DNA from: Sphingomonas jatrophae
Lineage (GTDB): Bacteria; Pseudomonadota; Alphaproteobacteria; Sphingomonadales; Sphingomonadaceae
Assembly (NCBI RefSeq): GCF_900113315.1
Contig: NZ_FOZG01000002.1
Location: 186,001-250,000, forward strand
Reading direction: 5' to 3'
Length of the DNA: 64,000 nt
Part shown: piece by piece, positions 1 through 64,000 of the stretch
Numbering within the stretch: position 1 is the first letter of the stretch
Layout: each line of letters begins with the position of its first letter
Made by a program: the position numbers and the translations under genes
Notes under the pieces: generated by a model
Told to the model about the DNA's origin: nothing
Database searches by the model: none
What the model saw: the letters and a program-made list of their open reading frames with translations, nothing else

Positions 1-62
1 CCGTCGCCATGTCCGCCATCGGCCGCGTGGGAGCGCTCTGCATCGATGATCAGGCACGGTGA
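1..62 (+). CDS. Possible 3' end of a gene cut by the window edge
   Basis: An open frame runs from the window edge to a TGA at 60-62 and would end in ...GALCIDDQAR. It is followed at once by a perfect hairpin (66-89), which is what a gene end would look like, and the next gene lies on the opposite strand. Only about 19 codons are visible, so neither function nor reality of the gene can be judged. Confidence 0.3.
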   Translation, partial: VAMSAIGRVGALCIDDQAR

Positions 63-65
63 TCC

Positions 66-89
66 CTGCCTGCGTCCCTTCGCAGGCAG
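66..89. terminator. Hairpin between convergent genes
   Basis: A perfect 9-bp stem (66-74 with 81-89) has a 6-nt loop. It lies between the possible gene end at 62 and the stop of the mannosidase at 97. There is no clear T-run on either side, so it is a terminator candidate on position and symmetry only. Confidence 0.5.
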
Positions 90-96
90 CCCCGCA

Positions 97-2394
97 TCAT
101 CGCGTCTCTGAAAAAGGCCGATCACGCTCTGCCGTCGCCCACGTGCGATTGGGCTGCGCGGTCATGCGGAACTCGAGCGTGCCGCCGGCCATGATCTCTT
201 TGTGGCGGATATAACCGCGCGTCAGCGGTTGTCCGTTCAGGCGCACAGATCCGACATAGCGGTTGGTGTCGCTCATCCCGGACGCGGTGATGATGAAGCG
301 CTTTCCGTTCGGCAGATTCAGCGCGGCCCGGTTCACGAACGGCCGACCGATGACATATTCGTTCGTTCCAGGCGCGACGGGGTAGAAGCCCAGCGCGGTG
401 AAGCTCAGCCAAGCGGACATCTGACCCAGATCGTCATTGCCGGAGAGGCCGTCGGGCACCGCCTTGTACTGGCTGTCGACGATCTGCTTCAGCCGCTCCT
501 GCGTCCGCCATGGCTGGCCGGCATAGCTGTAGAGATAGGCGACATGGTGGCTCGGCTCATTGCCGTGAATGTACTGCCCGATCAGCCCTGCAATGTCCTC
601 CGCGTGACTGTAGTCGATCTTTGAATTATCGTAATCGAACATCCGGTCCAGCTTGGCCACGGCCGCGGCATCGCCACCCATGATCCGGAACAGACCGGCC
701 TGATCATGCGGCACGAACCAGCTATATTGCCAGGCATTGCCTTCCGTATAGTCAGAGCCATAGTTGATCGCGGTCGGATCAAACGGTGTGCGCCAGCTGC
801 CGTCGACCTTGCGCGCCCGCAGGAAGCCGGTGCCCGCGTCGAAGCTGTTGCGCCAGTTGCCCGCTCGCTTCGCGAACGTCGCAGCCACATCCCGCCGCCC
901 CAACGCCGATGCCATGCGGGCGATCGTCCAGTCGTCATAGGCATATTCGACGGTCTTCGATGCGGCCTCGGGCTCGCGATCGATCGGAACGTAGCCGAGA
1001 CGCATATAGTCGCCGAGACCGCCGTAAGGCGCATAGCTGGCGCTCGCGATCATAGCGTCGAGCGCTGCATCCGCGTCGAACCCCTTGATGCCTTTCAGAT
1101 AAGCGTCGGCGATGACCGGAACCGCGTGATAGCCGATCATCGTCCACGTCTCGCGGCCATGGAATTGCCACACCGGCAAGATGCCGTCGGGGCTTTCGGC
1201 GCGGCTCGCCAACAAAGAGCGGACGATCTCCGCATTGACCGCTTCGGGCTGGATCAGCGTCAGCAGCGGATGCTGCGCGCGGAATGTGTCCCACAGGGAA
1301 AAGGTGGAGCGGAAGGTGAAGCCGTCTGCGTGATGCACCTGATCGTCCGGACCGCGATAGCGGCCATCGCTGTCGCTCCAGACGCTTGGCGCGAGCAGCG
1401 AGTGATAGAGGGCGGTCGCGACCATCCGGCGCATCGGCAGCGCGGCCTCGATCTCGACTGCGCCCAGCGCCTTGTCCCACGCCTCGCCGGTCCGTTGGCG
1501 GATCGCACCGAAGTCTCCCGGCTCGCTCGCGAGGTTGGCAATCGCGCCCTCCTCGTCCACGCCCGAGATCGCGACCTTCACCTCCAGCGGCCGGTCGATC
1601 CTGCCGAAGTCCAGCCGCGCGACCAGCGCCCGCCCTAGAAGCTGCGCGACCGCGTCGCTCCCGCGCCCGGGCGCCTGAAATCCCTTGTACGGGACCTCGC
1701 CTTCGCGGTTCAGCAGCGCGTGGCCGACGAGGGGCGCGGAGAAGCGCATGGCGAAGTAGAATTTGCGCCCCGGCGCCCAGCCGCGTGTCTCGCGGAACCC
1801 GGTCAGGATCCCGCCGGGGCGGAGCCGGAGCCCGGACCAGAGGATCTTGCCCGGATAATTGTAGAGCGACGATCGCAGATCGACGACGAGGTGCGCCGCC
1901 TTGCCGGCCGGAAAGGCGTAGCGATGTACGCCCACGCGCGTGCCGGCGGTGAGCTCTGCCCGCACGCCCGGCCCGTCAAGGGTCACCGCATAGTAGCCGG
2001 GACGCGCCTGCTCCGTCGCGTGGCGGAAAGCAGAGCGATAGCCGGGCTTGTCGGGGGTGCCGGGGTTCAACGGCACCTCGTCGCCGGCCACTGGCATGAT
2101 GAGGAGGTCGCCAAGATCCGAGTGGCCCGCACCCGAGAAGTGCGTGTGACTGAACCCCTCGATCGTCCGGTCCTCGTGCCGATACCCTGCGGCATGGCTG
2201 TAGCAGTCGCGAAGCACGCAGCGCGTGTCGGTGTCGGGCGACAGCTGCACCATTCCGAACGGGGCCACAGCGCCGGGGAAGGTATGCCCCTCCCCGCCCG
2301 TGCCGATGAACGGATCGACGTCCGCCGCCGTGCCGGACTGCGCGGGAGTGGCCGCGGCCAGAACCAGGAGGGCCAAGATCATCTCGCGCAGCAT
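97..2394 (-). CDS. GH92 family alpha-mannosidase, exported
   Basis: A 765-aa exported glycosidase of family GH92, calcium-dependent enzymes that remove terminal mannose from alpha-mannosides, mostly alpha-1,2-linked. The N-terminus is a signal peptide (MILALLVLAAATPAQSG). Mature sequence starts with the family-typical DPFIGTGGEGHTFPGA, and the C-terminal catalytic domain carries GNEPSHHVAYLY near residue 610 and the NDDLGQMSAW block with GFYPV near 655. The ATG at 2394 was preferred over one 28 codons upstream because it begins the signal peptide and follows GGAGAGGG. The upstream extension is Arg-rich and looks untranslated. It stands alone, divergent from an aldo/keto reductase. Substrate linkage is inferred from family only. 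Confidence 0.93.
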   Translation of the reverse strand: MLREMILALLVLAAATPAQSGTAADVDPFIGTGGEGHTFPGAVAPFGMVQLSPDTDTRCVLRDCYSHAAGYRHEDRTIEGFSHTHFSGAGHSDLGDLLIMPVAGDEVPLNPGTPDKPGYRSAFRHATEQARPGYYAVTLDGPGVRAELTAGTRVGVHRYAFPAGKAAHLVVDLRSSLYNYPGKILWSGLRLRPGGILTGFRETRGWAPGRKFYFAMRFSAPLVGHALLNREGEVPYKGFQAPGRGSDAVAQLLGRALVARLDFGRIDRPLEVKVAISGVDEEGAIANLASEPGDFGAIRQRTGEAWDKALGAVEIEAALPMRRMVATALYHSLLAPSVWSDSDGRYRGPDDQVHHADGFTFRSTFSLWDTFRAQHPLLTLIQPEAVNAEIVRSLLASRAESPDGILPVWQFHGRETWTMIGYHAVPVIADAYLKGIKGFDADAALDAMIASASYAPYGGLGDYMRLGYVPIDREPEAASKTVEYAYDDWTIARMASALGRRDVAATFAKRAGNWRNSFDAGTGFLRARKVDGSWRTPFDPTAINYGSDYTEGNAWQYSWFVPHDQAGLFRIMGGDAAAVAKLDRMFDYDNSKIDYSHAEDIAGLIGQYIHGNEPSHHVAYLYSYAGQPWRTQERLKQIVDSQYKAVPDGLSGNDDLGQMSAWLSFTALGFYPVAPGTNEYVIGRPFVNRAALNLPNGKRFIITASGMSDTNRYVGSVRLNGQPLTRGYIRHKEIMAGGTLEFRMTAQPNRTWATAERDRPFSETR

Positions 2395-2534
2395 GTTCGC
2401 ATCCCTCTCCGGCTGACCGGGCCATCTGCACCCATGCGCCCGGCCACGCCAAGCCCACCTCCGAGAGCATTGCGCCATAAGCCGCTCAAGCGCGTTCTAC
2501 CGCTGCCTGCCCATCGACAGAAAGTTCTCCGCTC

Positions 2535-3572
2535 ATGCGCTACAACAAGCTCGGCCGCACTGGCCTGTTCGTCTCCGAACTCTGCCTGGGGACGATGACG
2601 TTCGGCGGCAGCGATGAAGACATGTGGAGCAAGATCGGACAGCTCGGCCAAGATGAGGCGGACAAGCTGCTCGGCCTTGCCATGGAGAAGGGAGTCAATT
2701 TCATCGACACGGCCGATGTCTATGCCGAGGGCCGATCGGAGGAGATTACCGGTCAGGCTATCCGCAACCTGGGCGTCAAGCGCGACGAAATCGTGGTGGC
2801 GACCAAGGGCTTTGGCGCAACCGGCGCGGGTCCGAACGGGCGCGGCGCCTCGCGCTACCATTTGCTGGATGCCTGCAAGGCGAGCCTGAAGCGGCTGCAG
2901 CTCGACCACGTCGATCTCTACCAGATTCACGGTTTCGATCCGGCGACGCCGATCGAGGAGACGTTGCGCGCGCTCGATACGCTCGTCCAGCACGGCCACG
3001 TCCGCTACGTCGGTGTATCCAACTGGGCGGCGTGGCAGATCGCCAAGGCGCTCGGCATCGCCGAGCGTCTCGGGCTGCACCGCTTCGCCTCGCTGCAAGC
3101 CTATTACACGTTGGTGGGACGCGAACTGGAGCGCGAGATCGCGCCCATGCTCCTGTCGGAAGATGTCGGTTTGATGGTGTGGAGCCCGTTGGCAGGCGGG
3201 TTCCTGTCCGGGAAATATAGTGACGGCGGGGCAGCGGATGGTCGCCGCGCGGGGTTCGACTTTCCGCCGGTCGATCAGGAGCGTGGCGACCGCGTAATTG
3301 CAGCGATGCGCCCAATCGCCGAGGCGCACGGCGTTTCGGTCGCACGCATTGCGCTCGCTTGGCTGCTGCACCAGCGGGCGGTGACAAGCGTGATCGTGGG
3401 CGCGAAGCGGCCGGACCAGCTGGCCGACAATCTGGCCGCGACCGAGATCGACCTGACCGGGGAAGAGCTCGCCTCGCTCGACACAGCGAGCAAATTGGCG
3501 AGCGAGTATCCTGGCTGGATGCAGGAGCGGCAGGGTCAGCAGCAGCGCGACCTTCTCGCCGCACGCCGCTGA
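2535..3572 (+). CDS. Aldo/keto reductase
   Basis: A 345-aa NADPH-dependent aldo/keto reductase of the large YajO/PhdS-like bacterial group, cytoplasmic. The catalytic tetrad is visible: Asp58 and Tyr63 (FIDTADVY), Lys91 (VVATKGFG) and His132 (LYQIHGFD). The cofactor-binding end VIVGAKRPDQLADNL is near residue 275. Length is usual for the family and the first ATG matches the family N-terminus (KLGRTGLFVSELCLGTMTFGG). The gene is monocistronic by position, 140 bp from a divergent mannosidase. The physiological carbonyl substrate cannot be predicted. Confidence 0.93.
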   Translation: MRYNKLGRTGLFVSELCLGTMTFGGSDEDMWSKIGQLGQDEADKLLGLAMEKGVNFIDTADVYAEGRSEEITGQAIRNLGVKRDEIVVATKGFGATGAGPNGRGASRYHLLDACKASLKRLQLDHVDLYQIHGFDPATPIEETLRALDTLVQHGHVRYVGVSNWAAWQIAKALGIAERLGLHRFASLQAYYTLVGRELEREIAPMLLSEDVGLMVWSPLAGGFLSGKYSDGGAADGRRAGFDFPPVDQERGDRVIAAMRPIAEAHGVSVARIALAWLLHQRAVTSVIVGAKRPDQLADNLAATEIDLTGEELASLDTASKLASEYPGWMQERQGQQQRDLLAARR

Positions 3573-3679
3573 CCTGCGGCGTTCGCCCGAACATCGGCCT
3601 GTCTGCCTCCTGATACCTGGGCGATGACGCCGGCCTTGCTCCACAAGTGAGAGGTGCGGCGGGCGAACCTGACGCCACC

Positions 3680-3712
3680 CGTTGGCCATCGCGTCAACCG
3701 GGGTGGCCAATG
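3680..3712. promoter_or_regulatory. Dyad upstream of the acetate-type permease operon
   Basis: Two 11-bp half sites (3680-3690 and 3702-3712) are inverted copies matching at 9 of 11 positions, with a core of TTGGCCA...TGGCCAA. The dyad lies 43-75 bp before the ATG of the DUF485 gene, a normal place for an operator. No known regulator can be assigned. Confidence 0.4.
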
Positions 3713-3754
3713 TTGCGCCATCTCCTATGGTCCGTGCGGGGAGGAGCCACGACC

Positions 3755-4063
3755 ATGGGGGACGATCAGCTCGAGGCTGTCGCGCAGAGCCCGAGATATC
3801 GGCGCCTGGTGAAGCGACGCGGGCGATTGGCAGCGGTGCTGACGACGATCATGCTGGTGGTCTATCTCGGCTACATCCTGCTGGTCGCCTTCGCGAAGGA
3901 TTGGCTCGGCCGCTCGCTTGACGGCGGAGCGACCTCGGTCGGCATCGTGGTGGGCTTCGGCGTCATCCTGCTCGCGATTGCGCTCACCGGCTTCTACGTG
4001 TGGCGGGCGAACCGCGAGTTCGATGGGGAGATCGCCGCGATCGTGGCGGAGGCGAGCGCATGA
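3755..4063 (+). CDS. DUF485 small membrane protein (YjcH-like)
   Basis: A 102-aa inner-membrane protein with two predicted helices, about residues 26-48 and 60-82, of the DUF485/YjcH family. Members are usually encoded directly before actP-type solute:sodium symporters. The ATG at 3755 follows GGGGAGGAG, and upstream ATGs in frame lack a good ribosome site. The stop overlaps the next start (ATGA), so translation is coupled. Its biochemical role is unknown; an accessory role to the permease is inferred from synteny. Confidence 0.88.
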
Positions 4064-5679
4064 CGGCGGGGACCGGATGGCCCGCGCTGGCGATGTTCGC
4101 AGCGTTCGTGCTGCTGACGCTCGGCATCACGCGCTGGGCCGCGCGGCGCACGCGCACCGCAGACGACTTCTACGCTGCCGGGGGAGGCATATCCGGGTTC
4201 CAGAACGGCCTGGCGATCGCGGGAGACTTCATGTCCGCCGCATCCTTTCTCGGCATCTCAGCGCAGATCTTCGCCGACGGTTACGACGGGCTGATCTACT
4301 CGATCGGGTTCTTCGTCGGCTGGCCGATCCTGCTGTTCCTGATGGCGGAACGGCTGCGCAATCTCGGCCGCTACACCTTTGCCGATGTCGCCTCCTTCCG
4401 CTTCGCACCCACACCGGTCCGCACGCTGGCTGCGGTGTCGACGTTGATGGTGGTCCTGTTCTACCTGATCGCGCAGATGGTCGGCGCCGGCCAGTTGATC
4501 CGGCTGCTGTTCGGCCTGCCCTACCCCTATGCCGTCGCGATCGTCGGCGTGATGATGACGTTCTACGTCCTGTTCGGCGGCATGCTCGCCACCACATGGG
4601 TGCAGATCGTCAAGGCGGTGCTGCTGCTGGGTGCGGCCAGCTTCATGGCCGGCGCGGTGCTGTGGCGCTTGGGCTTCTCCCCGGAGGCGCTGTTCGCCAG
4701 CGCGGTTGACGTGAAGAGCGCTGCCGCAACTAAGGCCGGCGCGCCCCCTGCTGCCGCCGCCTCGGCAGGACGCGCGATCATGGCACCCGGTGGGTTCATC
4801 AAGGATCCCGTCTCCGCGATCTCGCTCGGGCTCGCGCTGATGTTCGGTACGGCGGGGCTGCCGCACATCCTGATGCGCTTCTTCACCGTGCCCGATGCGA
4901 AGGCTGCGCGAACATCCGTGCTCTGGGCGACAGGATGGATCGGCTATTTCTACTTGCTGACCTTCGTCATCGGCTTCGGCGCAATCGTGCTGGTGGGCAC
5001 CGAGCCAGCCTATCTCGACCCTGCCGGGGCGCTGCGCGGCGGCGGCAACATGGCGGCGGTGCACCTGGCGCATGCGATCGGGGGAGACCTGTTCCTGGGC
5101 TTCGTGTCGGCTGTCGCCTTCGCCACCATCCTGGCGGTCGTCGCCGGCCTGACCTTGTCGGGCGCATCGGCGGTGAGCCACGATCTCTATGCGAGCGTCT
5201 GGCGCCGCGGACGCGCCGACGAGAGCGCGGAGCTGTTCGTTTCGCGCGTCACCGTGGTCGTGCTGGCGGGTATCGCGATCGGCCTCGGCATCCTGTTCGA
5301 GCGGCAGAATGTGGCCTTCATGGTCAGCCTGGCCTTCGCGCTTGCAGCCTCGGCCAATTTCCCGGTGCTTCTCCTCTCACTGCTTTGGCCGGGCTGCACG
5401 ACCCGCGGCGTGGTTGCCGGTGGCGCCGTCGGCCTCACCCTCGCGCTCGTCCTGACATTTCTGTCGCCAGCCATCTGGGTCACCGTCCTCGGCCACGCGG
5501 AGGCGGTGTTCCCCTTTAGCTCGCCAGCCTTGTTCTCGATGCCCGCGGCGCTCCTGGTGATCTGGATCGTGTCCCGCCTCGATCGAAGCGGGAGGGCGAT
5601 CGTGGACCGGCAACGTTACGCCGCGCAGCGGGTGCGGGCGGAAACGGGCATTGGTGCGGTAGGCGCCAGCCGGCACTGA
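4060..5679 (+). CDS. actP: Cation/acetate-type symporter of the SSS family
   Basis: A 539-aa sodium:solute symporter closest to ActP, which takes up acetate and related short carboxylates with a cation. About 13 hydrophobic segments span the protein. Family motifs include [24 protein letters not shown] near residue 40, [10 protein letters not shown], and [22 protein letters not shown] near residue 270. It starts at the ATGA overlap with the DUF485 gene, forming a two-gene operon. An Ala/Gly-rich loop (about residues 215-245) interrupts the usual fold and may be lineage specific. Acetate as substrate is family-based; glycolate or pyruvate are possible. Confidence 0.9.
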
Positions 5680-5889
5680 CGCGTCTCGACACGGGCGATC
5701 GCCGGCATGATGGAGCGTGGCGGCATTCCCATCCTTGCGTTCGAGCGAGATCGCGTTCGTCGTGAACGGGCCGCCGCTGAGCACCCCGTGATGCAGCCTG
5801 CGGAAGCACGATGATTGCTGGTTTCCGCCCCTTGGGCCCGTGAAGGAAGGTCGCGCATTTCACCTCCCGCAAGAACCGGGAGAACATAC

Positions 5890-7671
5890 GTGAAGGCAGC
5901 CCTGCTCGCATCGACGCTGCTTCTATCAGCCACTGGCGTCGCTGCGCAGAGCAGTCCCGAGGACAATGACAAGCGCAAGGTCGAGGCTTACTTCAATGAG
6001 CTGACGCCGCTCAAGCCGGGGCCGAGCTTCGCCGCTTCGCTGAAGCTGTCACGCGGTTACCGTGCGGCCGTGTGGGCGGGCGATCTTGGCAATACGCGCG
6101 TCATGGCGGTTGCGCCCGACGGCGCCGTCTATGTCAGCCGGCGCTCGGAGGCGGACATCATCCGTCTGGTCGACGCCAATCGCGACGGGCGCGCGGATGG
6201 ACCGCCGACCGTGATCGTCAACCGGCCGGGCCTGCATGGTCTGACGATCCACGAGGGCATGCTCTATTTCATGACCGCGCGGGAGGTGTTTCGCGCACCG
6301 CTTCGCCCCGATGGCGGCATCGGTGCGGTCGAGACGCTTATGGATGACCTGCCGGATGCTGGCCAGCACCTCAACCGTACGCTCGCGGTCGGGCCGGACA
6401 AGATGCTCTACATCAGCGCAGGCTCGACCTGTAACGCCTGCGACGAATCGAGCCAGGAGAATGCGACGCTGATCCGGGCCAGCCTGGACGGCAAGAGCCG
6501 GCGCATCTGGGCCTCCGGTCTGCGCAACACGATCGGCTTCGGCTGGCACCCACGCACGGGAGAACTGTGGGGCTGGGATCAGGGCATCGACTGGCTCGGC
6601 AACGACCTGCAGCGCGAGGAAGTCAACAAGATCGAGCGCGGCAAGCGTTATGGCTGGCCATACGTGTTCGAGGACGGGAAGCTCAATCCGCAGGATGAAC
6701 CGCCCGGCGGCATCACCGGCGCGCAATGGGCAGCCGCATCTACGAACCCGGTGCTGATGCATGTCGCGCATTCCGCCGGCATGCAGATGGCGTTCCATCC
6801 GGGCGGTGGCTTCGGCCCCGATGCGGGTGGTGACGCCTTCATCGCACTGCGCGGCAGCTGGAACCGCAAGCCCGCATCCGGTTACGAGCTCGCGCGGATT
6901 CGCTTCGACGCGAGCGGGCAGCCGACCCGCATCGAGCCGTTCGTCAGCGGCTTCATGAACCGGGACGGCAGCGGCCACTATGGCCGCCCCTGCGGCGTCG
7001 CGGTGATGCGCGACGGGTCGATCCTGCTGTCGGACGACGCCAACGGCATCATCTACCGTATCACCTATGACGGCGCGGCCGGTCAGGCTGAGCCACTGGC
7101 GCCACCCGCCGGCCCGATGCTTGAGCAGGCGGCACGCGGCAACAACGTGCCGCTGGCGCTCACCAGGCCGGAGGCACTCGCCACCGGCGCTACGCGGCTG
7201 ACGGTGACTGCTGACGGCTTCAGGGCCGGTGGCACGATCCCACGCGAGCAGAGCGAGTATGGCCTCGGCATCTCGCCCGGCCTGAGCTGGTCGGCGGTGC
7301 CGGGCGCGGCATCCTACGCGATCGTCGTCGAGGATCCTGACGGCGCCGCCAAGCCGGTCATCCACTGGGTCGCCTGGAACATCCCCGCCGGCACAACGCG
7401 CCTGCCCGCGGGCCTGCAGGAGCGCGACCGGCTGAGTGGCACCCAACTGGACGGCATCATGCAGGGTGTGACCGGACGCGGCTCGGTCGGTTGGTACGGT
7501 CCGCGGCCGCCGAAGGGCGATCGGCCGCACCGCTATCATTTCCAGGTGCTGGCGCTCGATCGCATGCTGACCCTGCCGCTCGGCGCGACGCGCGACCAGT
7601 TGCTGGCGGCCACGTCCGGCCATGTGCTCGCGACCGGGGAGATCGTCGGCACGTATGCCGAGCCGCGGTGA
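5890..7671 (+). CDS. Exported sorbosone/glucose-dehydrogenase-like propeller fused to a PEBP (YbhB/YbcL) domain
   Basis: A 593-aa periplasmic protein. A GTG at 5890 after GGGAGAAC opens a signal peptide ending VAAQ. Residues about 45-410 form a sorbosone/soluble glucose dehydrogenase-like beta-propeller (RVMAVAPDGAVYVSRR, ASGLRNTIGFGWHP, GKRYGWPYVFEDG). Residues about 420-590 are a Raf-kinase-inhibitor-like (PEBP, YbhB/YbcL) domain with IVVEDPDG, HWVAWNIP and GWYGPRPPKGDRPHRY. Each half is full length. PQQ dependence is typical of related dehydrogenases but cannot be read here. The gene may be followed closely by a DUF427 gene (26 bp). Substrate unknown; sugar or alcohol oxidation is inferred. 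Confidence 0.85.
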   Translation: MKAALLASTLLLSATGVAAQSSPEDNDKRKVEAYFNELTPLKPGPSFAASLKLSRGYRAAVWAGDLGNTRVMAVAPDGAVYVSRRSEADIIRLVDANRDGRADGPPTVIVNRPGLHGLTIHEGMLYFMTAREVFRAPLRPDGGIGAVETLMDDLPDAGQHLNRTLAVGPDKMLYISAGSTCNACDESSQENATLIRASLDGKSRRIWASGLRNTIGFGWHPRTGELWGWDQGIDWLGNDLQREEVNKIERGKRYGWPYVFEDGKLNPQDEPPGGITGAQWAAASTNPVLMHVAHSAGMQMAFHPGGGFGPDAGGDAFIALRGSWNRKPASGYELARIRFDASGQPTRIEPFVSGFMNRDGSGHYGRPCGVAVMRDGSILLSDDANGIIYRITYDGAAGQAEPLAPPAGPMLEQAARGNNVPLALTRPEALATGATRLTVTADGFRAGGTIPREQSEYGLGISPGLSWSAVPGAASYAIVVEDPDGAAKPVIHWVAWNIPAGTTRLPAGLQERDRLSGTQLDGIMQGVTGRGSVGWYGPRPPKGDRPHRYHFQVLALDRMLTLPLGATRDQLLAATSGHVLATGEIVGTYAEPR

Positions 7672-7697
7672 GACGAACCTGCTCAGGAGATACAAGG

Positions 7698-7979
7698 ATG
7701 GTTGAGGCACGATGGAACGGCCAGCTGGTCGCGCGCAGTGACGATACCGTCCTCGTCGAGGGCAACCACTACTTCCCAGCTGATGCCGTGGACGCCGCAC
7801 TCCTTCGGCCGAGCGACACGACCACAATCTGCCCGTGGAAGGGTGTCGCTCTTTATCACAGCCTGCATGTCGACGGCGCCGACAACATCGACTCTGCGTG
7901 GTATTATCCGGAGCCCAAGCCGGAAGCGGAGACCATCCGCGGCCGCATCGCTTTCTGGAAAGGCGTGACGGTAAGCTGA
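7698..7979 (+). CDS. DUF427 domain protein
   Basis: A 93-aa single-domain DUF427 protein, a small beta fold of unknown activity common in proteobacteria. Typical features are WNGQLVARSDDTVLVEGNHYFP at the start (shortened here), the central ICPWKGVALYHSLHV with a conserved Cys-Pro-Trp-Lys, and the late AWYYPEPKPEA. The ATG at 7698 has AGGAG 9 nt upstream, and longer in-frame starts would run into the preceding gene. It lies 26 bp after the dehydrogenase fusion and may share its transcript. Confidence 0.88.
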   Translation: MVEARWNGQLVARSDDTVLVEGNHYFPADAVDAALLRPSDTTTICPWKGVALYHSLHVDGADNIDSAWYYPEPKPEAETIRGRIAFWKGVTVS

Positions 7980-8045
7980 GCCACACACCGGCCCGACCGG
8001 CCTGCACGCGGCGATGCGGGAGAGGGTTGATCCGCGGTCGAGCAG

Positions 8046-8414
8046 ATGTCACGCGGAGCCATGCAGCCACAAGTCCGCGCCATCATCGCCGCTTCCGCCC
8101 ACGCGTTCGTCACGGGCAAGAAGGTCGCCGGCCTGTACGATCACACGGCAGGTCGGCACCTTCGGATCGCGGCCGAGGCCCGCGGTGAGCATCTGCAGGG
8201 CTATGACGGCGATCATGACGTGAGATTCGGCGGCACGCTTCCCGAGCTCCGTGCCGCCGACGCGTCCGTCCACATGCAGATCGAAGGCGCAACGGCGAAC
8301 GGCTTCGACAGGGGCTCGGCCGGGCACTTCACCGCCAACGTGACCGAGCGGCTGGTGCAGCTGTACGATCACGCGCACGGGGCATGGTTCGCCTTCGAAG
8401 TGCAGATCGCTTGA
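8046..8414 (+). CDS. Small protein of unknown function
   Basis: A 122-aa cytoplasmic protein I do not recognise. It is rich in short beta-like stretches and contains two similar elements, KKVAGLYDHTAGRHLRI near residue 25 and ERLVQLYDHAHGAWFAFEV at the end, suggesting a small beta-barrel with an internal repeat. An opposite-strand frame covers the same bases, but this frame has ordered hydrophobic alternation and no Arg-rich shadow composition, so I prefer it. The gene sits 66 bp after the DUF427 gene on the same strand. The ribosome site is weak, so the start is uncertain. Confidence 0.6.
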   Translation: MSRGAMQPQVRAIIAASAHAFVTGKKVAGLYDHTAGRHLRIAAEARGEHLQGYDGDHDVRFGGTLPELRAADASVHMQIEGATANGFDRGSAGHFTANVTERLVQLYDHAHGAWFAFEVQIA

Positions 8415-8477
8415 GTTTAACTCGCGTGCTCCAGAGGATGTCTGGCGCGTCGTTGTTGTCCCGAGCGTCGGAGCTCG

Positions 8478-9209
8478 TCAAACCTGCCGCATACCGCCGT
8501 CAACACAGAGCTCGGCACCCGTGACGAAGCTGGCGGCGTCGCTGAGCAGGAACAGGGCAGCGGCTGCGACCTCGTCAGCTCGCGCCATGCGGCCGAGCGG
8601 AATGGGCGCGATCAGCGTCTGCCGCATCTCGTCCGAGACGGCAGCCATCATGTCCGTGTCCGTCGGGCCCGGCGCGACGACGTTGACGCGGATATTGCGG
8701 GGCGCGAGTTCCGCCGCCCAGCTGCGCGCATAGGAGCGCAGCGCCGCCTTAGTTGCGGCGTAGGTGCTGAAGGGCGTCACTCCCATGACGTCGGCGATCG
8801 ACCCGACCAGCACCACCGACGCGCCATCGCTCAGCACGGGCAAGGCCGCCTGGATCCCGAACAGCGCACTGCGCACGTTGACGGCGAAATGCCGGTCGAA
8901 ATGCTCGGCGGACTCCTCGGCGATTGTCGCCGGCTCCGACAATCCGGCGTTCAGCACGAGCGCATCGACACGGCCGTGCAGGCGCCTCGCCTCGGCGACG
9001 ACACGCTCCAGATCGGCCTGCAAGGCCGCATCGGCTTCGATGCCCTGCGCCAGGGGACCGATGCCTTCAGCCGCAGCGGCAACCTCCTGCGCCCTCCGCC
9101 CGGTCAGGAGCACGGTCGCCCCATCCTCGGCGAGCGCACGGGCCGTCGCGAGACCGATACCCTTCGCGCCGCCGACCACCAGTGCGACCTTGCCTGCCAT
9201 CCGAGCCAT
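8478..9209 (-). CDS. SDR family oxidoreductase
   Basis: A 243-aa classical short-chain dehydrogenase/reductase, cytoplasmic and NAD(P)-dependent. The cofactor motif is VVGGAKGIGLATA near residue 11, NAG is in LVLNAGLS, and the active site is Ser in LVGSIAD with Tyr-x-x-x-Lys in YAATKAAL near residue 155. The C-terminus SFVTGAELCVDGGMRQV is typical. It is divergent from an HxlR regulator across 81 bp, the usual arrangement in which the regulator controls the oxidoreductase. Substrate is not predictable. Confidence 0.92.
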   Translation of the reverse strand: MARMAGKVALVVGGAKGIGLATARALAEDGATVLLTGRRAQEVAAAAEGIGPLAQGIEADAALQADLERVVAEARRLHGRVDALVLNAGLSEPATIAEESAEHFDRHFAVNVRSALFGIQAALPVLSDGASVVLVGSIADVMGVTPFSTYAATKAALRSYARSWAAELAPRNIRVNVVAPGPTDTDMMAAVSDEMRQTLIAPIPLGRMARADEVAAAALFLLSDAASFVTGAELCVDGGMRQV

Positions 9210-9235
9210 TATCCGTCCTCTCGTTCAAGATGGCG

Positions 9236-9258
9236 CTTCAGATATATGAAGCATATCT
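9236..9258. promoter_or_regulatory. Nested palindromes, candidate HxlR operator
   Basis: Between the divergent SDR and HxlR genes, CTTCA (9236-9240) pairs with TGAAG (9247-9251), and AGATAT (9240-9245) pairs with ATATCT (9253-9258). The stretch is AT-rich in an otherwise GC-rich region. HxlR proteins bind short dyads and commonly act on a divergent neighbour, so this is the best operator candidate. Confidence 0.4.
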
Positions 9259-9290
9259 GCTATCAAGAACGCACCTGGAAGTGAGTAGAT

Positions 9291-9683
9291 ATGGCGACCG
9301 ATACCGACCTCGAGGCGCTGTCATGCAAGGCGATGATGGACGTGCCTCGCATCCGGCCCGTGCTCGATAAGATCGCGGACAAGTGGACGATCATGATCCT
9401 GACGGTGCTGTGCCCTCGACCCGCGCGCTTCAACGACATCAAGCGGCGGTTGGATGGCATCACCCACAAGTCGCTCGCCGACGCGCTGAAGCGCCTTGAG
9501 CGCCATGGGCTCATCACGCGCACGGTGCTGCCGACGAGCCCGATCGGCGTTGAATATGCGATTACGCCGCTGGGTCACTCACTCCGCGGACCGTTCGAAG
9601 CTCTCTGCTCGTGGGCACTGGATCACGAGGCGGCGTTCGCGGCGGCTGTTGTCGCGTACGATCAGGCGCGCGAAGCGGGGTGA
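9291..9683 (+). CDS. HxlR family transcriptional regulator
   Basis: A 130-aa winged-helix regulator of the HxlR/MarR-like group. Typical features are a Cys near the N-terminus (LEALSCKAMMD), the helix pair KIADKWTIMILTVLCPRPARFNDIKRRL, the recognition region THKSLADALKRLERHGLI and the wing VEYAITPLGHSL. Homologues often sense electrophiles or redox stress through the N-terminal Cys, which is present here at about residue 11. It is divergent from the SDR gene and probably controls it. Effector unknown. Confidence 0.92.
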   Translation: MATDTDLEALSCKAMMDVPRIRPVLDKIADKWTIMILTVLCPRPARFNDIKRRLDGITHKSLADALKRLERHGLITRTVLPTSPIGVEYAITPLGHSLRGPFEALCSWALDHEAAFAAAVVAYDQAREAG

Positions 9684-9692
9684 ACGACAAAC

Positions 9693-11363
9693 CTAGCCCC
9701 GGCTCACCCGTCGCAGCTTGACGTGCTCGGCTTCGTCCATCGCACCCTTCGCACTCGCATTAGCTGCCTGAGCCCGGATGGTCGCAGCGCTGCTGCGGCA
9801 GGCCGCCAGCCGATCCGCGGTCCGCATCGCGAGTGCGACGATGGTCAGTGTCGGGTTCGCCCAACCGCCGGTCGGGAATGTCGAGCTGCCGACGACATGA
9901 AGGTTGCCGATCCCGTGAACGCGCCCGTCGCGATCCACGACGCCTTGCGCCGGATCGTCCGCCATCCGCGTGGTGCCGAGATGGTGGAAGCCGCCGATCG
10001 GATGCGCGCTGATCAATGGATCGGTCTGCCATCCCGCCTCCGGTCGGCTCAGCCACTCGGCAGCCTCGACAGTGCCGAGCGCAAGCCGCTCCGCCTCACG
10101 GCCGAGTGCCCCGACGAGCCCCGCGACACTGCGTACATCCAGCTCGTTCAACCTCCAGTCGAGCTGCACGCGCGGCATGCCCAAAGCGTCTTTGTCGTTG
10201 GAGAGGCGGATGCGGCTGTCGGGATTTGGCGATTGCTCCGCACGGACCACCAGCGCCACGTCCAGCTGCCCCGTCTTGTGCAGCAGCCAAGGGCGGAGCG
10301 GTTCGCTTAAACTCTGGACCCGGCGTACCGTTTTCTTGGTCGCTTTCCACAAGGCCCTGCCCGACCGTGTCGGCGCGGCGCTGTGCTTGGCGTGCAGATA
10401 GGCGCGCATGAGCAGCGCCTCCTTGCCCATGGCCGGGCGCCGGCCGGCGATGGTCAGCGACGTGTTGAGCAGCCCCTCGCGCCGCTGCAGTGCGGGGGAA
10501 GGCGCGATCAGGTGCGCGTAGCTGCTGCCGTCCGCCGCGCGCTTGAAGCCGAAGGCGGAGAGCCACTGCCACGCCGCCTTTCCGACGATCCGCCCGCCGC
10601 GCGCATGGGGATGCTCCATGAAGAACCGGCCGACCAGATCCCGGTCGTTGCCGAGCCCGGCCTGCATCAGAGACCGCGAGGCGAGCAACAGCCGAGGATT
10701 TTCGATCCCGCCCGCCGCCAGGACATAATCCGCCGCCTGCACGTCGACCGACCGCCCATTGTGGTTCACGACCGCCAATCGTGTGATCCCACGGCCGGAC
10801 GGCGCGGCAACGATCTCGCGCACTGTCGCGTGGGTCAGAATGGTGCAGCGTGGATGCTCCACCACGTCGCGGCAGCGGGTGAAGGCAAAACGATCGAACT
10901 GTTCGTCGAACAGCCAGCGCGGCGTCGCGATTTCGCTGTCGTCGAAGGCGAGTGGCGGGGGCGTGCGCAGCCCAGGCGCAAGGCCGAGCGCCTGGCTCGC
11001 TTCGGCATAGTAGGGCCGCACTTCGTCATAGGCGATTGGCCAGCCGGAATGCGGTATCCAGGAACGGCGCTCGAAATCGATCGGGTCCAACTCGGCACAG
11101 CGGCCACCCCAGATCGCCGTCGTACCGCCGAAGAAGCGCAGGCGCGCATCCTCCAGGTCGTAATAGGGCTCGCCCACCACGTCGCCGTCGTTCAGCGCGG
11201 CCGTATCGCGTTCATAGTCAAGCCCCCCGCTCTCCAGCAGGATGACGCTAAGGCCATGCGACAGCAGCCGACGCGTCGCCGTGATGCCGGCGGCGCCTGC
11301 GCCGATCACCGCCACGTCTGCGCGCAGCCGCACGGGTGCAATCTCATTCAGGTCGATGTGCAT
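9693..11363 (-). CDS. GMC family FAD-dependent oxidoreductase
   Basis: A 556-aa glucose-methanol-choline type oxidoreductase. The FAD-binding motif is VAVIGAGAAGITATRRLL near residue 18, followed by LLESGGLDY and the FFGGTTAIWGGRC block near residue 80. The C-terminal active-site region has HPIGGFHHLGTTRMADD and HVVGSSTFPTGGWANPTLT near residue 490. No Tat or Sec signal is visible, so it is probably cytoplasmic. It is the last gene of an operon with an ECF sigma factor and anti-sigma factor, only 4 bp after the latter, so it is likely a target of that regulator. Substrate unknown; sugar-lactone or sterol-like alcohols are possible for the family. Confidence 0.88.
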   Translation of the reverse strand: MHIDLNEIAPVRLRADVAVIGAGAAGITATRRLLSHGLSVILLESGGLDYERDTAALNDGDVVGEPYYDLEDARLRFFGGTTAIWGGRCAELDPIDFERRSWIPHSGWPIAYDEVRPYYAEASQALGLAPGLRTPPPLAFDDSEIATPRWLFDEQFDRFAFTRCRDVVEHPRCTILTHATVREIVAAPSGRGITRLAVVNHNGRSVDVQAADYVLAAGGIENPRLLLASRSLMQAGLGNDRDLVGRFFMEHPHARGGRIVGKAAWQWLSAFGFKRAADGSSYAHLIAPSPALQRREGLLNTSLTIAGRRPAMGKEALLMRAYLHAKHSAAPTRSGRALWKATKKTVRRVQSLSEPLRPWLLHKTGQLDVALVVRAEQSPNPDSRIRLSNDKDALGMPRVQLDWRLNELDVRSVAGLVGALGREAERLALGTVEAAEWLSRPEAGWQTDPLISAHPIGGFHHLGTTRMADDPAQGVVDRDGRVHGIGNLHVVGSSTFPTGGWANPTLTIVALAMRTADRLAACRSSAATIRAQAANASAKGAMDEAEHVKLRRVSRG

Positions 11364-11367
11364 GATT

Positions 11368-12120
11368 TCAGTGCAGCCGATTGTCCGCGAGATCTTCGGC
11401 CGCGACGTCGAGCGCTTCCGGCGCTTCGAGGCCGGTCAGCGCGTATGCGACGGGGCCGTGTCGCCAGTAGGCGACGGACGTGTTGCCGCGCCGGATCGTG
11501 GTCGGACGCACAGGCGCGGCCTCGTTCGAGCGCACGGCGAAGATGGATACGGTCTGCGCGTCTGCCGTGCGCACCAGCAACTGGAGCGCAGGCCCTTCGT
11601 CCGAGGGAAAGATCTGCACGTCCTGGATCTGCCAGCCGTCCGGCAAGGTCGGGACGCGGATGCGGGTGAAGCGCCGCACATCCCTCGCATCGAGGACGCG
11701 GCTCTCGGCTTGCGAAGCCATCGCCATCCGCAGCAGGCTGGTGCGGTAAGACATGACGGCGTCGGCAATGTAGGAGGGAGGGCTTGCCTGCACCTCGCGC
11801 GTCGGCAGCAGCGTGGCCAGCCCGATGCTCGCCGCGAAGGTCGCCGCGATGAGGCCGCCGCGCCCGAACCAACCCATCCGGCCACGTCCGGCAAGGTGCG
11901 CAGTCAGCCGTGCGGCCAGAGCCTGCGCCTCTGCCGAAGGCTCGGACCTTTGGGCATCGATGAGCCGGAGCGCCGTCCTCGCGCGCAGGTCGGCCATCAC
12001 CCGCATGGAGGCGTCAGCATTGCGGGCGAGATGATCCTCGACGACAAGCCGCCGCTCCAGATCCAGCTCGCCATCGACATAGGCGTCCAGCTCGAAAGCG
12101 CTGACGGGTTCACCCTGCAT
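11368..12120 (-). CDS. Membrane anti-sigma factor of the ECF operon
   Basis: A 250-aa protein with a cytoplasmic anti-sigma-like N-terminus (FELDAYVDGELDLERRLVVEDHL), one membrane helix at about residues 90-108 (LIAATFAASIGLATLL) and a periplasmic domain of about 140 aa. The usual zinc motif HxxxCxxC is not complete: the His is present but both Cys positions are Asn and Ala (DHLARNADAS). Its ATG at 12120 lies inside the end of the sigma gene (11-bp overlap), indicating coupled translation. It should hold the sigma factor inactive at the membrane until a periplasmic signal arrives; the signal is unknown. Confidence 0.8.
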   Translation of the reverse strand: MQGEPVSAFELDAYVDGELDLERRLVVEDHLARNADASMRVMADLRARTALRLIDAQRSEPSAEAQALAARLTAHLAGRGRMGWFGRGGLIAATFAASIGLATLLPTREVQASPPSYIADAVMSYRTSLLRMAMASQAESRVLDARDVRRFTRIRVPTLPDGWQIQDVQIFPSDEGPALQLLVRTADAQTVSIFAVRSNEAAPVRPTTIRRGNTSVAYWRHGPVAYALTGLEAPEALDVAAEDLADNRLH

Positions 12121-12643
12121 CCGTTCCTCCGATGATCCGCAGCTTCGGATCGGCGGCACGATCCAGCGCAGCGTCGCGCAAGGCGGCGCGTGCGCGGCTC
12201 AGCCGCGACATGACGGTGCCGATGGGCAGGTTCAGCGTGCCCGCCACCTCGGCATAAGTTCGACCCTCGATGGCGACGAGGTGCAGCACCGCACGCTGCT
12301 CCTCAGGCAATGCGTCGAACCGTGACGCGATCTGGTCGAGGTAAAGCTGCTGTTCCTGCGGCAGCAGGGAGGCGCCTGCTGGCGTCGCACCCTCCAACCC
12401 GTCCATAGCGCGGCGTTCACGTGCGACGCGACGGGTGCCGTCTACGAACAGGTTGTGCAGTAGAGCCATCAGCCATGGCTCCAGCGCCGCGTCGCGGCGG
12501 AAGCTGTCGCTTCGCTCGATCGCGCGGACCAACGTCTGCTGGACGAGGTCCTCCGCCGCCGCATCGTCCCGCGTCAGCGACCGCGCGTACCGCAACAGCG
12601 CCGGCAGGTGCCTGGCTACATCAAGGGGGCGTCTCGATTTCAC
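12110..12643 (-). CDS. ECF RNA polymerase sigma factor
   Basis: A 177-aa extracytoplasmic-function sigma factor. Region 2 runs about residues 10-75 (LLRYARSLTRDDAAAEDLVQ, FRRDAALEPWLMALLHNLF) and region 4 about 105-160 (LPEEQRAVLHLVAIEGRTYAEVA, NLPIGTVMSRLSRARAAL). It begins at a GTG (12643) without an obvious ribosome site. The gene heads an operon with its anti-sigma factor and a GMC oxidoreductase. It probably drives its own operon, as most ECF factors do. It is not EcfG, since no PhyR or NepR gene is nearby. Confidence 0.92.
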   Translation of the reverse strand: MKSRRPLDVARHLPALLRYARSLTRDDAAAEDLVQQTLVRAIERSDSFRRDAALEPWLMALLHNLFVDGTRRVARERRAMDGLEGATPAGASLLPQEQQLYLDQIASRFDALPEEQRAVLHLVAIEGRTYAEVAGTLNLPIGTVMSRLSRARAALRDAALDRAADPKLRIIGGTDAG

Positions 12644-12651
12644 AAGGGGTG

Positions 12652-12678
12652 TACGCTGCGCCGCGACGATTATTCCCC
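12652..12678 (-). promoter_or_regulatory. Candidate ECF-type autoregulatory promoter
   Basis: On the minus strand a GGGGAATAA element (12678-12670) is followed after 14 nt by CGTA (12655-12652). AAT-containing -35 and CGT-type -10 elements are common in ECF promoters. Transcription would begin near 12645-12643, at or next to the GTG start of the sigma gene. Confidence 0.35.
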
Positions 12679-12868
12679 GGAGCCCTGAAGGTTTTTCCGG
12701 AGGTCGGCTGCCGGGAGCAAAACTGCCACGGGCAGCTGGGCACCGGTGAAGCGCTGAAGCTCACCGTGTCGGGCGATCAGCCGACGGAGCGGAGCCTCGC
12801 TCCATCGGAGTTGCGCACGCCTGCGACCATCCTCACTGGAGAGGGACAGGGCGCACGAAAGGAACCGC

Positions 12869-13870
12869 ATGCTGAACATCGTCCGGCGGATCGATCGCTA
12901 CAGCCTTATGCTCCTCGGCACCGTGCTGGTCGCCACGGTGCTGCCATGCAGGGGCAGCGTAGCCGACGCCTTTCATCTGACGACCATGGCGGCCATCGCC
13001 CTGCTCTTCTTCCTGCATGGTGCGAAACTGTCACGCGCCGCAATCCTGGCGGGTATGGGCAATTGGCGGCTGCACCTCGTGGTGCTGGCGCTGACGTTCG
13101 CGGCTTTCCCGGTCCTTGGCCTCGCGTTCCACAGCCTGGCGACGTGGGTGGTGGCGCCGTCCCTCGCTGCGGGGATGCTGTTCCTCACGCTCCTGCCGTC
13201 GACGGTTCAATCTTCCATCGCGTTCACCGCAATCGCCCGCGGCAACGTGCCCGCCGCCGTGTGCAGCGCATCCGCTTCCAACTTGATCGGGATCGCGCTC
13301 ACGCCCCTGCTGGTAGCGCTTCTGATGGACGGAGGCGGGAGCGGCGGCGTCAGCGGCGCCGAGGTGCGCATGATCGCGCTGCAATTGTTGCTGCCATTCC
13401 TGCTCGGCCACCTTTCCCGCCCGGTCACCGCCTGCACCGTTGAGCGCCACAAGGCGGTGCTGTCGCTGGTTGATCGTGGATCGATCCTGCTGGTCGTCTA
13501 CACTGCCTTCAGCGCGGCGGTGGTCGAAGGCTTATGGAGCGCGGTGCCGGGCTGGCAATTGGCCGCGATCATCCTGCTGTGTGCGATGCTGCTGACAGTC
13601 GTGATGGTGGGTGCAACGATGATCGCGCGGCGCTCAGGCTTCTCCAAGCCTGACGAGATCGCGATCGTGTTCTGCGGATCGAAGAAGAGCCTGGCATCGG
13701 GGGTGCCGATGGCCGGTGTCCTGTTCCCCGCCGCACAGGTTGGCGCGATCATCCTGCCGTTGATGATCTTCCACCAACTCCAGTTGCTCGCCTGCGCCGC
13801 AATCGCTCAACGCTACGCAGGCCGCAGCCCGGATCCCGAGCGCGCGGCCGACGCTGTGCTGGCCAGCTGA
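12869..13870 (+). CDS. Bile acid:sodium symporter family transporter (YfeH-like)
   Basis: A 333-aa inner-membrane transporter of the BASS superfamily, YfeH/SBF-like subgroup, with about nine to ten hydrophobic helices. Recognisable segments are LLFFLHGAKLSRAAILAG near residue 45, TLLPSTVQSSIAFTAIARGN near 110, the SASNLIGIALTPLL crossover near 140, and IVFCGSKKSLASGVPMA near 270. The start follows GAAAGGAACCGC. It is divergent from the ECF sigma operon and convergent with a flavin monooxygenase. The transported substrate is unknown; bile acid transport should not be assumed. Confidence 0.88.
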   Translation: MLNIVRRIDRYSLMLLGTVLVATVLPCRGSVADAFHLTTMAAIALLFFLHGAKLSRAAILAGMGNWRLHLVVLALTFAAFPVLGLAFHSLATWVVAPSLAAGMLFLTLLPSTVQSSIAFTAIARGNVPAAVCSASASNLIGIALTPLLVALLMDGGGSGGVSGAEVRMIALQLLLPFLLGHLSRPVTACTVERHKAVLSLVDRGSILLVVYTAFSAAVVEGLWSAVPGWQLAAIILLCAMLLTVVMVGATMIARRSGFSKPDEIAIVFCGSKKSLASGVPMAGVLFPAAQVGAIILPLMIFHQLQLLACAAIAQRYAGRSPDPERAADAVLAS

Positions 13871-13905
13871 GCCGTTCGCTAAGGCGCACCGTAGCGGCTC
13901 AGCTG
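13864..13905. terminator. Convergent hairpin containing both stop codons
   Basis: A perfect 11-bp inverted repeat (13864-13874 with 13895-13905) has a 20-nt loop. The TGA of the rightward transporter (13868-13870) lies in one arm and the TGA of the leftward monooxygenase (13899-13901) in the other. It can terminate both transcripts; there is no T-run. Confidence 0.55.
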
Positions 13906-15497
13906 CGGACAAAACCCCTGTAATTCTGGTCGAGCGCCTCGATCGAGAGTTGTGCGAAGCGAGGAAAGCCGCCGACGTAGATCATGAAGCCCCCCTTCTT
14001 CCCCTCGATGTTCTTGGCATTGTACCAGCTGTCGGCAAGGCGGTGAACGGTGAAGCGCGAGACCGCCTCCACCTCGTCTGCCCAGCTCTGCTCCCCCTCG
14101 GGCGTAGCATCGATGCGGGTGAGGCCGTCGCGATCCAGCTCATCGATAATCCGGCCGATGAAGTTCACCTGCCACTCGCCCGTCGTGATCATCTGCGCCT
14201 GCGCGGCAGGTGTCAGCGGGCCGTGGACCATGAACAGGTTCGGGAAGCCCGCCACCATCAGGCCGAGATGGGCGGAAGGCCCGTCCGCCCACTTATCAGC
14301 AAGGATGACGCCATCCCGCCCCTCGATCGCGATGCGGGACATCGCGCCGGTCACCGCATCGAAGCCGGTTGCGGTGATGATGATGTCCAGCTCATACTCC
14401 GCGTCGGTGGTGCGCAGCCCCTTCTCGGTGAAGGCGACGATCGGCGCTGCCGCGACATCGACGAGCGAGACGTTGTCGCGATTGTACATCTCGAAATAGC
14501 CGGCATCGATGCACAGCCGCTTGCCGCCGATCGGGTAGGTCTTGGGGCAGAGCTTCTCCGCGGTCACCGGATCCTTGACGATCGAGCGGATCTTCTCGCG
14601 GGCGAAATCCGCCACGATGTCGTTGGCGGACTTGTCCGACATGATGTCGTTGAAGGACAGCATCAGCTGGAACGCGCTTTTGGAATTCCACGCCTTCTCC
14701 AGCACCGCGCGCTGTTCTTCGGGTGAACAGTCGTGGATCGACTGTTCCGGCCGCACCATCAGCGATGCGCCGTAATTTTCGAGCATCTGCTTGCGGCGGC
14801 CAGCGTAATTGGCCTTCCAATCGCGCTCATGCTCCGGATCCATCGGCCGATTGCCGGAAGGCATGCTGAACGCCGGAGTACGCTGGAAGATCGTGAGATG
14901 TTCGGCCTCTCGCGCGATGATCGGGGCGGCTTGGATACCGGTCGATCCTGTGCCGATCTGGCCCACGCGCTTGCCGGTGAAGTCGATGCCGTCCCGCGGC
15001 CATTCCGTGGTGTGGTAGATCTCGCCGCGGAACGTCTCGCGACCGGGCCAGGGCGGCGTATTGGCAGCCGACAGGCTGCCGGTCGCGGCCACGACATAGC
15101 GGCAGACGATATGATCGCCGCGCGAGGTGTGAACGTGCCAACGATCCGCCGCCTCGTCGAAGGTCATCCGCTCGACACGGGTGGACAGGCGGATGTGGCG
15201 CCGCAGGTCGAACCGGTCAGCGACGTGGTTAGCATAGCGTTCGAGATCGGGCTGGGCCGAGAAATATTCAGGCCAGCTCCATTCCTGCTGCAGCTCCTCA
15301 TCGAAGCCATAGGAATATTCGACGCTCTCGATGTCGACCCGGGCACCCGGATAGCGGTTCCAATACCAGGTGCCGCCTACACCATCGCCAGCCTCAAGGC
15401 AGATCACATTGTGGCTCTGACGGAAACGGTAGGTCGCATACAGGCCGGAAAAGCCTGCGCCGATGATCAGGATGTCGACCTGTTCTACACCACTCAT
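13899..15497 (-). CDS. Flavin monooxygenase, Baeyer-Villiger type
   Basis: A 532-aa FAD- and NADPH-dependent class B monooxygenase that would convert ketones to esters or lactones. The FAD motif is IIGAGFSGLYATY near residue 9, the Baeyer-Villiger fingerprint is FRGEIYHTTEWP near 160, and the NADPH motif is GQIGTGSTGIQAAP near 185. An ATG at 15497 after CAGGGAG was chosen; the in-frame extension before it has no family similarity. Length matches cyclohexanone/cyclopentanone-type enzymes. No other ring-cleavage gene is adjacent, so the ketone substrate is open. Confidence 0.93.
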   Translation of the reverse strand: MSGVEQVDILIIGAGFSGLYATYRFRQSHNVICLEAGDGVGGTWYWNRYPGARVDIESVEYSYGFDEELQQEWSWPEYFSAQPDLERYANHVADRFDLRRHIRLSTRVERMTFDEAADRWHVHTSRGDHIVCRYVVAATGSLSAANTPPWPGRETFRGEIYHTTEWPRDGIDFTGKRVGQIGTGSTGIQAAPIIAREAEHLTIFQRTPAFSMPSGNRPMDPEHERDWKANYAGRRKQMLENYGASLMVRPEQSIHDCSPEEQRAVLEKAWNSKSAFQLMLSFNDIMSDKSANDIVADFAREKIRSIVKDPVTAEKLCPKTYPIGGKRLCIDAGYFEMYNRDNVSLVDVAAAPIVAFTEKGLRTTDAEYELDIIITATGFDAVTGAMSRIAIEGRDGVILADKWADGPSAHLGLMVAGFPNLFMVHGPLTPAAQAQMITTGEWQVNFIGRIIDELDRDGLTRIDATPEGEQSWADEVEAVSRFTVHRLADSWYNAKNIEGKKGGFMIYVGGFPRFAQLSIEALDQNYRGFVRS

Positions 15498-15731
15498 GCC
15501 GGCTCCCTGTTGATCGCGCGGGTTTGCCCCGAGGTCATCAGGAGGCCTCATGCGCCTACCGCGGGGCGGCAGCGCCGCCATCACCCATTCGGACTAGGCG
15601 CCAAGTTTGTTAGCGTAGATCAAGATCGGCTCTTGTCGGGTCATATGTCACGTCGAGCGGGCGCACCGTCTTTGGAGCAACTATCAGCCGCGAAGCGCAC
15701 CGCCGAGCGCCCCTCCGTCGGTTCGCGGCCA

Positions 15732-16814
15732 CTACCCCACTGCACGAACAAGTGCGCGCATCACGTTGCCCATCAGGCGCATGCGGGCAGGGATCGGCTG
15801 GCGCGTGCTCGCGATCAGCACCGCCACCGCGTAGCGATGTCCGTTGGGTGCGGCGACCAGCCCGACGTCGTTATAGCCGGTCGACCAAGAGTTGAGATCC
15901 TGCCCCGTGCCCGTCTTATGCGCGAGCGACCAGCCCGCGGGTAGCCCTGAGCGTAGCCGCAGCGGCCCTGTCTTGCTGCGTCGCATCAGACCCAGCAGGT
16001 TGGCGGTCGACATCGGCGAGAGCAGCCGGCCCTGCGCCAGCAGCGCTAGCCCGTCGGCAATGCCGCTGGCGGTCGCGCCATCCTCCGGATCGGCGAGATA
16101 GCGCTTCAACGCCTTGGCCCGCGCCTCGTAGCTGAGCGCGGCGCGTGCCTGGAGGAAGCCCGCCCCACCTGCCCACGAGTCCCGCCACTCGAGCCCCGCC
16201 GTGTTCGCCTGCAGGCGCGGCTCGCCAGGGCCGAAGCGCACGCGGGCAATCCCCTTGTCCGCCAGCATCCGCCGGATCGCCGCCGGCCCGCCGACGCGGC
16301 GCAGCAGCACGTCGTTCGCGGTATTGTCGCTCCGCGTCATCGCCATCTCGAGGATTTCGTGCAGCGTCGTGGTATAGCCGTCGGGGCCGATCAGCGCGCG
16401 GATCGGCTGGTGAAAGACGGTGAGATCGGACCGGCGCACCGTCACCGTCTCGTTCAGCGACAGCGTACCGCGATCCACCGCGTCCATGACCGTGATCGCG
16501 ACCCACAGCTTGCTCACGCTCTGCTGCGGCATCGGGGTGTCGGCGTTGAACGCCACGGTCCAGCCCTCATCGACATCGCGGATCGCGATCCCGACATCGC
16601 CTGCGAAGCCGCTGCCCAGCGCCTGGATGCTGTTGAGGAACTCGGTCGTCGGCTGGGCCCTCACCCGCGGTGGCGGAGGAGGCGCGGGACGCACGACGGC
16701 TGGCGGCGCCACGCGCGGGCGCTCGACCGGGGGGCGCGCAGATGGGACGCAGGCGGTTACCGCTCCACTGGCGGCGATGATGACGGCCGAACGCAACACG
16801 GCTGAACGCAACAC
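15732..16814 (-). CDS. Class A beta-lactamase-like lipoprotein
   Basis: A 360-aa serine beta-lactamase of class A type. Active-site motifs are SVSK (SxxK), SDN in MTRSDNTANDVLL, and KTG in LAHKTGTGQ. The omega loop reads GEPRLQ, so the Glu of the usual ExxLN is present but the Asn position is Gln. A GTG at 16814 after AGGGGA gives a signal with lipobox-like VTAC, predicting a lipoprotein, and then a long Pro-rich linker (about residues 25-55) before the catalytic domain. A 15-bp tandem near-duplication lies in the signal-peptide codons. It is probably periplasmic and lipid-anchored. Whether it hydrolyses penicillins or cephalosporins cannot be told. Confidence 0.87.
   Translation of the reverse strand: MLRSAVLRSAVIIAASGAVTACVPSARPPVERPRVAPPAVVRPAPPPPPRVRAQPTTEFLNSIQALGSGFAGDVGIAIRDVDEGWTVAFNADTPMPQQSVSKLWVAITVMDAVDRGTLSLNETVTVRRSDLTVFHQPIRALIGPDGYTTTLHEILEMAMTRSDNTANDVLLRRVGGPAAIRRMLADKGIARVRFGPGEPRLQANTAGLEWRDSWAGGAGFLQARAALSYEARAKALKRYLADPEDGATASGIADGLALLAQGRLLSPMSTANLLGLMRRSKTGPLRLRSGLPAGWSLAHKTGTGQDLNSWSTGYNDVGLVAAPNGHRYAVAVLIASTRQPIPARMRLMGNVMRALVRAVG
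16785..16814 (-). repeat. 15-bp tandem near-duplication in the beta-lactamase signal peptide
   Basis: Two adjacent 15-bp units (16785-16799 and 16800-16814) differ by one base and encode VLRSA twice at the start of the protein. The second copy lengthens the positive n-region of the signal peptide. Both copies begin with GTG, so either could serve as start. Confidence 0.7.
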
Positions 16815-17077
16815 GCATTTCCCCTTTTTTCTGCCCGCTGCCGTGCACGCGCCGACGCGCTGCGGCCAGAGCAGGTGGGGCGGTTCGCCGCATGATGGCA
16901 GCCATTCGTCCCGAAGCGATAGGCGCAGCGATCCACTCAGCCTCAGGTCCGAGCGAGACATAGGCGGGGCAGATAACAGGCCGGCGCTCCTCACCGGGCC
17001 GGTTCCGAAGCGACATCGTCAACGAGCCGCCTCGACGCTAGGAGTTGCAGACGCCTGCCACTGAGGAGCCCGAATCC

Positions 17078-18703
17078 ATGAAACCCCTTCTCGCCCTCGT
17101 GGCTCTCCCTTTTGTCGCAGCAGCGGCCGCGCCGGACCCGCTGTTGCCGCAGGCCTTGTCGGCAGACGTGAAGATCCTCGCGAGCGACGCTTTCGGCGGT
17201 CGCGCGCCCGGTACGCCGGGCGAGCAGAAGACGGTCGACTGGCTCGTCGCGCAGTTCAAGGCGGCAGGCCTTCAACCGGGCGGTGCGAACGGCAGCTGGA
17301 CGCAGGCCGTGCCGCTCGTCCGCACGCAGCTCGGGTCGGGGCAGATCCGTGCGAACGGAGGCGACTGGACGCAGGGGAAGGAGGTCTATCTCTCCACCGT
17401 CCGCCCGGTGAATCGCGCGAGCATAACGAACGCGCCGATGGTCTTCGTCGGCTACGGCGTCACCGCACCCGAGCGCGGATGGGACGACTTCAAGGGCGTG
17501 GACCTGAAGGGCAAGGTCGCCGTCTTCCTTGTCAACGATCCCGACTTCGAGGCGGAAGCCGGCGACGATGCGAAGGGCAAGTTCGGCGACCGCCGCATGA
17601 CCTATTACGGCCGCTGGACGTACAAATTTGAAGAGGCGGCGCGCCGCGGCGCAGTGGCCGCGCTGATCGTCCATGATACGCCGGGTGCCGGCTATGGCTG
17701 GGCGACCGTCACTGCGCCCGCCGGCGAGAATTACGACGTGGCCAAGCCGCCTGCCCCGCGGGTCATGCTGCAGGGCTGGATCGCGGTCGAGGCCGCGACA
17801 CGCCTTTTCGCAGACGCCGGCCTCGATCTGGCGCAGCAACGGGTCGCGGCGCGCCGGGCCGACTTCCGCCCCGTCCCGCTTAAGGGCGACGGCTTCTCCG
17901 CCGACCTGCCGGTCACCGTCGAGCGCGCGGAGAGCCGCAACGTGCTGGCAAAACTGCCGGGCATGACCCGCCCCGACGAAGTCGTGATGTACGGGGCGCA
18001 CTGGGATGCCTACGGCGAGGGCGCACCCGACGCACAGGGGCGGCGCACGCGGCCGGGTGCGAATGACGACGCGCTGGGCACGGCCGGTGTCCTTGCCATT
18101 GCGCGCGCCGCCGCAAAGGCGCCGCCGGCGGCCCGCACCCAGGTTTTCGCGCTTTGGACCGGCGAGGAGCGTGGGCTGCTGGGGTCCGAAACCTATGCGG
18201 CGAACCCGATCTATCCGGCCGCGAAAACCGTCGCCAACCTCACGCTCGACATTCTCCAGACCGCCGGACCCGCGCGAGACGTGCTGCTGGTCGGCGCCGG
18301 GCAGAATGCGCTGGAAGATGCGCTCGCCGCCGCTGCGCAGTCGCAAGGGCGCGTGGTTACGCCGGAGGCGCTGCCGGAGCGCGGCCTGTTCTACCGTGCC
18401 GACCACTTTTCGCTCGCACGACGGGGTGTCCCGACCTTGTTGCTGATGGCGATCAGCGGCGCTCCGGACCTCGTCACCGGGAGACGTGCCGCGGGGCAGG
18501 CGTGGCTGGACGGGTACATGCGCTGCTATCACCAGACCTGCGACACCTGGTCGGCGGACTGGGACCTGCGAGGTGCGGCTGCGGATGTGGAGCTTCTTCG
18601 TCGGATCGGCTTCGATCTCGCCAATGGCACCACATGGCCGGAGTGGCGCGACGGGTCGGAGTTCAAGGCCGTAAGAACGCAGAGTGCCACACAACGACGC
18701 TGA
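17078..18703 (+). CDS. Exported M28 family zinc aminopeptidase
   Basis: A 541-aa exported metallopeptidase. A signal peptide (MKPLLALVALPFVAAAAA) is followed by the catalytic domain interrupted by a PA-like insert (about residues 120-280, with FVGYGVTAPERGWDDFKG). Zinc-site residues of M28 are in YGAHWDAYG (His, Asp), GANDDALG (Asp), TGEERGLLG (Glu-Glu) and YRADHFSLARRGVP (His), all present. ATG at 17078 has TGAGGAGCC upstream. It probably releases N-terminal amino acids from peptides in the periplasm. It lies 58 bp before an exported phosphatase-fold gene on the same strand. Confidence 0.92.
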   Translation: MKPLLALVALPFVAAAAAPDPLLPQALSADVKILASDAFGGRAPGTPGEQKTVDWLVAQFKAAGLQPGGANGSWTQAVPLVRTQLGSGQIRANGGDWTQGKEVYLSTVRPVNRASITNAPMVFVGYGVTAPERGWDDFKGVDLKGKVAVFLVNDPDFEAEAGDDAKGKFGDRRMTYYGRWTYKFEEAARRGAVAALIVHDTPGAGYGWATVTAPAGENYDVAKPPAPRVMLQGWIAVEAATRLFADAGLDLAQQRVAARRADFRPVPLKGDGFSADLPVTVERAESRNVLAKLPGMTRPDEVVMYGAHWDAYGEGAPDAQGRRTRPGANDDALGTAGVLAIARAAAKAPPAARTQVFALWTGEERGLLGSETYAANPIYPAAKTVANLTLDILQTAGPARDVLLVGAGQNALEDALAAAAQSQGRVVTPEALPERGLFYRADHFSLARRGVPTLLLMAISGAPDLVTGRRAAGQAWLDGYMRCYHQTCDTWSADWDLRGAAADVELLRRIGFDLANGTTWPEWRDGSEFKAVRTQSATQRR

Positions 18704-18761
18704 GAGAATCATCGCAAGCGGTGCCGCGTTGGCGCGGGAAGCGGAGGTGAAGGGGTTCGGA

Positions 18762-19829
18762 GTGAGACGAGCGGGCGCGCCAATGTCGATCGCTGTGCTA
18801 CTGGCCTCTGCCTGCACCACAGCACCTCCGCATCGGGCGCTGTCGTGCAGCGCAGCGCCCTCCCCCTCCGTGGCGATCACGGCGGATCATGGGACAGCGC
18901 GAACACGCCTGTCGGTCCTCACCTACAACGTCGAAGGGCTTGGCTGGCCTGCGCGCACGGGCAGGGCCGCCAAGCTGCGCGAGATCGGCACGCGTCTCGC
19001 AGCGCTTCGGGAGGCAGGCGCCGCTCCAGATATCGTCCTGTTCCAAGAGGTGTTCAGCGGCGCCGCGCAGCGCGCTGTCCATCGTTCCGGCTATCCGGCT
19101 ATGATCCCCGGGCCGGGCCGGACGACGCGCGCCTCCGCTGACGCTCCTGCGGCTCCGCTGCCCGGAAAACCGAAGCTCAAGCGGGGAGAGCTGGGCCTGC
19201 ACCTTGTTGGCAGCGGTCTGGTCACCGCCTCGCGCTACCCGATCACCTTTACCACGCGACGCGCCTTCGGCCCACGGGCGTGTGCCGGCATTGACTGCCT
19301 CAGCAACAAGGGAGTCGTTCTGGCGCGAGTCTACGTGCCCGGCCTGCCTGCGCCTCTCGACATCTACAACACGCATATGAATTCGCAGGCGGCATCGCGT
19401 GCGCCAGAGGCCCGGCGGATCGCAGCACATGAGCGACAGACCAGCGCCATCGCCGCATTCGTCGGGCGGACGCGCGATCATGCAGGTGCAGCGATCCTGG
19501 CGGGGGACTTCAATATGAAGCATTCCGACAGCCGCTGGGAGCACTTTTCGCGAAGCCTCCAGCTCAAGCTCGTTCACCGCATCTGCGCCACGCCTGCTGG
19601 GCAGTGCGACGTGCGGATGTCATGGGACGGCGATGAGCCGTGGAAGGACACGCAAGACTTGCAGTTCTTCCAGAGCGGGCGAGGCGTGACGATCCGCCCC
19701 ATCAAGGTCGAAGCCCTGTTCGACGGCGGGCCGAGCGGCCCGGCCCTATCCGATCATGACGGCTTTCTGGTCACATACGAACTGAGCTGGCGTGTCACAC
19801 AGCCCTCAGCGAGGTGCGCTGCGGACTGA
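18762..19829 (+). CDS. Exported endonuclease/exonuclease/phosphatase-fold protein
   Basis: A 355-aa member of the EEP (DNase I-like) superfamily, predicted to be a lipoprotein. The GTG at 18762 is preferred because it follows AGGGG and supplies the RR n-region before the hydrophobic MSIAVLLASAC; the next candidate is ATG at 18783. Fold motifs are LTYNVEGLG near residue 55, FQEVFSG near 90, NTHMNSQ near 205, LAGDFNMK near 250 and a terminal SDHDGF. Such proteins may be nucleases, sphingomyelinase-like or inositol phosphatases. No substrate-specific motif decides between these. Confidence 0.8.
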   Translation: MRRAGAPMSIAVLLASACTTAPPHRALSCSAAPSPSVAITADHGTARTRLSVLTYNVEGLGWPARTGRAAKLREIGTRLAALREAGAAPDIVLFQEVFSGAAQRAVHRSGYPAMIPGPGRTTRASADAPAAPLPGKPKLKRGELGLHLVGSGLVTASRYPITFTTRRAFGPRACAGIDCLSNKGVVLARVYVPGLPAPLDIYNTHMNSQAASRAPEARRIAAHERQTSAIAAFVGRTRDHAGAAILAGDFNMKHSDSRWEHFSRSLQLKLVHRICATPAGQCDVRMSWDGDEPWKDTQDLQFFQSGRGVTIRPIKVEALFDGGPSGPALSDHDGFLVTYELSWRVTQPSARCAAD

Positions 19830-19840
19830 GAACTCGCCGA

Positions 19841-21067
19841 TCACCCGTCGATCAGGCGAGGCCGGAACAGCCGCCCACCCTCGACGAAGGCGACGATCAC
19901 CGCGACGGCAATCCCGATACAAAGATAGCCGATGGCAAGAGGATAGGTCGTGCCGTTGTAGGATTGCCCGATCACGGAGGCGACCGCCACCGCCCCGGCG
20001 CTGGTGATGAAGCCCTGAACCGAGGAGGCCGTGCCGGCGATATGGCCGACCGGCTCCATGGCCATGGCACCGAAGTTGGAGCCGCATAGGCTGATGCACG
20101 TCATGCTCAGGGCCTGGAACAGGACATAGGTCCACAGCGACTCCGCGCCGGCGGCGATCACGCCGAGATGCGCCACCGACAAGCCGATCAGGGCGATAAC
20201 CGCACTTTGCGAGATGAGGCGCGTGCCCAGGCGCTCGACAAGCCGGCTGTTGGCGAAGGATGCGCATGCCATGGCAAAGGCGCATGCGCCGAACAACAAA
20301 GTGAAGCGGCTGCCGGCGCCGAACTCGTCGACGAAGATCTGCTGGGCGGAGGCGACGAACGCGACGATGCCGCCGAACGTGAGCGACGCCGCCAGTGCGT
20401 AGCCCGCCGAGAAGCGATTGGTGAGCGTCTGCCGATAGGATCGCTTCAGCTCGGTGAGCGAGAGCGGCACGCGCCGTTCAGGCGGTAGCGTTTCCGGCAC
20501 GCGCACGAACGTCCATGCAAGCACAAGCGCTGCAAAAGCGCCCAGTGCGTAGAAGATGAACCGCCAGGGACCGATTACCAGCAGACCCTGCCCGATCGTA
20601 GGCGCGAGGATCGGCACGAGGAAGAAGATCATCTGCGCGACAGACAGCGTCCGCGCCATCTGCCGACCCGAGAAGCGATCACGGACGATCGCCACCGCCA
20701 GCACGCGCGTGGATGCCGACATGAGGCCTTGCAGCCCACGCGCACCCAGCAGGGCAGCAAAGGTCGTCGAGCCGGCAGCGAAGATGCTCGATGCAACGAA
20801 GCCGGCGAGCGTCGCGATCAGGATCGGGCGTCGGCCAAATCGGTCCGCCAGCGGACCGTAGATCAACTGGCCGGCACCGAAGCCGACCAGGTACATGGTG
20901 ACGATCCACTGGCGATGGTTGGGGGTCGTCACGCTGAGATCGCGGCCGATGTCCGCAAGCGCCGGCAGCATCAGATCCACGCCGAGCGCGTTCACGGCCA
21001 TCACCGCCGCGACGAACGCGACGAACTCATGCCGATGCATCTCGGAGGCGGCCGCACTGCGCTTCAT
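19841..21067 (-). CDS. MFS exporter, Bcr/CflA type
   Basis: A 408-aa twelve-helix major facilitator exporter of the Bcr/CflA (DHA1) group, inner membrane, proton-driven. Hallmarks are LMLPALADIGRDL after helix 1, YGPLADRFGRRPIL in the helix 2-3 loop, and RVLAVAIVRDRF in motif B. ATG at 21067 after AAGG was chosen; upstream codons in frame are non-family. Related proteins export bicyclomycin, chloramphenicol or polyamines. The gene ends 11 bp from the convergent EEP gene. Substrate unknown. Confidence 0.9.
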   Translation of the reverse strand: MKRSAAASEMHRHEFVAFVAAVMAVNALGVDLMLPALADIGRDLSVTTPNHRQWIVTMYLVGFGAGQLIYGPLADRFGRRPILIATLAGFVASSIFAAGSTTFAALLGARGLQGLMSASTRVLAVAIVRDRFSGRQMARTLSVAQMIFFLVPILAPTIGQGLLVIGPWRFIFYALGAFAALVLAWTFVRVPETLPPERRVPLSLTELKRSYRQTLTNRFSAGYALAASLTFGGIVAFVASAQQIFVDEFGAGSRFTLLFGACAFAMACASFANSRLVERLGTRLISQSAVIALIGLSVAHLGVIAAGAESLWTYVLFQALSMTCISLCGSNFGAMAMEPVGHIAGTASSVQGFITSAGAVAVASVIGQSYNGTTYPLAIGYLCIGIAVAVIVAFVEGGRLFRPRLIDG

Positions 21068-21210
21068 GATGTGCCTTGATCGAGCGATAGGAAGCCACAG
21101 AACGGGTAGCGCGACGATCGGATGCTGCCCGGCGGCAGATACGAGAATGACCTCCGGACGCGCTATGCGGCCAGCCCAGGCCATGGACGATCATCGAGCC
21201 TGGGGCGTCC

Positions 21211-21234
21211 CCCCGCGCGCTGTGATACGCGGGG
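21211..21234 (-). terminator. Hairpin after the second M28 gene
   Basis: A perfect 7-bp GC stem (21211-21217 with 21228-21234) with a 10-nt loop begins 14 nt downstream of the M28 stop codon on the minus strand. No clear T-run follows. Confidence 0.4.
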
Positions 21235-21247
21235 TAGCCGGGCGCAA

Positions 21248-22480
21248 TTACCGAAGGGTCGCGCCCGCCAGCCTCGCAGTCGCGGCAAGTGTGGTCTGCG
21301 CCGCGTTCAGGCCGAGCAGGAAATCCTTGTCGCTGTAGGTGGCGTAGAGATCAGTCGGCTGGTGCCACTGCGGATCCCAGCCGCTTCCCACCTGCGCGCC
21401 ACGCTCATTCTCGCGCAGGCTCACGGCCGGCACCAGATCCATGAACGGCGTGGAATCGGTGTTGGTCATGTGCCGCCCAACGGCCGCCGGATAGTCGCTG
21501 GCATAGCGCTCGTTCGCCGCTTGCAGAGCCCAGGCCAGCTCCTGCGACCTAGCCGCGAGCTTCGATGAGGCCTGGTACTCGATGTTCACGTCCGCTTCCG
21601 GACGCTGCACCGGGCTGAGGCTGCCGTCGGCCCCCGGCATGCCGTGATCGAACAGCATCATGTCGTGCTGCATGACGCCAAGCCACTTGGGCTCTGGATA
21701 GCGGCCGGATCCGGCGGGCGACTCCCGGCCCTGCAACGCGGCGCGCTGCTCGACATAAGCCTTGGCGCCGTTCAGCCCCGTCTCCTCGTTGTTCCACAAG
21801 ATGAAGCGGATCGACCGGTCCGTCTGCACGTCGGGGCTGCTGAACACGCGCGCCAGTTCCATCACCAGCGCCGTACCGGAGCCGTCGTCATTGGCCGCCT
21901 CGCCAAAGCCGATCCCGTCCATATGGGCGCTGACGATGTACATCTCCTCCGGATGGGCCGTCCCGATCTTGGTGCAATAAACCTGCTCACGCATCCCCGG
22001 CACCGCAGGCGGAGCATTCAGCGCCCTCAGCCGGGCATCGGGCTGAGCGGCGGGATCGCTGTTCACGCCGGTCGGGCGCGTGAAACCGCGCGAACGCCCG
22101 CCGCCGACGGACAAGCCCGGCTCCTCTGAGCCGGCGGCGACCACCGCCTTCGCCGGCGCGACCCGGTGCACGGGCTCCTCGCCGAACGTGTACTTCAACC
22201 GCTCCGTGTTCGTGCAGCCGTAGCTTTTCAGCTGCGCCTCGATCCAGTCGGTCGCTGCGCGGTTGCGCGCGGTGCCCTGACGGCGATCGCCGAACTTGGT
22301 GAGAGCCTTGATGGTGGCCTTGTAGCGCTCGAGATCGAGGCGCTTGACCAGCACGCGCACGGGATCGACCGATACCGCCGCGGGTTGGGCCAGAGCCGGC
22401 GAGGCCAGACCGATCGCCAATAGAGCACAGATGGTGCGATGCAGGCTCCTCGCCTTTGCAGCAGCCGGCGTCTCGCTCAT
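21248..22480 (-). CDS. Exported M28-like peptidase
   Basis: A 410-aa exported protein with a signal peptide (LLAIGLASPALAQ) and an M28 aminopeptidase fold. Metal residues can be seen in VSAHMDGIG (His, Asp), ANDDGSG (Asp) and WNNEETGLNG (Glu-Glu). The late segment reads MTNTDSTPF, where well-studied M28 enzymes have SDH; a final His ligand is not evident at that place. ATG at 22480 follows AAAGGGGGATG. It is not homologous over its full length to the other M28 gene at 17 kb. Peptidase function is likely but specificity is unknown. Confidence 0.85.
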   Translation of the reverse strand: MSETPAAAKARSLHRTICALLAIGLASPALAQPAAVSVDPVRVLVKRLDLERYKATIKALTKFGDRRQGTARNRAATDWIEAQLKSYGCTNTERLKYTFGEEPVHRVAPAKAVVAAGSEEPGLSVGGGRSRGFTRPTGVNSDPAAQPDARLRALNAPPAVPGMREQVYCTKIGTAHPEEMYIVSAHMDGIGFGEAANDDGSGTALVMELARVFSSPDVQTDRSIRFILWNNEETGLNGAKAYVEQRAALQGRESPAGSGRYPEPKWLGVMQHDMMLFDHGMPGADGSLSPVQRPEADVNIEYQASSKLAARSQELAWALQAANERYASDYPAAVGRHMTNTDSTPFMDLVPAVSLRENERGAQVGSGWDPQWHQPTDLYATYSDKDFLLGLNAAQTTLAATARLAGATLR

Positions 22481-22628
22481 CACATCCCCCTTTACCGGCC
22501 CCTCCGCGACGAATGGGCGCCTTCTGGCACCACCGTAGCCGACCGCCGGTAAAGAGCTACATCCAAATGAAGCCAAGCCGCCCGAGGACCTTCTCAGCCC
22601 CGCCCTGCTCCGCTTTGCAGACAGTCCA

Positions 22629-22660
22629 CGAGGGACTGAGCCGCCTGGCTCAGTCCCTCG
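22629..22660 (-). terminator. Strong hairpin terminator after katG
   Basis: A perfect 14-bp stem (22629-22642 with 22647-22660) with a 4-nt loop lies 8 nt downstream of the katG stop. It lacks a T-run on the minus strand but is the longest perfect stem in this part of the window. Confidence 0.7.
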
Positions 22661-22667
22661 CAGCGGA

Positions 22668-25277
<2,610 letters not shown>

Positions 25278-26270
25278 ATGCGTCGACCGACCAGATACGG
25301 CCCCACGGCTTTTATTATGGTCGCGCTCACACTCAGTGGTTGCGGTAAGATCAAGCAGAACAAGCCCGAAGAAACGGCGCAAACTCGTGCGGAGGCCAGA
25401 CGTTACAAGGATGCATGTGCGTCGAGCAGCGCGTATGACCGGTTGAAGCGGGTTCTTTTCAACGAAGCCCGCAGCGACCGGAGCAGCCACCGCACAAATC
25501 TCGACACGCTCGAGTCCTTCTCATTCATCAGGATGGAGGATCCCGTCGTCATCGGCCGAGATCCGGCGCTCGACATAACGCGCTGCAAGGGCCGCCTGGT
25601 TCTCGACGTTCCACCCGGTTCCGAACGGGCGCTCGGCGGCGAGCGCCGCCTGATCGCCGAGATCACCTACACCGCACAGGCTGCCGCGGATGGTAGCGGT
25701 TTGGTTTATGTCCTCACCGGGGCCGAGCCGATCGTCAGCAAGCTGGCGGCGTTCGATCTTCCTGATGCAACCTACCGCCCCCTGCCCGCACTCGACGCCG
25801 AACCCTCGGCCACCCTGCTCGCGAGCGCCGAAGACGATCCGCTGGCGGCTCCGCCTGACATCCCCGCCACTCAACCACACGATGCGACGCTACCGACGCC
25901 GCGCTCAAACCGGGATGGGACGCGTGGAGGAACGCTTGACCATGCAGACACCGAGCATGCGGGGGAGCAGACGGTCCGCACCTTCTACGAGGCCCTCGGC
26001 GCGGGTGATGGTGCGCTCGCCTCGGCGCAGATCATCCCGGCCAAGCGATCCAGCCGTACCTATTCCGCGGACGCGATCTCCCGCTTCTACGGCCGCTTGT
26101 CCGATCCCCTGCAGTTGACCGGGATCCGCCAGCTTGAAGATGACACGTACCGGGTCACGTATCGCTACGCAGGCACCGGCATCCGCTGCAACGGACGTGC
26201 CACCGTGCGCACCACCAGGGTTGGCGATCGCGCACTGATCCGCTCGATCACCGCGGGAGACGGCTGCTGA
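25278..26270 (+). CDS. Lipoprotein of unknown function
   Basis: A 330-aa predicted lipoprotein with lipobox LSGC (residue about 22). It has two parts: a domain of about 30-165 rich in beta strands (CKGRLVLDVPPG, RRLIAEITYTAQ), a polar Pro-rich linker near 180-225, and a C-terminal domain with VRTFYEALGAGDGALASAQIIPAKRS and a final YAGTGIRCNGRATV. The latter resembles NTF2-like or DUF-type periplasmic domains found after linkers, but I cannot name it. ATG at 25278 after GGGAG. It is convergent with a membrane-protein gene only 10 bp away. Confidence 0.75.
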   Translation: MRRPTRYGPTAFIMVALTLSGCGKIKQNKPEETAQTRAEARRYKDACASSSAYDRLKRVLFNEARSDRSSHRTNLDTLESFSFIRMEDPVVIGRDPALDITRCKGRLVLDVPPGSERALGGERRLIAEITYTAQAAADGSGLVYVLTGAEPIVSKLAAFDLPDATYRPLPALDAEPSATLLASAEDDPLAAPPDIPATQPHDATLPTPRSNRDGTRGGTLDHADTEHAGEQTVRTFYEALGAGDGALASAQIIPAKRSSRTYSADAISRFYGRLSDPLQLTGIRQLEDDTYRVTYRYAGTGIRCNGRATVRTTRVGDRALIRSITAGDGC

Positions 26271-26280
26271 TCCTTGCGGA

Positions 26281-27207
26281 TTACCAACTTGGCGGAAGCC
26301 AGTCCAACGCATGCACGGCGGAGACGCCGGTCCAGCGCTTGCACAGCCGCTCGAGCGGGATGAACAGGACGTAGCCGAGAGCAAGGCCCGGCAGGAACCC
26401 CGCGATGAACTGGCCGAAGGACATTCCGGTCGACGTTTCGCCGGTGATCCCGAGGACGACGCCGACACAGACGATCACGCCCAGCGCGAGGAAAGCGAGC
26501 TGAAGCAGGATGAAAAGCACCAGCAGCGGCAACTGCCACCAGTGGACGTCGGGCTGCCTGCCGAGGCGGGCCACCTCCCGCTGCCGCTCGACGGCGCGCT
26601 GCTCGCGCAGGCGCTCCCGTTGGACAACGGTCAGCGCAGCATCGAACCGAAGCCGGCGAACGGCGAGGATCAGCCCCAGCATCACCGACGCTGTAGCGAA
26701 GGCGATGTAGAAAGCGGCCGGCTGGCGCGTGCCGAGTGCCGCCGCGGTCAGGAGAATGAAGGTCAGAGCGACGATGGTCGTCCAGCCGGGCTGCGTGGCG
26801 TCGCTAGGATCACGGGCGGGCGCAACCTGCGGCCTGCCGGCAAACGCGCGTCCTGGCGCGTCGGCATAGTGGCGCAGCGAGCCGAACAGTGCGAGCCCGA
26901 TGACCGAGAGGACCACGCCGAACAGCGCGGCCAGCGCGTTGACGCTCCCGTCGGGCAGCAGCCGCTCAAGCACCAGCCAGCCAAGCCAAGCGAATAACGG
27001 CAGCACAAGCGCGTGGACGAGAACGGCCCGCAGCCCTGCACGCATTGACGCTTGAAACTCGTCGTCGCTGATCCGCACGGCCGGGCCGTGCCCGTGACGG
27101 CGAAACAGCCAGGTGTCGCCGGATCGCTCGAACTGCGGCGGCAGGCCGGCGACGCGGTCGATGCCGACGCGGCGGTGAAGGCGGCGGAACTGAGCAGTGG
27201 TCGCCAT
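26281..27207 (-). CDS. Membrane protein of unknown function
   Basis: A 308-aa inner-membrane protein with about five to six helices: near residues 60-80, 92-112, 145-160, 165-182, 225-250 and 265-285. The cytoplasmic N-terminus is polar (RRVGIDRVAGLPPQFE), and a basic coiled stretch (VQRERLREQRAVERQREVARL) lies near residue 200. ATG at 27207 has TAGGAG 9 nt upstream. No family is recognised. It is the first of three leftward envelope genes in this stretch. Confidence 0.75.
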   Translation of the reverse strand: MATTAQFRRLHRRVGIDRVAGLPPQFERSGDTWLFRRHGHGPAVRISDDEFQASMRAGLRAVLVHALVLPLFAWLGWLVLERLLPDGSVNALAALFGVVLSVIGLALFGSLRHYADAPGRAFAGRPQVAPARDPSDATQPGWTTIVALTFILLTAAALGTRQPAAFYIAFATASVMLGLILAVRRLRFDAALTVVQRERLREQRAVERQREVARLGRQPDVHWWQLPLLVLFILLQLAFLALGVIVCVGVVLGITGETSTGMSFGQFIAGFLPGLALGYVLFIPLERLCKRWTGVSAVHALDWLPPSW

Positions 27208-27439
27208 GATGGGGCTCCTATCGGCCGTGCTCGCGGGTGACGGTGAAGGCTTGGCGGACACAGGTGAGCGCGGCAGTGTCCGGGTCGTGCCGGCTTGCGT
27301 TCGACCTAGCGGCAACGCCCAGAGAGACCCTCGCGGTGAACTGATCGCGCCTCAGGGCTGATCGTCTGCTCATCATGGGCCGCCCGACGTCGATTGGGCG
27401 GCCGCTCCCGATCGGAAGCGACCGCACCTGGATGGCGGA

Positions 27440-27898
27440 TTAGCCGACCTGGCGGAAGAGCCTGCCGACGCGCGGGGTCAGGTCGCCAGTCGGGCCATAC
27501 GCCTCAAGCGCCGTGGTGAGCCCGGAATTGGTGCGAACCATGCGGAACATGCGGGTGCCCGAAGGGCCCTGACCGGGGTCGGTCGGACGGAACTTGTAGA
27601 GCTTGATGATGACCCGTCCGGGCTCGGGCGTCGCGGTGCACTTCACGTGCATGTTGGTTTGGTAGCCCTCTGCATCCAGGCGGCAGCCGGTGCTCCCCGC
27701 ACCGGGCCCGAGCGTCAGCGTATGGGTGACGAAGATCGCCACGCCGTCCGCGCCTTCGCCGCCGATTCGGCCGAGCGGCTCCTCCCACACATAGGTGCCG
27801 CGCCAGGTGGCAATGCCCTGCGCGGCGGCGGGGCTGGCAGCGATCAGCGCGAGGAATGCCGAGGCGAGCGCGGCGGTGCTGATGATCGACTTCAACAT
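27440..27898 (-). CDS. Small periplasmic protein (DUF5991-like)
   Basis: A 152-aa exported protein with a clear signal peptide (SIISTAALASAFLALIAASPAAAQ). The mature part starts WRGTYVWEEPLGR and carries a Cys pair (TGCRLD and VKCTAT) about 18 residues apart that could form a disulfide. The opening WxGTYxxEE resembles DUF5991 proteins, which are also exported; I give this as a tentative match. It ends with RVGRLFRQVG. Neighbouring leftward gene at 27949 is also a small exported protein, so the two may share a transcript. Confidence 0.72.
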   Translation of the reverse strand: MLKSIISTAALASAFLALIAASPAAAQGIATWRGTYVWEEPLGRIGGEGADGVAIFVTHTLTLGPGAGSTGCRLDAEGYQTNMHVKCTATPEPGRVIIKLYKFRPTDPGQGPSGTRMFRMVRTNSGLTTALEAYGPTGDLTPRVGRLFRQVG

Positions 27899-27948
27899 GA
27901 CAAGTCTCCCACAGTGCTAATGAGGAACGTTCTGGAAGGGCTTTGCGC

Positions 27949-28314
27949 TCACTGGACGTAGAGCGGCATGCGGCCGGTCATCGGCTGGATGGTGTAGTCG
28001 CTTCCGCCGCGCGGCGACGGCCGCATGGTGATGCGGAACCGTTGCTTGGCGGCGCAGACGTTCAACGTCCAGATTTCCGCATGGCCGCCGTTCGGCGTGA
28101 AGCTTTGCGGCTCGATCCGCATCGCGGCCGAATAGATGAACGAGCAACCGCCGGTCGCTTTCGAGTATGCCGAAATGTCCCGAAGGACATCGACGGCGAG
28201 CCGCGGCGTGGCGAGGGTCCGTCCGGTCGTCGCAATCTCGTAGGCTGCGGCCGGTTCAACGGCGACGCCGATGGAGGCGACGAGTGCGGCGGCGATCAGG
28301 GTCATCCGCTTCAT
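27949..28314 (-). CDS. Small exported protein of unknown function
   Basis: A 121-aa protein with a signal peptide (MKRMTLIAAALVASIGVAVEPAAA). Two Cys (GGCSFIY and LNVCAAK) may pair in the periplasm, and the body has alternating beta-like strands (AEIWTLNVC, QRFRITMRPS). Of two neighbouring ATGs (28314 and 28320) the inner one has the better spacing from CAGGAGA. It is 50 bp upstream of the DUF5991-like gene. Function unknown. Confidence 0.7.
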   Translation of the reverse strand: MKRMTLIAAALVASIGVAVEPAAAYEIATTGRTLATPRLAVDVLRDISAYSKATGGCSFIYSAAMRIEPQSFTPNGGHAEIWTLNVCAAKQRFRITMRPSPRGGSDYTIQPMTGRMPLYVQ

Positions 28315-28455
28315 GATCATTCTCCTGGTTTGACGATCTCGAGAAGGGCCGCCCTGCGGCCTGCGACCGGCCACACAGATTAAATATGCGCCGCTCAATT
28401 AACGGTATCTGAACAGTGATCATTATTGTGCAGCCGCGAAAATCGATACAGCAGA

Positions 28456-28480
28456 GGAACGAGCGCGGATGACGCGCGTC
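28456..28480 (+). promoter_or_regulatory. EcfG-like promoter candidate
   Basis: GGAAC (28456-28460) is followed after 16 nt by CGTC (28477-28480), one base from the EcfG consensus GGAAC-N16-CGTT. It lies 27 bp before the ATG of the zinc-ribbon gene at 28507. Confidence 0.4.
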
Positions 28481-28506
28481 GTCTTTGCGACAAAGGAGAG
28501 ACAGCG

Positions 28507-29229
28507 ATGGCCTTCTGCGACCAGTGCGGTACCGAGCTTCCCTCAGGCGCCAAATTCTGCGCCGCATGTGGCGCCCAGGTTGGTGCCGGCGCTTCGACCG
28601 CAAGCGCAACGCAGGCCCGTCCCGCGCCACCCCCTTCCCCGTCGGTTCAGCACCCCGGCGAGCAGGCGATCGCAAGCGGCACCCGAGGAGGGCTTGGCTG
28701 GATCTTGCCGGTTCTGATTGGCATCGCAGCGCTGGCAATCGCCTATCTTCTTCTCGCGCCGAGGCCGTTGCGCAATAATGTTTCGAGTGGTGCCATATCC
28801 GAGGACAAGGCGGTTCCCGAGGCATCCGATGCGGATGGCGGTGATCGCACGAAGTCCGACGCAGCCAGCAGCGCCGCTATCGCGCGCGAGGCTGCAGATG
28901 CCGCTGCGGCGGAAGCGCGCGCGGCGTCGAGAACGGTCTCGGCACCGGTCCTCGACTCGGCATTTTTCAGCAATCCCGACGGAGCAGCGATGCGCTATGC
29001 CGGGCCGATCCGGGTAGCGGGCACGATTGCCACCATGGTCCAACCCGGTCCGACGCCCGCTTTGTCGATGGAGGGACGTACGCGCTTCAACTACATGGTC
29101 GTGAACTTCCCTGCGGGCTATCGCGAGCAGCTCGCGCTGCTCTCGAAGGGCCAGTTCATCACCGTCTCTTGTCAGTCGGTGCGCAGCCTTGGTGGCACAA
29201 CGATCCTGTCGGGATGCCTGCTGAATTAG
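28507..29229 (+). CDS. Zinc-ribbon membrane protein with OB-fold-like C-terminus
   Basis: A 240-aa protein of three parts. Residues 1-22 are a zinc ribbon with two CxxC pairs (FCDQCGTELPSGAKFCAACG). After a Pro/Ala linker there is one membrane helix at about 62-80 (GWILPVLIGIAALAIAYLLL). An Ala-rich coiled stretch then leads to a C-terminal domain (165-240: AGPIRVAGTIATM, GQFITVSCQSVRSLGGTTILSGCLL) resembling tRNA_anti-like OB-fold domains. The ribbon should face the cytoplasm and the OB-like domain the periplasm. Start follows AAAGGAG. Function unknown. Confidence 0.78.
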   Translation: MAFCDQCGTELPSGAKFCAACGAQVGAGASTASATQARPAPPPSPSVQHPGEQAIASGTRGGLGWILPVLIGIAALAIAYLLLAPRPLRNNVSSGAISEDKAVPEASDADGGDRTKSDAASSAAIAREAADAAAAEARAASRTVSAPVLDSAFFSNPDGAAMRYAGPIRVAGTIATMVQPGPTPALSMEGRTRFNYMVVNFPAGYREQLALLSKGQFITVSCQSVRSLGGTTILSGCLLN

Positions 29230-29326
29230 GTCTCGGTGGCTGTGGATATAGCTTGCCTCGGCGCGCAACTGCCTCGACCGTGCGCTCGCTCAATCCGGAC
29301 CGGTGAAGTCACAGCTGGCTGTTCGT

Positions 29327-29515
29327 TCAAGAGCGGCGGACCGCCATCGCCCATGCGACGGCAGCCACGGGCGCGGCGAGTCCCACCCAAGCCAGGGCGT
29401 CACGCCATCCGTCTCCCGTGAGCGCGGCGACCAGAGCCACCGCGCTCAGTGCTGTGATCGCCAGAGGCACGGCGAAGATCGCGCCCAAGCTGCGCCCAGC
29501 GGGTAGTTGCCTCAT
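29327..29515 (-). CDS. 62-aa membrane protein of the iron-uptake operon
   Basis: A 62-aa protein with two hydrophobic helices (about 11-32 and 41-58: IFAVPLAITALSAVALVAAL, WVGLAAPVAAVAWAM). Its ATG overlaps the stop of the PepSY gene by ATGA, which ties it to that operon and supports its reality. Small two-helix proteins of the DUF3649/DUF3325 type often follow PepSY proteins in siderophore loci; the match here is by size and place only. Confidence 0.65.
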   Translation of the reverse strand: MRQLPAGRSLGAIFAVPLAITALSAVALVAALTGDGWRDALAWVGLAAPVAAVAWAMAVRRS

Positions 29516-30677
29516 ACGCTCGGGACCACGGTCCCGCCCGTTTCCACCTCACGTACGTGGGCTGCGGTGGAGGCCCGGCGCTTCCCGAGCCACAGATAGA
29601 TCCCGCTTCCCAGGATCACGATCGCGAAGACATCAAGCACGGCCAGAGGATTTTCAGCGGCAACCCACCATAGTCCCCGAAGTGCAGGGGTCGGGAGAGC
29701 GAGAGCGACTTGTTGTACCACGGCATCGCCCGCGCGGTGGTGAAGGCACCGGTTTCGGCATCGATCAGCGCCGGCGTGAGCAACCGTTCGGTCAACGGCG
29801 TGTCCCCCTGGAAAAACACCGCATAGTGCTGCTTCGAGCTGAAGCGGCCGCCTGGAAAGCCGATGAACTGCGGATTGTAGCCGGGCAAGGCCTTGCGCGC
29901 CTCTGCCATCGCCTTGTCGAGTGAGCCGTAGCGTGACGGATCCAGCGCCTTCCTGCCTGTATAGGCCCGCGTCATCGCGGCGAGCTCGTTGCGCTGCCAA
30001 AGTTTGTTGATCGGATTTTCCAACGTGTTGATGACGCCGCTGACGCCGACGACCGTCATCCAGGCCAGCGCGACGATGCCGAGCAGGTTGTGATAATCGA
30101 GCCATTTCAGCCGCGAACTTCGCGACGTCCGCAGAGTGCCGAAGGCGAGCTTCCGCATGAACGGTGCGTAGAGCACCACGCCAGACACCAGCGCGGCGGT
30201 GAACAGCAGGCCTATCGCCCCCAAGAAGAGCATGCCGGGCAGACCCAGGAACATGTCGGTATGGAGGTCGAGAAGGAAGTGCATCACCCCGCCCTCCTCT
30301 TCCTTACCGAGGCTCTTGCCCGTCGACCGGTCGAACAGCTGGATGGTCATCTCGGACCCGGGAGAGTCCGGCTTTGGACCCGTCGTGATCGTCATTGACG
30401 GCTGGTCGTTGTCGAACGCCATGAACAGCGGCACCTCGCCCGGCCGGGCTGCAAGTGCCCTCGCCATCATTGTATCGAGGGGCAGCAGGCCGGGTGCGTT
30501 GCTGGACGAGCCAACCCCCGGCATGCCGAACTGCCGCGTCTCACCACTCAGTCGATCGATCTCGTCGCTGAAGATCAGCGGCAGGCCTGTCACGCACAGC
30601 ATGAGCAGGAAAACCGTGCAGACCAGGCTCGTCCACTTGTGGACGAGATACCAAGCCTTGATCGTCCCGGCTCTCAT
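29512..30677 (-). pseudogene. PepSY-associated TM protein with a one-base frameshift
   Basis: A membrane protein of the PepSY-TM group that accompanies siderophore receptors, probably in iron release or reduction. ATG at 30677 lies 2 bp after the receptor stop. Frame 1 gives helix 1 (VFLLMLCVTGLPLIF), HFLLDLHTDMFLG, YHNLLGIVALAWM and RPLHFGDYGGLPLKILW, then breaks into PCLMSSRS and a stop. The shifted frame continues with AVLDVFAIVILGSGIYLWLGKRR, the expected last helix. Restoring one G in the G-run at about 29641-29646 gives 388 aa, with a stop that overlaps the next ATG. It is either a sequencing error or a recent mutation; the tail is otherwise intact. Confidence 0.85.
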
Positions 30678-30679
30678 GA

Positions 30680-32872
30680 TCAATACTCGAAGGTCGCAGA
30701 GGCCTTGATCGTCCGCGGGCCGCCCTGGACCAGATAGCCGCCGAACGCTGAATACCAGAACCGGCGATTGTCGATATTCTCGGCGGAGAGCCGCAGCGTC
30801 ACCGGATGGCCGTTTGCCACCACCACGTAGCGCGCGCCGAGATCGAAGCGGGTCCAACCCCGGAGCCGCTGAAGGTTGCCAACGTCGACGAACTGTTCCC
30901 CCGTCTTCACCATGCGGGCGGTCAGCGTTGCAGCCTTGAGGAACGGCGGAACGACCTCGACGCCGACATTCGCCTGATAATCAGGCACGCCGATCGCCTT
31001 GTTGCCGTCATTCGTGCCGTTCAGGGTGCGAACCTGCTTCGCATCGTTGATCGCGAGGCCGCCGATGATGCGCACGCCCTCGGCGGGCTCGCCATTGAGG
31101 CTGAGTTCGATACCCCGATTGCGCTGCTGTCCTTCAACCACGAAAGTCAGCGCGGCCGGGTTGGTCGCCGTTGGCGTGGGCTGATTGAAGCTGTTCGGCT
31201 GCCGGGTCTGAAAGAAGGCCAGGGTTGCGGTAAGGCCGCGGACCGCAAGCTTGCCGCCCACCTCATACTGCTTCGAGCGGAACGGCGCGAAGATCTCGCC
31301 GGCGTTCAGCGTGTTGGCGTTGTTGGGCGCGGTCGGTCCCTGCACCAACGCCTCGATACGGTTCGCGTAGACCGTGAAGGTTTCAGTCGGACGAACCGCG
31401 ATGCCGATCACTGGCGTGGTGGCCGCCTTTTCGTAGCGGGCAGTTCGCAGGCCTGTTAGCCGTGCGTAGCTGTCTATATCCAACCACTGGCGTCGCGCGC
31501 CGACCGTGAGCAGCACCCGATCTTGCGCAAAGCCGAGCGTATCCGAAAGGAACAGGCTCTTGAACACGGTCCGCGAGACCCGCGGCGGATCCCTGAAGTT
31601 TCCTTGCGCCCCGGAGTCGGCAGGACGCGGCACGAGCACCGGATTGTAGAGGTTGGTGCAGAAGGCCGTCGCGGCCGCACCGCACGGCGTTCGCGAAGCA
31701 GCGGGGAAGCTGCCGGATGCGAAAGCGTTGCGGTTTTCCTGCCAGTTCGCCGAGCCGCCGGCGTTCACCTCATGCGAAACGCCGAACGCTTCGAAGCTGC
31801 CGCGAACGCCCGCTTGCCCCGCCTCATTATTATCCTCACGGGGAACATAGAGGCGCGACTGAGTACCTGCACCGGTGGCGCCATTGGTCAGCGTGATGGT
31901 CGCGTAATCGCCCTCCTCCCGGCCGTCGCGAAAGCCGCCCGACGCGTAGGCCAGCAAGCCCGGGGCGAGATCCGCCTCAACTCGCGCCAGCGCATAGACG
32001 TCGCGAAGCTTCGTAAAGGCCCAGTTCTGCGCATAGTTCGCGGTCGAACCCGGCACCCGAGGCACAGCGACGCCGCTGTTCGCCAGCCGGACCTGCGGAC
32101 GCGGCACATGGACGCGCTGATCCTCATAGCCGAAATCCAGCGTGAAGCGGACCGGGCCACGGCGAACATCGAAGCCGGCACCCGCCACACCGACACGGCG
32201 ACGCTCGCGGTCGATCGGGGAATCACCGCTGCGATAGACTCCGTTCACGCGGATGCCGAACGTGTCTTCGTCGCCGAAGCGGGTGCCGAGATCGACATTC
32301 CCACCGAACACGCTCTCCTGGCTGTAACTGGCGGTAGCGCGGAGCAGCGTCTTCGTCGCACGCTTTGGGATCAGGTTTATGCTGCCGCCTACGCCCGAGC
32401 CACCCGGCGCCGCACCGAACAGGAAGGCATTGGCACCGTTCAGCACCTGGACCCGTTCGTAAAGCTCCGGTGAGACGAGCTGGCGCGGGGTGATGCCGAA
32501 CAGTCCGTCCATCGCAACATCGTCGCCGTTAAGCGCGAAGCCGCGGATCACGAACAACTCGGCCTGATTGCCGAAGCCTTGGGTTGTGCGCACCGAGGGC
32601 TCGTTCTCAAGCACATCGCCCAGCGTTTCAGCCTGCTGATCCAGCACGAGCTGGGCGGTGTAGCTGGTGACGTTGAACGGCGTCTCAAGCGCACTCTTAT
32701 CGCCAAGCACGCCGACGCTGCCGTCGCTCACGACCTGTTTCTGCCGCTGCTGCGCAGTGACGACGATCTCGTCAGAAGCCTTGTCTTGGGATGCCTGAGC
32801 GACTGCCGGCGTCGCCAACGTGGCGAACGCCATCCATCCTGCCGTTCTGCCTGCTTTCCAAATCGCCTTCAA
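30680..32872 (-). CDS. TonB-dependent siderophore receptor
   Basis: A 730-aa outer-membrane receptor that imports ferric siderophores with TonB energy. A TTG start after GGGGG gives a signal peptide ending VAQA; TonB box-like DEIVVTA follows at about residue 33. The plug is about 60-165 (VLENEPSVRTTQGFG, IRGFALNGDDVAMDG, VQVLNGANAFLFGAAPGGSGVGGSINLIPKR in family style) and the rest is barrel, ending KASATFEY. It heads an operon with PepSY and a 62-aa protein and has a Fur-like box 51-65 bp upstream. The siderophore is unknown. Confidence 0.93.
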   Translation of the reverse strand: MKAIWKAGRTAGWMAFATLATPAVAQASQDKASDEIVVTAQQRQKQVVSDGSVGVLGDKSALETPFNVTSYTAQLVLDQQAETLGDVLENEPSVRTTQGFGNQAELFVIRGFALNGDDVAMDGLFGITPRQLVSPELYERVQVLNGANAFLFGAAPGGSGVGGSINLIPKRATKTLLRATASYSQESVFGGNVDLGTRFGDEDTFGIRVNGVYRSGDSPIDRERRRVGVAGAGFDVRRGPVRFTLDFGYEDQRVHVPRPQVRLANSGVAVPRVPGSTANYAQNWAFTKLRDVYALARVEADLAPGLLAYASGGFRDGREEGDYATITLTNGATGAGTQSRLYVPREDNNEAGQAGVRGSFEAFGVSHEVNAGGSANWQENRNAFASGSFPAASRTPCGAAATAFCTNLYNPVLVPRPADSGAQGNFRDPPRVSRTVFKSLFLSDTLGFAQDRVLLTVGARRQWLDIDSYARLTGLRTARYEKAATTPVIGIAVRPTETFTVYANRIEALVQGPTAPNNANTLNAGEIFAPFRSKQYEVGGKLAVRGLTATLAFFQTRQPNSFNQPTPTATNPAALTFVVEGQQRNRGIELSLNGEPAEGVRIIGGLAINDAKQVRTLNGTNDGNKAIGVPDYQANVGVEVVPPFLKAATLTARMVKTGEQFVDVGNLQRLRGWTRFDLGARYVVVANGHPVTLRLSAENIDNRRFWYSAFGGYLVQGGPRTIKASATFEY

Positions 32873-32922
32873 TGCTGCCCCCGATCATCGACGGGAGCCG
32901 CTTATGCCCACCTCCCTGCTAA

Positions 32923-32937
32923 TGCAAATCGCTCGCA
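32923..32937. promoter_or_regulatory. Fur-like box upstream of the siderophore receptor
   Basis: TGCAAAT-C-GCTCGCA is an imperfect 7-1-7 dyad in which all three mismatches are transitions. It resembles alphaproteobacterial Fur boxes of the TGCRARY-N-RYYYGCA kind and lies 51-65 bp before the receptor start, where repression by iron-loaded Fur would be expected. Confidence 0.45.
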
Positions 32938-33070
32938 AGCCTTTTCCGATCAGTTTGGCAGAAGGCCGCTGCGGCGGGTCTGGCGGCGTGCCTCACGCCA
33001 CCCGAGACTGCGTGGAGCACCACCCATCCCGACGACTAATCGGCTGCTGACCCCTCCGCCCGTTGGCGCT

Positions 33071-34057
33071 ATGGCACGGGCGATGAACGATCCGGCTTCA
33101 TCGCAGCCCGCGCTGAGCGTGGCTGCGCTCTATCGCTTTGCCCGCTTCGCCGATCCCGCCGCCATCCAGGCGCCGCTGGAGCGGATCTGCCGCGCGCAGG
33201 GCATACGTGGCACGCTGTTGCTGGCGGCGGAGGGGATCAACGGCACGATCGCCGGTCCGCACGACGGCATCGCCGCGGTGCTCGACCATATCCGCGCGCT
33301 GCCCGACTGTGCCGATCTCGACGTCAAGCTCTCCTCGGCCACGGCCATGCCGTTCCATCGGCTGAAGGTGCGCCTCAAGCGCGAGATCGTCACCATGGGC
33401 CAGCCCGGCATCGATCCGCGCGCCAGCGTCGGCACCTATGTCGAGGCGCAGGACTGGAATGCGCTGATCGCCGATCCGGACACGATCGTGATCGACACGC
33501 GCAACCGCTACGAAGTGGCGGTGGGCAGCTTTGCCGGTGCGATCGATCCGCAGACGGACAGCTTCCGCGATTTTCCCGCCTGGTTCCGCCGCAGGCGAGA
33601 GGATCTGCTCGGGCGGGGTCGCCCGCCGAAGGTGGCGATGTTCTGCACCGGTGGAATACGCTGCGAGAAATCGACCGCCTTCCTCAAGCAGGAGGGCATC
33701 GAGCAGGTCTTCCACCTCAAGGGCGGCATCCTTAATTATCTGGCACAGGTGCCGGCGGAGGAGAGCCTGTGGCAGGCGGAGTGCTTCGTGTTCGATGAAC
33801 GCGTGGCGATCGGACACGGGCTGACGCCCGGCAGCTACACGCTCTGCCGCGCCTGCCGCCGCCCGGTCGGCGCGGCGGACACGCTCCACCCGCTCTACGA
33901 GGCCGGGGTCAGCTGCGCCGCGTGCCATGCCGAGCGGTCGGACGATCAGCGCGCCTCCTATCGCGAGCGTCACCGCCAGGAAGCGCTCGCCGCAGCCGAA
34001 GGGCGCGTGCATGTCGGAGCGGTGTTGCCGGGACGGCCGGATGATACGGACGTCTGA
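33071..34057 (+). CDS. trhO: tRNA uridine(34) hydroxylase (rhodanese-fold UPF0176)
   Basis: About 328 aa, matching the TrhO/YceA family, which hydroxylates uridine 34 of tRNA. Layout: N-terminal ferredoxin-like domain (YRFARFADPAAIQAPLERICRAQGIRGTLLLAAEGINGT in family style), rhodanese domain from about 125 with DTRNRYEVAVGSFAGAID, catalytic Cys in MFCTGGIRCEKSTAFLK, then a Cys-rich C-terminal piece (CRACRRPV, CAACHAE) that can bind zinc. Start could be ATG 33071 or 33083; neither has a strong ribosome site. It overlaps the GST gene by 17 bp. Confidence 0.92.
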   Translation: MARAMNDPASSQPALSVAALYRFARFADPAAIQAPLERICRAQGIRGTLLLAAEGINGTIAGPHDGIAAVLDHIRALPDCADLDVKLSSATAMPFHRLKVRLKREIVTMGQPGIDPRASVGTYVEAQDWNALIADPDTIVIDTRNRYEVAVGSFAGAIDPQTDSFRDFPAWFRRRREDLLGRGRPPKVAMFCTGGIRCEKSTAFLKQEGIEQVFHLKGGILNYLAQVPAEESLWQAECFVFDERVAIGHGLTPGSYTLCRACRRPVGAADTLHPLYEAGVSCAACHAERSDDQRASYRERHRQEALAAAEGRVHVGAVLPGRPDDTDV

Positions 34058-34679
34058 TCCGATCCTCTACAGCTTTCGCCGCTGTCCCTACGCCATGCGG
34101 GCGCGGCTGGCAGTGGCGGTGGCCGGCTTGCGATGTGAGCTGCGCGAGGTGGTGCTGCGTGCCAAGCCCGCAGCAATGCTGGCGGCATCGCCCAAGGGCA
34201 CGGTGCCTGTGCTGCTGCTACCGACTGGAGCGGTGATCGACGAGAGCCTCGACATCATGCGCTACGCACTGATGCGCCACGATCCCGAAGGTTGGCTGGA
34301 ACGCGACGACGCGGCGCTGATCAGCGCGAACGATGCCGGGTTCAAGTCGGATCTGGACCGGTACAAATATCCCGAGCGGCATGGCGGCGATCCGCTGGAG
34401 CATCGCGCCCGCGGGCTGGCCTTCCTGCGCCGGCTGGATGAGCGCCTAAGCGGCTCCGCCCAGCTGTGCGGGGCGCGGCGCGGGCTGGCGGACGCGGCGA
34501 TCATGCCGTTCGTGCGGCAGTTCGCCGCGGTAGACGCCACCTGGTTCAAGGCGCAGCCGCTGCCGCATCTCCACCGCTGGCTGTCCGGTCATCTCGCCTC
34601 GGATCTGTTCGCCAGCATCATGCAGCGGGAGATGCCATGGTCTCCCGGTGCGCCGGCGGTGTTCTTCCCGAAGCCCTGA
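34041..34679 (+). CDS. Glutathione S-transferase family protein
   Basis: A 212-aa thioredoxin-fold transferase. N-terminal domain has ILYSFRRCPYAMRARLA, with a Cys in the CPYA motif as in omega-type GSTs, the cis-Pro in GTVPVLLL, and VIDESLDIMRYAL for glutathione contact. The helical C-terminal domain has LADAAIMPFVRQFAAVD. It overlaps trhO by 17 bp, so it is in the same operon and probably translationally coupled. A Cys active site suggests thiol-transfer or deglutathionylation rather than conjugation. Confidence 0.9.
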   Translation: MIRTSDPILYSFRRCPYAMRARLAVAVAGLRCELREVVLRAKPAAMLAASPKGTVPVLLLPTGAVIDESLDIMRYALMRHDPEGWLERDDAALISANDAGFKSDLDRYKYPERHGGDPLEHRARGLAFLRRLDERLSGSAQLCGARRGLADAAIMPFVRQFAAVDATWFKAQPLPHLHRWLSGHLASDLFASIMQREMPWSPGAPAVFFPKP

Positions 34680-34685
34680 CCGGCG

Positions 34686-35462
34686 TCACATATGCGTGCC
34701 GCCGTCGATGCGCAGTTCCGTCCCCGTGACGAAGAAGCCATCGTCCGACGCCAGCGCGGCGATCATGCCGGCCACAGCCGCAGCGGGCGCGAACCCTTCG
34801 CCCAGCGCCGGCGACATCTTCATGAACAGCGATCGGTCCGCATCCGCCGGGATGCCCGGATCGCTCGTCATGCCGGACTGGATGCTGCCCGGCGCCACCG
34901 CCACCGCGCGCAGCCCCTGCTTGGCATATTCGAGCGCGATCGTGTGCGTGAACGCCTGGATGCCGCCCTTGCTGGCCGCATAGGCCGCCATATAGGGATG
35001 GGCGAAGGCGGCTGAGGTCGAGCTGAAGTTGACGACCACGCCCTTCCCGCACGCCAGCAGCGCGGGCAGCGCCTGGCGGGTGACGAGGAAGGTGCCCGTC
35101 AGGTTGATGCCGACGATGCGGTTCCAGAATTCCAGCGTCGTCTCGTGGGTGTGGGCCGAGCGCAGGATGCCCGCCGCATTGACCAGCACCTCCAGCCCGC
35201 CGAGCCGCTCGATCGCGCCGCCGATAGCCTCCTGCACCGAAGCTTCGCTGGCGATATCCACCGCCACCAGGCTCAACCGCTCGCTCGTGCCCGCGGCCTC
35301 CGCCTGCTCGCGCGTCGCCGCCAGCCCTGCCTCGTTGACGTCCGCCGCCACGACGATGCCGCCTTCCGCCAGCAGGCGTGCAACGGTCGCCTGACCGATG
35401 CCCGAGCCCCCGCCCGTGACGATGATGCGGCGGCCGGCGAAGCGATCGAGATGCACAGTCAC
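34686..35462 (-). CDS. SDR family oxidoreductase
   Basis: A 258-aa short-chain dehydrogenase. Cofactor motif IIVTGGGSGIGQATV near residue 11, NAAGIL near 87, Ser in NFSSTSAAF and YAASKGGI near 155. A GTG at 35462 follows CAGGAGGATTGTC, a very good ribosome site, and is preferred over a longer frame without one. The end FFVTGTELRIDGGTHM is usual. It is convergent with the GST gene (6-bp gap). No cluster context indicates the substrate. Confidence 0.9.
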   Translation of the reverse strand: MTVHLDRFAGRRIIVTGGGSGIGQATVARLLAEGGIVVAADVNEAGLAATREQAEAAGTSERLSLVAVDIASEASVQEAIGGAIERLGGLEVLVNAAGILRSAHTHETTLEFWNRIVGINLTGTFLVTRQALPALLACGKGVVVNFSSTSAAFAHPYMAAYAASKGGIQAFTHTIALEYAKQGLRAVAVAPGSIQSGMTSDPGIPADADRSLFMKMSPALGEGFAPAAAVAGMIAALASDDGFFVTGTELRIDGGTHM

Positions 35463-35693
35463 GACAATCCTCCTGAGCGGGAGCGTATCACTGCATCCCT
35501 TCAGGGCATTTCTGTCGCGAACGGGCCGCTGTCGCAAGCTGCGCGATCATGCCTCGCGACGCGCCACTCAAGATCGGCTGCGTTCCACCTGCTCGTAGAT
35601 CCCGCACTTGCCTCACCCGCTGGACCGGGCGGTCGATATTGTCGATCCTCGGCCGCCTTGCGGCATAACAATGATCATCTGACGGAGGGGTCG

Positions 35694-36098
35694 ATGAGCG
35701 TAGAGCATGTCAATCCGGATACCCTGTTCAAGCTGCCGGGCTTCGGCCAGATCTCCATTCCGCCCGCAGGCAAGCGCCTCGCCTTCGTCGCCGGGCAGAC
35801 CGCGCTCGACGCCGGCTTCCAGATCCAGGCCGAAGGTTTTGCCGAGCAGGTCCAGCATGCCGTCGACAACGTCATCCACGCGCTCGACGCGCTGAACGCG
35901 ACCCCCGATGATGTCGTCCACATGACCTTCTACATCGTCGGCCTGTCGGACGAGCGCTTTCAGCAGTTCGCCCAGGCATGGGCGACATCGCTGGGCGGCC
36001 AGCCATTCCCGAGCTGCGCCTCCGCGGTGATCGGCGTCGAGCGGCTGGCGCTCAGCGGCCTGCTGGTCGAGATGTCGGCCGTGGTGGCGATCGACTGA
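35694..36098 (+). CDS. RidA family protein
   Basis: A 134-aa YjgF/YER057c/UK114 family protein. Family features are LAFVAGQTALDAGFQ near residue 30, QVQHAVDNVIHALDALNATPDDVVHMTFYIV, and the C-terminal LLVEMSAVVAI. The family deaminates reactive enamine/imine intermediates. The Arg that marks active RidA (usually before xxCV near the end) is not obvious: FPSCASAVIGVERLALSGLLVE has no clear equivalent, so activity is unsure. ATG at 35694 follows CGGAGGGG. Monocistronic by position. Confidence 0.85.
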   Translation: MSVEHVNPDTLFKLPGFGQISIPPAGKRLAFVAGQTALDAGFQIQAEGFAEQVQHAVDNVIHALDALNATPDDVVHMTFYIVGLSDERFQQFAQAWATSLGGQPFPSCASAVIGVERLALSGLLVEMSAVVAID

Positions 36099-36204
36099 CG
36101 CGCTTCGCTTCGGCCCGAATAGGCCGGCAGGACGCGAGCGGGTCAGCAGCAGTTGACCAGCGGCCGTCTCCCTCTAGGCTCCGGTGCGGGGGAGACAGAG
36201 TCGC

Positions 36205-36825
36205 GTGCTGGGGGTCTTGTTCGCGCCGGAGGTGATCGCCTTCACGGCGGCACTCATGCTGATGCTGCTGATCGGCATCGTCGAGGCCGTCGGGCTCGGT
36301 GCGAGCGGGCTCGACGTGGATCTCGGCCTGCATGTCGATCATGATGGCCCGCTCGGCTGGCTGGGCGTGGGTCGCGTGCCCTTCATCGTTCTGCTGATCG
36401 CCTTTCTCGCCTGCTTCGGCGTCATCGGCCTCGCCGGCCAGCAGACGATCGCGGCGATGTACGGGATGATGCTGCCTGCCTCATTCGGCATTCCTGCGGC
36501 TTTAATGCTCGCGCTGCCCGCAACCGCCCTGTCCGCGCGCGGACTTGCCCGCATCCTGCCGCATGACGAGACCACGGCTTTTCCCGTCGAGGCCTTAGCC
36601 GGGCTATCCGGCACCATTCTGGTCGGTCGGGCCGAGCGCGGCTCCCCCGCTCGCGCCCGCGTCATCGATCCGCATGGCCAGGCGCACAACGTGATGGTGG
36701 AGCCCGATGCACCCGCCACCGTGCTCAACGAAGGCGAAATCGTGCTCCTCGTCCGCCGTGAAAACGGGATCTTTCGTGCGATCCCCCACAATCCCGCCCC
36801 CTTCTCCAACTGGATCGACCGATGA
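36205..36825 (+). CDS. YqiJ-like membrane protein with OB-fold C-terminus
   Basis: A 206-aa NfeD-related protein of the YqiJ (DUF1449) kind. Three to four helices lie at about 3-30, 50-72 and 82-105, followed by an OB-fold domain at about 130-200 (SGTILVGRAERGSPARARVIDPHGQAHNV). GTG at 36205 follows GGGGGAG. Its stop overlaps the flotillin start (ATGA), the conserved pairing of NfeD-like with flotillin proteins, which form membrane microdomains together. Confidence 0.88.
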   Translation: MLGVLFAPEVIAFTAALMLMLLIGIVEAVGLGASGLDVDLGLHVDHDGPLGWLGVGRVPFIVLLIAFLACFGVIGLAGQQTIAAMYGMMLPASFGIPAALMLALPATALSARGLARILPHDETTAFPVEALAGLSGTILVGRAERGSPARARVIDPHGQAHNVMVEPDAPATVLNEGEIVLLVRRENGIFRAIPHNPAPFSNWIDR

Positions 36826-38483
36826 ACGACATCATTCCTGCCGGCCTGACGAGCGTTGTGCTCTATGCGGGCGTGCCGCTGCTCGCGCTGGTCATCATCG
36901 GCATCCTGATGGCGCGGCTGTACAAGCGCGCATCCAAGGAGATCGCCTTCGTCCGCACGGGCTTCGGCGGCGAAAAGGTGGTGATGAACGGCGGCGCGCT
37001 GGTGCTGCCGGTGCTGCACGAAACGATGCCGGTGAACATGAACACGGTGCGGCTGGCGGTCGAGCGGCGCAACGGCGATGCGCTGATCACGCTCGACCGG
37101 CTGCGCATCGACGTGCGCGCCGAATTCTACGTCCGCGTGCGGCCTGATCGCGAGGCGCTGGCGACGGCGGCGCAGACGCTCGGCCAGCGCACGATGCATC
37201 CCGAGGCGCTGAAGGAACTGGTCGAAGGCAAGTTCGTCGATGCGCTCCGCTCGGTCGCGGCCGGCATGACCATGAACCAGCTGCACGAGCAGCGCAGCGA
37301 CTTCGTCCAGAAGGTGCAGCAGGTCTCGTCCGCCGATCTCGCGATGAACGGGCTGGAGCTGGAAAGCGTCTCGCTCACCGGCCTCGACCAGACCTCGATC
37401 GAGCATTTCAACGCCAACAATGCTTTCGACGCCGAAGGCCTGACCAAGCTGACCGAGCAGATCGAGCTGCGGAAGAAGGCGCGCAACGACATCGAGCAGG
37501 ATACCCGTGTCCAGATCGAGACCAAGAACCTGGAGGCGGCGCGGCAGTCCTTCCTGATCTCCCGCGATACCGAGTTCGCACGGCTGGAGCAGGAGCGCGA
37601 GCTGGAAGTTCGCCGTGCCGAGCAGGCGTCCGAGGTCGCCCGCCAGCAGTCCGAGCGGCAGCGTGAGGCAGATCAGGCGCGCATCGTGGCCAAGCAGCAG
37701 ACCGATTCCGCCCAGATCGAGGCCGACCGCGCGATCCAGCAGGCGCGCATCGCCCAGGCACAGGCGATCGAGATCGCCCGTCAGGAGCAGCAGATCGCGG
37801 TGCAGAACAAGAGCCGCGAGGAAAGCCAGGCCAAGGCGGAAGCGGATCAGGCCCGCGCCGAAGCGGTCGCAGCCGAGGAGCGCGTCGGCACTGCGCGCGA
37901 GACCGAGGTGGCCGAGCGTCTGAAGCGCATCGAACTGATCGACGCCGCGCGTGAAGCGGAGCGTGCCGCTATCGGTGTGCGGGTGCAGGCGGAGGCCGAA
38001 AAGCAGGCTGCGGCCGACCGTGCCGCCGCGCTGCGCGCCGCCGCCGAGGGCGAAGCCGAGGCGGAGAAGCTGCGCGCCGAGGCGGCACGCGTCCGCTTCG
38101 AGGTGGAAGCCGCCGGCCAGCGCGCCGTGAACGAGGCGGCGAACCTGCTCTCCTCCGATCAGGTGTCCCTCCAGACCAAGCTCGCGCTCCTGAAGGTCAT
38201 GCCGGACCTGATCCGCGAGGCGGCCAAGCCGATGGAGGCGATCGACAGCATCCGCATCGTGCAGGTCGACGGGCTGGGTGGCGGTGGCGGGGCCGGCGGC
38301 TCGCAGGTCGTCGCGAACGACGGCAATCTTGCAAGCTCGGCGGTGTCAGCGGCGCTGCGTTACCGCGCGCAGGCCCCGGTGATCGACGGATTGATGAAGG
38401 AGCTGGGCTTCGACGGCGGAACGCTCGACGCGCTGGTCGCCGGCGCCGCGGCAGATGGCACCAACAAGGCAGCAGCCGAATAA
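36822..38483 (+). CDS. Flotillin-like protein (YqiK type)
   Basis: A 553-aa membrane scaffold protein. One N-terminal helix (about 12-30) is followed by the SPFH/band-7 domain (about 35-210: IAFVRTGFGGEKVVMNGGALVLPVLHE) and a long heptad coiled coil (about 215-430, rich in Ala, Glu, Arg and Gln), then a Gly-rich stretch and a short helical tail. Length and order fit YqiK. It is coupled with the YqiJ gene. It should oligomerise at the inner membrane and organise membrane domains; partner cargo unknown. Confidence 0.92.
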   Translation: MNDIIPAGLTSVVLYAGVPLLALVIIGILMARLYKRASKEIAFVRTGFGGEKVVMNGGALVLPVLHETMPVNMNTVRLAVERRNGDALITLDRLRIDVRAEFYVRVRPDREALATAAQTLGQRTMHPEALKELVEGKFVDALRSVAAGMTMNQLHEQRSDFVQKVQQVSSADLAMNGLELESVSLTGLDQTSIEHFNANNAFDAEGLTKLTEQIELRKKARNDIEQDTRVQIETKNLEAARQSFLISRDTEFARLEQERELEVRRAEQASEVARQQSERQREADQARIVAKQQTDSAQIEADRAIQQARIAQAQAIEIARQEQQIAVQNKSREESQAKAEADQARAEAVAAEERVGTARETEVAERLKRIELIDAAREAERAAIGVRVQAEAEKQAAADRAAALRAAAEGEAEAEKLRAEAARVRFEVEAAGQRAVNEAANLLSSDQVSLQTKLALLKVMPDLIREAAKPMEAIDSIRIVQVDGLGGGGGAGGSQVVANDGNLASSAVSAALRYRAQAPVIDGLMKELGFDGGTLDALVAGAAADGTNKAAAE

Positions 38484-38534
38484 CACCGCGGAGCGGCGGT
38501 AATTCGGACGCCGGATCAGGTTTGATCCAGGCCG

Positions 38535-38567
38535 GATCGGACGAGCGGCAGCCCCGCTCGTCCGATC
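38535..38567. terminator. Bidirectional terminator between flotillin and DUF885 genes
   Basis: A perfect 14-bp stem (38535-38548 with 38554-38567) with a 5-nt loop lies midway between two convergent stop codons (38483 and 38574). It suits both transcripts; T-runs are absent. Confidence 0.7.
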
Positions 38568-38573
38568 GACGGA

Positions 38574-40400
38574 CTAACGCTGCCGCGCCACCCAGTCGTT
38601 CACGCGGCGCTCCAGGATGGAGAGCGGCAGCGAGCCGGAGCCGATCAGCAGATCGTTGAACGCCTTGATGTCGAACTTATCGCCAAGCGTCCGCTCGGCG
38701 CTGCGGCGCAGCTCCATGATCTTGAGCATGCCGATCTTGTATCCGGTCGCCTGCCCCGGCAGCGTGATGTAGCGCCGCACCTCGGAGCGCCCCTGGTCCG
38801 GCGAGGCGCGGCCGGTGGCGACCATATAGTCGATCGCCTGCTGCTCGGTCCAACCCTTGGCATGGATGCCGGTATCCACCACCAGCCGGGCGGCGCGGAA
38901 CAGTTCCGCCTCCAGCCGCATGAAGTCGGCCGTTACGTCCGGGAAGGCGCCCATCTCCTTGCATAGCGCCTCCGCATAGAGCGCCCAGCCTTCGCCGAAC
39001 GCGACGTAGCGCGCCGCCTGGCGGAAGCGTGGGCCGCCCCTCTGGCGGACCTGGATGTCGCCCTGCATGACATGCCCGGGCACGCCCTCATGGCACATCA
39101 GGTCGACGAGCGCGTCCGGCGACGGATCGTCCGTCGTCCCGAGCAGGTGGACGTAGACGCGCCCCGGCCGCACGCCGTCGCGGCTTGGCGCAGCGGCGTG
39201 AGCGGCGCCGCCCGCCACCTCACTGAATGATGGCTCGCGCACCACCTCCATCTTGTAGGCAGGCAGCTGGTTGAAAAAGCGGGGCAGCAGCGTGCGGTTG
39301 CGCGCGATCGCGGCATTGGCATCGCGCAGGTAATCGGCGCGGAGCGCGTCGGTCCACGGCTTGGGCGGATTGCGACGGGCGCGATCGGCATAGAAAGCGA
39401 TACGGTCCTTGAACCCGGCCTGCCGCGCGAGCGCATCCTGCTCGCCCTCGATCCGCTTCACTTCGTCCAGGCCGATGCGGTGGATCTGATCGGCGGTGAG
39501 GTCCGTCGTGGTGTTGAGGCGGAGGGCCGCCGCATACCAGTCCGCGCCGCCCGGCAGCGAGATCGCACCTACCCGCCCGCTCGGCGCGGTCGCGAGGTTC
39601 CCTTGCGCCCAGGCGATGACGCGTTCGTAAGCCGGCTTGATCGACAGCAGGGCCGTGCGGGTCTCCCCCAGCAGCGCCTGCGCGTCCGCCGGGGCGATCT
39701 TGCCTTGCGCGCGCAGGCGCTCGACCTTCGTCTGCGCATCCGCCCAGAGCGGTGAGGCAGGGCCGTTGTCGAACGGCGCGCCGGTGATGATCGCGCGGCT
39801 GCCCTCGATCACCCGCTCGATCTGAAAGCGCGGCGCGCGCACGCCCGCGGCATCCGACATGCGGCTCTGTGCGATGGCTTCGTCCAGCACCGTCGGGATC
39901 CCCCGCACGCGGGCGGCGAAGGCACGCATGTCGGCGGCATCCTGCACCGTGTGCGTGTTGATCAGGAAGTTCGGCAGTTGCGCGTGGGCCGAGTAGAGGA
40001 AGGAGTAGAGCGGCGGCGCCCAGCGGCGGAAGCGATAGCCGAGCTCCGCCCGGTCGAGCTCGAGCGCCCAGATGTCGTAATTGGTCTGCGCTTCGGGCGA
40101 CAGCTTGGCACGGTCGAACTGCGCCTTCATCCGCGCGACGCTGGCGCGGCGCCATTCCAGGCGCTTCAGCATCGCCGCGTCGCTGATGTCGTCCAGCCGG
40201 TCCTGCCCCTCTTTCTCACCCAGCTGCGTGGCAAGCTGCGGCCGCTGGCGGAGATCCTCGGCGAACTCCCGGTCGAGAAACGCATAGAGCCGCGCATCCT
40301 CCGCCGGTGCGGCTACCGTCGGAACCTGCGCCTGCGCGCCGGTGAGCAGCGGCGTCATCAGCGCGATGGCGAGCGTGGAACGGATGGACGCCTTGAACAT
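38574..40400 (-). CDS. DUF885 family exported protein, metallopeptidase-like
   Basis: A 608-aa exported protein with signal peptide (LAIALMTPLLTGAQA) and a full-length DUF885 domain. The family has a helical gluzincin-like fold; the signature LMCHEGVPGHVMQ (HExxxH-like) near residue 440 and FGEGWALYAEAL near 480 with a conserved Glu are present. ATG at 40400 follows AGGG and starts the signal. Activity is thought to be peptidase-like but unproved. It stands alone between convergent and divergent neighbours. Confidence 0.9.
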   Translation of the reverse strand: MFKASIRSTLAIALMTPLLTGAQAQVPTVAAPAEDARLYAFLDREFAEDLRQRPQLATQLGEKEGQDRLDDISDAAMLKRLEWRRASVARMKAQFDRAKLSPEAQTNYDIWALELDRAELGYRFRRWAPPLYSFLYSAHAQLPNFLINTHTVQDAADMRAFAARVRGIPTVLDEAIAQSRMSDAAGVRAPRFQIERVIEGSRAIITGAPFDNGPASPLWADAQTKVERLRAQGKIAPADAQALLGETRTALLSIKPAYERVIAWAQGNLATAPSGRVGAISLPGGADWYAAALRLNTTTDLTADQIHRIGLDEVKRIEGEQDALARQAGFKDRIAFYADRARRNPPKPWTDALRADYLRDANAAIARNRTLLPRFFNQLPAYKMEVVREPSFSEVAGGAAHAAAPSRDGVRPGRVYVHLLGTTDDPSPDALVDLMCHEGVPGHVMQGDIQVRQRGGPRFRQAARYVAFGEGWALYAEALCKEMGAFPDVTADFMRLEAELFRAARLVVDTGIHAKGWTEQQAIDYMVATGRASPDQGRSEVRRYITLPGQATGYKIGMLKIMELRRSAERTLGDKFDIKAFNDLLIGSGSLPLSILERRVNDWVARQR

Positions 40401-40524
40401 GTGAAACCCTCTTCCCTTTGCCGCCTGTGTAGCGATGGCCCTGGCGGAGAGAAGTGACATTCTTCCAACGGCATGCGCAGCCCGCTAGTGGAACGGCGCG
40501 CGGGTGCGCGAGCGCATCGCTCCA

Positions 40525-40797
40525 TCAATCGGACGGCGGTTCCGACGTCTCCACCAGTTCCACCACCTCGAAGTCATAGCGTCGCCAGCCGCGCTGCCGC
40601 GCCGCATCGGCGGTGGCGGCCTTCTTGCCCGTCGCCTCCTTCAGCGACTTGGCGTGGCCCCAGAACACCTCGGTCCGGCCATCCTCCAGATGGGCCACGA
40701 TCCGCCAGTAATGCGTGAAAGGCGATGCGGTCGGGCCGATCGTCTTCACATAGCCGTCCGCCATCATCGCGGTCAGGTAGCGCTTCTTCTTGGCCAT
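40525..40797 (-). CDS. Small basic protein of unknown function
   Basis: A 90-aa protein opening with a Lys-rich stretch (MAKKKRYLTAMMADGYVKTIG). The middle has FTHYWRIVAHLEDGRTEVFWGHAKSLKEA and the end an acidic tail (VVELVETSEPPSD). It is leftward, 34 bp downstream of an SDR gene on the same strand, so possibly co-transcribed. The start at 40797 begins where the composition becomes protein-like; its ribosome site is weak. No family is recognised. Confidence 0.6.
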   Translation of the reverse strand: MAKKKRYLTAMMADGYVKTIGPTASPFTHYWRIVAHLEDGRTEVFWGHAKSLKEATGKKAATADAARQRGWRRYDFEVVELVETSEPPSD

Positions 40798-40831
40798 CCG
40801 ATCCGCATTTAGGCGGACGCTCGCTGCCTGC

Positions 40832-41608
40832 CTACATGCCGACAGCGGCAAGGAAGTCCGGCTGGCCGGTATGCGCCATCATGCCGCCATCGACGACGAA
40901 ATTCTGCCCGGTGATGTACGAGGCGGCCGGCGAGGCGAGGAACAGCACCAGCGCCGCGACCTCATCCGACGTGCCCGCGCGGCGCATCGGAATGCGCGCG
41001 GTCCAGTGCTTAAGGCCCTCCTCCCCCATCTGGTCGGTGGCGGGCGTTGCGATCAGGCCGGGGCTGACGCAGTTCACCCGCACGCCGTCCCGCGCATGAT
41101 CCAGCGCGATCGCGCGCGTCAGGTTGATCACCGCGGCCTTGGCGGCATTGTAGGCGTTGAAGCCATAATCGCCCGCCAGCCCGCAGATCGAGGCGATGTT
41201 GACGATGGACCCGCCGGTCTTGGCGAGATGCGGAATGGCGAAGCGCGAGCTGTAGAAGATCGAGTCCACGTCGGAGGCGAACAGCGAATGCCACTCCGAT
41301 GGCGGCAGCTGCGTGACGCGGCCGAGCCGCCCGCTGCCCGCATTGTTCACCACCACGTCGATGCGGCCGAACCGGGCGAGGGTGAAGTCGATCAGCGCCT
41401 CCACATCGTCCTGCACGCCGACGTCCGCACGCTGGCAGGCGATGCGGTCGCCGCCGCCCATCCGCTCCTTCTGTGCAGCAAGGCTGCTCTCGGTCCGGCC
41501 CGCCAGGACGACGCGCGCGCCCTCTGCCGCGAACTGCGAGGCGATCGCCGCGCCGATCCCCTGGCCGGCGCCCGTGACGATCACGACCCGGTCGGACTGC
41601 TCAGTCAT
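40832..41608 (-). CDS. SDR family oxidoreductase
   Basis: A 258-aa short-chain dehydrogenase with TGAGQGIGAAI near residue 12, NNAG near 90, IASICGLAG (Ser) and YNAAKAAV near 160, ending ASYITGQNFVVDGGMMAHTG. It is divergent from the Coq4-like gene across 227 bp and may belong to the same metabolic neighbourhood, which continues with two amidohydrolases. Substrate is not predictable from the sequence. Confidence 0.9.
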   Translation of the reverse strand: MTEQSDRVVIVTGAGQGIGAAIASQFAAEGARVVLAGRTESSLAAQKERMGGGDRIACQRADVGVQDDVEALIDFTLARFGRIDVVVNNAGSGRLGRVTQLPPSEWHSLFASDVDSIFYSSRFAIPHLAKTGGSIVNIASICGLAGDYGFNAYNAAKAAVINLTRAIALDHARDGVRVNCVSPGLIATPATDQMGEEGLKHWTARIPMRRAGTSDEVAALVLFLASPAASYITGQNFVVDGGMMAHTGQPDFLAAVGM

Positions 41609-41835
41609 GCTCCACTCCCCCTTGGTTTTCGGCAGGTCTATTCAGTCGAGGCGGCCTTGTCTTGCGACTTGTCGAGTGAAACGCCGCGGCAGCCCGTGGC
41701 CTGGCCGTGTCCGCCGGATCACGCGCTTCCTTGCCTGTGCAAGAATTCGGAGTTACGTTCCGAAACACAGCGGCACCGGCGCGCCGCGATGCGGTCGGGC
41801 GCATCCCCCCGCATGAGGGCTACAGGAGAGCGAGC

Positions 41836-42732
41836 ATGGACAACGACATCGCATCGAAGGTGAGCGAGGCCGACTTCGCTTATTATAACGGCTCAGGGCC
41901 CGGCTTCACGACCGAGAGCTCGACGCTGATCAGCTCGTCGCCCTATCTCAACCATGCGGAACTCCGCACGCTGATCGCGCAGGAGATGCTGCGCCGGAAC
42001 GGGGCCGACCTGCCCAACACCGCCTTCATCCCCAACGTCGTCAAGATCCTGATGGAGCTGGAGGACTGGCCGCGCATCTTCCAGCTGTTCGAGGAAGAAA
42101 AAGCGCGCCTGCCGCTCTTCAAGAACTGGCTGGACGGCCGCAAGATCTCGCTCTTCACGCTCGACGAGCTGAAGGACCCCAAGCCCGGCACGCTCCGCGC
42201 CGTCATCCATGATTTCGTCGTCAACAGCGGCTACAACATGGACCATTTCTACCAGGGAATGGAGATCAAGACCGACTTCGACTTCTACATGAAGGAGCGG
42301 ACGCACACGCACGACATCGAGCACATGATCACCGGGTTCGAGACGAACCACGCCGGTGAGGTCGCTTTGCTCGCTGCCAATGCCCGTGCGCTCTACGCCT
42401 ACTTCAAGCCCGAGCTCGCCGCCTTCTTCAACCGCGTGTCGGCCTATCTCAAGGCCAAGACGACGATGAAGAGCGGCCTGTTCTACCCCGAGGCCTACAA
42501 GGTCGAGCTGGACGCCGAGGATATCGGCGCGGCGCAAGGCCGCGCGTGGAAGCACCCGCTCTTCCTGATCCCCTTCCGCGACTATCTCGACCATCAGGTC
42601 AGCGACATTCGTGAGGAATTCGGCATCACCAACCCGCCGCCCGCCGGCGAATGGACCTGGACCACCGCGGTCAGCGAGGACCCACGCCCCGCCAACGACG
42701 ATCACGGCCAGACCGCTCAGGCCGCGGAGTAA
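41836..42732 (+). CDS. Coq4 family protein
   Basis: A 298-aa protein of the Coq4 type. The metal-binding signature HDxxH-x11-E is exact: THTHDIEHMITGFETNHAGE near residue 155. Classical Coq4 takes part in ubiquinone biosynthesis (C1 decarboxylation/hydroxylation step). This copy is longer than the usual 220-270 aa, with an extra N-terminus and a C-terminal tail (about 260-298) that is acidic and polar. It is followed by a rho-independent terminator and then by amidohydrolase genes, so a role in a degradation pathway rather than quinone synthesis is possible. ATG at 41836 follows CAGGAGAG. Confidence 0.82.
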   Translation: MDNDIASKVSEADFAYYNGSGPGFTTESSTLISSSPYLNHAELRTLIAQEMLRRNGADLPNTAFIPNVVKILMELEDWPRIFQLFEEEKARLPLFKNWLDGRKISLFTLDELKDPKPGTLRAVIHDFVVNSGYNMDHFYQGMEIKTDFDFYMKERTHTHDIEHMITGFETNHAGEVALLAANARALYAYFKPELAAFFNRVSAYLKAKTTMKSGLFYPEAYKVELDAEDIGAAQGRAWKHPLFLIPFRDYLDHQVSDIREEFGITNPPPAGEWTWTTAVSEDPRPANDDHGQTAQAAE

Positions 42733-42742
42733 GCAATATCAG

Positions 42743-42770
42743 GGCCGGTCCGGCAAGGACCGGCCTTTTT
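42743..42770 (+). terminator. Rho-independent terminator after the Coq4-like gene
   Basis: A perfect 9-bp GC stem (42743-42751 with 42757-42765), a 5-nt loop and a run of five T (42766-42770) give a textbook intrinsic terminator 11 nt after the stop codon. Confidence 0.9.
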
Positions 42771-42832
42771 CACGCCAGCCGGGGTGCGCGGGGCGGCTCC
42801 GGCAGCACATCTGATTACCGAGGGGAGAGGAT

Positions 42833-44575
42833 ATGGGCGATTATCTGATCAAGGGCGGCACCGTCGTCGATGGCAAGCTGACCCCTGCCTACCGCGCCGA
42901 CGTCCGCGTCGCCGGTGGCGTGATTGCCGAGATCGGCAGCGATCTGGCACCGCGGGGCGACACCGAGACGCAGGTGGATGCGACCGGCTGCTACGTCACG
43001 CCTGGCTTCATCGAGCCGCACACGCATTTCGACGCCACCATGTGGTGGCAGAACGATCTCAATCCCCTGCCCGGCTATGGCGCGACGACGATCGTGATGG
43101 GCAATTGCGGCTTCTCCGCCGCACCGATCTCGGATGACGTGCGGGCGCGCGACGAAGTGGTCGGCATCTTCGCCTTCTTCGAGGATATCGACAAGCAGGC
43201 CTTCGTCAGCGAGCTGCCGTGGGACTGGCGCAAATGGTCGGAATACAAGGCATCGATGGTGTCCAAGGTGCGCATGCCGCTCAACTATGCGGCGTTCGTC
43301 GGCCACATTGCCATCCGCCTCGCCGTCATGGGCCTCGACGCGTGGGATCGCGCCGCCACCGATGACGAGATTGCGCGCATGTGCGAGCTGCTCGACGATG
43401 CCTGCCAGGCGGGCGCGCTCGGCCTGTCGACCAACCAGCTCGACTTTGACGGGGACGAGCGGCCGGTGCCGACCTTCGCGGCCGAGGACAAGGAATTCCG
43501 CGCGCTGTTCGAGGTGCTGGCACGCCATCCCGGCACGATCTGCCAGGTGGTGATGGACACGTTCATCCGCCTGACCTGCCCCGCCACGCTCGAGAAGTTC
43601 GCGCGCCTGTCCGAAGGCCTGCCGATCCGCATCCAGTGGGGCGGCCTGCCGACGCTCGACTTCCAGAAGCCGATCCTCGCCGATCTGAAGCGCCAGCACG
43701 AGCAGTTGAAGGCGGAGGGGCGCGATTTCTGGACCGCCTACACGCACGTCTCGCCGACCAACACGCTGTCGCTCACCAAGTCGCTGATCTTCGCGCAATC
43801 GGGCGATTTCGTGTGGCACGAAGTGGTCGCCGCCGACAGCTTCGAAGAGAAGGAGCGGCTGCTGGCCGATCCCGAGTGGCGCGCCCGGGCGCGGGAGAGC
43901 TGGGACACCAAGGCGTGGCCGCACTCGCCGATGAACAATCCGGACCGGCTGGAGCTGCGCAATTCAGACAATGGCGTCGGGCCGATGAACCTGACGCTCA
44001 GCGACTATATGCGCATGACCGGGATCGAGCACCGCTCGGACGCGATGGCGGACTGGATTCTGCGCAACGGCGTGAAATCCACCGTCCACATGTCTCCCTT
44101 CCCGATGAACGAGGAAGTGATCCTTGAGCTGATCCGCGATCCCAAGTCGCTCGGCAACGTATCCGATGCGGGTGCCCACGCCCAGATGTTCTGCGGCCCG
44201 GGCGAGAACATGCTCTACTTCACCTACTATGTTCGCCAGGGCAAGATCACCATCGAGGAGGCGGTCCATGTCCAGACGGGCAAGATCGCGGAGCATTTCA
44301 ACCTGCAGGGCCGCGGCGTGCTCGCGGTCGGCAATCCGGCGGACATCACCGTCTTCAACATCGACGAGATCGAACGCCGCCCCGAGCGCAAGATCTACGA
44401 CACGCCGGATGGCATGGGCGGCATCACCTGGCGCTATACGCGCGATCCCGCGCCGATGCGGCTGACGCTCGTCAACGGTACGCCGACGTTCGACCGCAAC
44501 GGTCCGACGGGCGAGCGGCCGGGCGAATTCCTCTCGCCTGTCGCCGAGTTCCAATACGCCGCCGCGGCGGAATGA
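42833..44575 (+). CDS. Amidohydrolase, D-aminoacylase-like, paralogue 1
   Basis: A 580-aa member of the amidohydrolase superfamily near N-acyl-D-amino-acid deacylases. The N-terminal beta part is LIKGGTVVDG; the first metal motif is PHTHFDATMWW near residue 65; GNCGFSAAP with the conserved Cys follows near 95; SDAGAHAQM near 445 carries the Asp. The His ligands expected mid-barrel in D-aminoacylases (in TH.R and SH.K contexts) are not evident; the region reads IRIQWGGL. ATG at 42833 follows GAGGGGAGAGG. It is followed by a hairpin and then by its paralogue. Substrate unknown; an amide or cyclic imide is likely. Confidence 0.87.
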   Translation: MGDYLIKGGTVVDGKLTPAYRADVRVAGGVIAEIGSDLAPRGDTETQVDATGCYVTPGFIEPHTHFDATMWWQNDLNPLPGYGATTIVMGNCGFSAAPISDDVRARDEVVGIFAFFEDIDKQAFVSELPWDWRKWSEYKASMVSKVRMPLNYAAFVGHIAIRLAVMGLDAWDRAATDDEIARMCELLDDACQAGALGLSTNQLDFDGDERPVPTFAAEDKEFRALFEVLARHPGTICQVVMDTFIRLTCPATLEKFARLSEGLPIRIQWGGLPTLDFQKPILADLKRQHEQLKAEGRDFWTAYTHVSPTNTLSLTKSLIFAQSGDFVWHEVVAADSFEEKERLLADPEWRARARESWDTKAWPHSPMNNPDRLELRNSDNGVGPMNLTLSDYMRMTGIEHRSDAMADWILRNGVKSTVHMSPFPMNEEVILELIRDPKSLGNVSDAGAHAQMFCGPGENMLYFTYYVRQGKITIEEAVHVQTGKIAEHFNLQGRGVLAVGNPADITVFNIDEIERRPERKIYDTPDGMGGITWRYTRDPAPMRLTLVNGTPTFDRNGPTGERPGEFLSPVAEFQYAAAAE

Positions 44576-44591
44576 TCGACTGAGCGGGGGA

Positions 44592-44623
44592 GCGGCCGGG
44601 CTCGCAGCGCGCAGCCCGGCCGC
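44592..44623 (+). terminator. Hairpin between the two amidohydrolase genes
   Basis: A perfect 11-bp GC stem (44592-44602 with 44613-44623) with a 10-nt loop begins 17 nt after the stop codon of paralogue 1; a short T-tract (ctttc) follows. It may attenuate transcription into paralogue 2. Confidence 0.6.
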
Positions 44624-44690
44624 CGTCTTTCGCGGGGCGGAAGCGGACACATCCGCCTGCCCGGGACCATGAAAGGGTGAGGACAGGCAG

Positions 44691-46433
44691 ATGCTCCACA
44701 GCTACATCATCAAGGGCGGCACCGTGGTGGACGGCACCGGCGCCGTACCCTTCCGCGCGGACATTCGCGTCGCGAACGGGCTGATCGCGGAGATCGGGCC
44801 GTCCGTGTCGACCAGCGGCACCGAGCGCGTGTTCAACGCCGAGGGCTGCTACGTCACCCCCGGCTTCGTCGAGACGCACAACCATTTCGACGCGCCCATG
44901 TGGTGGATGCCGATGCTGGAGCCGATGGCGGCCTACGGCGTCACCACGTCGATCAACGGCAATTGCGGCTTCTCCGCCGCGCCCTGCTCGTCGGAGGCGG
45001 AGGCGCGGCTGGAGATGGTCAAGATCTTCTCCTTCTTCGAGGATATCCCGCTCGAACCCTTCCTCGACATCCTGCCGTGGGACTGGACCAAATGGTCCGA
45101 ATATCGCGCCTCGCTAGAGAAGAACCTTCAGCTGCCGGTGAACTTCGCCACCTTCTGCGGCCATGTCGCGCTGCGTGTCGCGGTGCTCGGCAAGGAGGCG
45201 TGGGAGCGCCAGTCTACCCCGGCCGAGATTGCCAAGATGTGCGAGCTGCTCGACGATGCGCTGGCCGCCGGCGCGCTCGGTCTGTCGAGCAACCTGCTCG
45301 ACTGGGACCAGCAAGGCCGCCCCATCCCGACGATCACCGCCAGCGATGCCGAGTGGGAAGCGCTGTTCGACGTGGTCGAGCGCTATCCGGGCCGCACCGT
45401 CGAGATCATCATCGGTGTCGCCATCCGGCAGACCGGGGTGGAGGATCTTGAGCGGCTGGAGCGGCTGGTCGGCAACCGCAATCTTCGCGTGCAATGGGCC
45501 GGCCTGCCGCCGAAGCGGTCGCAGTCCAAGCTGCAGCCGCTCTACGATCATCATAAGCGATTGAAGGCCGAGGGCAAGGATTTCACCACCACCTTCAATC
45601 TCCAGCCGCTCGCCTCCTCGCTCACCTTCCGCAAGACGCTCGTCTTCGGGCAGACGGGCGTGCTCGTCTGGCATGAGTTCATCGATGCGGGCTCGGACGA
45701 GGAGAAGCTGGCGCTGCTGCGCGATCCGGAGTGGCTGGCGCGCGCCCGCGCCTCGTTCGACGGCGGCTATCCCGGCGCGCAGGCGCGCGATCCGGATCGA
45801 CTGATCCTTGCGACCAGCGAAACGGGCCTCGGCCCGCTCGGCATCACGCTGTCGGAGTACATGGTTGAGGCCGGCATCGACCACCCGTCCGACGCGCTCG
45901 CCGCGTGGGTGCTGGCGAACGGCCTCGATTCCTCGATCATGATCGACATGCCGCCGACCCGTACGCCGGAGGAAGCGGCGGAGATGATGGCGGACGCCAA
46001 TGCCATCACCAACATCACCGACGCGGGCGCGCACGGACAGATGCTCTGCGGCATCGGCAACAACGTCATGGTGATGACGCGGCTGGTGCGCGACCTGAAG
46101 CTCTGCCCGATCGAGCTCGTCGTCTACAATCTGACCGGCAAGCTCGCCAACTTCTTCGGCCTGACGGACCGCGGCGAGCTGAAGGTCGGCAAGGCCGCAG
46201 ACATCGCCGTGTTCAACCTCGACGAGATCGAGCAGCGCCCCTTGGAGAAGATCTACGACGTGCCGAACGGCAAGGGCGGGCGCACGTGGCGCTTCACCCG
46301 CGGCGCGGCGCCCATGCGGATGACGATGGTCAACGGCATGCCGACCTATGTGAACGGCAATTACACGGGTGCCTTCCCCGGCCGCTTCATCGAGCCGACG
46401 TCGCAGGTCGCGCTGGCACAGGCGGCGGAATAG
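44691..46433 (+). CDS. Amidohydrolase, D-aminoacylase-like, paralogue 2
   Basis: A 580-aa paralogue of the preceding gene, of equal length and co-linear throughout. Motifs: YIIKGGTVVDGTG, ETHNHFDAPMWW (HxH), GNCGFSAAP, LRVQWAGLPP in place of a mid-barrel His segment, and TDAGAHGQML. The substrate-facing parts differ (EPMAAYGVTTSING here, NPLPGYGATTIVMG in paralogue 1), so the two probably act on related but distinct substrates or form a heteromer. It is followed after 98 bp by an exported M24 peptidase. Confidence 0.87.
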   Translation: MLHSYIIKGGTVVDGTGAVPFRADIRVANGLIAEIGPSVSTSGTERVFNAEGCYVTPGFVETHNHFDAPMWWMPMLEPMAAYGVTTSINGNCGFSAAPCSSEAEARLEMVKIFSFFEDIPLEPFLDILPWDWTKWSEYRASLEKNLQLPVNFATFCGHVALRVAVLGKEAWERQSTPAEIAKMCELLDDALAAGALGLSSNLLDWDQQGRPIPTITASDAEWEALFDVVERYPGRTVEIIIGVAIRQTGVEDLERLERLVGNRNLRVQWAGLPPKRSQSKLQPLYDHHKRLKAEGKDFTTTFNLQPLASSLTFRKTLVFGQTGVLVWHEFIDAGSDEEKLALLRDPEWLARARASFDGGYPGAQARDPDRLILATSETGLGPLGITLSEYMVEAGIDHPSDALAAWVLANGLDSSIMIDMPPTRTPEEAAEMMADANAITNITDAGAHGQMLCGIGNNVMVMTRLVRDLKLCPIELVVYNLTGKLANFFGLTDRGELKVGKAADIAVFNLDEIEQRPLEKIYDVPNGKGGRTWRFTRGAAPMRMTMVNGMPTYVNGNYTGAFPGRFIEPTSQVALAQAAE

Positions 46434-46531
46434 CCGAAGCGGGGTTGCCTGACCGCCTCCCGGGATCGCGAGTGGATCGGGCTCGCGAAATCTGGGAAGG
46501 GTGCAGCCACTTCATTCGGGAAGGGGCAGGC

Positions 46532-47794
46532 ATGGATACGCACGGCAGGGACACGTCGTTGGGCCGCCGCGCCTTCCTTGCCGGCGCCGGTGCCTTGGGG
46601 CTTGGCGCGAGTGTCAGCTTGCCTGCCGCGGCGGCGCCTGCCGGCCGCATGGCGGATCGCGCCCGCCCGATCACCCCGGCGGAGCGGCAGGCGCGCATCC
46701 GCCAGGCGCAGCGCCTGATGCAGCAGCAGGGCGTCTCGGCCATCGTGACCGAGCCGGGCGCCTCGATGGAATATTTCACCGGCGTCCGCTGGCGGCGCAG
46801 CGAGCGGCCGGCGCTCGCCATCATTCCGCGCGAGGGCAATGCCGCGCTGATCGTCCCCAAGTTTGAGGAAGGCTCGATCCGCGAAACGCTCCTCGTGCCG
46901 GCGGAGGTGCGCGCGTGGGAGGAGGATCAGAGCCCTTATGCCATCGCCGCCGGGCTGATCGCCGATCGCAAGCTGGCATCCGGCCGGATCGGGACGGAGG
47001 AAACGCTCCGTACCTTCATCGTCCAGGGCCTGACGGGCGCCCTCCCCTCCGCCACGATCGAGCCCGGCACCGCCATCTTCCGCGGCTGCCGCATGATCAA
47101 GACGCCGGCCGAGATCGCGCTGATGCAGGTTGCCGCCGACATAACCGTCGCCGCCTACCGTGCGACATGGCCACAGGTGCGTGCGGGCATGACGCCGGCG
47201 GACATCGGCGCGATGATGAGCCGCTTCACCACGGCGGAGGGCGCCAGCGTCGGTTTCAACCTCGTCCTCATCGGCGAGGCGAGCGCCTATCCGCACGGCT
47301 CCGGCAAGCCGCAGGTGGTGCGGGAGGGCGACGTCGTGCTGATGGACTGCGGCTGCAACGTCCACGGATATGAATCCGACATCTCGCGCACCTTCGTGGT
47401 CGGCAGCCCGGGTGCGCAGCAGCGCCGCGTGTGGGATCAGGTGCGGCGCGGTCAGCAGATCGCGTTCGAGACGGCGCAGGTCGGCGTGGCGGCGGGCGCG
47501 GTCGATGATGCGGTGCGCCATTTCTACGACGGCCTCGGCTATGGCCCCGGCTATGCGCTGCCCGGCCTGTCGCACCGCACCGGCCACGGCATCGGCATGG
47601 AAGGGCACGAGCCGGTCAACTTCGTGCGCGGCGAGCGGACGCCGCTTGCGCTGGGCATGTGCTTCTCGAACGAGCCGGGCTTGTACCTGCCGGGATCGTT
47701 CGGCGTGCGGCTGGAGGATTGCATCTACATCACGGCGCAGGGCCCCCGCTGGTTTTCCCGGCCGCCAGCCTCGCTCGACCGGCCGATGGGCTAG
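46532..47794 (+). CDS. Tat-exported M24 peptidase (Xaa-Pro aminopeptidase-like)
   Basis: A 420-aa metallopeptidase of the M24 creatinase/prolidase fold. The N-terminus has a twin-arginine signal (LGRRAFLAGAGALGLGASVSLPAAAA). The creatinase-type N-domain is about 55-180; the pita-bread domain carries all five metal ligands: MDCGCNVHGYESDISRTF (two Asp), HRTGHGIGMEGHE (His), SNEPGLYLPG (Glu) and RLEDCIYI (Glu). ATG at 46532 follows GGGAAGGGGCAGG. It probably acts in the periplasm on peptides or amides that feed the two amidohydrolases upstream. Confidence 0.9.
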   Translation: MDTHGRDTSLGRRAFLAGAGALGLGASVSLPAAAAPAGRMADRARPITPAERQARIRQAQRLMQQQGVSAIVTEPGASMEYFTGVRWRRSERPALAIIPREGNAALIVPKFEEGSIRETLLVPAEVRAWEEDQSPYAIAAGLIADRKLASGRIGTEETLRTFIVQGLTGALPSATIEPGTAIFRGCRMIKTPAEIALMQVAADITVAAYRATWPQVRAGMTPADIGAMMSRFTTAEGASVGFNLVLIGEASAYPHGSGKPQVVREGDVVLMDCGCNVHGYESDISRTFVVGSPGAQQRRVWDQVRRGQQIAFETAQVGVAAGAVDDAVRHFYDGLGYGPGYALPGLSHRTGHGIGMEGHEPVNFVRGERTPLALGMCFSNEPGLYLPGSFGVRLEDCIYITAQGPRWFSRPPASLDRPMG

Positions 47795-47960
47795 GCCGCG
47801 GACCGGATCGCCGCTCGGAGCGTTTGGACGGCCCATGAGGCGGGCATGTCGCCCGGCCACCGGTGCGGACAGGGCGACGAAGCAAGGATGGCTCCTCGCG
47901 ACAACTCCGCTATGCGCCACGCCTCGCCCCGGCTGACATAGCGCGATTGCTGCACACGAT

Positions 47961-50573
47961 ATGCTTGATTTCCTCTCCGGTGGCGGCGGCATGGGCGAGC
48001 GCATCCGCGCCTTTCCCTGGACGCAGACGCCACTCGGCGCGCCCGAGACGTGGCCGCAGTCGCTCCGCTCGGCGATCAGCATCTGCCTGCATTCGAGCTT
48101 TCCGACCGCCATCTACTGGGGCCCGGAGCTGCGCCTGCTCTACAATGACGCCTGGGTGCCGGTGGCGGCCGACCGGCATCCCGCCGCGCTGGGGCAACCC
48201 GGCGGCGAGGTGTGGAGCGACATCTGGTCGGTGGTCGGCCCGCAGCTGGAAACCGTGCTCGCCACGGGCGAGGGCTTCTCAACCTTCGATCAGCTCCTGC
48301 CGATGATGCGCGACGGGCGCGTGCAGGAGACCTATTGGAATTACAGCTTCACGCCGATTCGCGGAGAGGATGGCGGCGTTGCCGGCGTGCTCAATCAGGG
48401 GAATGAAACCACCGAGCGCATCCTGCGCGAACGCAACCGCGAGGCGGAGGCGACGCGGCAGCGGCGCTTGTTCGAGCAGGCGCCCGGCTTCATCACCGTG
48501 CTGCGCGGCCCCGATCACGTCTTCGAATTCGTCAACGACGCCTATCGGCGGCTGTTCGGCGATCGCGACTTCATCGGCCGCAGCGCGCGCGACGTGTTCC
48601 CCGAACTTGTCGGACAGCGCTTTTTCGAGTGGCTCGACCGGGCCTACACGTCCGGCGAGCGTTTCGTGGCGGAGCGGAGCCCCATTCAGCTCGACTATCC
48701 CGGCGCGTCCGCCGGCCAACGCTTCCTCGACTTCATCTACGAGCCCGTGCGCGACGACACCGGCCGCGTGACCGGCATCTTCTGCGAAGGCTTCGACGTC
48801 ACCAACGCCTATGTCGCCGAGCAGGCGCTGCGCGAACAGAGCGCCGGGTTGCAGACGCTCAACCGCATCGCGGCGGCGACCATCGTCGAGCAGGATCTGG
48901 AGCGGATCGTCCAGCTCGTCACCGATGCGGGTCGCGAGCTGACCGGCGCTGAATATGGCGCATTCTTCTACAACGTCGTGGATGCGGCCGGGGAGAGCTA
49001 CATGCTCTACAGCCTGTCCGGCGTCCCGCGGGAGGCGTTTGCCGGCTTCCCGATGCCGCGCAATACCGAGGTCTTCGGACCCACCTTCACCGGCGCAGGC
49101 GTGGTGCGGTCGGACGACATCACCCGCGATCCGCGCTACGGCCGCAACGCGCCATGGGCGGGCATGCCGGAGGGGCATCTGCCCGTGACCAGCTACCTCG
49201 CCGTCCCGGTCGCCTCGCGCGAGGGCGGCGTCATCGGCGGGCTGTTCTTCGGCCATGCCGAGGCCGCGCGCTTCACTGCGCGCCATGAGGAGCTGATCCT
49301 CGGCCTGGCGGCGCAGGCGGCGATCGCGATTGACAATGCCCGCCTGATCCGCCGCGTGCAGGAAGCCAACGAAGACCTGGAACAGCGCGTGGCCGATCGC
49401 ACGGCGGAGCTGACGCAGGCGCATGAGACGCTGCGGCAGGCGCAGAAGATGGAAGCCGTCGGCCAGCTCACCGGCGGGATCGCACATGATTTCAACAATC
49501 TGCTCGCGGGCATCAGCGGCAGCCTGGAGATTATCGAGCGGCGGCTGGCGCAAGGCCGGGCGGACGGCATCGACCGCTTTCTCCAAGGCGCGCAGACCTC
49601 GGCGCAGCGCGCCGCGGCGCTCACCCAGCGGCTACTCGCCTTCTCGCGCCGGCAGACGCTCGATCCGAAGCCCACCGACGTGAACCGCCTCGTCTTCGGC
49701 ATGGAGGATCTGATCCGGCGCACCGTCGGGCCCGCGATCAAGGTCGAGGTGGTCGGTGCGGGCGGCCTCTGGATCGCGAAGGTCGATCCGGCCCAGCTGG
49801 AAAGTGCGCTGCTGAACCTCGCGATCAACGCGCGCGACGCCATGCCGGACGGCGGTCGCCTCACCATCGAGACGGCGAACAAGTGGCTGGACGACCGCGC
49901 CGCGCGGGATCGCGATCTGCCGCCCGGCCAGTATCTGTCGATCTGCGTCACCGATACGGGCACCGGCATCGCCGCGGACATCGTCGACCGGATCTTCGAT
50001 CCCTTCTTCACCACCAAGCCGATCGGCCAGGGTACGGGTCTCGGCCTGTCGATGATCCACGGCTTCGTCCGCCAGTCGGGCGGGCAGGTGCGCGTCTATA
50101 CCGAGCCGGGCCAGGGCACCACGATGTGTCTCTATCTTCCGCGCCTGATCGGCGAACTGGTGGAGGATCGCGAGGAGCTCGACGCCAAGATCGCCGAGAC
50201 GGGCGCCGGTGAAACCGTCCTCGTCGTGGATGACGAGACGACCGTCCGCATGCTGATCGTCGAGATCCTGACGGAGGCGGGCTATCGCTCGATCGAGGCG
50301 GATGACGGCCCGTCGGCGCTGAAGATCCTCGGCTCCGATGCGCGTATCGATCTGCTCATCACCGATGTCGGCCTGCCCGGCGGCATGAACGGCCGTCAGG
50401 TCGCGGATGCGGCGCGGGAGACGCGACCGGGGCTGAAGGTGCTGTTCGTGACCGGCTATGCCGAGAATGCGGCGGTGGGCAACGGCCATCTCGAGCCTGG
50501 CATGGAGGTGATCACCAAGCCATTCGTGATGAGCGATCTGGCCGCCAAGATCGGCGATCTGCTCGAGCGCTGA
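47961..50573 (+). CDS. Hybrid sensor histidine kinase (PAS-PAS-GAF-HK-receiver)
   Basis: An 870-aa soluble hybrid kinase. Two PAS-like domains at about 40-150 and 168-285, a GAF domain at about 300-465 (LQTLNRIAAATIVEQDLERIVQLVTD), a short coiled coil (EANEDLEQRVADRTAELTQAHETL), the HisKA domain with His509 in GGIAHDFNNLL, HATPase with NLAINARDAMPDGG, DTGTGI and GTGLGLSM, and a receiver with Asp802 in LLITDVGLPGG and Lys in VITKPF. No membrane helix, so the signal is cytoplasmic; the input cannot be named. No response regulator is adjacent. The start has no strong ribosome site. Confidence 0.92.
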   Translation: MLDFLSGGGGMGERIRAFPWTQTPLGAPETWPQSLRSAISICLHSSFPTAIYWGPELRLLYNDAWVPVAADRHPAALGQPGGEVWSDIWSVVGPQLETVLATGEGFSTFDQLLPMMRDGRVQETYWNYSFTPIRGEDGGVAGVLNQGNETTERILRERNREAEATRQRRLFEQAPGFITVLRGPDHVFEFVNDAYRRLFGDRDFIGRSARDVFPELVGQRFFEWLDRAYTSGERFVAERSPIQLDYPGASAGQRFLDFIYEPVRDDTGRVTGIFCEGFDVTNAYVAEQALREQSAGLQTLNRIAAATIVEQDLERIVQLVTDAGRELTGAEYGAFFYNVVDAAGESYMLYSLSGVPREAFAGFPMPRNTEVFGPTFTGAGVVRSDDITRDPRYGRNAPWAGMPEGHLPVTSYLAVPVASREGGVIGGLFFGHAEAARFTARHEELILGLAAQAAIAIDNARLIRRVQEANEDLEQRVADRTAELTQAHETLRQAQKMEAVGQLTGGIAHDFNNLLAGISGSLEIIERRLAQGRADGIDRFLQGAQTSAQRAAALTQRLLAFSRRQTLDPKPTDVNRLVFGMEDLIRRTVGPAIKVEVVGAGGLWIAKVDPAQLESALLNLAINARDAMPDGGRLTIETANKWLDDRAARDRDLPPGQYLSICVTDTGTGIAADIVDRIFDPFFTTKPIGQGTGLGLSMIHGFVRQSGGQVRVYTEPGQGTTMCLYLPRLIGELVEDREELDAKIAETGAGETVLVVDDETTVRMLIVEILTEAGYRSIEADDGPSALKILGSDARIDLLITDVGLPGGMNGRQVADAARETRPGLKVLFVTGYAENAAVGNGHLEPGMEVITKPFVMSDLAAKIGDLLER

Positions 50574-50707
50574 GCGCGGCGTCTGCCGAAAACTTGTGAG
50601 CCGAGGGCTCCGCGCGCCTGATCCCAATTGCAAGGTCAGCGCCGCGTTAATATCGCGCCGCGCAGCGATGATGCCGGAGCCGATCGGAACCTGATTCGTC
50701 TGCACGC

Positions 50708-52048
50708 TTGACGCGCGGAGGCAAGTCGCGCTGGATTTCGGGGGATTGCCACCTGTCGCAGCCGCTTTCGTCTCCGCGCAGCGCGCCGGCCATCTTGCTC
50801 GGCAGCGCGCTCGGCCTTCTTGCCGCCACCTATGTGCTGTCTGGCCTGCGCGAGACGCCGCCCGGAACGCCGATCGTGCGCACACATGCCGCGACACGGG
50901 CAAGCCCGCGCGTCCGGCTGGCCGAGCCGCCGCCCATGGTCGAGCCGCTTGAGCTGCTGGAGATGACGCCGGAGCGGGCGCGCGAGATCAACGCCGCCGT
51001 GCCCTTCATTCCGGGACCCATCTCTCCCGCCCGCCCCTTCCGCTTCGCCGGCAGCGATGCGGATCGCGAGCGGGCCGCACTCTGCCTCACCAGCGCTGCG
51101 CTGTACGAAGCGGGCGACGATCCCGTCGGCCAGCGCGCCGTCGTCCAGGTCGTGCTCAACCGCCTGCGCCACCCCGCTTATCCGAAGACCATCTGCGGCG
51201 TCGTCTTCCAGGGGTCGGAGCGGAAGACGGGCTGCCAGTTCACCTTCACCTGCGACGGGGCGCTCGCCCGGCGGCCGCTGATGCCGATGTGGGATCGCGC
51301 GCGCAAAATCGCCGAAGCGGCGCTGGACGGCGCCGTCGCGAAGGTCGTCGGCACCGCCACCCATTATCATACCGACTGGGTGGTGCCCTACTGGAGCGCA
51401 TCGCTCGACAAGATCGCCGCCGTTCACACCCACCTGTTCTTCCGGTGGCGGGGCGGCTGGGGCCTGAACGGCGCCTTCACCGGCCGCTACGCCGGTGGCG
51501 AGGTGCTCGACCGGCGCCTGCGCGAGTTCGCCACGCCCGGCACGCTCGATGAGGTGGAAAGCGAGCCTCTGGTGGACGGCGAACCGGTGCCGGCAGAGCC
51601 CGTCCCGGCGCGGGCCGCCCTCCAGGTCGCGGGCGTCGAGCCGCGCGCCTTGCGGGGCAGCATCGTCCGGCTGGCGGACGAGCAGGCGGGCGAGTTCGGG
51701 CTCCAGCTCGATCCCGCCGCCTTCTCCGGCGATTTTGCGCTGACCGCTCTGGCACTCTGCGCGCGGCGGCCGGCCTGCCTGGTCGCAGGCTGGGCCGAGC
51801 CGCGGCTGATCCCGGCTAAGCTGCCGATCCCGCGTCAGTCGCTCCAGACGGTGAGCTTCCTCTACCGCAAGGTGGCAGGCTCCGATCGCGAGCAGGTCCT
51901 GTGGAACTGCCGCCACACGCCACGCCCCAGCCCGGCACAGTGCCTGCCAGGCACCGCACCCGTTGCTCCCGCCGGTCCCGCTCGCCTGTCCCCGGAAGTG
52001 AAGGCACCCACAGCCACCGGCGAGGCGGCGAGCATGGAGGTCCGCTGA
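50708..52048 (+). CDS. SleB-type cell wall hydrolase
   Basis: About 446 aa with an N-terminal membrane anchor or uncleaved signal ([19 protein letters not shown]) and a hydrolase_2/SleB domain at about 115-240 ([44 protein letters not shown] in family style, [20 protein letters not shown]). The start is uncertain: TTG at 50708 is the first possible, but a later codon after GGGGGA is also plausible. The C-terminal 200 aa are without a known domain and end Pro-rich. The family cleaves peptidoglycan glycan or cortex; a remodelling role is inferred. Confidence 0.85.
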
Positions 52049-52232
52049 GGCCGCAAGGCGCGCTCTGCTTGCCAATATCGATCCTGCGTGTTTAGGAGCG
52101 GTCACGCGCAAGGACCCGGTGCAATCCCGGGTGGCTATCCCGGCCGCCGATCCGCCGGGCAACGCACACGCTGATCCGCCTTTCCGGTTCGTCGATCGAC
52201 CGGATCGCGTGTGCCGCTCCTTTCCCGGATAC

Positions 52233-53720
52233 ATGACAGACATGCACGCTAGTTTCCGAACCTCATGGTTCGTCGGCGCCGCGCAGATGCGCCGCGATGT
52301 CCTCGCCGGCATCGTCGTCGCGCTGGCGCTGATCCCCGAGGCGATCGGCTTTTCGATCATCGCCGGCGTCGATCCCAGCGTCGGGCTCTACGCCTCGGTC
52401 GCGATCGCCATCATCATCTCGCTGCTGGGCGGGCGGCCCGCCATGATCTCCGCCGCGACAGCCGCGGTCGCCGTCGTTGTGACCCCGCTCGTCCGCGATC
52501 ACGGCGTGGCCTATCTGTTCGCCGCGACGATCCTGATGGGGCTGATCCAGATCGCCGCGGGGCTGCTGCGCCTCGATCTGCTGATGCAGTTCGTCTCACG
52601 GTCGGTGATCACGGGCTTCGTCAATGCGCTCGCCATCCTGATCTTCATGGCGCAACTGCCACAGCTCACCGGCGTCACGTGGCACAGCTATGCGATGGTC
52701 GCCGCGGGGCTGGCGATCATCTACCTCTTGCCGCGGCTGACCAGGGCGGTGCCGTCCGCGCTGGTCGCCATCCTTCTGCTGGCGGTGGTCAGCATCGCGC
52801 TCGGCCTGCCCGTCCGCACCGTCGGCGACATGGGCCGCTTGCCTGACGGGCTGCCATCCTTCGCCCTGCCCGCGGTGCCGCTGACGCTGGAAACGCTGCG
52901 CATCATCCTGCCTTATTCGCTCACCATGGCCGCGGTCGGGCTGCTGGAATCGATGCTGACCGCCCAGATCGTCGATGACATGACCGACACGGACAGCGAC
53001 AAGCGCCGCGAGTGCCTGGGGCAGGGCGGCGCGAACATCGCCGCGGCCTTGCTCGGCGGCATGGGCGGCTGCGCCATGATCGGCCAGTCGGTGATCAACG
53101 TCACGTCGGGCGGGCGCACGCGGCTGTCCACCTTCGTCGCCGGCGCGTTCCTCCTGTTCCTGCTCGTCGCGCTCGGCCCTGTCGTCGGCCGCATCCCGAT
53201 GCCGGCGCTGGTCGCCGTCATGATCATGGTCTCGATCGGCACGTTCAGCTGGAACTCGATCCCGAACCTGCGGCGGCATCCGCCCACATCCTCGGTGGTG
53301 ATGCTGGTGACGGTGGCCGTGGTCGTCGTCACCCGGGATCTGGCGCAGGGCGTGCTGGCGGGCGTGCTGCTCTCCGCCATCTTCTTCGCCGGCAAGGTGC
53401 AGCGCATGTTCACGGTCGAACGGCGCGAGGAGGGGGAAGCTGTGCGCTACAGGGTCGGTGGCGAGATTTTCTTCGCCTCGGTCACGCGGTTCACCAGGGC
53501 GTTCCTGCCGGAGGAGGGCCGGCCGGTGACGATCGACGTCAGCGCCGCCCACTTCTGGGACATTTCCGGCGTCGGCGCGCTCGACAAGATCGTCGCGCGC
53601 TTGCGGCGCGACGGCTCGGCGGTCGAGGTGATCGGATATAACCAAGCGAGCGCCGACCTCGTCGATCGCTTCGCACTGCATGACAAGACAGGCGTCGAAC
53701 TCGGCGCGGTTCCGCATTAA
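52233..53720 (+). CDS. SulP family anion transporter with STAS domain
   Basis: A 495-aa SLC26/SulP transporter with about 12 helices and a C-terminal STAS domain. Features: [34 protein letters not shown] in family style near residue 25, [25 protein letters not shown] near 275, and STAS from about 400 ([36 protein letters not shown]). ATG 52233 or 52242 could be the start. Sulfate is the usual cargo; bicarbonate is possible. It is 11 bp from the epimerase gene on the same strand. The leader holds a small hairpin (52114-52132). Confidence 0.9.
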
Positions 53721-53731
53721 GCAGGCGGCCC

Positions 53732-54724
53732 ATGCTCCGCACCCTGACCGCGCAAGGCGACGCCTTCCCCCTCGCCACCCCCTTCCGCATCTCGCGCGGG
53801 GTCAAGACGGTGGCGGACGTCGTCACGGTGGAGATCGGGGATGGCGAGCGCGTGGGCCGCGGCGAAGGCGTCCCCTATCCGCGCTACGGCGAGTCCGTGG
53901 CGGACGCGCTGGCCGAGATCGAGGCTGCGCGGGCCGCGATCGAGGCGGGCGCGGACCGGCACGCGCTGCTGACGATCATGCGGGCAGGTGCGGCGCGCAA
54001 CGCGGTCGATTGCGCGCTGTGGGATCTGGAGGCGAAGTCCGCCGGCACGAGCGTGCCCGCGCTGCTCGGCTGCTCCACGCCCGGGCGGATGCCGACCGCG
54101 ATGACGGTCGGCCTCGGCCCCGTCGAGGAGATGGCGGCGGCAGCACGGCTTCTGGCCCATGTCCCCCTGCTCAAGGTGAAGGTGGACGGCGTCGCCCCCG
54201 CGGACCAGATCCGCGCCGTCCGTGCCGCCGCGCCCGGACCCCGGATCATCGTCGACCCGAACGAGAGCTGGACGTTGGAGGACGTCGCGCGCCTTCAGCC
54301 GCTCCTCGCCGAACAGCGGATCGATCTGCTGGAACAGCCCCTGCCGGCCGGTCAGGACGATGGACTCGACGGTTTCCGCCCGCTGGTGCCGATCGCGGCG
54401 GATGAATCGGTCCATGTTGCGGAGGATGTCGCCGGGCTCGCGCGGCGCTACCAGGTGGTCAACATCAAGCTGGACAAGACCGGCGGCCTCACCGGCGCGC
54501 TCATGCTGGCGGATGCGGCGGCGGCGGCTGGGCTTCAGCTGATGGTCGGCTGCATGATCTGCTCATCGCTTTCCATCGCGCCCGCCCTGATCCTCGCGCA
54601 GCGCTGCGCCTTCGTCGATCTCGATGGCCCCTTCTGGCTGAGCAATGACCGGGCGGGCGGCGTGCGCAACGATGGCGGCCTGATCATCCCCGCAGCCGCC
54701 GGTTTCTGGGGCGACACGGCCTGA
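53732..54724 (+). CDS. dgcA: L-Ala-D/L-Glu epimerase
   Basis: A 330-aa enolase-superfamily dipeptide epimerase of the muropeptide-recycling type. The catalytic KxK is LLKVKVD near residue 150; metal ligands are Asp in IIVDPNESW, Glu in DLLEQPLP and Asp in AADESVH; the second base is Lys in IKLDKTGG. Length is right for YcjG/DgcA. It interconverts L-Ala-D-Glu and L-Ala-L-Glu from peptidoglycan. It lies 11 bp after the SulP gene and near a cell-wall hydrolase, which fits wall turnover. TorF-like gene converges downstream. Confidence 0.9.
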   Translation: MLRTLTAQGDAFPLATPFRISRGVKTVADVVTVEIGDGERVGRGEGVPYPRYGESVADALAEIEAARAAIEAGADRHALLTIMRAGAARNAVDCALWDLEAKSAGTSVPALLGCSTPGRMPTAMTVGLGPVEEMAAAARLLAHVPLLKVKVDGVAPADQIRAVRAAAPGPRIIVDPNESWTLEDVARLQPLLAEQRIDLLEQPLPAGQDDGLDGFRPLVPIAADESVHVAEDVAGLARRYQVVNIKLDKTGGLTGALMLADAAAAAGLQLMVGCMICSSLSIAPALILAQRCAFVDLDGPFWLSNDRAGGVRNDGGLIIPAAAGFWGDTA

Positions 54725-54744
54725 CGTGAGTCCGTCAGCCCCGG

Positions 54745-55473
54745 TCAGGGCGCCAGCCGCGCAAAGGCGACCAGCCGCGTGCCGACATGGCGATCGACAA
54801 AGCGGCCGGGTGCCGGCCGGTCGGCGCTGGTGCCCGAAAGGGCGACGCCGAAGGTGACCGGCGTGCGGGTGAGATCCAGCCCGATCCGATAATCCCAGTA
54901 ATCGCCATCGGGCCGCAGGCGCGCTGCACGCTCGATGTCGCGCGTATCGCCGCTGCTGTGGCCAAGATGCGCGCGCAACGCGAGCGGCGTGCCCGGCAGC
55001 GCGGCGGAGCCGGCCAGGCGCACATACAGATTGTCGCCGCCGATGGCGCGCTGCCGCGGCGCATAGGTGGCGGTCAGGTCGATCTGAAGCGGGCCGATCA
55101 GATGGCCGACGCCTGCCTCCACCTCCGCATAGCCGAGCTCGCTGCGGCCCGTGAACACATGCCCGATCACGCCGCCGCTCAGCCGCCACGGGCCGAGATC
55201 GCGCGCGATCATCGCGTCGAGATCGAAGCCGAGCGCGGCCCCGCCATGGCGGGCGCTGCGGCGCAGCGTGGTGCCACGTGCGCCGAGCGACAGCGTGGAG
55301 CCGACCGGCACGACGACACCCGCGACGAGAGCAGGACGGCCGCGCGACCAGCTGAGCCCGCGGCGCCGCTCATCCGTGGTGAGATCGAGCGAAGGCTCGA
55401 TCCCCTGCGCCGCTGCCATGGCGGACGGCAACGCCGCCAGCAGCAGCGCCATGAGGGGCGCGACGCGGTTCAT
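54745..55473 (-). CDS. TorF-like putative porin
   Basis: A 242-aa exported beta-barrel-like protein with signal peptide (APLMALLLAALPSAMAAAQ). It begins its mature part with DLTTDERRRGLSWSRGRPA, the pattern of the TorF (Gcw_chp) family, which is often seen in sphingomonads and Xanthomonas. It has alternating strands (VGSTLSLGARGTTL, FTGRSELGYAEVEAGVGH) and ends VGTRLVAFARLAP. Its start is 2 bp after the stop of the UrcA-like gene, so they share an operon. Porin function is presumed only from the fold. Confidence 0.78.
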   Translation of the reverse strand: MNRVAPLMALLLAALPSAMAAAQGIEPSLDLTTDERRRGLSWSRGRPALVAGVVVPVGSTLSLGARGTTLRRSARHGGAALGFDLDAMIARDLGPWRLSGGVIGHVFTGRSELGYAEVEAGVGHLIGPLQIDLTATYAPRQRAIGGDNLYVRLAGSAALPGTPLALRAHLGHSSGDTRDIERAARLRPDGDYWDYRIGLDLTRTPVTFGVALSGTSADRPAPGRFVDRHVGTRLVAFARLAP

Positions 55474-55475
55474 CC

Positions 55476-55907
55476 TCAATCCAGCGCCAGCGCGCGCACC
55501 GTCTTCAACTCGGCCAGCAAGGTCGGCTGGTCGGCGGCCGCGACAGCGCGGACATGATCGTGAAGGTCGCCCGTCCGTGCGGCAAGATCCCGCTGCACGC
55601 CGGCACGCGCGGTCATGCAATGGCCGGGGCGGCTGCCCTCGATCTTGCGCGCGCCCGCAAGCGTGCGGCTGAGCGGATGGTGGTTGCCATGCGCCGGTGC
55701 GAGCTGGCGCTCGACACGGACGGTTGCGATCCAGCGGCACCGCTCGGTGGACATGCGCGTCCCAGCGCTCATGCCGATCGTCTTCATCCGCATGTCGGCA
55801 TGGGCCTGATAGCTGGCGCGGACCGGCGTCGCGCCGTGCGTGAGCACGACATCGTGGCTGGCCAACGGGGCGGCGAGCGCGGTGGCAGCAAGGGCGAGTG
55901 CGATCAT
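55476..55907 (-). CDS. UrcA-like exported protein
   Basis: A 143-aa exported protein with a signal peptide (MIALALAATALAAPLASH). The mature part has VVLTHGATPVRASYQAHADM and two Cys (TERCRWIA and GHCMTARA), with a terminal helix (LLAELKTVRALAL). This is the UrcA-family layout, a small exported family of unknown function found in caulobacters and sphingomonads. ATG at 55907 follows GAGAGGAG. A repeated TGCCTAA operator lies 28-76 bp upstream, and a TorF-like gene follows directly. Confidence 0.68.
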   Translation of the reverse strand: MIALALAATALAAPLASHDVVLTHGATPVRASYQAHADMRMKTIGMSAGTRMSTERCRWIATVRVERQLAPAHGNHHPLSRTLAGARKIEGSRPGHCMTARAGVQRDLAARTGDLHDHVRAVAAADQPTLLAELKTVRALALD

Positions 55908-55934
55908 CGGAAGCTCCTCTCCGGACACCCTACA

Positions 55935-55983
55935 TGCCTAAACTGTGGGCGTCTCTGCTGATTGTTTAGGCACACTGCCTAAT
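55935..55983. promoter_or_regulatory. TGCCTAA operator array before the UrcA-like operon
   Basis: TGCCTAAAC (55935-55943) and GTTTAGGCA (55964-55972) form a perfect 9-bp inverted repeat with a 20-nt spacer; a third copy, TGCCTAAT, follows at 55976-55983. Half-sites on both strands in a short gap are typical of a specific regulator. They lie directly upstream of the UrcA-like ATG at 55907. The regulator is not encoded nearby. Confidence 0.55.
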
Positions 55984-56056
55984 CGGAAGGCATTTTTTCC
56001 AATGTGTTGCTCGATCCTGTCACTTTCAGGCTTGGACGCACGAGCGGGCTAACACA

Positions 56057-56791
56057 TTAGAAATGCGACAGATAACCACCGTCCACCGCAAGAACCTGCC
56101 CGGTCACGTAGGAGGCCGCGTCCGAGGCGAAGAACAGCACGGCGCCGACGATCTCCTCCGGCCGCCCCCACCGGCCGAGCGACGTACGCCGGGCGAGATG
56201 CTCGGCAATTGCCGGATCGGCGGCCATGGCGGCATTGGCGTCGGTGGCGAAGAAGCCCGGCGCTACCGCGTTGACGGTGATCTGGCGCGGCCCATATTCG
56301 GCCGCGAGCGCGCGGGTGAGCGCATCCAGCCCGCCCTTCGCCATCGTGTAACCCGCATCGCCCGAGCGTGCGATCTGGCCCGCGATCGACGTGATGTTGA
56401 TGATCCGCCCGCCCGGCGGCATCCGCGCGGCGACGATCCGGGCAATCTCGAACGGAGCGACGAGATTGACCTCCAGCAGGCCGCGAACGGCGCTGCGATC
56501 GAGCGCCTTCGCCAGCCGCCGGTCGCGCAAACCCGCATTGTTCACGAGAATGTCGAGCGGCACCAACCCCGCGACGTGAGACGCGACGGCCCCCTCGTCG
56601 GCAAGATCGAACGCGACCGCCTCTGCCGTGCCGCCGCAGCGCGCTATCTCGGCGACCACCGTCTCCGCCGCAGCCAGCGTGCGCGCATGAACGAGCACAT
56701 GCGCCCCGGCGCCACCCAGACCCAGCGCGATCTCGCGCCCAAGCCCGCCGCGCGCGCCTGTGACTAAAGCGGTTTTGCCGTGCAACGTCAT
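56057..56791 (-). CDS. SDR family oxidoreductase (FabG-like)
   Basis: A 244-aa short-chain dehydrogenase with TGARGGLGREIAL near residue 12, NNAGLR near 86, NITSIAGQIA (Ser) and YTMAKGGL near 150, ending ASYVTGQVLAVDGGYLSHF. ATG at 56791 follows GGGAGGAC; an in-frame extension upstream lacks a site. It is monocistronic. FabG-like 3-oxoacyl reduction or a sugar/alcohol dehydrogenase are both possible. Confidence 0.9.
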   Translation of the reverse strand: MTLHGKTALVTGARGGLGREIALGLGGAGAHVLVHARTLAAAETVVAEIARCGGTAEAVAFDLADEGAVASHVAGLVPLDILVNNAGLRDRRLAKALDRSAVRGLLEVNLVAPFEIARIVAARMPPGGRIINITSIAGQIARSGDAGYTMAKGGLDALTRALAAEYGPRQITVNAVAPGFFATDANAAMAADPAIAEHLARRTSLGRWGRPEEIVGAVLFFASDAASYVTGQVLAVDGGYLSHF

Positions 56792-56921
56792 GCCGGATCG
56801 TCCTCCCGCCCGCGCGCATAAGCGAGACAAAGCGAGAAGGCATCCATCCGGCCTGACAATCATGCTAGGTCATGCGCAAGTCAGGCGCCCGCCCAGTCAC
56901 GGTCAGGGTGGCAGAAGGAGC

Positions 56922-57047
56922 TTAGCCCTTCTTGCCGCTGTTTCCGGATTTACCGCCGCCGCGGCCGGTGCCTGTGCTGCCGCTCGCGTCGTCGCCGCCC
57001 TTCTTGGTCACCGCACCCGGATTGCCGCCTGCGCCCTTCTGAGCCAT
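56922..57047 (-). CDS. 41-aa Gly/Lys-rich small protein
   Basis: A 41-aa protein of low complexity (Gly, Lys, Ser, Asp), starting MAQKGAGGNPGAVTKKGGDD and ending GKSGNSGKKG. It has a perfect GGAGG 7 nt before the ATG at 57047, and an EcfG-like promoter upstream. Composition suggests an unfolded, stress-related protein similar in kind to KGG-repeat small proteins. Function unknown. Confidence 0.65.
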   Translation of the reverse strand: MAQKGAGGNPGAVTKKGGDDASGSTGTGRGGGKSGNSGKKG

Positions 57048-57075
57048 CGTCGCCTCCATTGTATGAGGATCGGTT

Positions 57076-57101
57076 AACTCGCTGATTGCACACGCAGTTC
57101 C
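57076..57101 (-). promoter_or_regulatory. EcfG-like promoter candidate for the 41-aa gene
   Basis: On the minus strand GGAAC (57101-57097) is followed after 17-18 nt by AGTT (57079-57076). It fits the general-stress sigma consensus GGAAC-N16/17-CGTT except for one base and lies 29 nt before the ATG of the small Gly/Lys protein. Confidence 0.45.
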
Positions 57102-57219
57102 GCTCAGTTGATGCACCGCCCGGCGGTGTTTTTCCGCGCAACATATATCAATCAGTTTCCGGGGATCGTGGGCTTCGCCCCGCGCGTTCAACACCAAGAA
57201 CCATAAAAAGAAGGTGCTT

Positions 57220-57462
57220 ATGGCAAAGGAAATTCCGTGGCAGGCGCATTCCAGGCTGGTGCAGGCCTGGTCCGGCCGGATGCTGGCGCAGGGCAGCCTG
57301 ACGGAGGTGATCGGCTATTATCGGGCGCTGCCTTATCGTGAGCGGCACGCGATCGACTGCCTGAAGTGCGCGGAGCCCGTGCCCGTCGCCGGCCGGATGA
57401 TGCGGCAACTCGGCCGGCTGGAGGTGGAGGAACTGAAGGATCTCGTCACGGCGCACGCCTGA
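57220..57462 (+). CDS. 80-aa protein of unknown function
   Basis: An 80-aa mostly helical protein: AKEIPWQAHSRLVQAWSGRML, then LTEVIGYYRALPYRERHAIDCLKCAEP and a final LEVEELKDLVTAHA. A CxxC (CLKC) in the middle might bind metal or act in redox. ATG at 57220 follows AAGAAGG. It is followed by a hairpin. A weak EcfG-like pair (GGATC 57163, CGTT 57185) lies upstream. Not recognised as a named family. Confidence 0.68.
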   Translation: MAKEIPWQAHSRLVQAWSGRMLAQGSLTEVIGYYRALPYRERHAIDCLKCAEPVPVAGRMMRQLGRLEVEELKDLVTAHA

Positions 57463-57476
57463 CGCTCGCCACGCGG

Positions 57477-57510
57477 CATGGTCCGCCGCGCTTCCTCAAG
57501 GCGGACCATG
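57477..57510 (+). terminator. Hairpin after the 80-aa gene
   Basis: A perfect 11-bp stem (57477-57487 with 57500-57510) with a 12-nt loop begins 15 nt after the stop of the 80-aa gene. There is no T-run. Confidence 0.55.
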
Positions 57511-57619
57511 TCACCGCAACCAGCCGATCCTAATCTAAGTGTATGAAATTATTAGGCTTATGACGTGAACTTCGCGGTGTGGCTGCGGTTATGGCCGAGA
57601 CTCCAGTGGAGACTTCGCC

Positions 57620-58936
57620 ATGTCGTTCAATCCACTCGCCGAACGGGGCATCCCGCTTGCCAAACAGCTGCGCAGCTGGTCCGAGCTGAACGTCGAGCCC
57701 TATCGCACGGAAGACGTGCATCCCTATACGCGCTGTCGCGTGATCGTGATGAACGGCATCGAAGTCGAGTCCATCATGTTCTCGCACCAATTCGCCCGCA
57801 ACACGCCGGACGTCGAATTGAAGCAGCGGCTCGCTTTGGTTCGCCGCATCGAACAGCAGCAGCAGAAAGCGGTGAACTGGCTGCTCCCCGGCGAAAAGCA
57901 GGAAAATGCCGTCGAGATCACGATCGGCTATGAGCAGGTCGCCGTCGATCTCACCGCATGGCTCGCGCGGAACGAGCCTGATCCGTATCTGCGGCAATGC
58001 TATGAATTCGGCCTGCTGGAGGATTTCGACCACCTCTATCGCTATGCCAATCTGATGGATCTGATGGGCAATGGTCGCCGCGCGCGCGAGATTACCGGCG
58101 ACTATACCGAGATCACGCCCGGCCGCCCGACTATCTTCGAACATCGCGATCCGCGCGACGATCTGCGCCGCCCCATGACGAAGGTGGCCGCGCATCGCCA
58201 GTCGATCCTGAATGCGATGACGCTCGTCAGCTCAGAGCAGCAGACGATGAATTACTATATGAACTTCGGCAATCGCCCGACGGAGCCGCTGGCCCGCGCG
58301 CTTTATCTCGAGATTGCCGAGATCGAGGAGCAGCACGTCACCCACTACGAAAGTCTGCTCGATCCCGAACAGGGTTGGGCGACCAATTGGCTGCAGCACG
58401 AGAATCACGAATGCTGGCTCTACTGGTCCTTCATGCAGACCGAGGTCGATCCGCGCATCCGCGCGATCTGGGAGCTGCATCTCAACATGGAGATCGAGCA
58501 TCTCCAGATCGCCGCGCGCTTCGTCGAGGAGAGCGAGGGTGTCGATCCCGCCAGCCTGATCGCCCCGTATGATCGAGCCATGACGTTCGAGGAGAACAAG
58601 ACCTACCTGCGCCAGCTGGTTGAATGGCAGGTCGATCTGACCGCGTGGGACTCCGAGTTCCTGCCGGTCGACCAGCTGCCCGAGGGTCACCGCTATTTCG
58701 ACTATCAGGCGACGGTCAATCGCGGCGGCGCACCGTCCGAGGAGGTGATCCGCCAGCATCGCGAACGCTTCGGCGAGGAGTATCGGCTGGAGACGGACGG
58801 TCCCCACCCCGTCGTGTCGCTGCGCGAGGAGGATGGCGGCGCCAAGCTCGGCTACGAGCGGAACATGCGCGCCAAGCATCCGCAGGGCGCCGCGCAGACC
58901 ATCGATGCCGAGCCCACGCCCGCGCTCGCCATCTGA
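57620..58936 (+). CDS. Ferritin-like double-domain protein of unknown function
   Basis: A 438-aa helical cytoplasmic protein with signs of a ferritin-like fold. Two ExxH motifs are YLEIAEIEEQHVTHYES near residue 235 and LHLNMEIEHLQIAARF near 290, as in diiron helices. The first half has a similar helix pair (RRIEQQQQKAVNWLL, YEQVAVDLTAWLARNEPD, FGLLEDFDHLYRYANLMD) that may be the second domain or a degenerate copy. It is followed by two DUF4142 genes, also helical and ferritin-like. No enzyme is assigned; iron or oxygen/peroxide handling is an inference. Confidence 0.7.
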   Translation: MSFNPLAERGIPLAKQLRSWSELNVEPYRTEDVHPYTRCRVIVMNGIEVESIMFSHQFARNTPDVELKQRLALVRRIEQQQQKAVNWLLPGEKQENAVEITIGYEQVAVDLTAWLARNEPDPYLRQCYEFGLLEDFDHLYRYANLMDLMGNGRRAREITGDYTEITPGRPTIFEHRDPRDDLRRPMTKVAAHRQSILNAMTLVSSEQQTMNYYMNFGNRPTEPLARALYLEIAEIEEQHVTHYESLLDPEQGWATNWLQHENHECWLYWSFMQTEVDPRIRAIWELHLNMEIEHLQIAARFVEESEGVDPASLIAPYDRAMTFEENKTYLRQLVEWQVDLTAWDSEFLPVDQLPEGHRYFDYQATVNRGGAPSEEVIRQHRERFGEEYRLETDGPHPVVSLREEDGGAKLGYERNMRAKHPQGAAQTIDAEPTPALAI

Positions 58937-58946
58937 GGAGGCTGCC

Positions 58947-59504
58947 ATGATGAGTTATACCAACAGCAATCAGGATGCCGGCGGGCTCAAGCAGTTCGTC
59001 AACAAGGTGGGCGACGCGGTCGGCGGCATGATGGGCACCGCATCGGCCGCCACCATGGGTGCGACGAATGCCGAGACCTTCGTCGCCAGCGCCGGCGCGG
59101 GTGACCTCTACGAGATCGCCGCTGCCCGCATCGCCCTGCAAAAGGCACAGCGCGCGGATGTGCGGACCCATGCGGAGATGATGATCGAACATCACACCAC
59201 CTCCGCGCACCAGCTCCGCTCGGCACTGCGGTCCACGGAGGTGACGTCGGCCAGCCCAGGCCTCTCCGTGCCGACCACCCCGGACACGCGCCGCCAGACC
59301 TTGCTCGATCATCTGGCGGAGGCTCCCGCCGATGCCTTCGACGATACCTATCTGGATCAGCAAAAGCTGGCGCATCAGGAAACGCTAACGCTTCTCGATG
59401 GTTATGGCCGGCACGGCGACAATCCGCAGCTCGCCTCCTATGCGCGTGGCGGAGCACCGATGGTCCAACGCCATCTGCGCATGATCGAGACAATGCGGGG
59501 CTGA
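58947..59504 (+). CDS. DUF4142 protein without signal peptide
   Basis: A 185-aa DUF4142 protein (ferritin-like four-helix family). It lacks a signal; the start has a Gly-rich helical piece (LKQFVNKVGDAVGGMMGTAS) and then the domain from about 45: GDLYEIAAARIALQKAQRADVRTHAEMMIEHHTTSAHQL in family style, and TYLDQQKLAHQETLTLLDGYGRHG. GAGGAGG lies upstream of ATG 58947. It begins 10 bp after the ferritin-like gene, so they form an operon. Function unknown. Confidence 0.83.
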   Translation: MMSYTNSNQDAGGLKQFVNKVGDAVGGMMGTASAATMGATNAETFVASAGAGDLYEIAAARIALQKAQRADVRTHAEMMIEHHTTSAHQLRSALRSTEVTSASPGLSVPTTPDTRRQTLLDHLAEAPADAFDDTYLDQQKLAHQETLTLLDGYGRHGDNPQLASYARGGAPMVQRHLRMIETMRG

Positions 59505-59551
59505 GCCTGAACAAAGGCCGGACGGCCGGTGTCATCCCAAGGAGAAAATGC

Positions 59552-60103
59552 ATGACCGTTGCCAAGCACGTTGCGCTCGCCGCCTCGTTCCTGCTGGGCG
59601 CGCCGCTCATGGCGCAGACCCCGCCGCCTCCGCCGCCGCCCGAGGCGATGACGACGGCCGCTCCCTATGTCGATGCCGCCGGCCGCAGCGATCTGTACGA
59701 GATAAATTCCAGCCAGATCGCGCTCCAGAAGTCGCAGGATCCGAAAGTGCAGGCCTTTGCCAGGATGCTGATCCAGCATCACCAGAAGACCACCGCCGCG
59801 ACGATGAAGGCAGCGAGCAAGGCCGGCCTGACCCCGCCGCCGCCCGCTCTCGATCCCGGCGCCACCGCGTCGATCAACGAGTTGCAGAGCGCGTCGCCGG
59901 CGGATTTCGACCGCATCTATCTCGCCCAGCAGGTGCCCGCGCACCAGGCCGCGCTCAATCTGCACCAGAGCTATGCCCAGGGCGGCGACCAGGCACCTCT
60001 GCGCACCTCGGCCAAGTCGGCCGTTCCCATCGTCAAGAAGCATCTCGATCAGGCAACCAAGATGCAGGCCGGCGGCGGCGCGCATGGCGGTCACAAGATG
60101 TAA
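59552..60103 (+). CDS. DUF4142 protein, exported
   Basis: A 183-aa exported DUF4142 protein. A signal peptide (VALAASFLLGAPLMAQ) leads to a Pro-rich stretch (eight Pro in a row) and the helical domain (SDLYEINSSQIALQKSQDPKVQAFARMLIQHHQKTTAATM in family style). The C-terminus is His/Gly-rich (GGGAHGGHKM) and could bind metal. It resembles the preceding gene in the DLYEI..IALQK block, so the two are paralogues with different locations. It ends in a hairpin. Confidence 0.88.
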   Translation: MTVAKHVALAASFLLGAPLMAQTPPPPPPPEAMTTAAPYVDAAGRSDLYEINSSQIALQKSQDPKVQAFARMLIQHHQKTTAATMKAASKAGLTPPPPALDPGATASINELQSASPADFDRIYLAQQVPAHQAALNLHQSYAQGGDQAPLRTSAKSAVPIVKKHLDQATKMQAGGGAHGGHKM

Positions 60104-60112
60104 CACCCTCGT

Positions 60113-60141
60113 GCGGGCGGGTGCCTCCGGGCCCCGCCCGC
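60113..60141 (+). terminator. Hairpin after the exported DUF4142 gene
   Basis: A perfect 9-bp GC stem (60113-60121 with 60133-60141) with an 11-nt loop lies 10 nt after the stop codon, followed by a T-containing stretch (ttcgctttg). Confidence 0.6.
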
Positions 60142-60164
60142 TTCGCTTTGCGACGGGAGATCGG

Positions 60165-60503
60165 ATGAGCGATCGCGGAAAAAACGGGCTCGCAGGATTC
60201 GGGCTGGTCGCACTGCTCGCAGCTTTGCTCGCCGTCCCCTGCTATCTTGTCACGCAGTCCATGTCGGTCAGCGGGGCTGACAACCAGCAACTCGGCATCT
60301 CCGGTGCCATCTTCGCCGGCATCGCAGTAATCGCGGCTTTGGCCGGCGGCGCGACGCTGTGGTTTGGTCGTCGTCGAGGCACCGGCGACACGCGGATCGC
60401 GCTGGCCGCGGTCGTGTTCACCTCGCTGCTGCTGACCCTGGTCGCGGTGGCGCTCAGCGACACGCGGCCAACCCCCATTACGCCGCCCTCGGCCGACATC
60501 TGA
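60165..60503 (+). CDS. Small membrane protein of unknown function
   Basis: A 112-aa inner-membrane protein with three hydrophobic helices at about 10-30, 43-65 and 78-98 (GLVALLAALLAVPCYLVT, IFAGIAVIAALAGGATLWF, AVVFTSLLLTLVAVAL). ATG at 60165 follows GGGAGATC. It ends 11 bp before the MBL-fold gene, so those two may share a transcript. No family is recognised. Confidence 0.75.
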   Translation: MSDRGKNGLAGFGLVALLAALLAVPCYLVTQSMSVSGADNQQLGISGAIFAGIAVIAALAGGATLWFGRRRGTGDTRIALAAVVFTSLLLTLVAVALSDTRPTPITPPSADI

Positions 60504-60514
60504 GCGCGGCCGCG

Positions 60515-61366
60515 ATGCGCATCCACCATCTCAATTGCGGCACCGACTGCCCGTTCGGCGGCGCCTTGTTCGACGGCCGGAGCCTGAGCCCGACGGGGCG
60601 GCTGGTGTGTCACTGCCTGCTGATCGAGACGGATGCGCACGGCCTCGTCCTCGTCGATACGGGCTATGGTCTGCGCGATGTCGATCACCCGCATCGCCCG
60701 CCGCATCCTCGCATCACCCGCTTCATGCGCACATTGCTCAACATCAAGCTGCGCGAGGAAGAGACAGCGGTCCGCCAGATCGAGGCGCTCGGCTTTGCCG
60801 CGTCAGATGTGCGCCACATCGTGCTGACGCACCTCGATTTCGATCATGCCGGCGGGCTCGAGGATTTCCCCCAGGCCAGGGTCCACTTGCTCGACGCCGA
60901 ATGGACCAGCGCCACCAGGACGACCGGCAGCTTCGTCCATCGCAATCGCTACCGCCCAGCCCAGTTCAACGACGTGTCCAGCTGGCGGCGCTACGGGGCG
61001 CAGGGCGAGCGCTGGTTCGGCTTCGATGCGGTGCGCGATCTGGAGGGCCTGCCGCCCGAGATCCTGCTGGTTCCCCTCCCGGGCCACACCTGGGGCCATG
61101 CGGGCGTGGCGATCCGGCGGCGCGAGGATTGGCTGCTGCACGCGGGCGACGCTTACTTCTACCGCGGCGAGATGCGGGGGGCGAAGCGGCACTGCACGCC
61201 GGGGCTGCGCGGCTACCAGACGATGATGGAGGTCAGCCGCACGTTGCGCATGACCAATCAGGAGAGGCTGCGCCGCCTCTCGGTCGAGCATCGGGGCGAG
61301 CTGACCGTCCTCTGCGCGCACGATCCCGTCGAGTTCGAACGCGCCGCCGCCGGCCGTCCACTCTGA
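60515..61366 (+). CDS. MBL-fold metallohydrolase (lactonase-like)
   Basis: A 283-aa metallo-beta-lactamase-fold enzyme. The dizinc motif is LTHLDFDHAGG (HxHxDH type) near residue 105, the third His is in PGHTWGHAGVA near 193, the bridging Asp in HAGDAYFY near 212, and a last His in CAHDPVEF. This arrangement fits AHL-lactonase-like and related lactonases, though the family is wide. No signal peptide, so it is cytoplasmic. ATG at 60515 begins the family-typical MRIHHLNCGTDCPFGG. Confidence 0.88.
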   Translation: MRIHHLNCGTDCPFGGALFDGRSLSPTGRLVCHCLLIETDAHGLVLVDTGYGLRDVDHPHRPPHPRITRFMRTLLNIKLREEETAVRQIEALGFAASDVRHIVLTHLDFDHAGGLEDFPQARVHLLDAEWTSATRTTGSFVHRNRYRPAQFNDVSSWRRYGAQGERWFGFDAVRDLEGLPPEILLVPLPGHTWGHAGVAIRRREDWLLHAGDAYFYRGEMRGAKRHCTPGLRGYQTMMEVSRTLRMTNQERLRRLSVEHRGELTVLCAHDPVEFERAAAGRPL

Positions 61367-61446
61367 GGCGGTCGCCGCAGCTTCTTCCGCCCCGCCCGAA
61401 GCCGCTATAACCTGCACCTGAGCGATCCGGGCCAGGGAGGCAGGCA

Positions 61447-61806
61447 ATGCGCGTGATGGTGCTGGTCAAGGCCACCGAGGAGAGCGAGCGCGGCCTGCCG
61501 CCCAACGCAGCCGACATGGCAGCAATGGGCCGCTTCAACCGGGCGCTGGAAGAGGCCGGCATCCTCATCTGCGCCGATGGGCTCAAGCCGTCCTCGCACG
61601 GCAAGCGGATCGCGTTCGACGGCCTCGAGCGTCGCGTGATCGACGGCCCGTTTCCGGCGACAAGCGAATTGGTAGCCGGCTTCTGGATCTGGGAGGTTCG
61701 CGACATGGACGAGGCGGTGGCCTGGGCAAGACGCTGCCCCAATCCAATGCCGGTGCCCAGCGAGATCGAGATCCGCCCCTTCTACGGAGCGATCGACCTC
61801 GCCTGA
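61447..61806 (+). CDS. YciI-like (DGPF domain) protein
   Basis: A 119-aa small alpha-beta protein of the YciI/YCII-related group. The start MRVMVLVKATEESERGLPP, the central DGLKPSSHGKRIAFDG, the DGPF in RRVIDGPFPATSELVAGFWIWEV and the ending IEIRPFY are typical. Function of the group is uncertain; some are fused to ECF sigma factors. GGGAGGCAGG lies before ATG 61447. It stands between an MBL hydrolase and a cyclic-di-GMP protein. Confidence 0.88.
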   Translation: MRVMVLVKATEESERGLPPNAADMAAMGRFNRALEEAGILICADGLKPSSHGKRIAFDGLERRVIDGPFPATSELVAGFWIWEVRDMDEAVAWARRCPNPMPVPSEIEIRPFYGAIDLA

Positions 61807-61931
61807 GCGCGCCCTGCCGCCCCGCGGCTCGGACGGCGAGCCCTGCAGATTGCCCAATTCGCGTCGCCTCGACCAAGCAGGAGATCTTTAATCCTATCCT
61901 GCATCAAGGAGCGTCACGGAAGAGGCTGGCC

Positions 61932-63797
61932 ATGTCGTGTCGAAGTGAAGGCGAGAGAGCCTTGCTGGAGCTGCAGAACACGATCCTGAAGATGATCGCG
62001 AAGGGTGACTCGCTTGTCACCACGGCCGAGCGCATGTGCCTTGAGGCGGAGAAGCTCGCACCCGGCGTTATTTGCTCCATTCTCACCGTCGATACAGCGG
62101 GGCTCATCCATCCGCTTGCCGGGCCCGGCCTGCCTGCTGCCTATTCGGCCGCGCTCGATGGCGTGGCGATCGGCCCGCGTGCCGGATCGTGCGGCAGCGC
62201 CGCTTTCCTGCGCACCGACGTCGTCGCGACCGACATCGCGGCCGATCCCAGCTGGGCCGCGTTCAGGCATCTCGCGCTTCCGCTCGGTCTCGTCGCCTGC
62301 TGGTCGAGCCCGATCCTCGACGCGCGCGGCGAGCCGGCGGGCACCTTCGCCTTCTACTATCGCGAACAGCGCGGGCCGACCGCGCGCGAGCGGGAGATCG
62401 TGGAGCACTGCGTCCATCTCTTCATGATCGCGCTGGAGCGTCACCAGCGGGTGATCGAGCATGAACGGCGGGCCTATACCGACGCCATGACCGGCATGCC
62501 GAACAGGGCCGCGTTCAACAAGGCGCTCGAAGCGCTGGACTGCACGACGCCGGGTGACTGGGCGCTGCTGGTGCTCGATCTCGACAACCTCAAGGTCGTC
62601 AACGACACGTTCGGCCATCCCACCGGCGATTGCCTGCTGCGCATCGTCGCGCGGCGCATCGCGGACGCGATCGGCTGTGAGCGCGCCTTCCGCATTGGCG
62701 GCGACGAGTTCGCGATCATCCTGCAATCTGCGGATTCTCTGCACGATCTTGATCGAACGGCGGAGAAACTCTTCTCCGCGCTCGGCAGCACCGCGGATTG
62801 CGGCGGGCAGATCATCGTCCCGCGGGCGACGATCGGCGGCGCGGTTCTGTCGCATGGCGATCGGGTGGCGGAGCGGGTCCGCCAGAATGCAGATTTCGCC
62901 TTGTATCACGCCAAGGAGACGGGCCGCGGCGGGTTCGTCCGCTACTGGCCGGGGCTCGGCACCAACATCACGCGCCGGCTGGGCGACATTCGCGACGTCG
63001 ATGCGGCGCTGCGGGAAGACCGGATCGAAGCCTATTACCAGCCGATCGTCCGCCTCGATACGCGCGAGATCGTCGGGCTGGAGGCGCTCTGCCGGATGCG
63101 GCTGGGCGACGAGATCGTCTCCGCCGCCCGCTTCCACGAGGCGACCAAGGACGTCCACGTCGCGACGGCGCTCACCGCACGCATGCTGGCGCTCGTCGCG
63201 GCCGACGTGCGGCGCTGGCTGGAGATGGGCATTCCCTTCCAGCATGTCGGCGTCAACGTCTCGTCCGCCGACATGCATGGCGGCGCGCTGGATCGTGTGC
63301 TGGCGGCCGCGTTCGAGCGGGAGCAGGTGCCGCTCGATCACGTCATCGTCGAGGTGACCGAGGCGGTCTACATGGGCGATGGCGATCCCATCGTGCAGCG
63401 GGCGATCGAGGCGTTGCGCGCGCGCGGCATGCGCGTGGCGCTCGACGATTTCGGCACGGGTTTCGCCTCGCTCACCCACCTGCTGACGGTGCCGGTCGAC
63501 ATCATCAAGATCGACAAGAGCTTCATCGATCGCCTCGCCACGTCGAACGCCAGCAAGGCGATCGTCGACGGCCTCATCCAGATCGCGCGCAAGCTGGATA
63601 TCAAGGTCGTGCCCGAGGGGATCGAGACGGAGGAGCAGGCACGCCTGCTGCAGGCGGCGGGCAGCGTGCTCGGCCAAGGATACCTATTCTCGAAGCCGGT
63701 CGATCGGCAGGCAACCACCGCCCTGCTGCTCGGCCGCGCGCAACGGCTCGGCCGCGCTTCGCCACGGGTGAAGGGCCTCGCACGCGGCGCGGCCTGA
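61932..63797 (+). CDS. GAF-GGDEF-EAL cyclic-di-GMP protein
   Basis: A 621-aa soluble protein with GAF (about 15-165), GGDEF (about 180-340) and EAL (about 355-605) domains. The cyclase signature RIGGDEFAII is intact and the phosphodiesterase signature GLEALCRM is intact with NVSSAD, EVTEAVYM, DDFGTG, IKIDKSFI and PEGIETEEQ. No RxxD inhibitory site is seen before GGDEF. So both making and breaking cyclic di-GMP are possible, gated by the GAF domain. Monocistronic; ATG at 61932 with weak purine-rich upstream. Confidence 0.93.
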   Translation: MSCRSEGERALLELQNTILKMIAKGDSLVTTAERMCLEAEKLAPGVICSILTVDTAGLIHPLAGPGLPAAYSAALDGVAIGPRAGSCGSAAFLRTDVVATDIAADPSWAAFRHLALPLGLVACWSSPILDARGEPAGTFAFYYREQRGPTAREREIVEHCVHLFMIALERHQRVIEHERRAYTDAMTGMPNRAAFNKALEALDCTTPGDWALLVLDLDNLKVVNDTFGHPTGDCLLRIVARRIADAIGCERAFRIGGDEFAIILQSADSLHDLDRTAEKLFSALGSTADCGGQIIVPRATIGGAVLSHGDRVAERVRQNADFALYHAKETGRGGFVRYWPGLGTNITRRLGDIRDVDAALREDRIEAYYQPIVRLDTREIVGLEALCRMRLGDEIVSAARFHEATKDVHVATALTARMLALVAADVRRWLEMGIPFQHVGVNVSSADMHGGALDRVLAAAFEREQVPLDHVIVEVTEAVYMGDGDPIVQRAIEALRARGMRVALDDFGTGFASLTHLLTVPVDIIKIDKSFIDRLATSNASKAIVDGLIQIARKLDIKVVPEGIETEEQARLLQAAGSVLGQGYLFSKPVDRQATTALLLGRAQRLGRASPRVKGLARGAA

Positions 63798-63803
63798 CCG
63801 CGC

Positions 63804-63828
63804 GGAGCCAAGCGCCCGACCGCACGTT
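63804..63828 (+). promoter_or_regulatory. EcfG-like promoter candidate
   Basis: GGAGC (63804-63808) is followed after 16 nt by CGTT (63825-63828), one base from GGAAC-N16-CGTT. It lies 27 nt before the ATG at 63856. Confidence 0.4.
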
Positions 63829-63855
63829 GGTCCCGCAGGTTTGAAGGAGACGACC

Positions 63856-64000
63856 ATGGCCGAGGGCACATCCGGTATCGATCCCGAGATCGTCGAAGAG
63901 GATATCGGCGGCGTCCAGGGCAGCGAGGATGGCGACGAGTCTGATCAGGCAGCGGACCAGGTCGCACAGTCCGCCGCTCCCGGCACCGTTCCGGATGAAC
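63856..64000 (+). CDS. Acidic protein, cut by the window edge
   Basis: The first 48 codons of a gene that continues beyond the window. ATG at 63856 follows GAAGGAGACGACC, a strong ribosome site. The visible part is very acidic (Glu, Asp, Ser, Gly; MAEGTSGIDPEIVEEDIGGV) and looks unstructured. Its likely EcfG-type promoter suggests a stress-induced protein. Function unknown. Confidence 0.68.
   Translation, partial: MAEGTSGIDPEIVEEDIGGVQGSEDGDESDQAADQVAQSAAPGTVPDE

Follow-up and report, generated by a model that had tools for sequence, protein, structure and literature searches.

A one-base frame break near the 3' end of hiuB in a putative hiuABC-type operon of Sphingomonas jatrophae

The minus strand of a 64,000-nucleotide stretch of the Sphingomonas jatrophae genome (hereafter the window) carries three adjoining genes, for a TonB-dependent siderophore receptor, a PepSY_TM protein and a 62-aa membrane protein, and the middle gene loses its reading frame shortly before its end. 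The question is whether this break is an error in the sequence, a young mutation, a sign of decay or a site of recoding. Frameshifts seen in a single genome in this way mislead annotation and are open to misreading as recoding or as lost function. The reading that we favor, with a probability of about 0.92, is that of a hiuABC-type operon whose hiuB gene was broken by an assembly or base-calling error or by a very recent mutation, and which is otherwise undecayed.

The broken gene and its operon

Frame 1 of hiuB runs from an ATG at 30677 to a stop codon at 29616-29618 on the minus strand (29616..30677), and encodes 353 aa with the C-terminal end LPLKILWPCLMSSRS. This head matches the Pfam family PF03929 (PepSY_TM) at 1.7e-51, reaching profile position 274 of 295, and its score of 176.2 bits against a gathering cut-off of 28.8 places it within the family. 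From the junction, at 29640..29646, the shifted frame reads (L)AVLDVFAIVILGSGIYLWLGKRR...VPSV, and this tail (29512..29646, minus strand) provides the last transmembrane helix and the C-terminus, followed by its own stop codon at 29512-29514. The 62-aa gene (29327..29515, minus strand) starts at 29515, so that its start and the stop codon of the tail overlap as ATGA. The original prediction had described exactly this arrangement, a PepSY protein broken near its end with the expected last helix going on in the shifted frame and overlapping a 62-aa membrane gene, and the range that it gave for the break, 29641-29646, is correct to within one or two bases. The net error in the frame of hiuB in this one genome amounts to one base and lies close to the 3' end of the gene. 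Judging from the alignments, the tail goes beyond chance, since the last helix of the relatives aligns with it in the same place and the overlap with the small gene is conserved. No base was restored for any comparison; head, tail and small gene were each compared as a separate piece.

Upstream lies the hiuA-like receptor gene (30680..32872, minus strand), which is open throughout and encodes 730 aa from a TTG start that, as listed, is provisional. The protein matches PF00593 (1.5e-32), PF07715 (1.5e-17) and, above the family cut-off, TIGR01783 TonB-siderophor (5.6e-92), and its gene ends two bases before the start of hiuB, which makes it the adjacent siderophore receptor gene of a hiuABC arrangement. 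A scan of the whole window with a single pattern, the classical 19-base Fur box, gave no match with up to three mismatches; the match of a second pattern, which was derived from upstream DNA of the window itself, is circular and was disregarded.

In Caulobacter crescentus (CCNA_03023-03021), where hiuABC was described in 2026, ferrioxamines and ferrichrome are imported by HiuA. HiuB, in the inner membrane, resembles FoxB and is presumed to act as the reductase of the ferric siderophore, and HiuC, a small membrane protein predicted to bind HiuB, is required for ferrioxamines and not for ferrichrome (PMC13001220). Reductases of this kind let bacteria obtain iron from borrowed carriers. Judging from gene order and homology, the three window genes correspond to this receptor, FoxB-like ferrisiderophore reductase and small partner: the order of receptor, PepSY reductase and small membrane protein on one strand is the same, with the reductase gene directly followed by the small gene at 29327-30677, and the middle gene is FoxB-like. 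One difference is that hiuB of the window is frame-broken. By analogy, the locus is a putative hydroxamate-siderophore operon of the hiuABC type, and its assignment to this newly described system is a by-product of the analysis. The comparison within Caulobacter was made with five loci from other genomes of that genus (L093, L099, L103, L104 and L110); their HiuB proteins are 56-63% and their HiuC proteins 39-54% identical to those of the window, and four of the five have no receptor similar to the window hiuA (E 1e-5) within ~3 kb. In 47 aligned HiuC-like proteins, L28 and L32 are the only invariant positions, and the core is ALTGDG..D..SW. At E 0.1, two of these 47 members were the most that any Pfam or NCBIfam family matched, and the best matches, 0.00054 for one member (NCBIfam) and at best 0.0061 for two members (Pfam), were to other, mutually unrelated families; a search of the PDB with hiuC found nothing better than E 0.02.

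The relation of HiuB to FoxB was examined by sequence and by structure. FoxB of Pseudomonas aeruginosa (7abw) was the sole PDB match of the family profile up to E 1, at 5.6e-10. For the fold comparison an AlphaFold model of an intact relative, L010, was used (mean pLDDT 79.8) and not the window copy; with Foldseek, 7abw was again the sole entry below E 0.001 (two chains), at 4.7e-12 and with a query TM-score of 0.59, which points to a FoxB-type fold for the modelled relative. HiuB thus resembles FoxB in the family-profile match, in the fold of L010, in its four long helices and in conserved histidines in the relatives, and differs in that the window copy is without the last helix in frame and that the structural alignment of L010 to 7abw has ~18% identity. 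Five histidines, H12, H138, H195, H283 and H331 (L010 numbering), are invariant in the 56 intact relatives, of the 109 fetched, that were aligned. Haem binding and ferrioxamine reduction are, by analogy, putative functions of the window HiuB. The last long helix of the L010 model spans residues 338-363 and the frame is lost just after W344 (L010 numbering), so according to the model the greater part of this helix, the fourth in the membrane, is lost through the break. If the break is real, the product would lack this helix, ribosomes would stop ~100 bases before the start of hiuC, with a presumable loss of coupling to that gene, and reductive iron release from ferrioxamines should fail, provided that the function is lost. 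Two more PepSY_TM matches are present in the same genome (L004 at G000 C4 ~641000 and L005 at G000 C5 ~514000), both with a stop inside the matched stretch.

Relatives and constraint

Relatives were collected in two ways. Of 397 genomes of the family that were searched, 89, counting the own genome, have the protein at E 1e-30 or better, and a scan of genome contigs gave 123 confirmed relatives, of which the best 80 were kept. Together, 109 loci were fetched (L010-L118), 29 from the family-genome search and 80 from the contig scan, some of them being the same genome present in both collections. The genus-level search set consisted of the own genome alone, and the comparisons are therefore made without close strains. 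A script read 106 of the 109 loci (99 distinct head-plus-tail sequences), and all 106 have a single frame across the junction, with protein ends 30-49 residues past it; the three loci that the script patterns missed (L064, L091 and L105) were read by eye and are in one frame as well. A natural end at LPLKILWPCLMSSRS, which would have spoken against a broken gene, was thus seen in none of the 109. The small gene overlaps the hiuB stop codon in all scripted relatives, including the five Caulobacter loci, starting one base before this codon in 105 of them and within a TGATG in the remaining one; as a by-product, the analysis provides 106 hiuB-hiuC pairs, every one with a start-stop overlap.

To estimate selection on the two sides of the break, pN/pS was calculated against ten close relatives with 83-87% protein identity to the window, by simple counting that is uncorrected for multiple hits. 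For the head, the value was 0.191 between the window and these relatives and 0.192 among the relatives; for the tail in its own frame, which has only 43 codons, it was 0.279 versus 0.314, and for hiuC 0.381 versus 0.402. For the head, a three-point estimate on the branch of the window alone gave 0.188 (bootstrap 0.14-0.26), and the ten relatives span 0.14-0.27. Head, tail and hiuC contain no second stop or frameshift. These values make a long unselected period on either side of the break unlikely, and bear out the earlier claim that the tail is intact and without decay. An old pseudogene, in which the tail would have stayed intact by chance, would explain the broken frame. It is hardly credible, and we rejected it, as neither the missing further lesions nor pN/pS values that resemble those of the relatives on both sides of the break agree with it. 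Since both sides are as constrained as in the relatives, the break should have arisen through faulty assembly or base calling, or else through a very recent mutation.

An intact and constrained tail, and a next gene that still overlaps the tail's stop codon, would also be expected if programmed ribosomal frameshifting or transcriptional slippage yielded the complete protein despite the break. For 685 bases before the frame-1 stop neither frame is closed, and this double-open stretch does contain short single-base runs. The longest have five bases (at 30222, 29816 and 29808); those less than 60 bases from the junction have four at most, and the nearest is four A's ~10 bases before it. A slip upstream of the junction would, however, swap out conserved residues. 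Slippery heptamers follow the motif X_XXY_YYZ, and none is present in frame in the 685 bases. Because the break occurs in none of the 109 fetched relatives, there is no conserved recoding either, and the two marks of a programmed frameshift gene, a conserved break and a slip motif, are both absent here. We therefore consider slippage very improbable; of the three causes that the original prediction had listed, sequencing error and very recent mutation stand, and the slip site was dropped for lack of a broken relative among those fetched and of a heptamer in the double-open stretch.

A further reading is a real but tolerated lesion, whereby a three-helix HiuB works, be it by itself or together with a tail helix that is translated independently from a start codon of its own. 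All five histidines that are invariant in the aligned intact relatives precede the break, and the tail frame has GTG codons at 29640 and 29619. Yet this frame contains no ATG or TTG past the junction and only four GTGs, a ribosome-binding site before the first of these was not seen by eye, and the tail is kept in frame in 109 of 109 fetched relatives. Moreover, according to PMC13038864, two membrane helices flank each PepSY domain in FoxB. A tolerated break is accordingly improbable. Taken together, the relatives and the constraint indicate that the hiuB frameshift is fresh or artificial, in a gene that is otherwise ordinary and recently described.

Sequence error or recent mutation

Within the favored reading of an error or a very recent mutation, we give an assembly or base-calling error about an even chance, and a mutation too recent for a visible relaxation of selection a chance somewhat below even, which amounts to a slight lean to error. 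An indel-rich assembly was considered as a cause. Frames were surveyed in 1.2 Mb of the own genome, taken in stretches, with coding frames decoded over 1.25 Mb including the window. The coding-potential decoder reported 461 same-strand frame switches in this 1.25 Mb, 41 of which had no nearby start at the stop; 15 of these 41 odd switches begin more than 25 bases before the stop codon, and two of the 15 were real breaks when inspected by eye. In a first round with 400 kb of each genome, the same settings and an own model per genome, such switches numbered 5 of 145 in the own genome (G000) and 20 of 106 in the control genome G001, the latter without follow-up. In simulations the decoder detected 80 of 120 one-base losses, and it missed the hiuB break itself, which means that short tails escape it and that there may be more breaks than were counted. 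A test by homology with 400 kb of G001 gave a good match for 3 of 319 ORFs, too thin to be of use.

With two other clear breaks in 1.25 Mb, the assembly gives no impression of being rich in indels overall, and this cause was discarded. A low error rate slightly favors a real mutation. The few breaks that were seen, with intact tails, fit a handful of residual errors as well as a handful of young mutations. In one of the two, at G000 C4 ~76345 (L186 ~16345, minus strand), a gene which we take to be BCCT-transporter-like shifts frame mid-gene and has a long intact tail; in the other, at G000 C5 ~292485 (L175 ~2485, minus strand), a presumably cysteine-desulfurase-like gene shifts frame just before its end, and a ferredoxin-like gene adjoins. 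The first two names come from recognised sequence motifs and not from a family search.

The survey of frameshifted prokaryotic genes with GeneTack by Antonov and colleagues offers a comparison with singletons: lone BLASTp-validated frameshifts are expected to be sequencing errors, and those near the 3' end are more likely to be real indels (PMC3711429). As in these singletons, hiuB has a lone, homology-validated frame transition that is absent from the fetched relatives, and we see nothing in particular that sets it apart from them. Young pseudogenes in Salmonella are quickly removed, according to Kuo and Ochman (PMC2916853).

Origin of the receptor and reductase genes

The position of the receptor gene varies among the relatives. 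Of the 106 scripted loci, 69 have a receptor similar to the window hiuA downstream of hiuC and on its strand, 18 have it upstream as in the window, and one has it on the opposite strand; for the other 18 the DNA searched contained no such receptor, and in four of these it extended hardly beyond 1 kb to either side. One of the 18 upstream receptors, that of L082, is only 23% identical to the window hiuA. Two others that lie upstream of hiuB, those of L106 (Hephaestia) and L111 (Sphingomonas montanisoli), are 70% identical to it, and a receptor tree groups the three (SH-aLRT 100). The HiuB proteins of these two loci are, however, only 57% identical to that of the window, which in the HiuB tree groups with six downstream-receptor loci (SH-aLRT 99; HiuB identity 83-87%), whose receptors, where listed, are ~50% identical to the window hiuA. 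Both are quick trees of 61 rows with a full receptor, including the window, and without bootstrap; the receptor tree gave long-branch warnings, including one for a deep branch on the side of the window.

The window DNA closely resembles that of L111 until ~100 bases into hiuB and less so beyond, and there its similarity to L040, L039 and L010 increases. The operon therefore looks like a hybrid, with hiuA from one lineage and hiuB from another. The simplest reading of the similarity switch is a crossover within the conserved first bases of hiuB, in a putative zone at 30577..30677 (minus strand), where the L106/L111 lineage on the hiuA side would give way to the L039/L040/L010 lineage in hiuB. 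The likely hybrid illustrates a way in which a core of reductase and partner may come to change its receptor. It is here more interesting than the frameshift, and looks like ordinary evolution of iron-uptake loci.

The two features of the locus could also belong to one history, in which a crossover joined a receptor of an A-B-C lineage to the reductase and partner of a B-C-A lineage and was then followed by a real loss of the last helix, as early decay of the operon or as rerouting to another reductase of the genome. If true, the exchange of the receptor and the onset of operon decay would be seen at an early stage; we regard this linked sequence of events as rather unlikely. Finally, operons of a PepSY gene, a small gene and a TonB-dependent receptor gene are also found on plasmids, in Novosphingobium (L203, AP026900.1) and Sphingobium (L204, NZ_CP005085.1), and the operon on the Novosphingobium plasmid has transposase and integrase genes no more than a few kb away.
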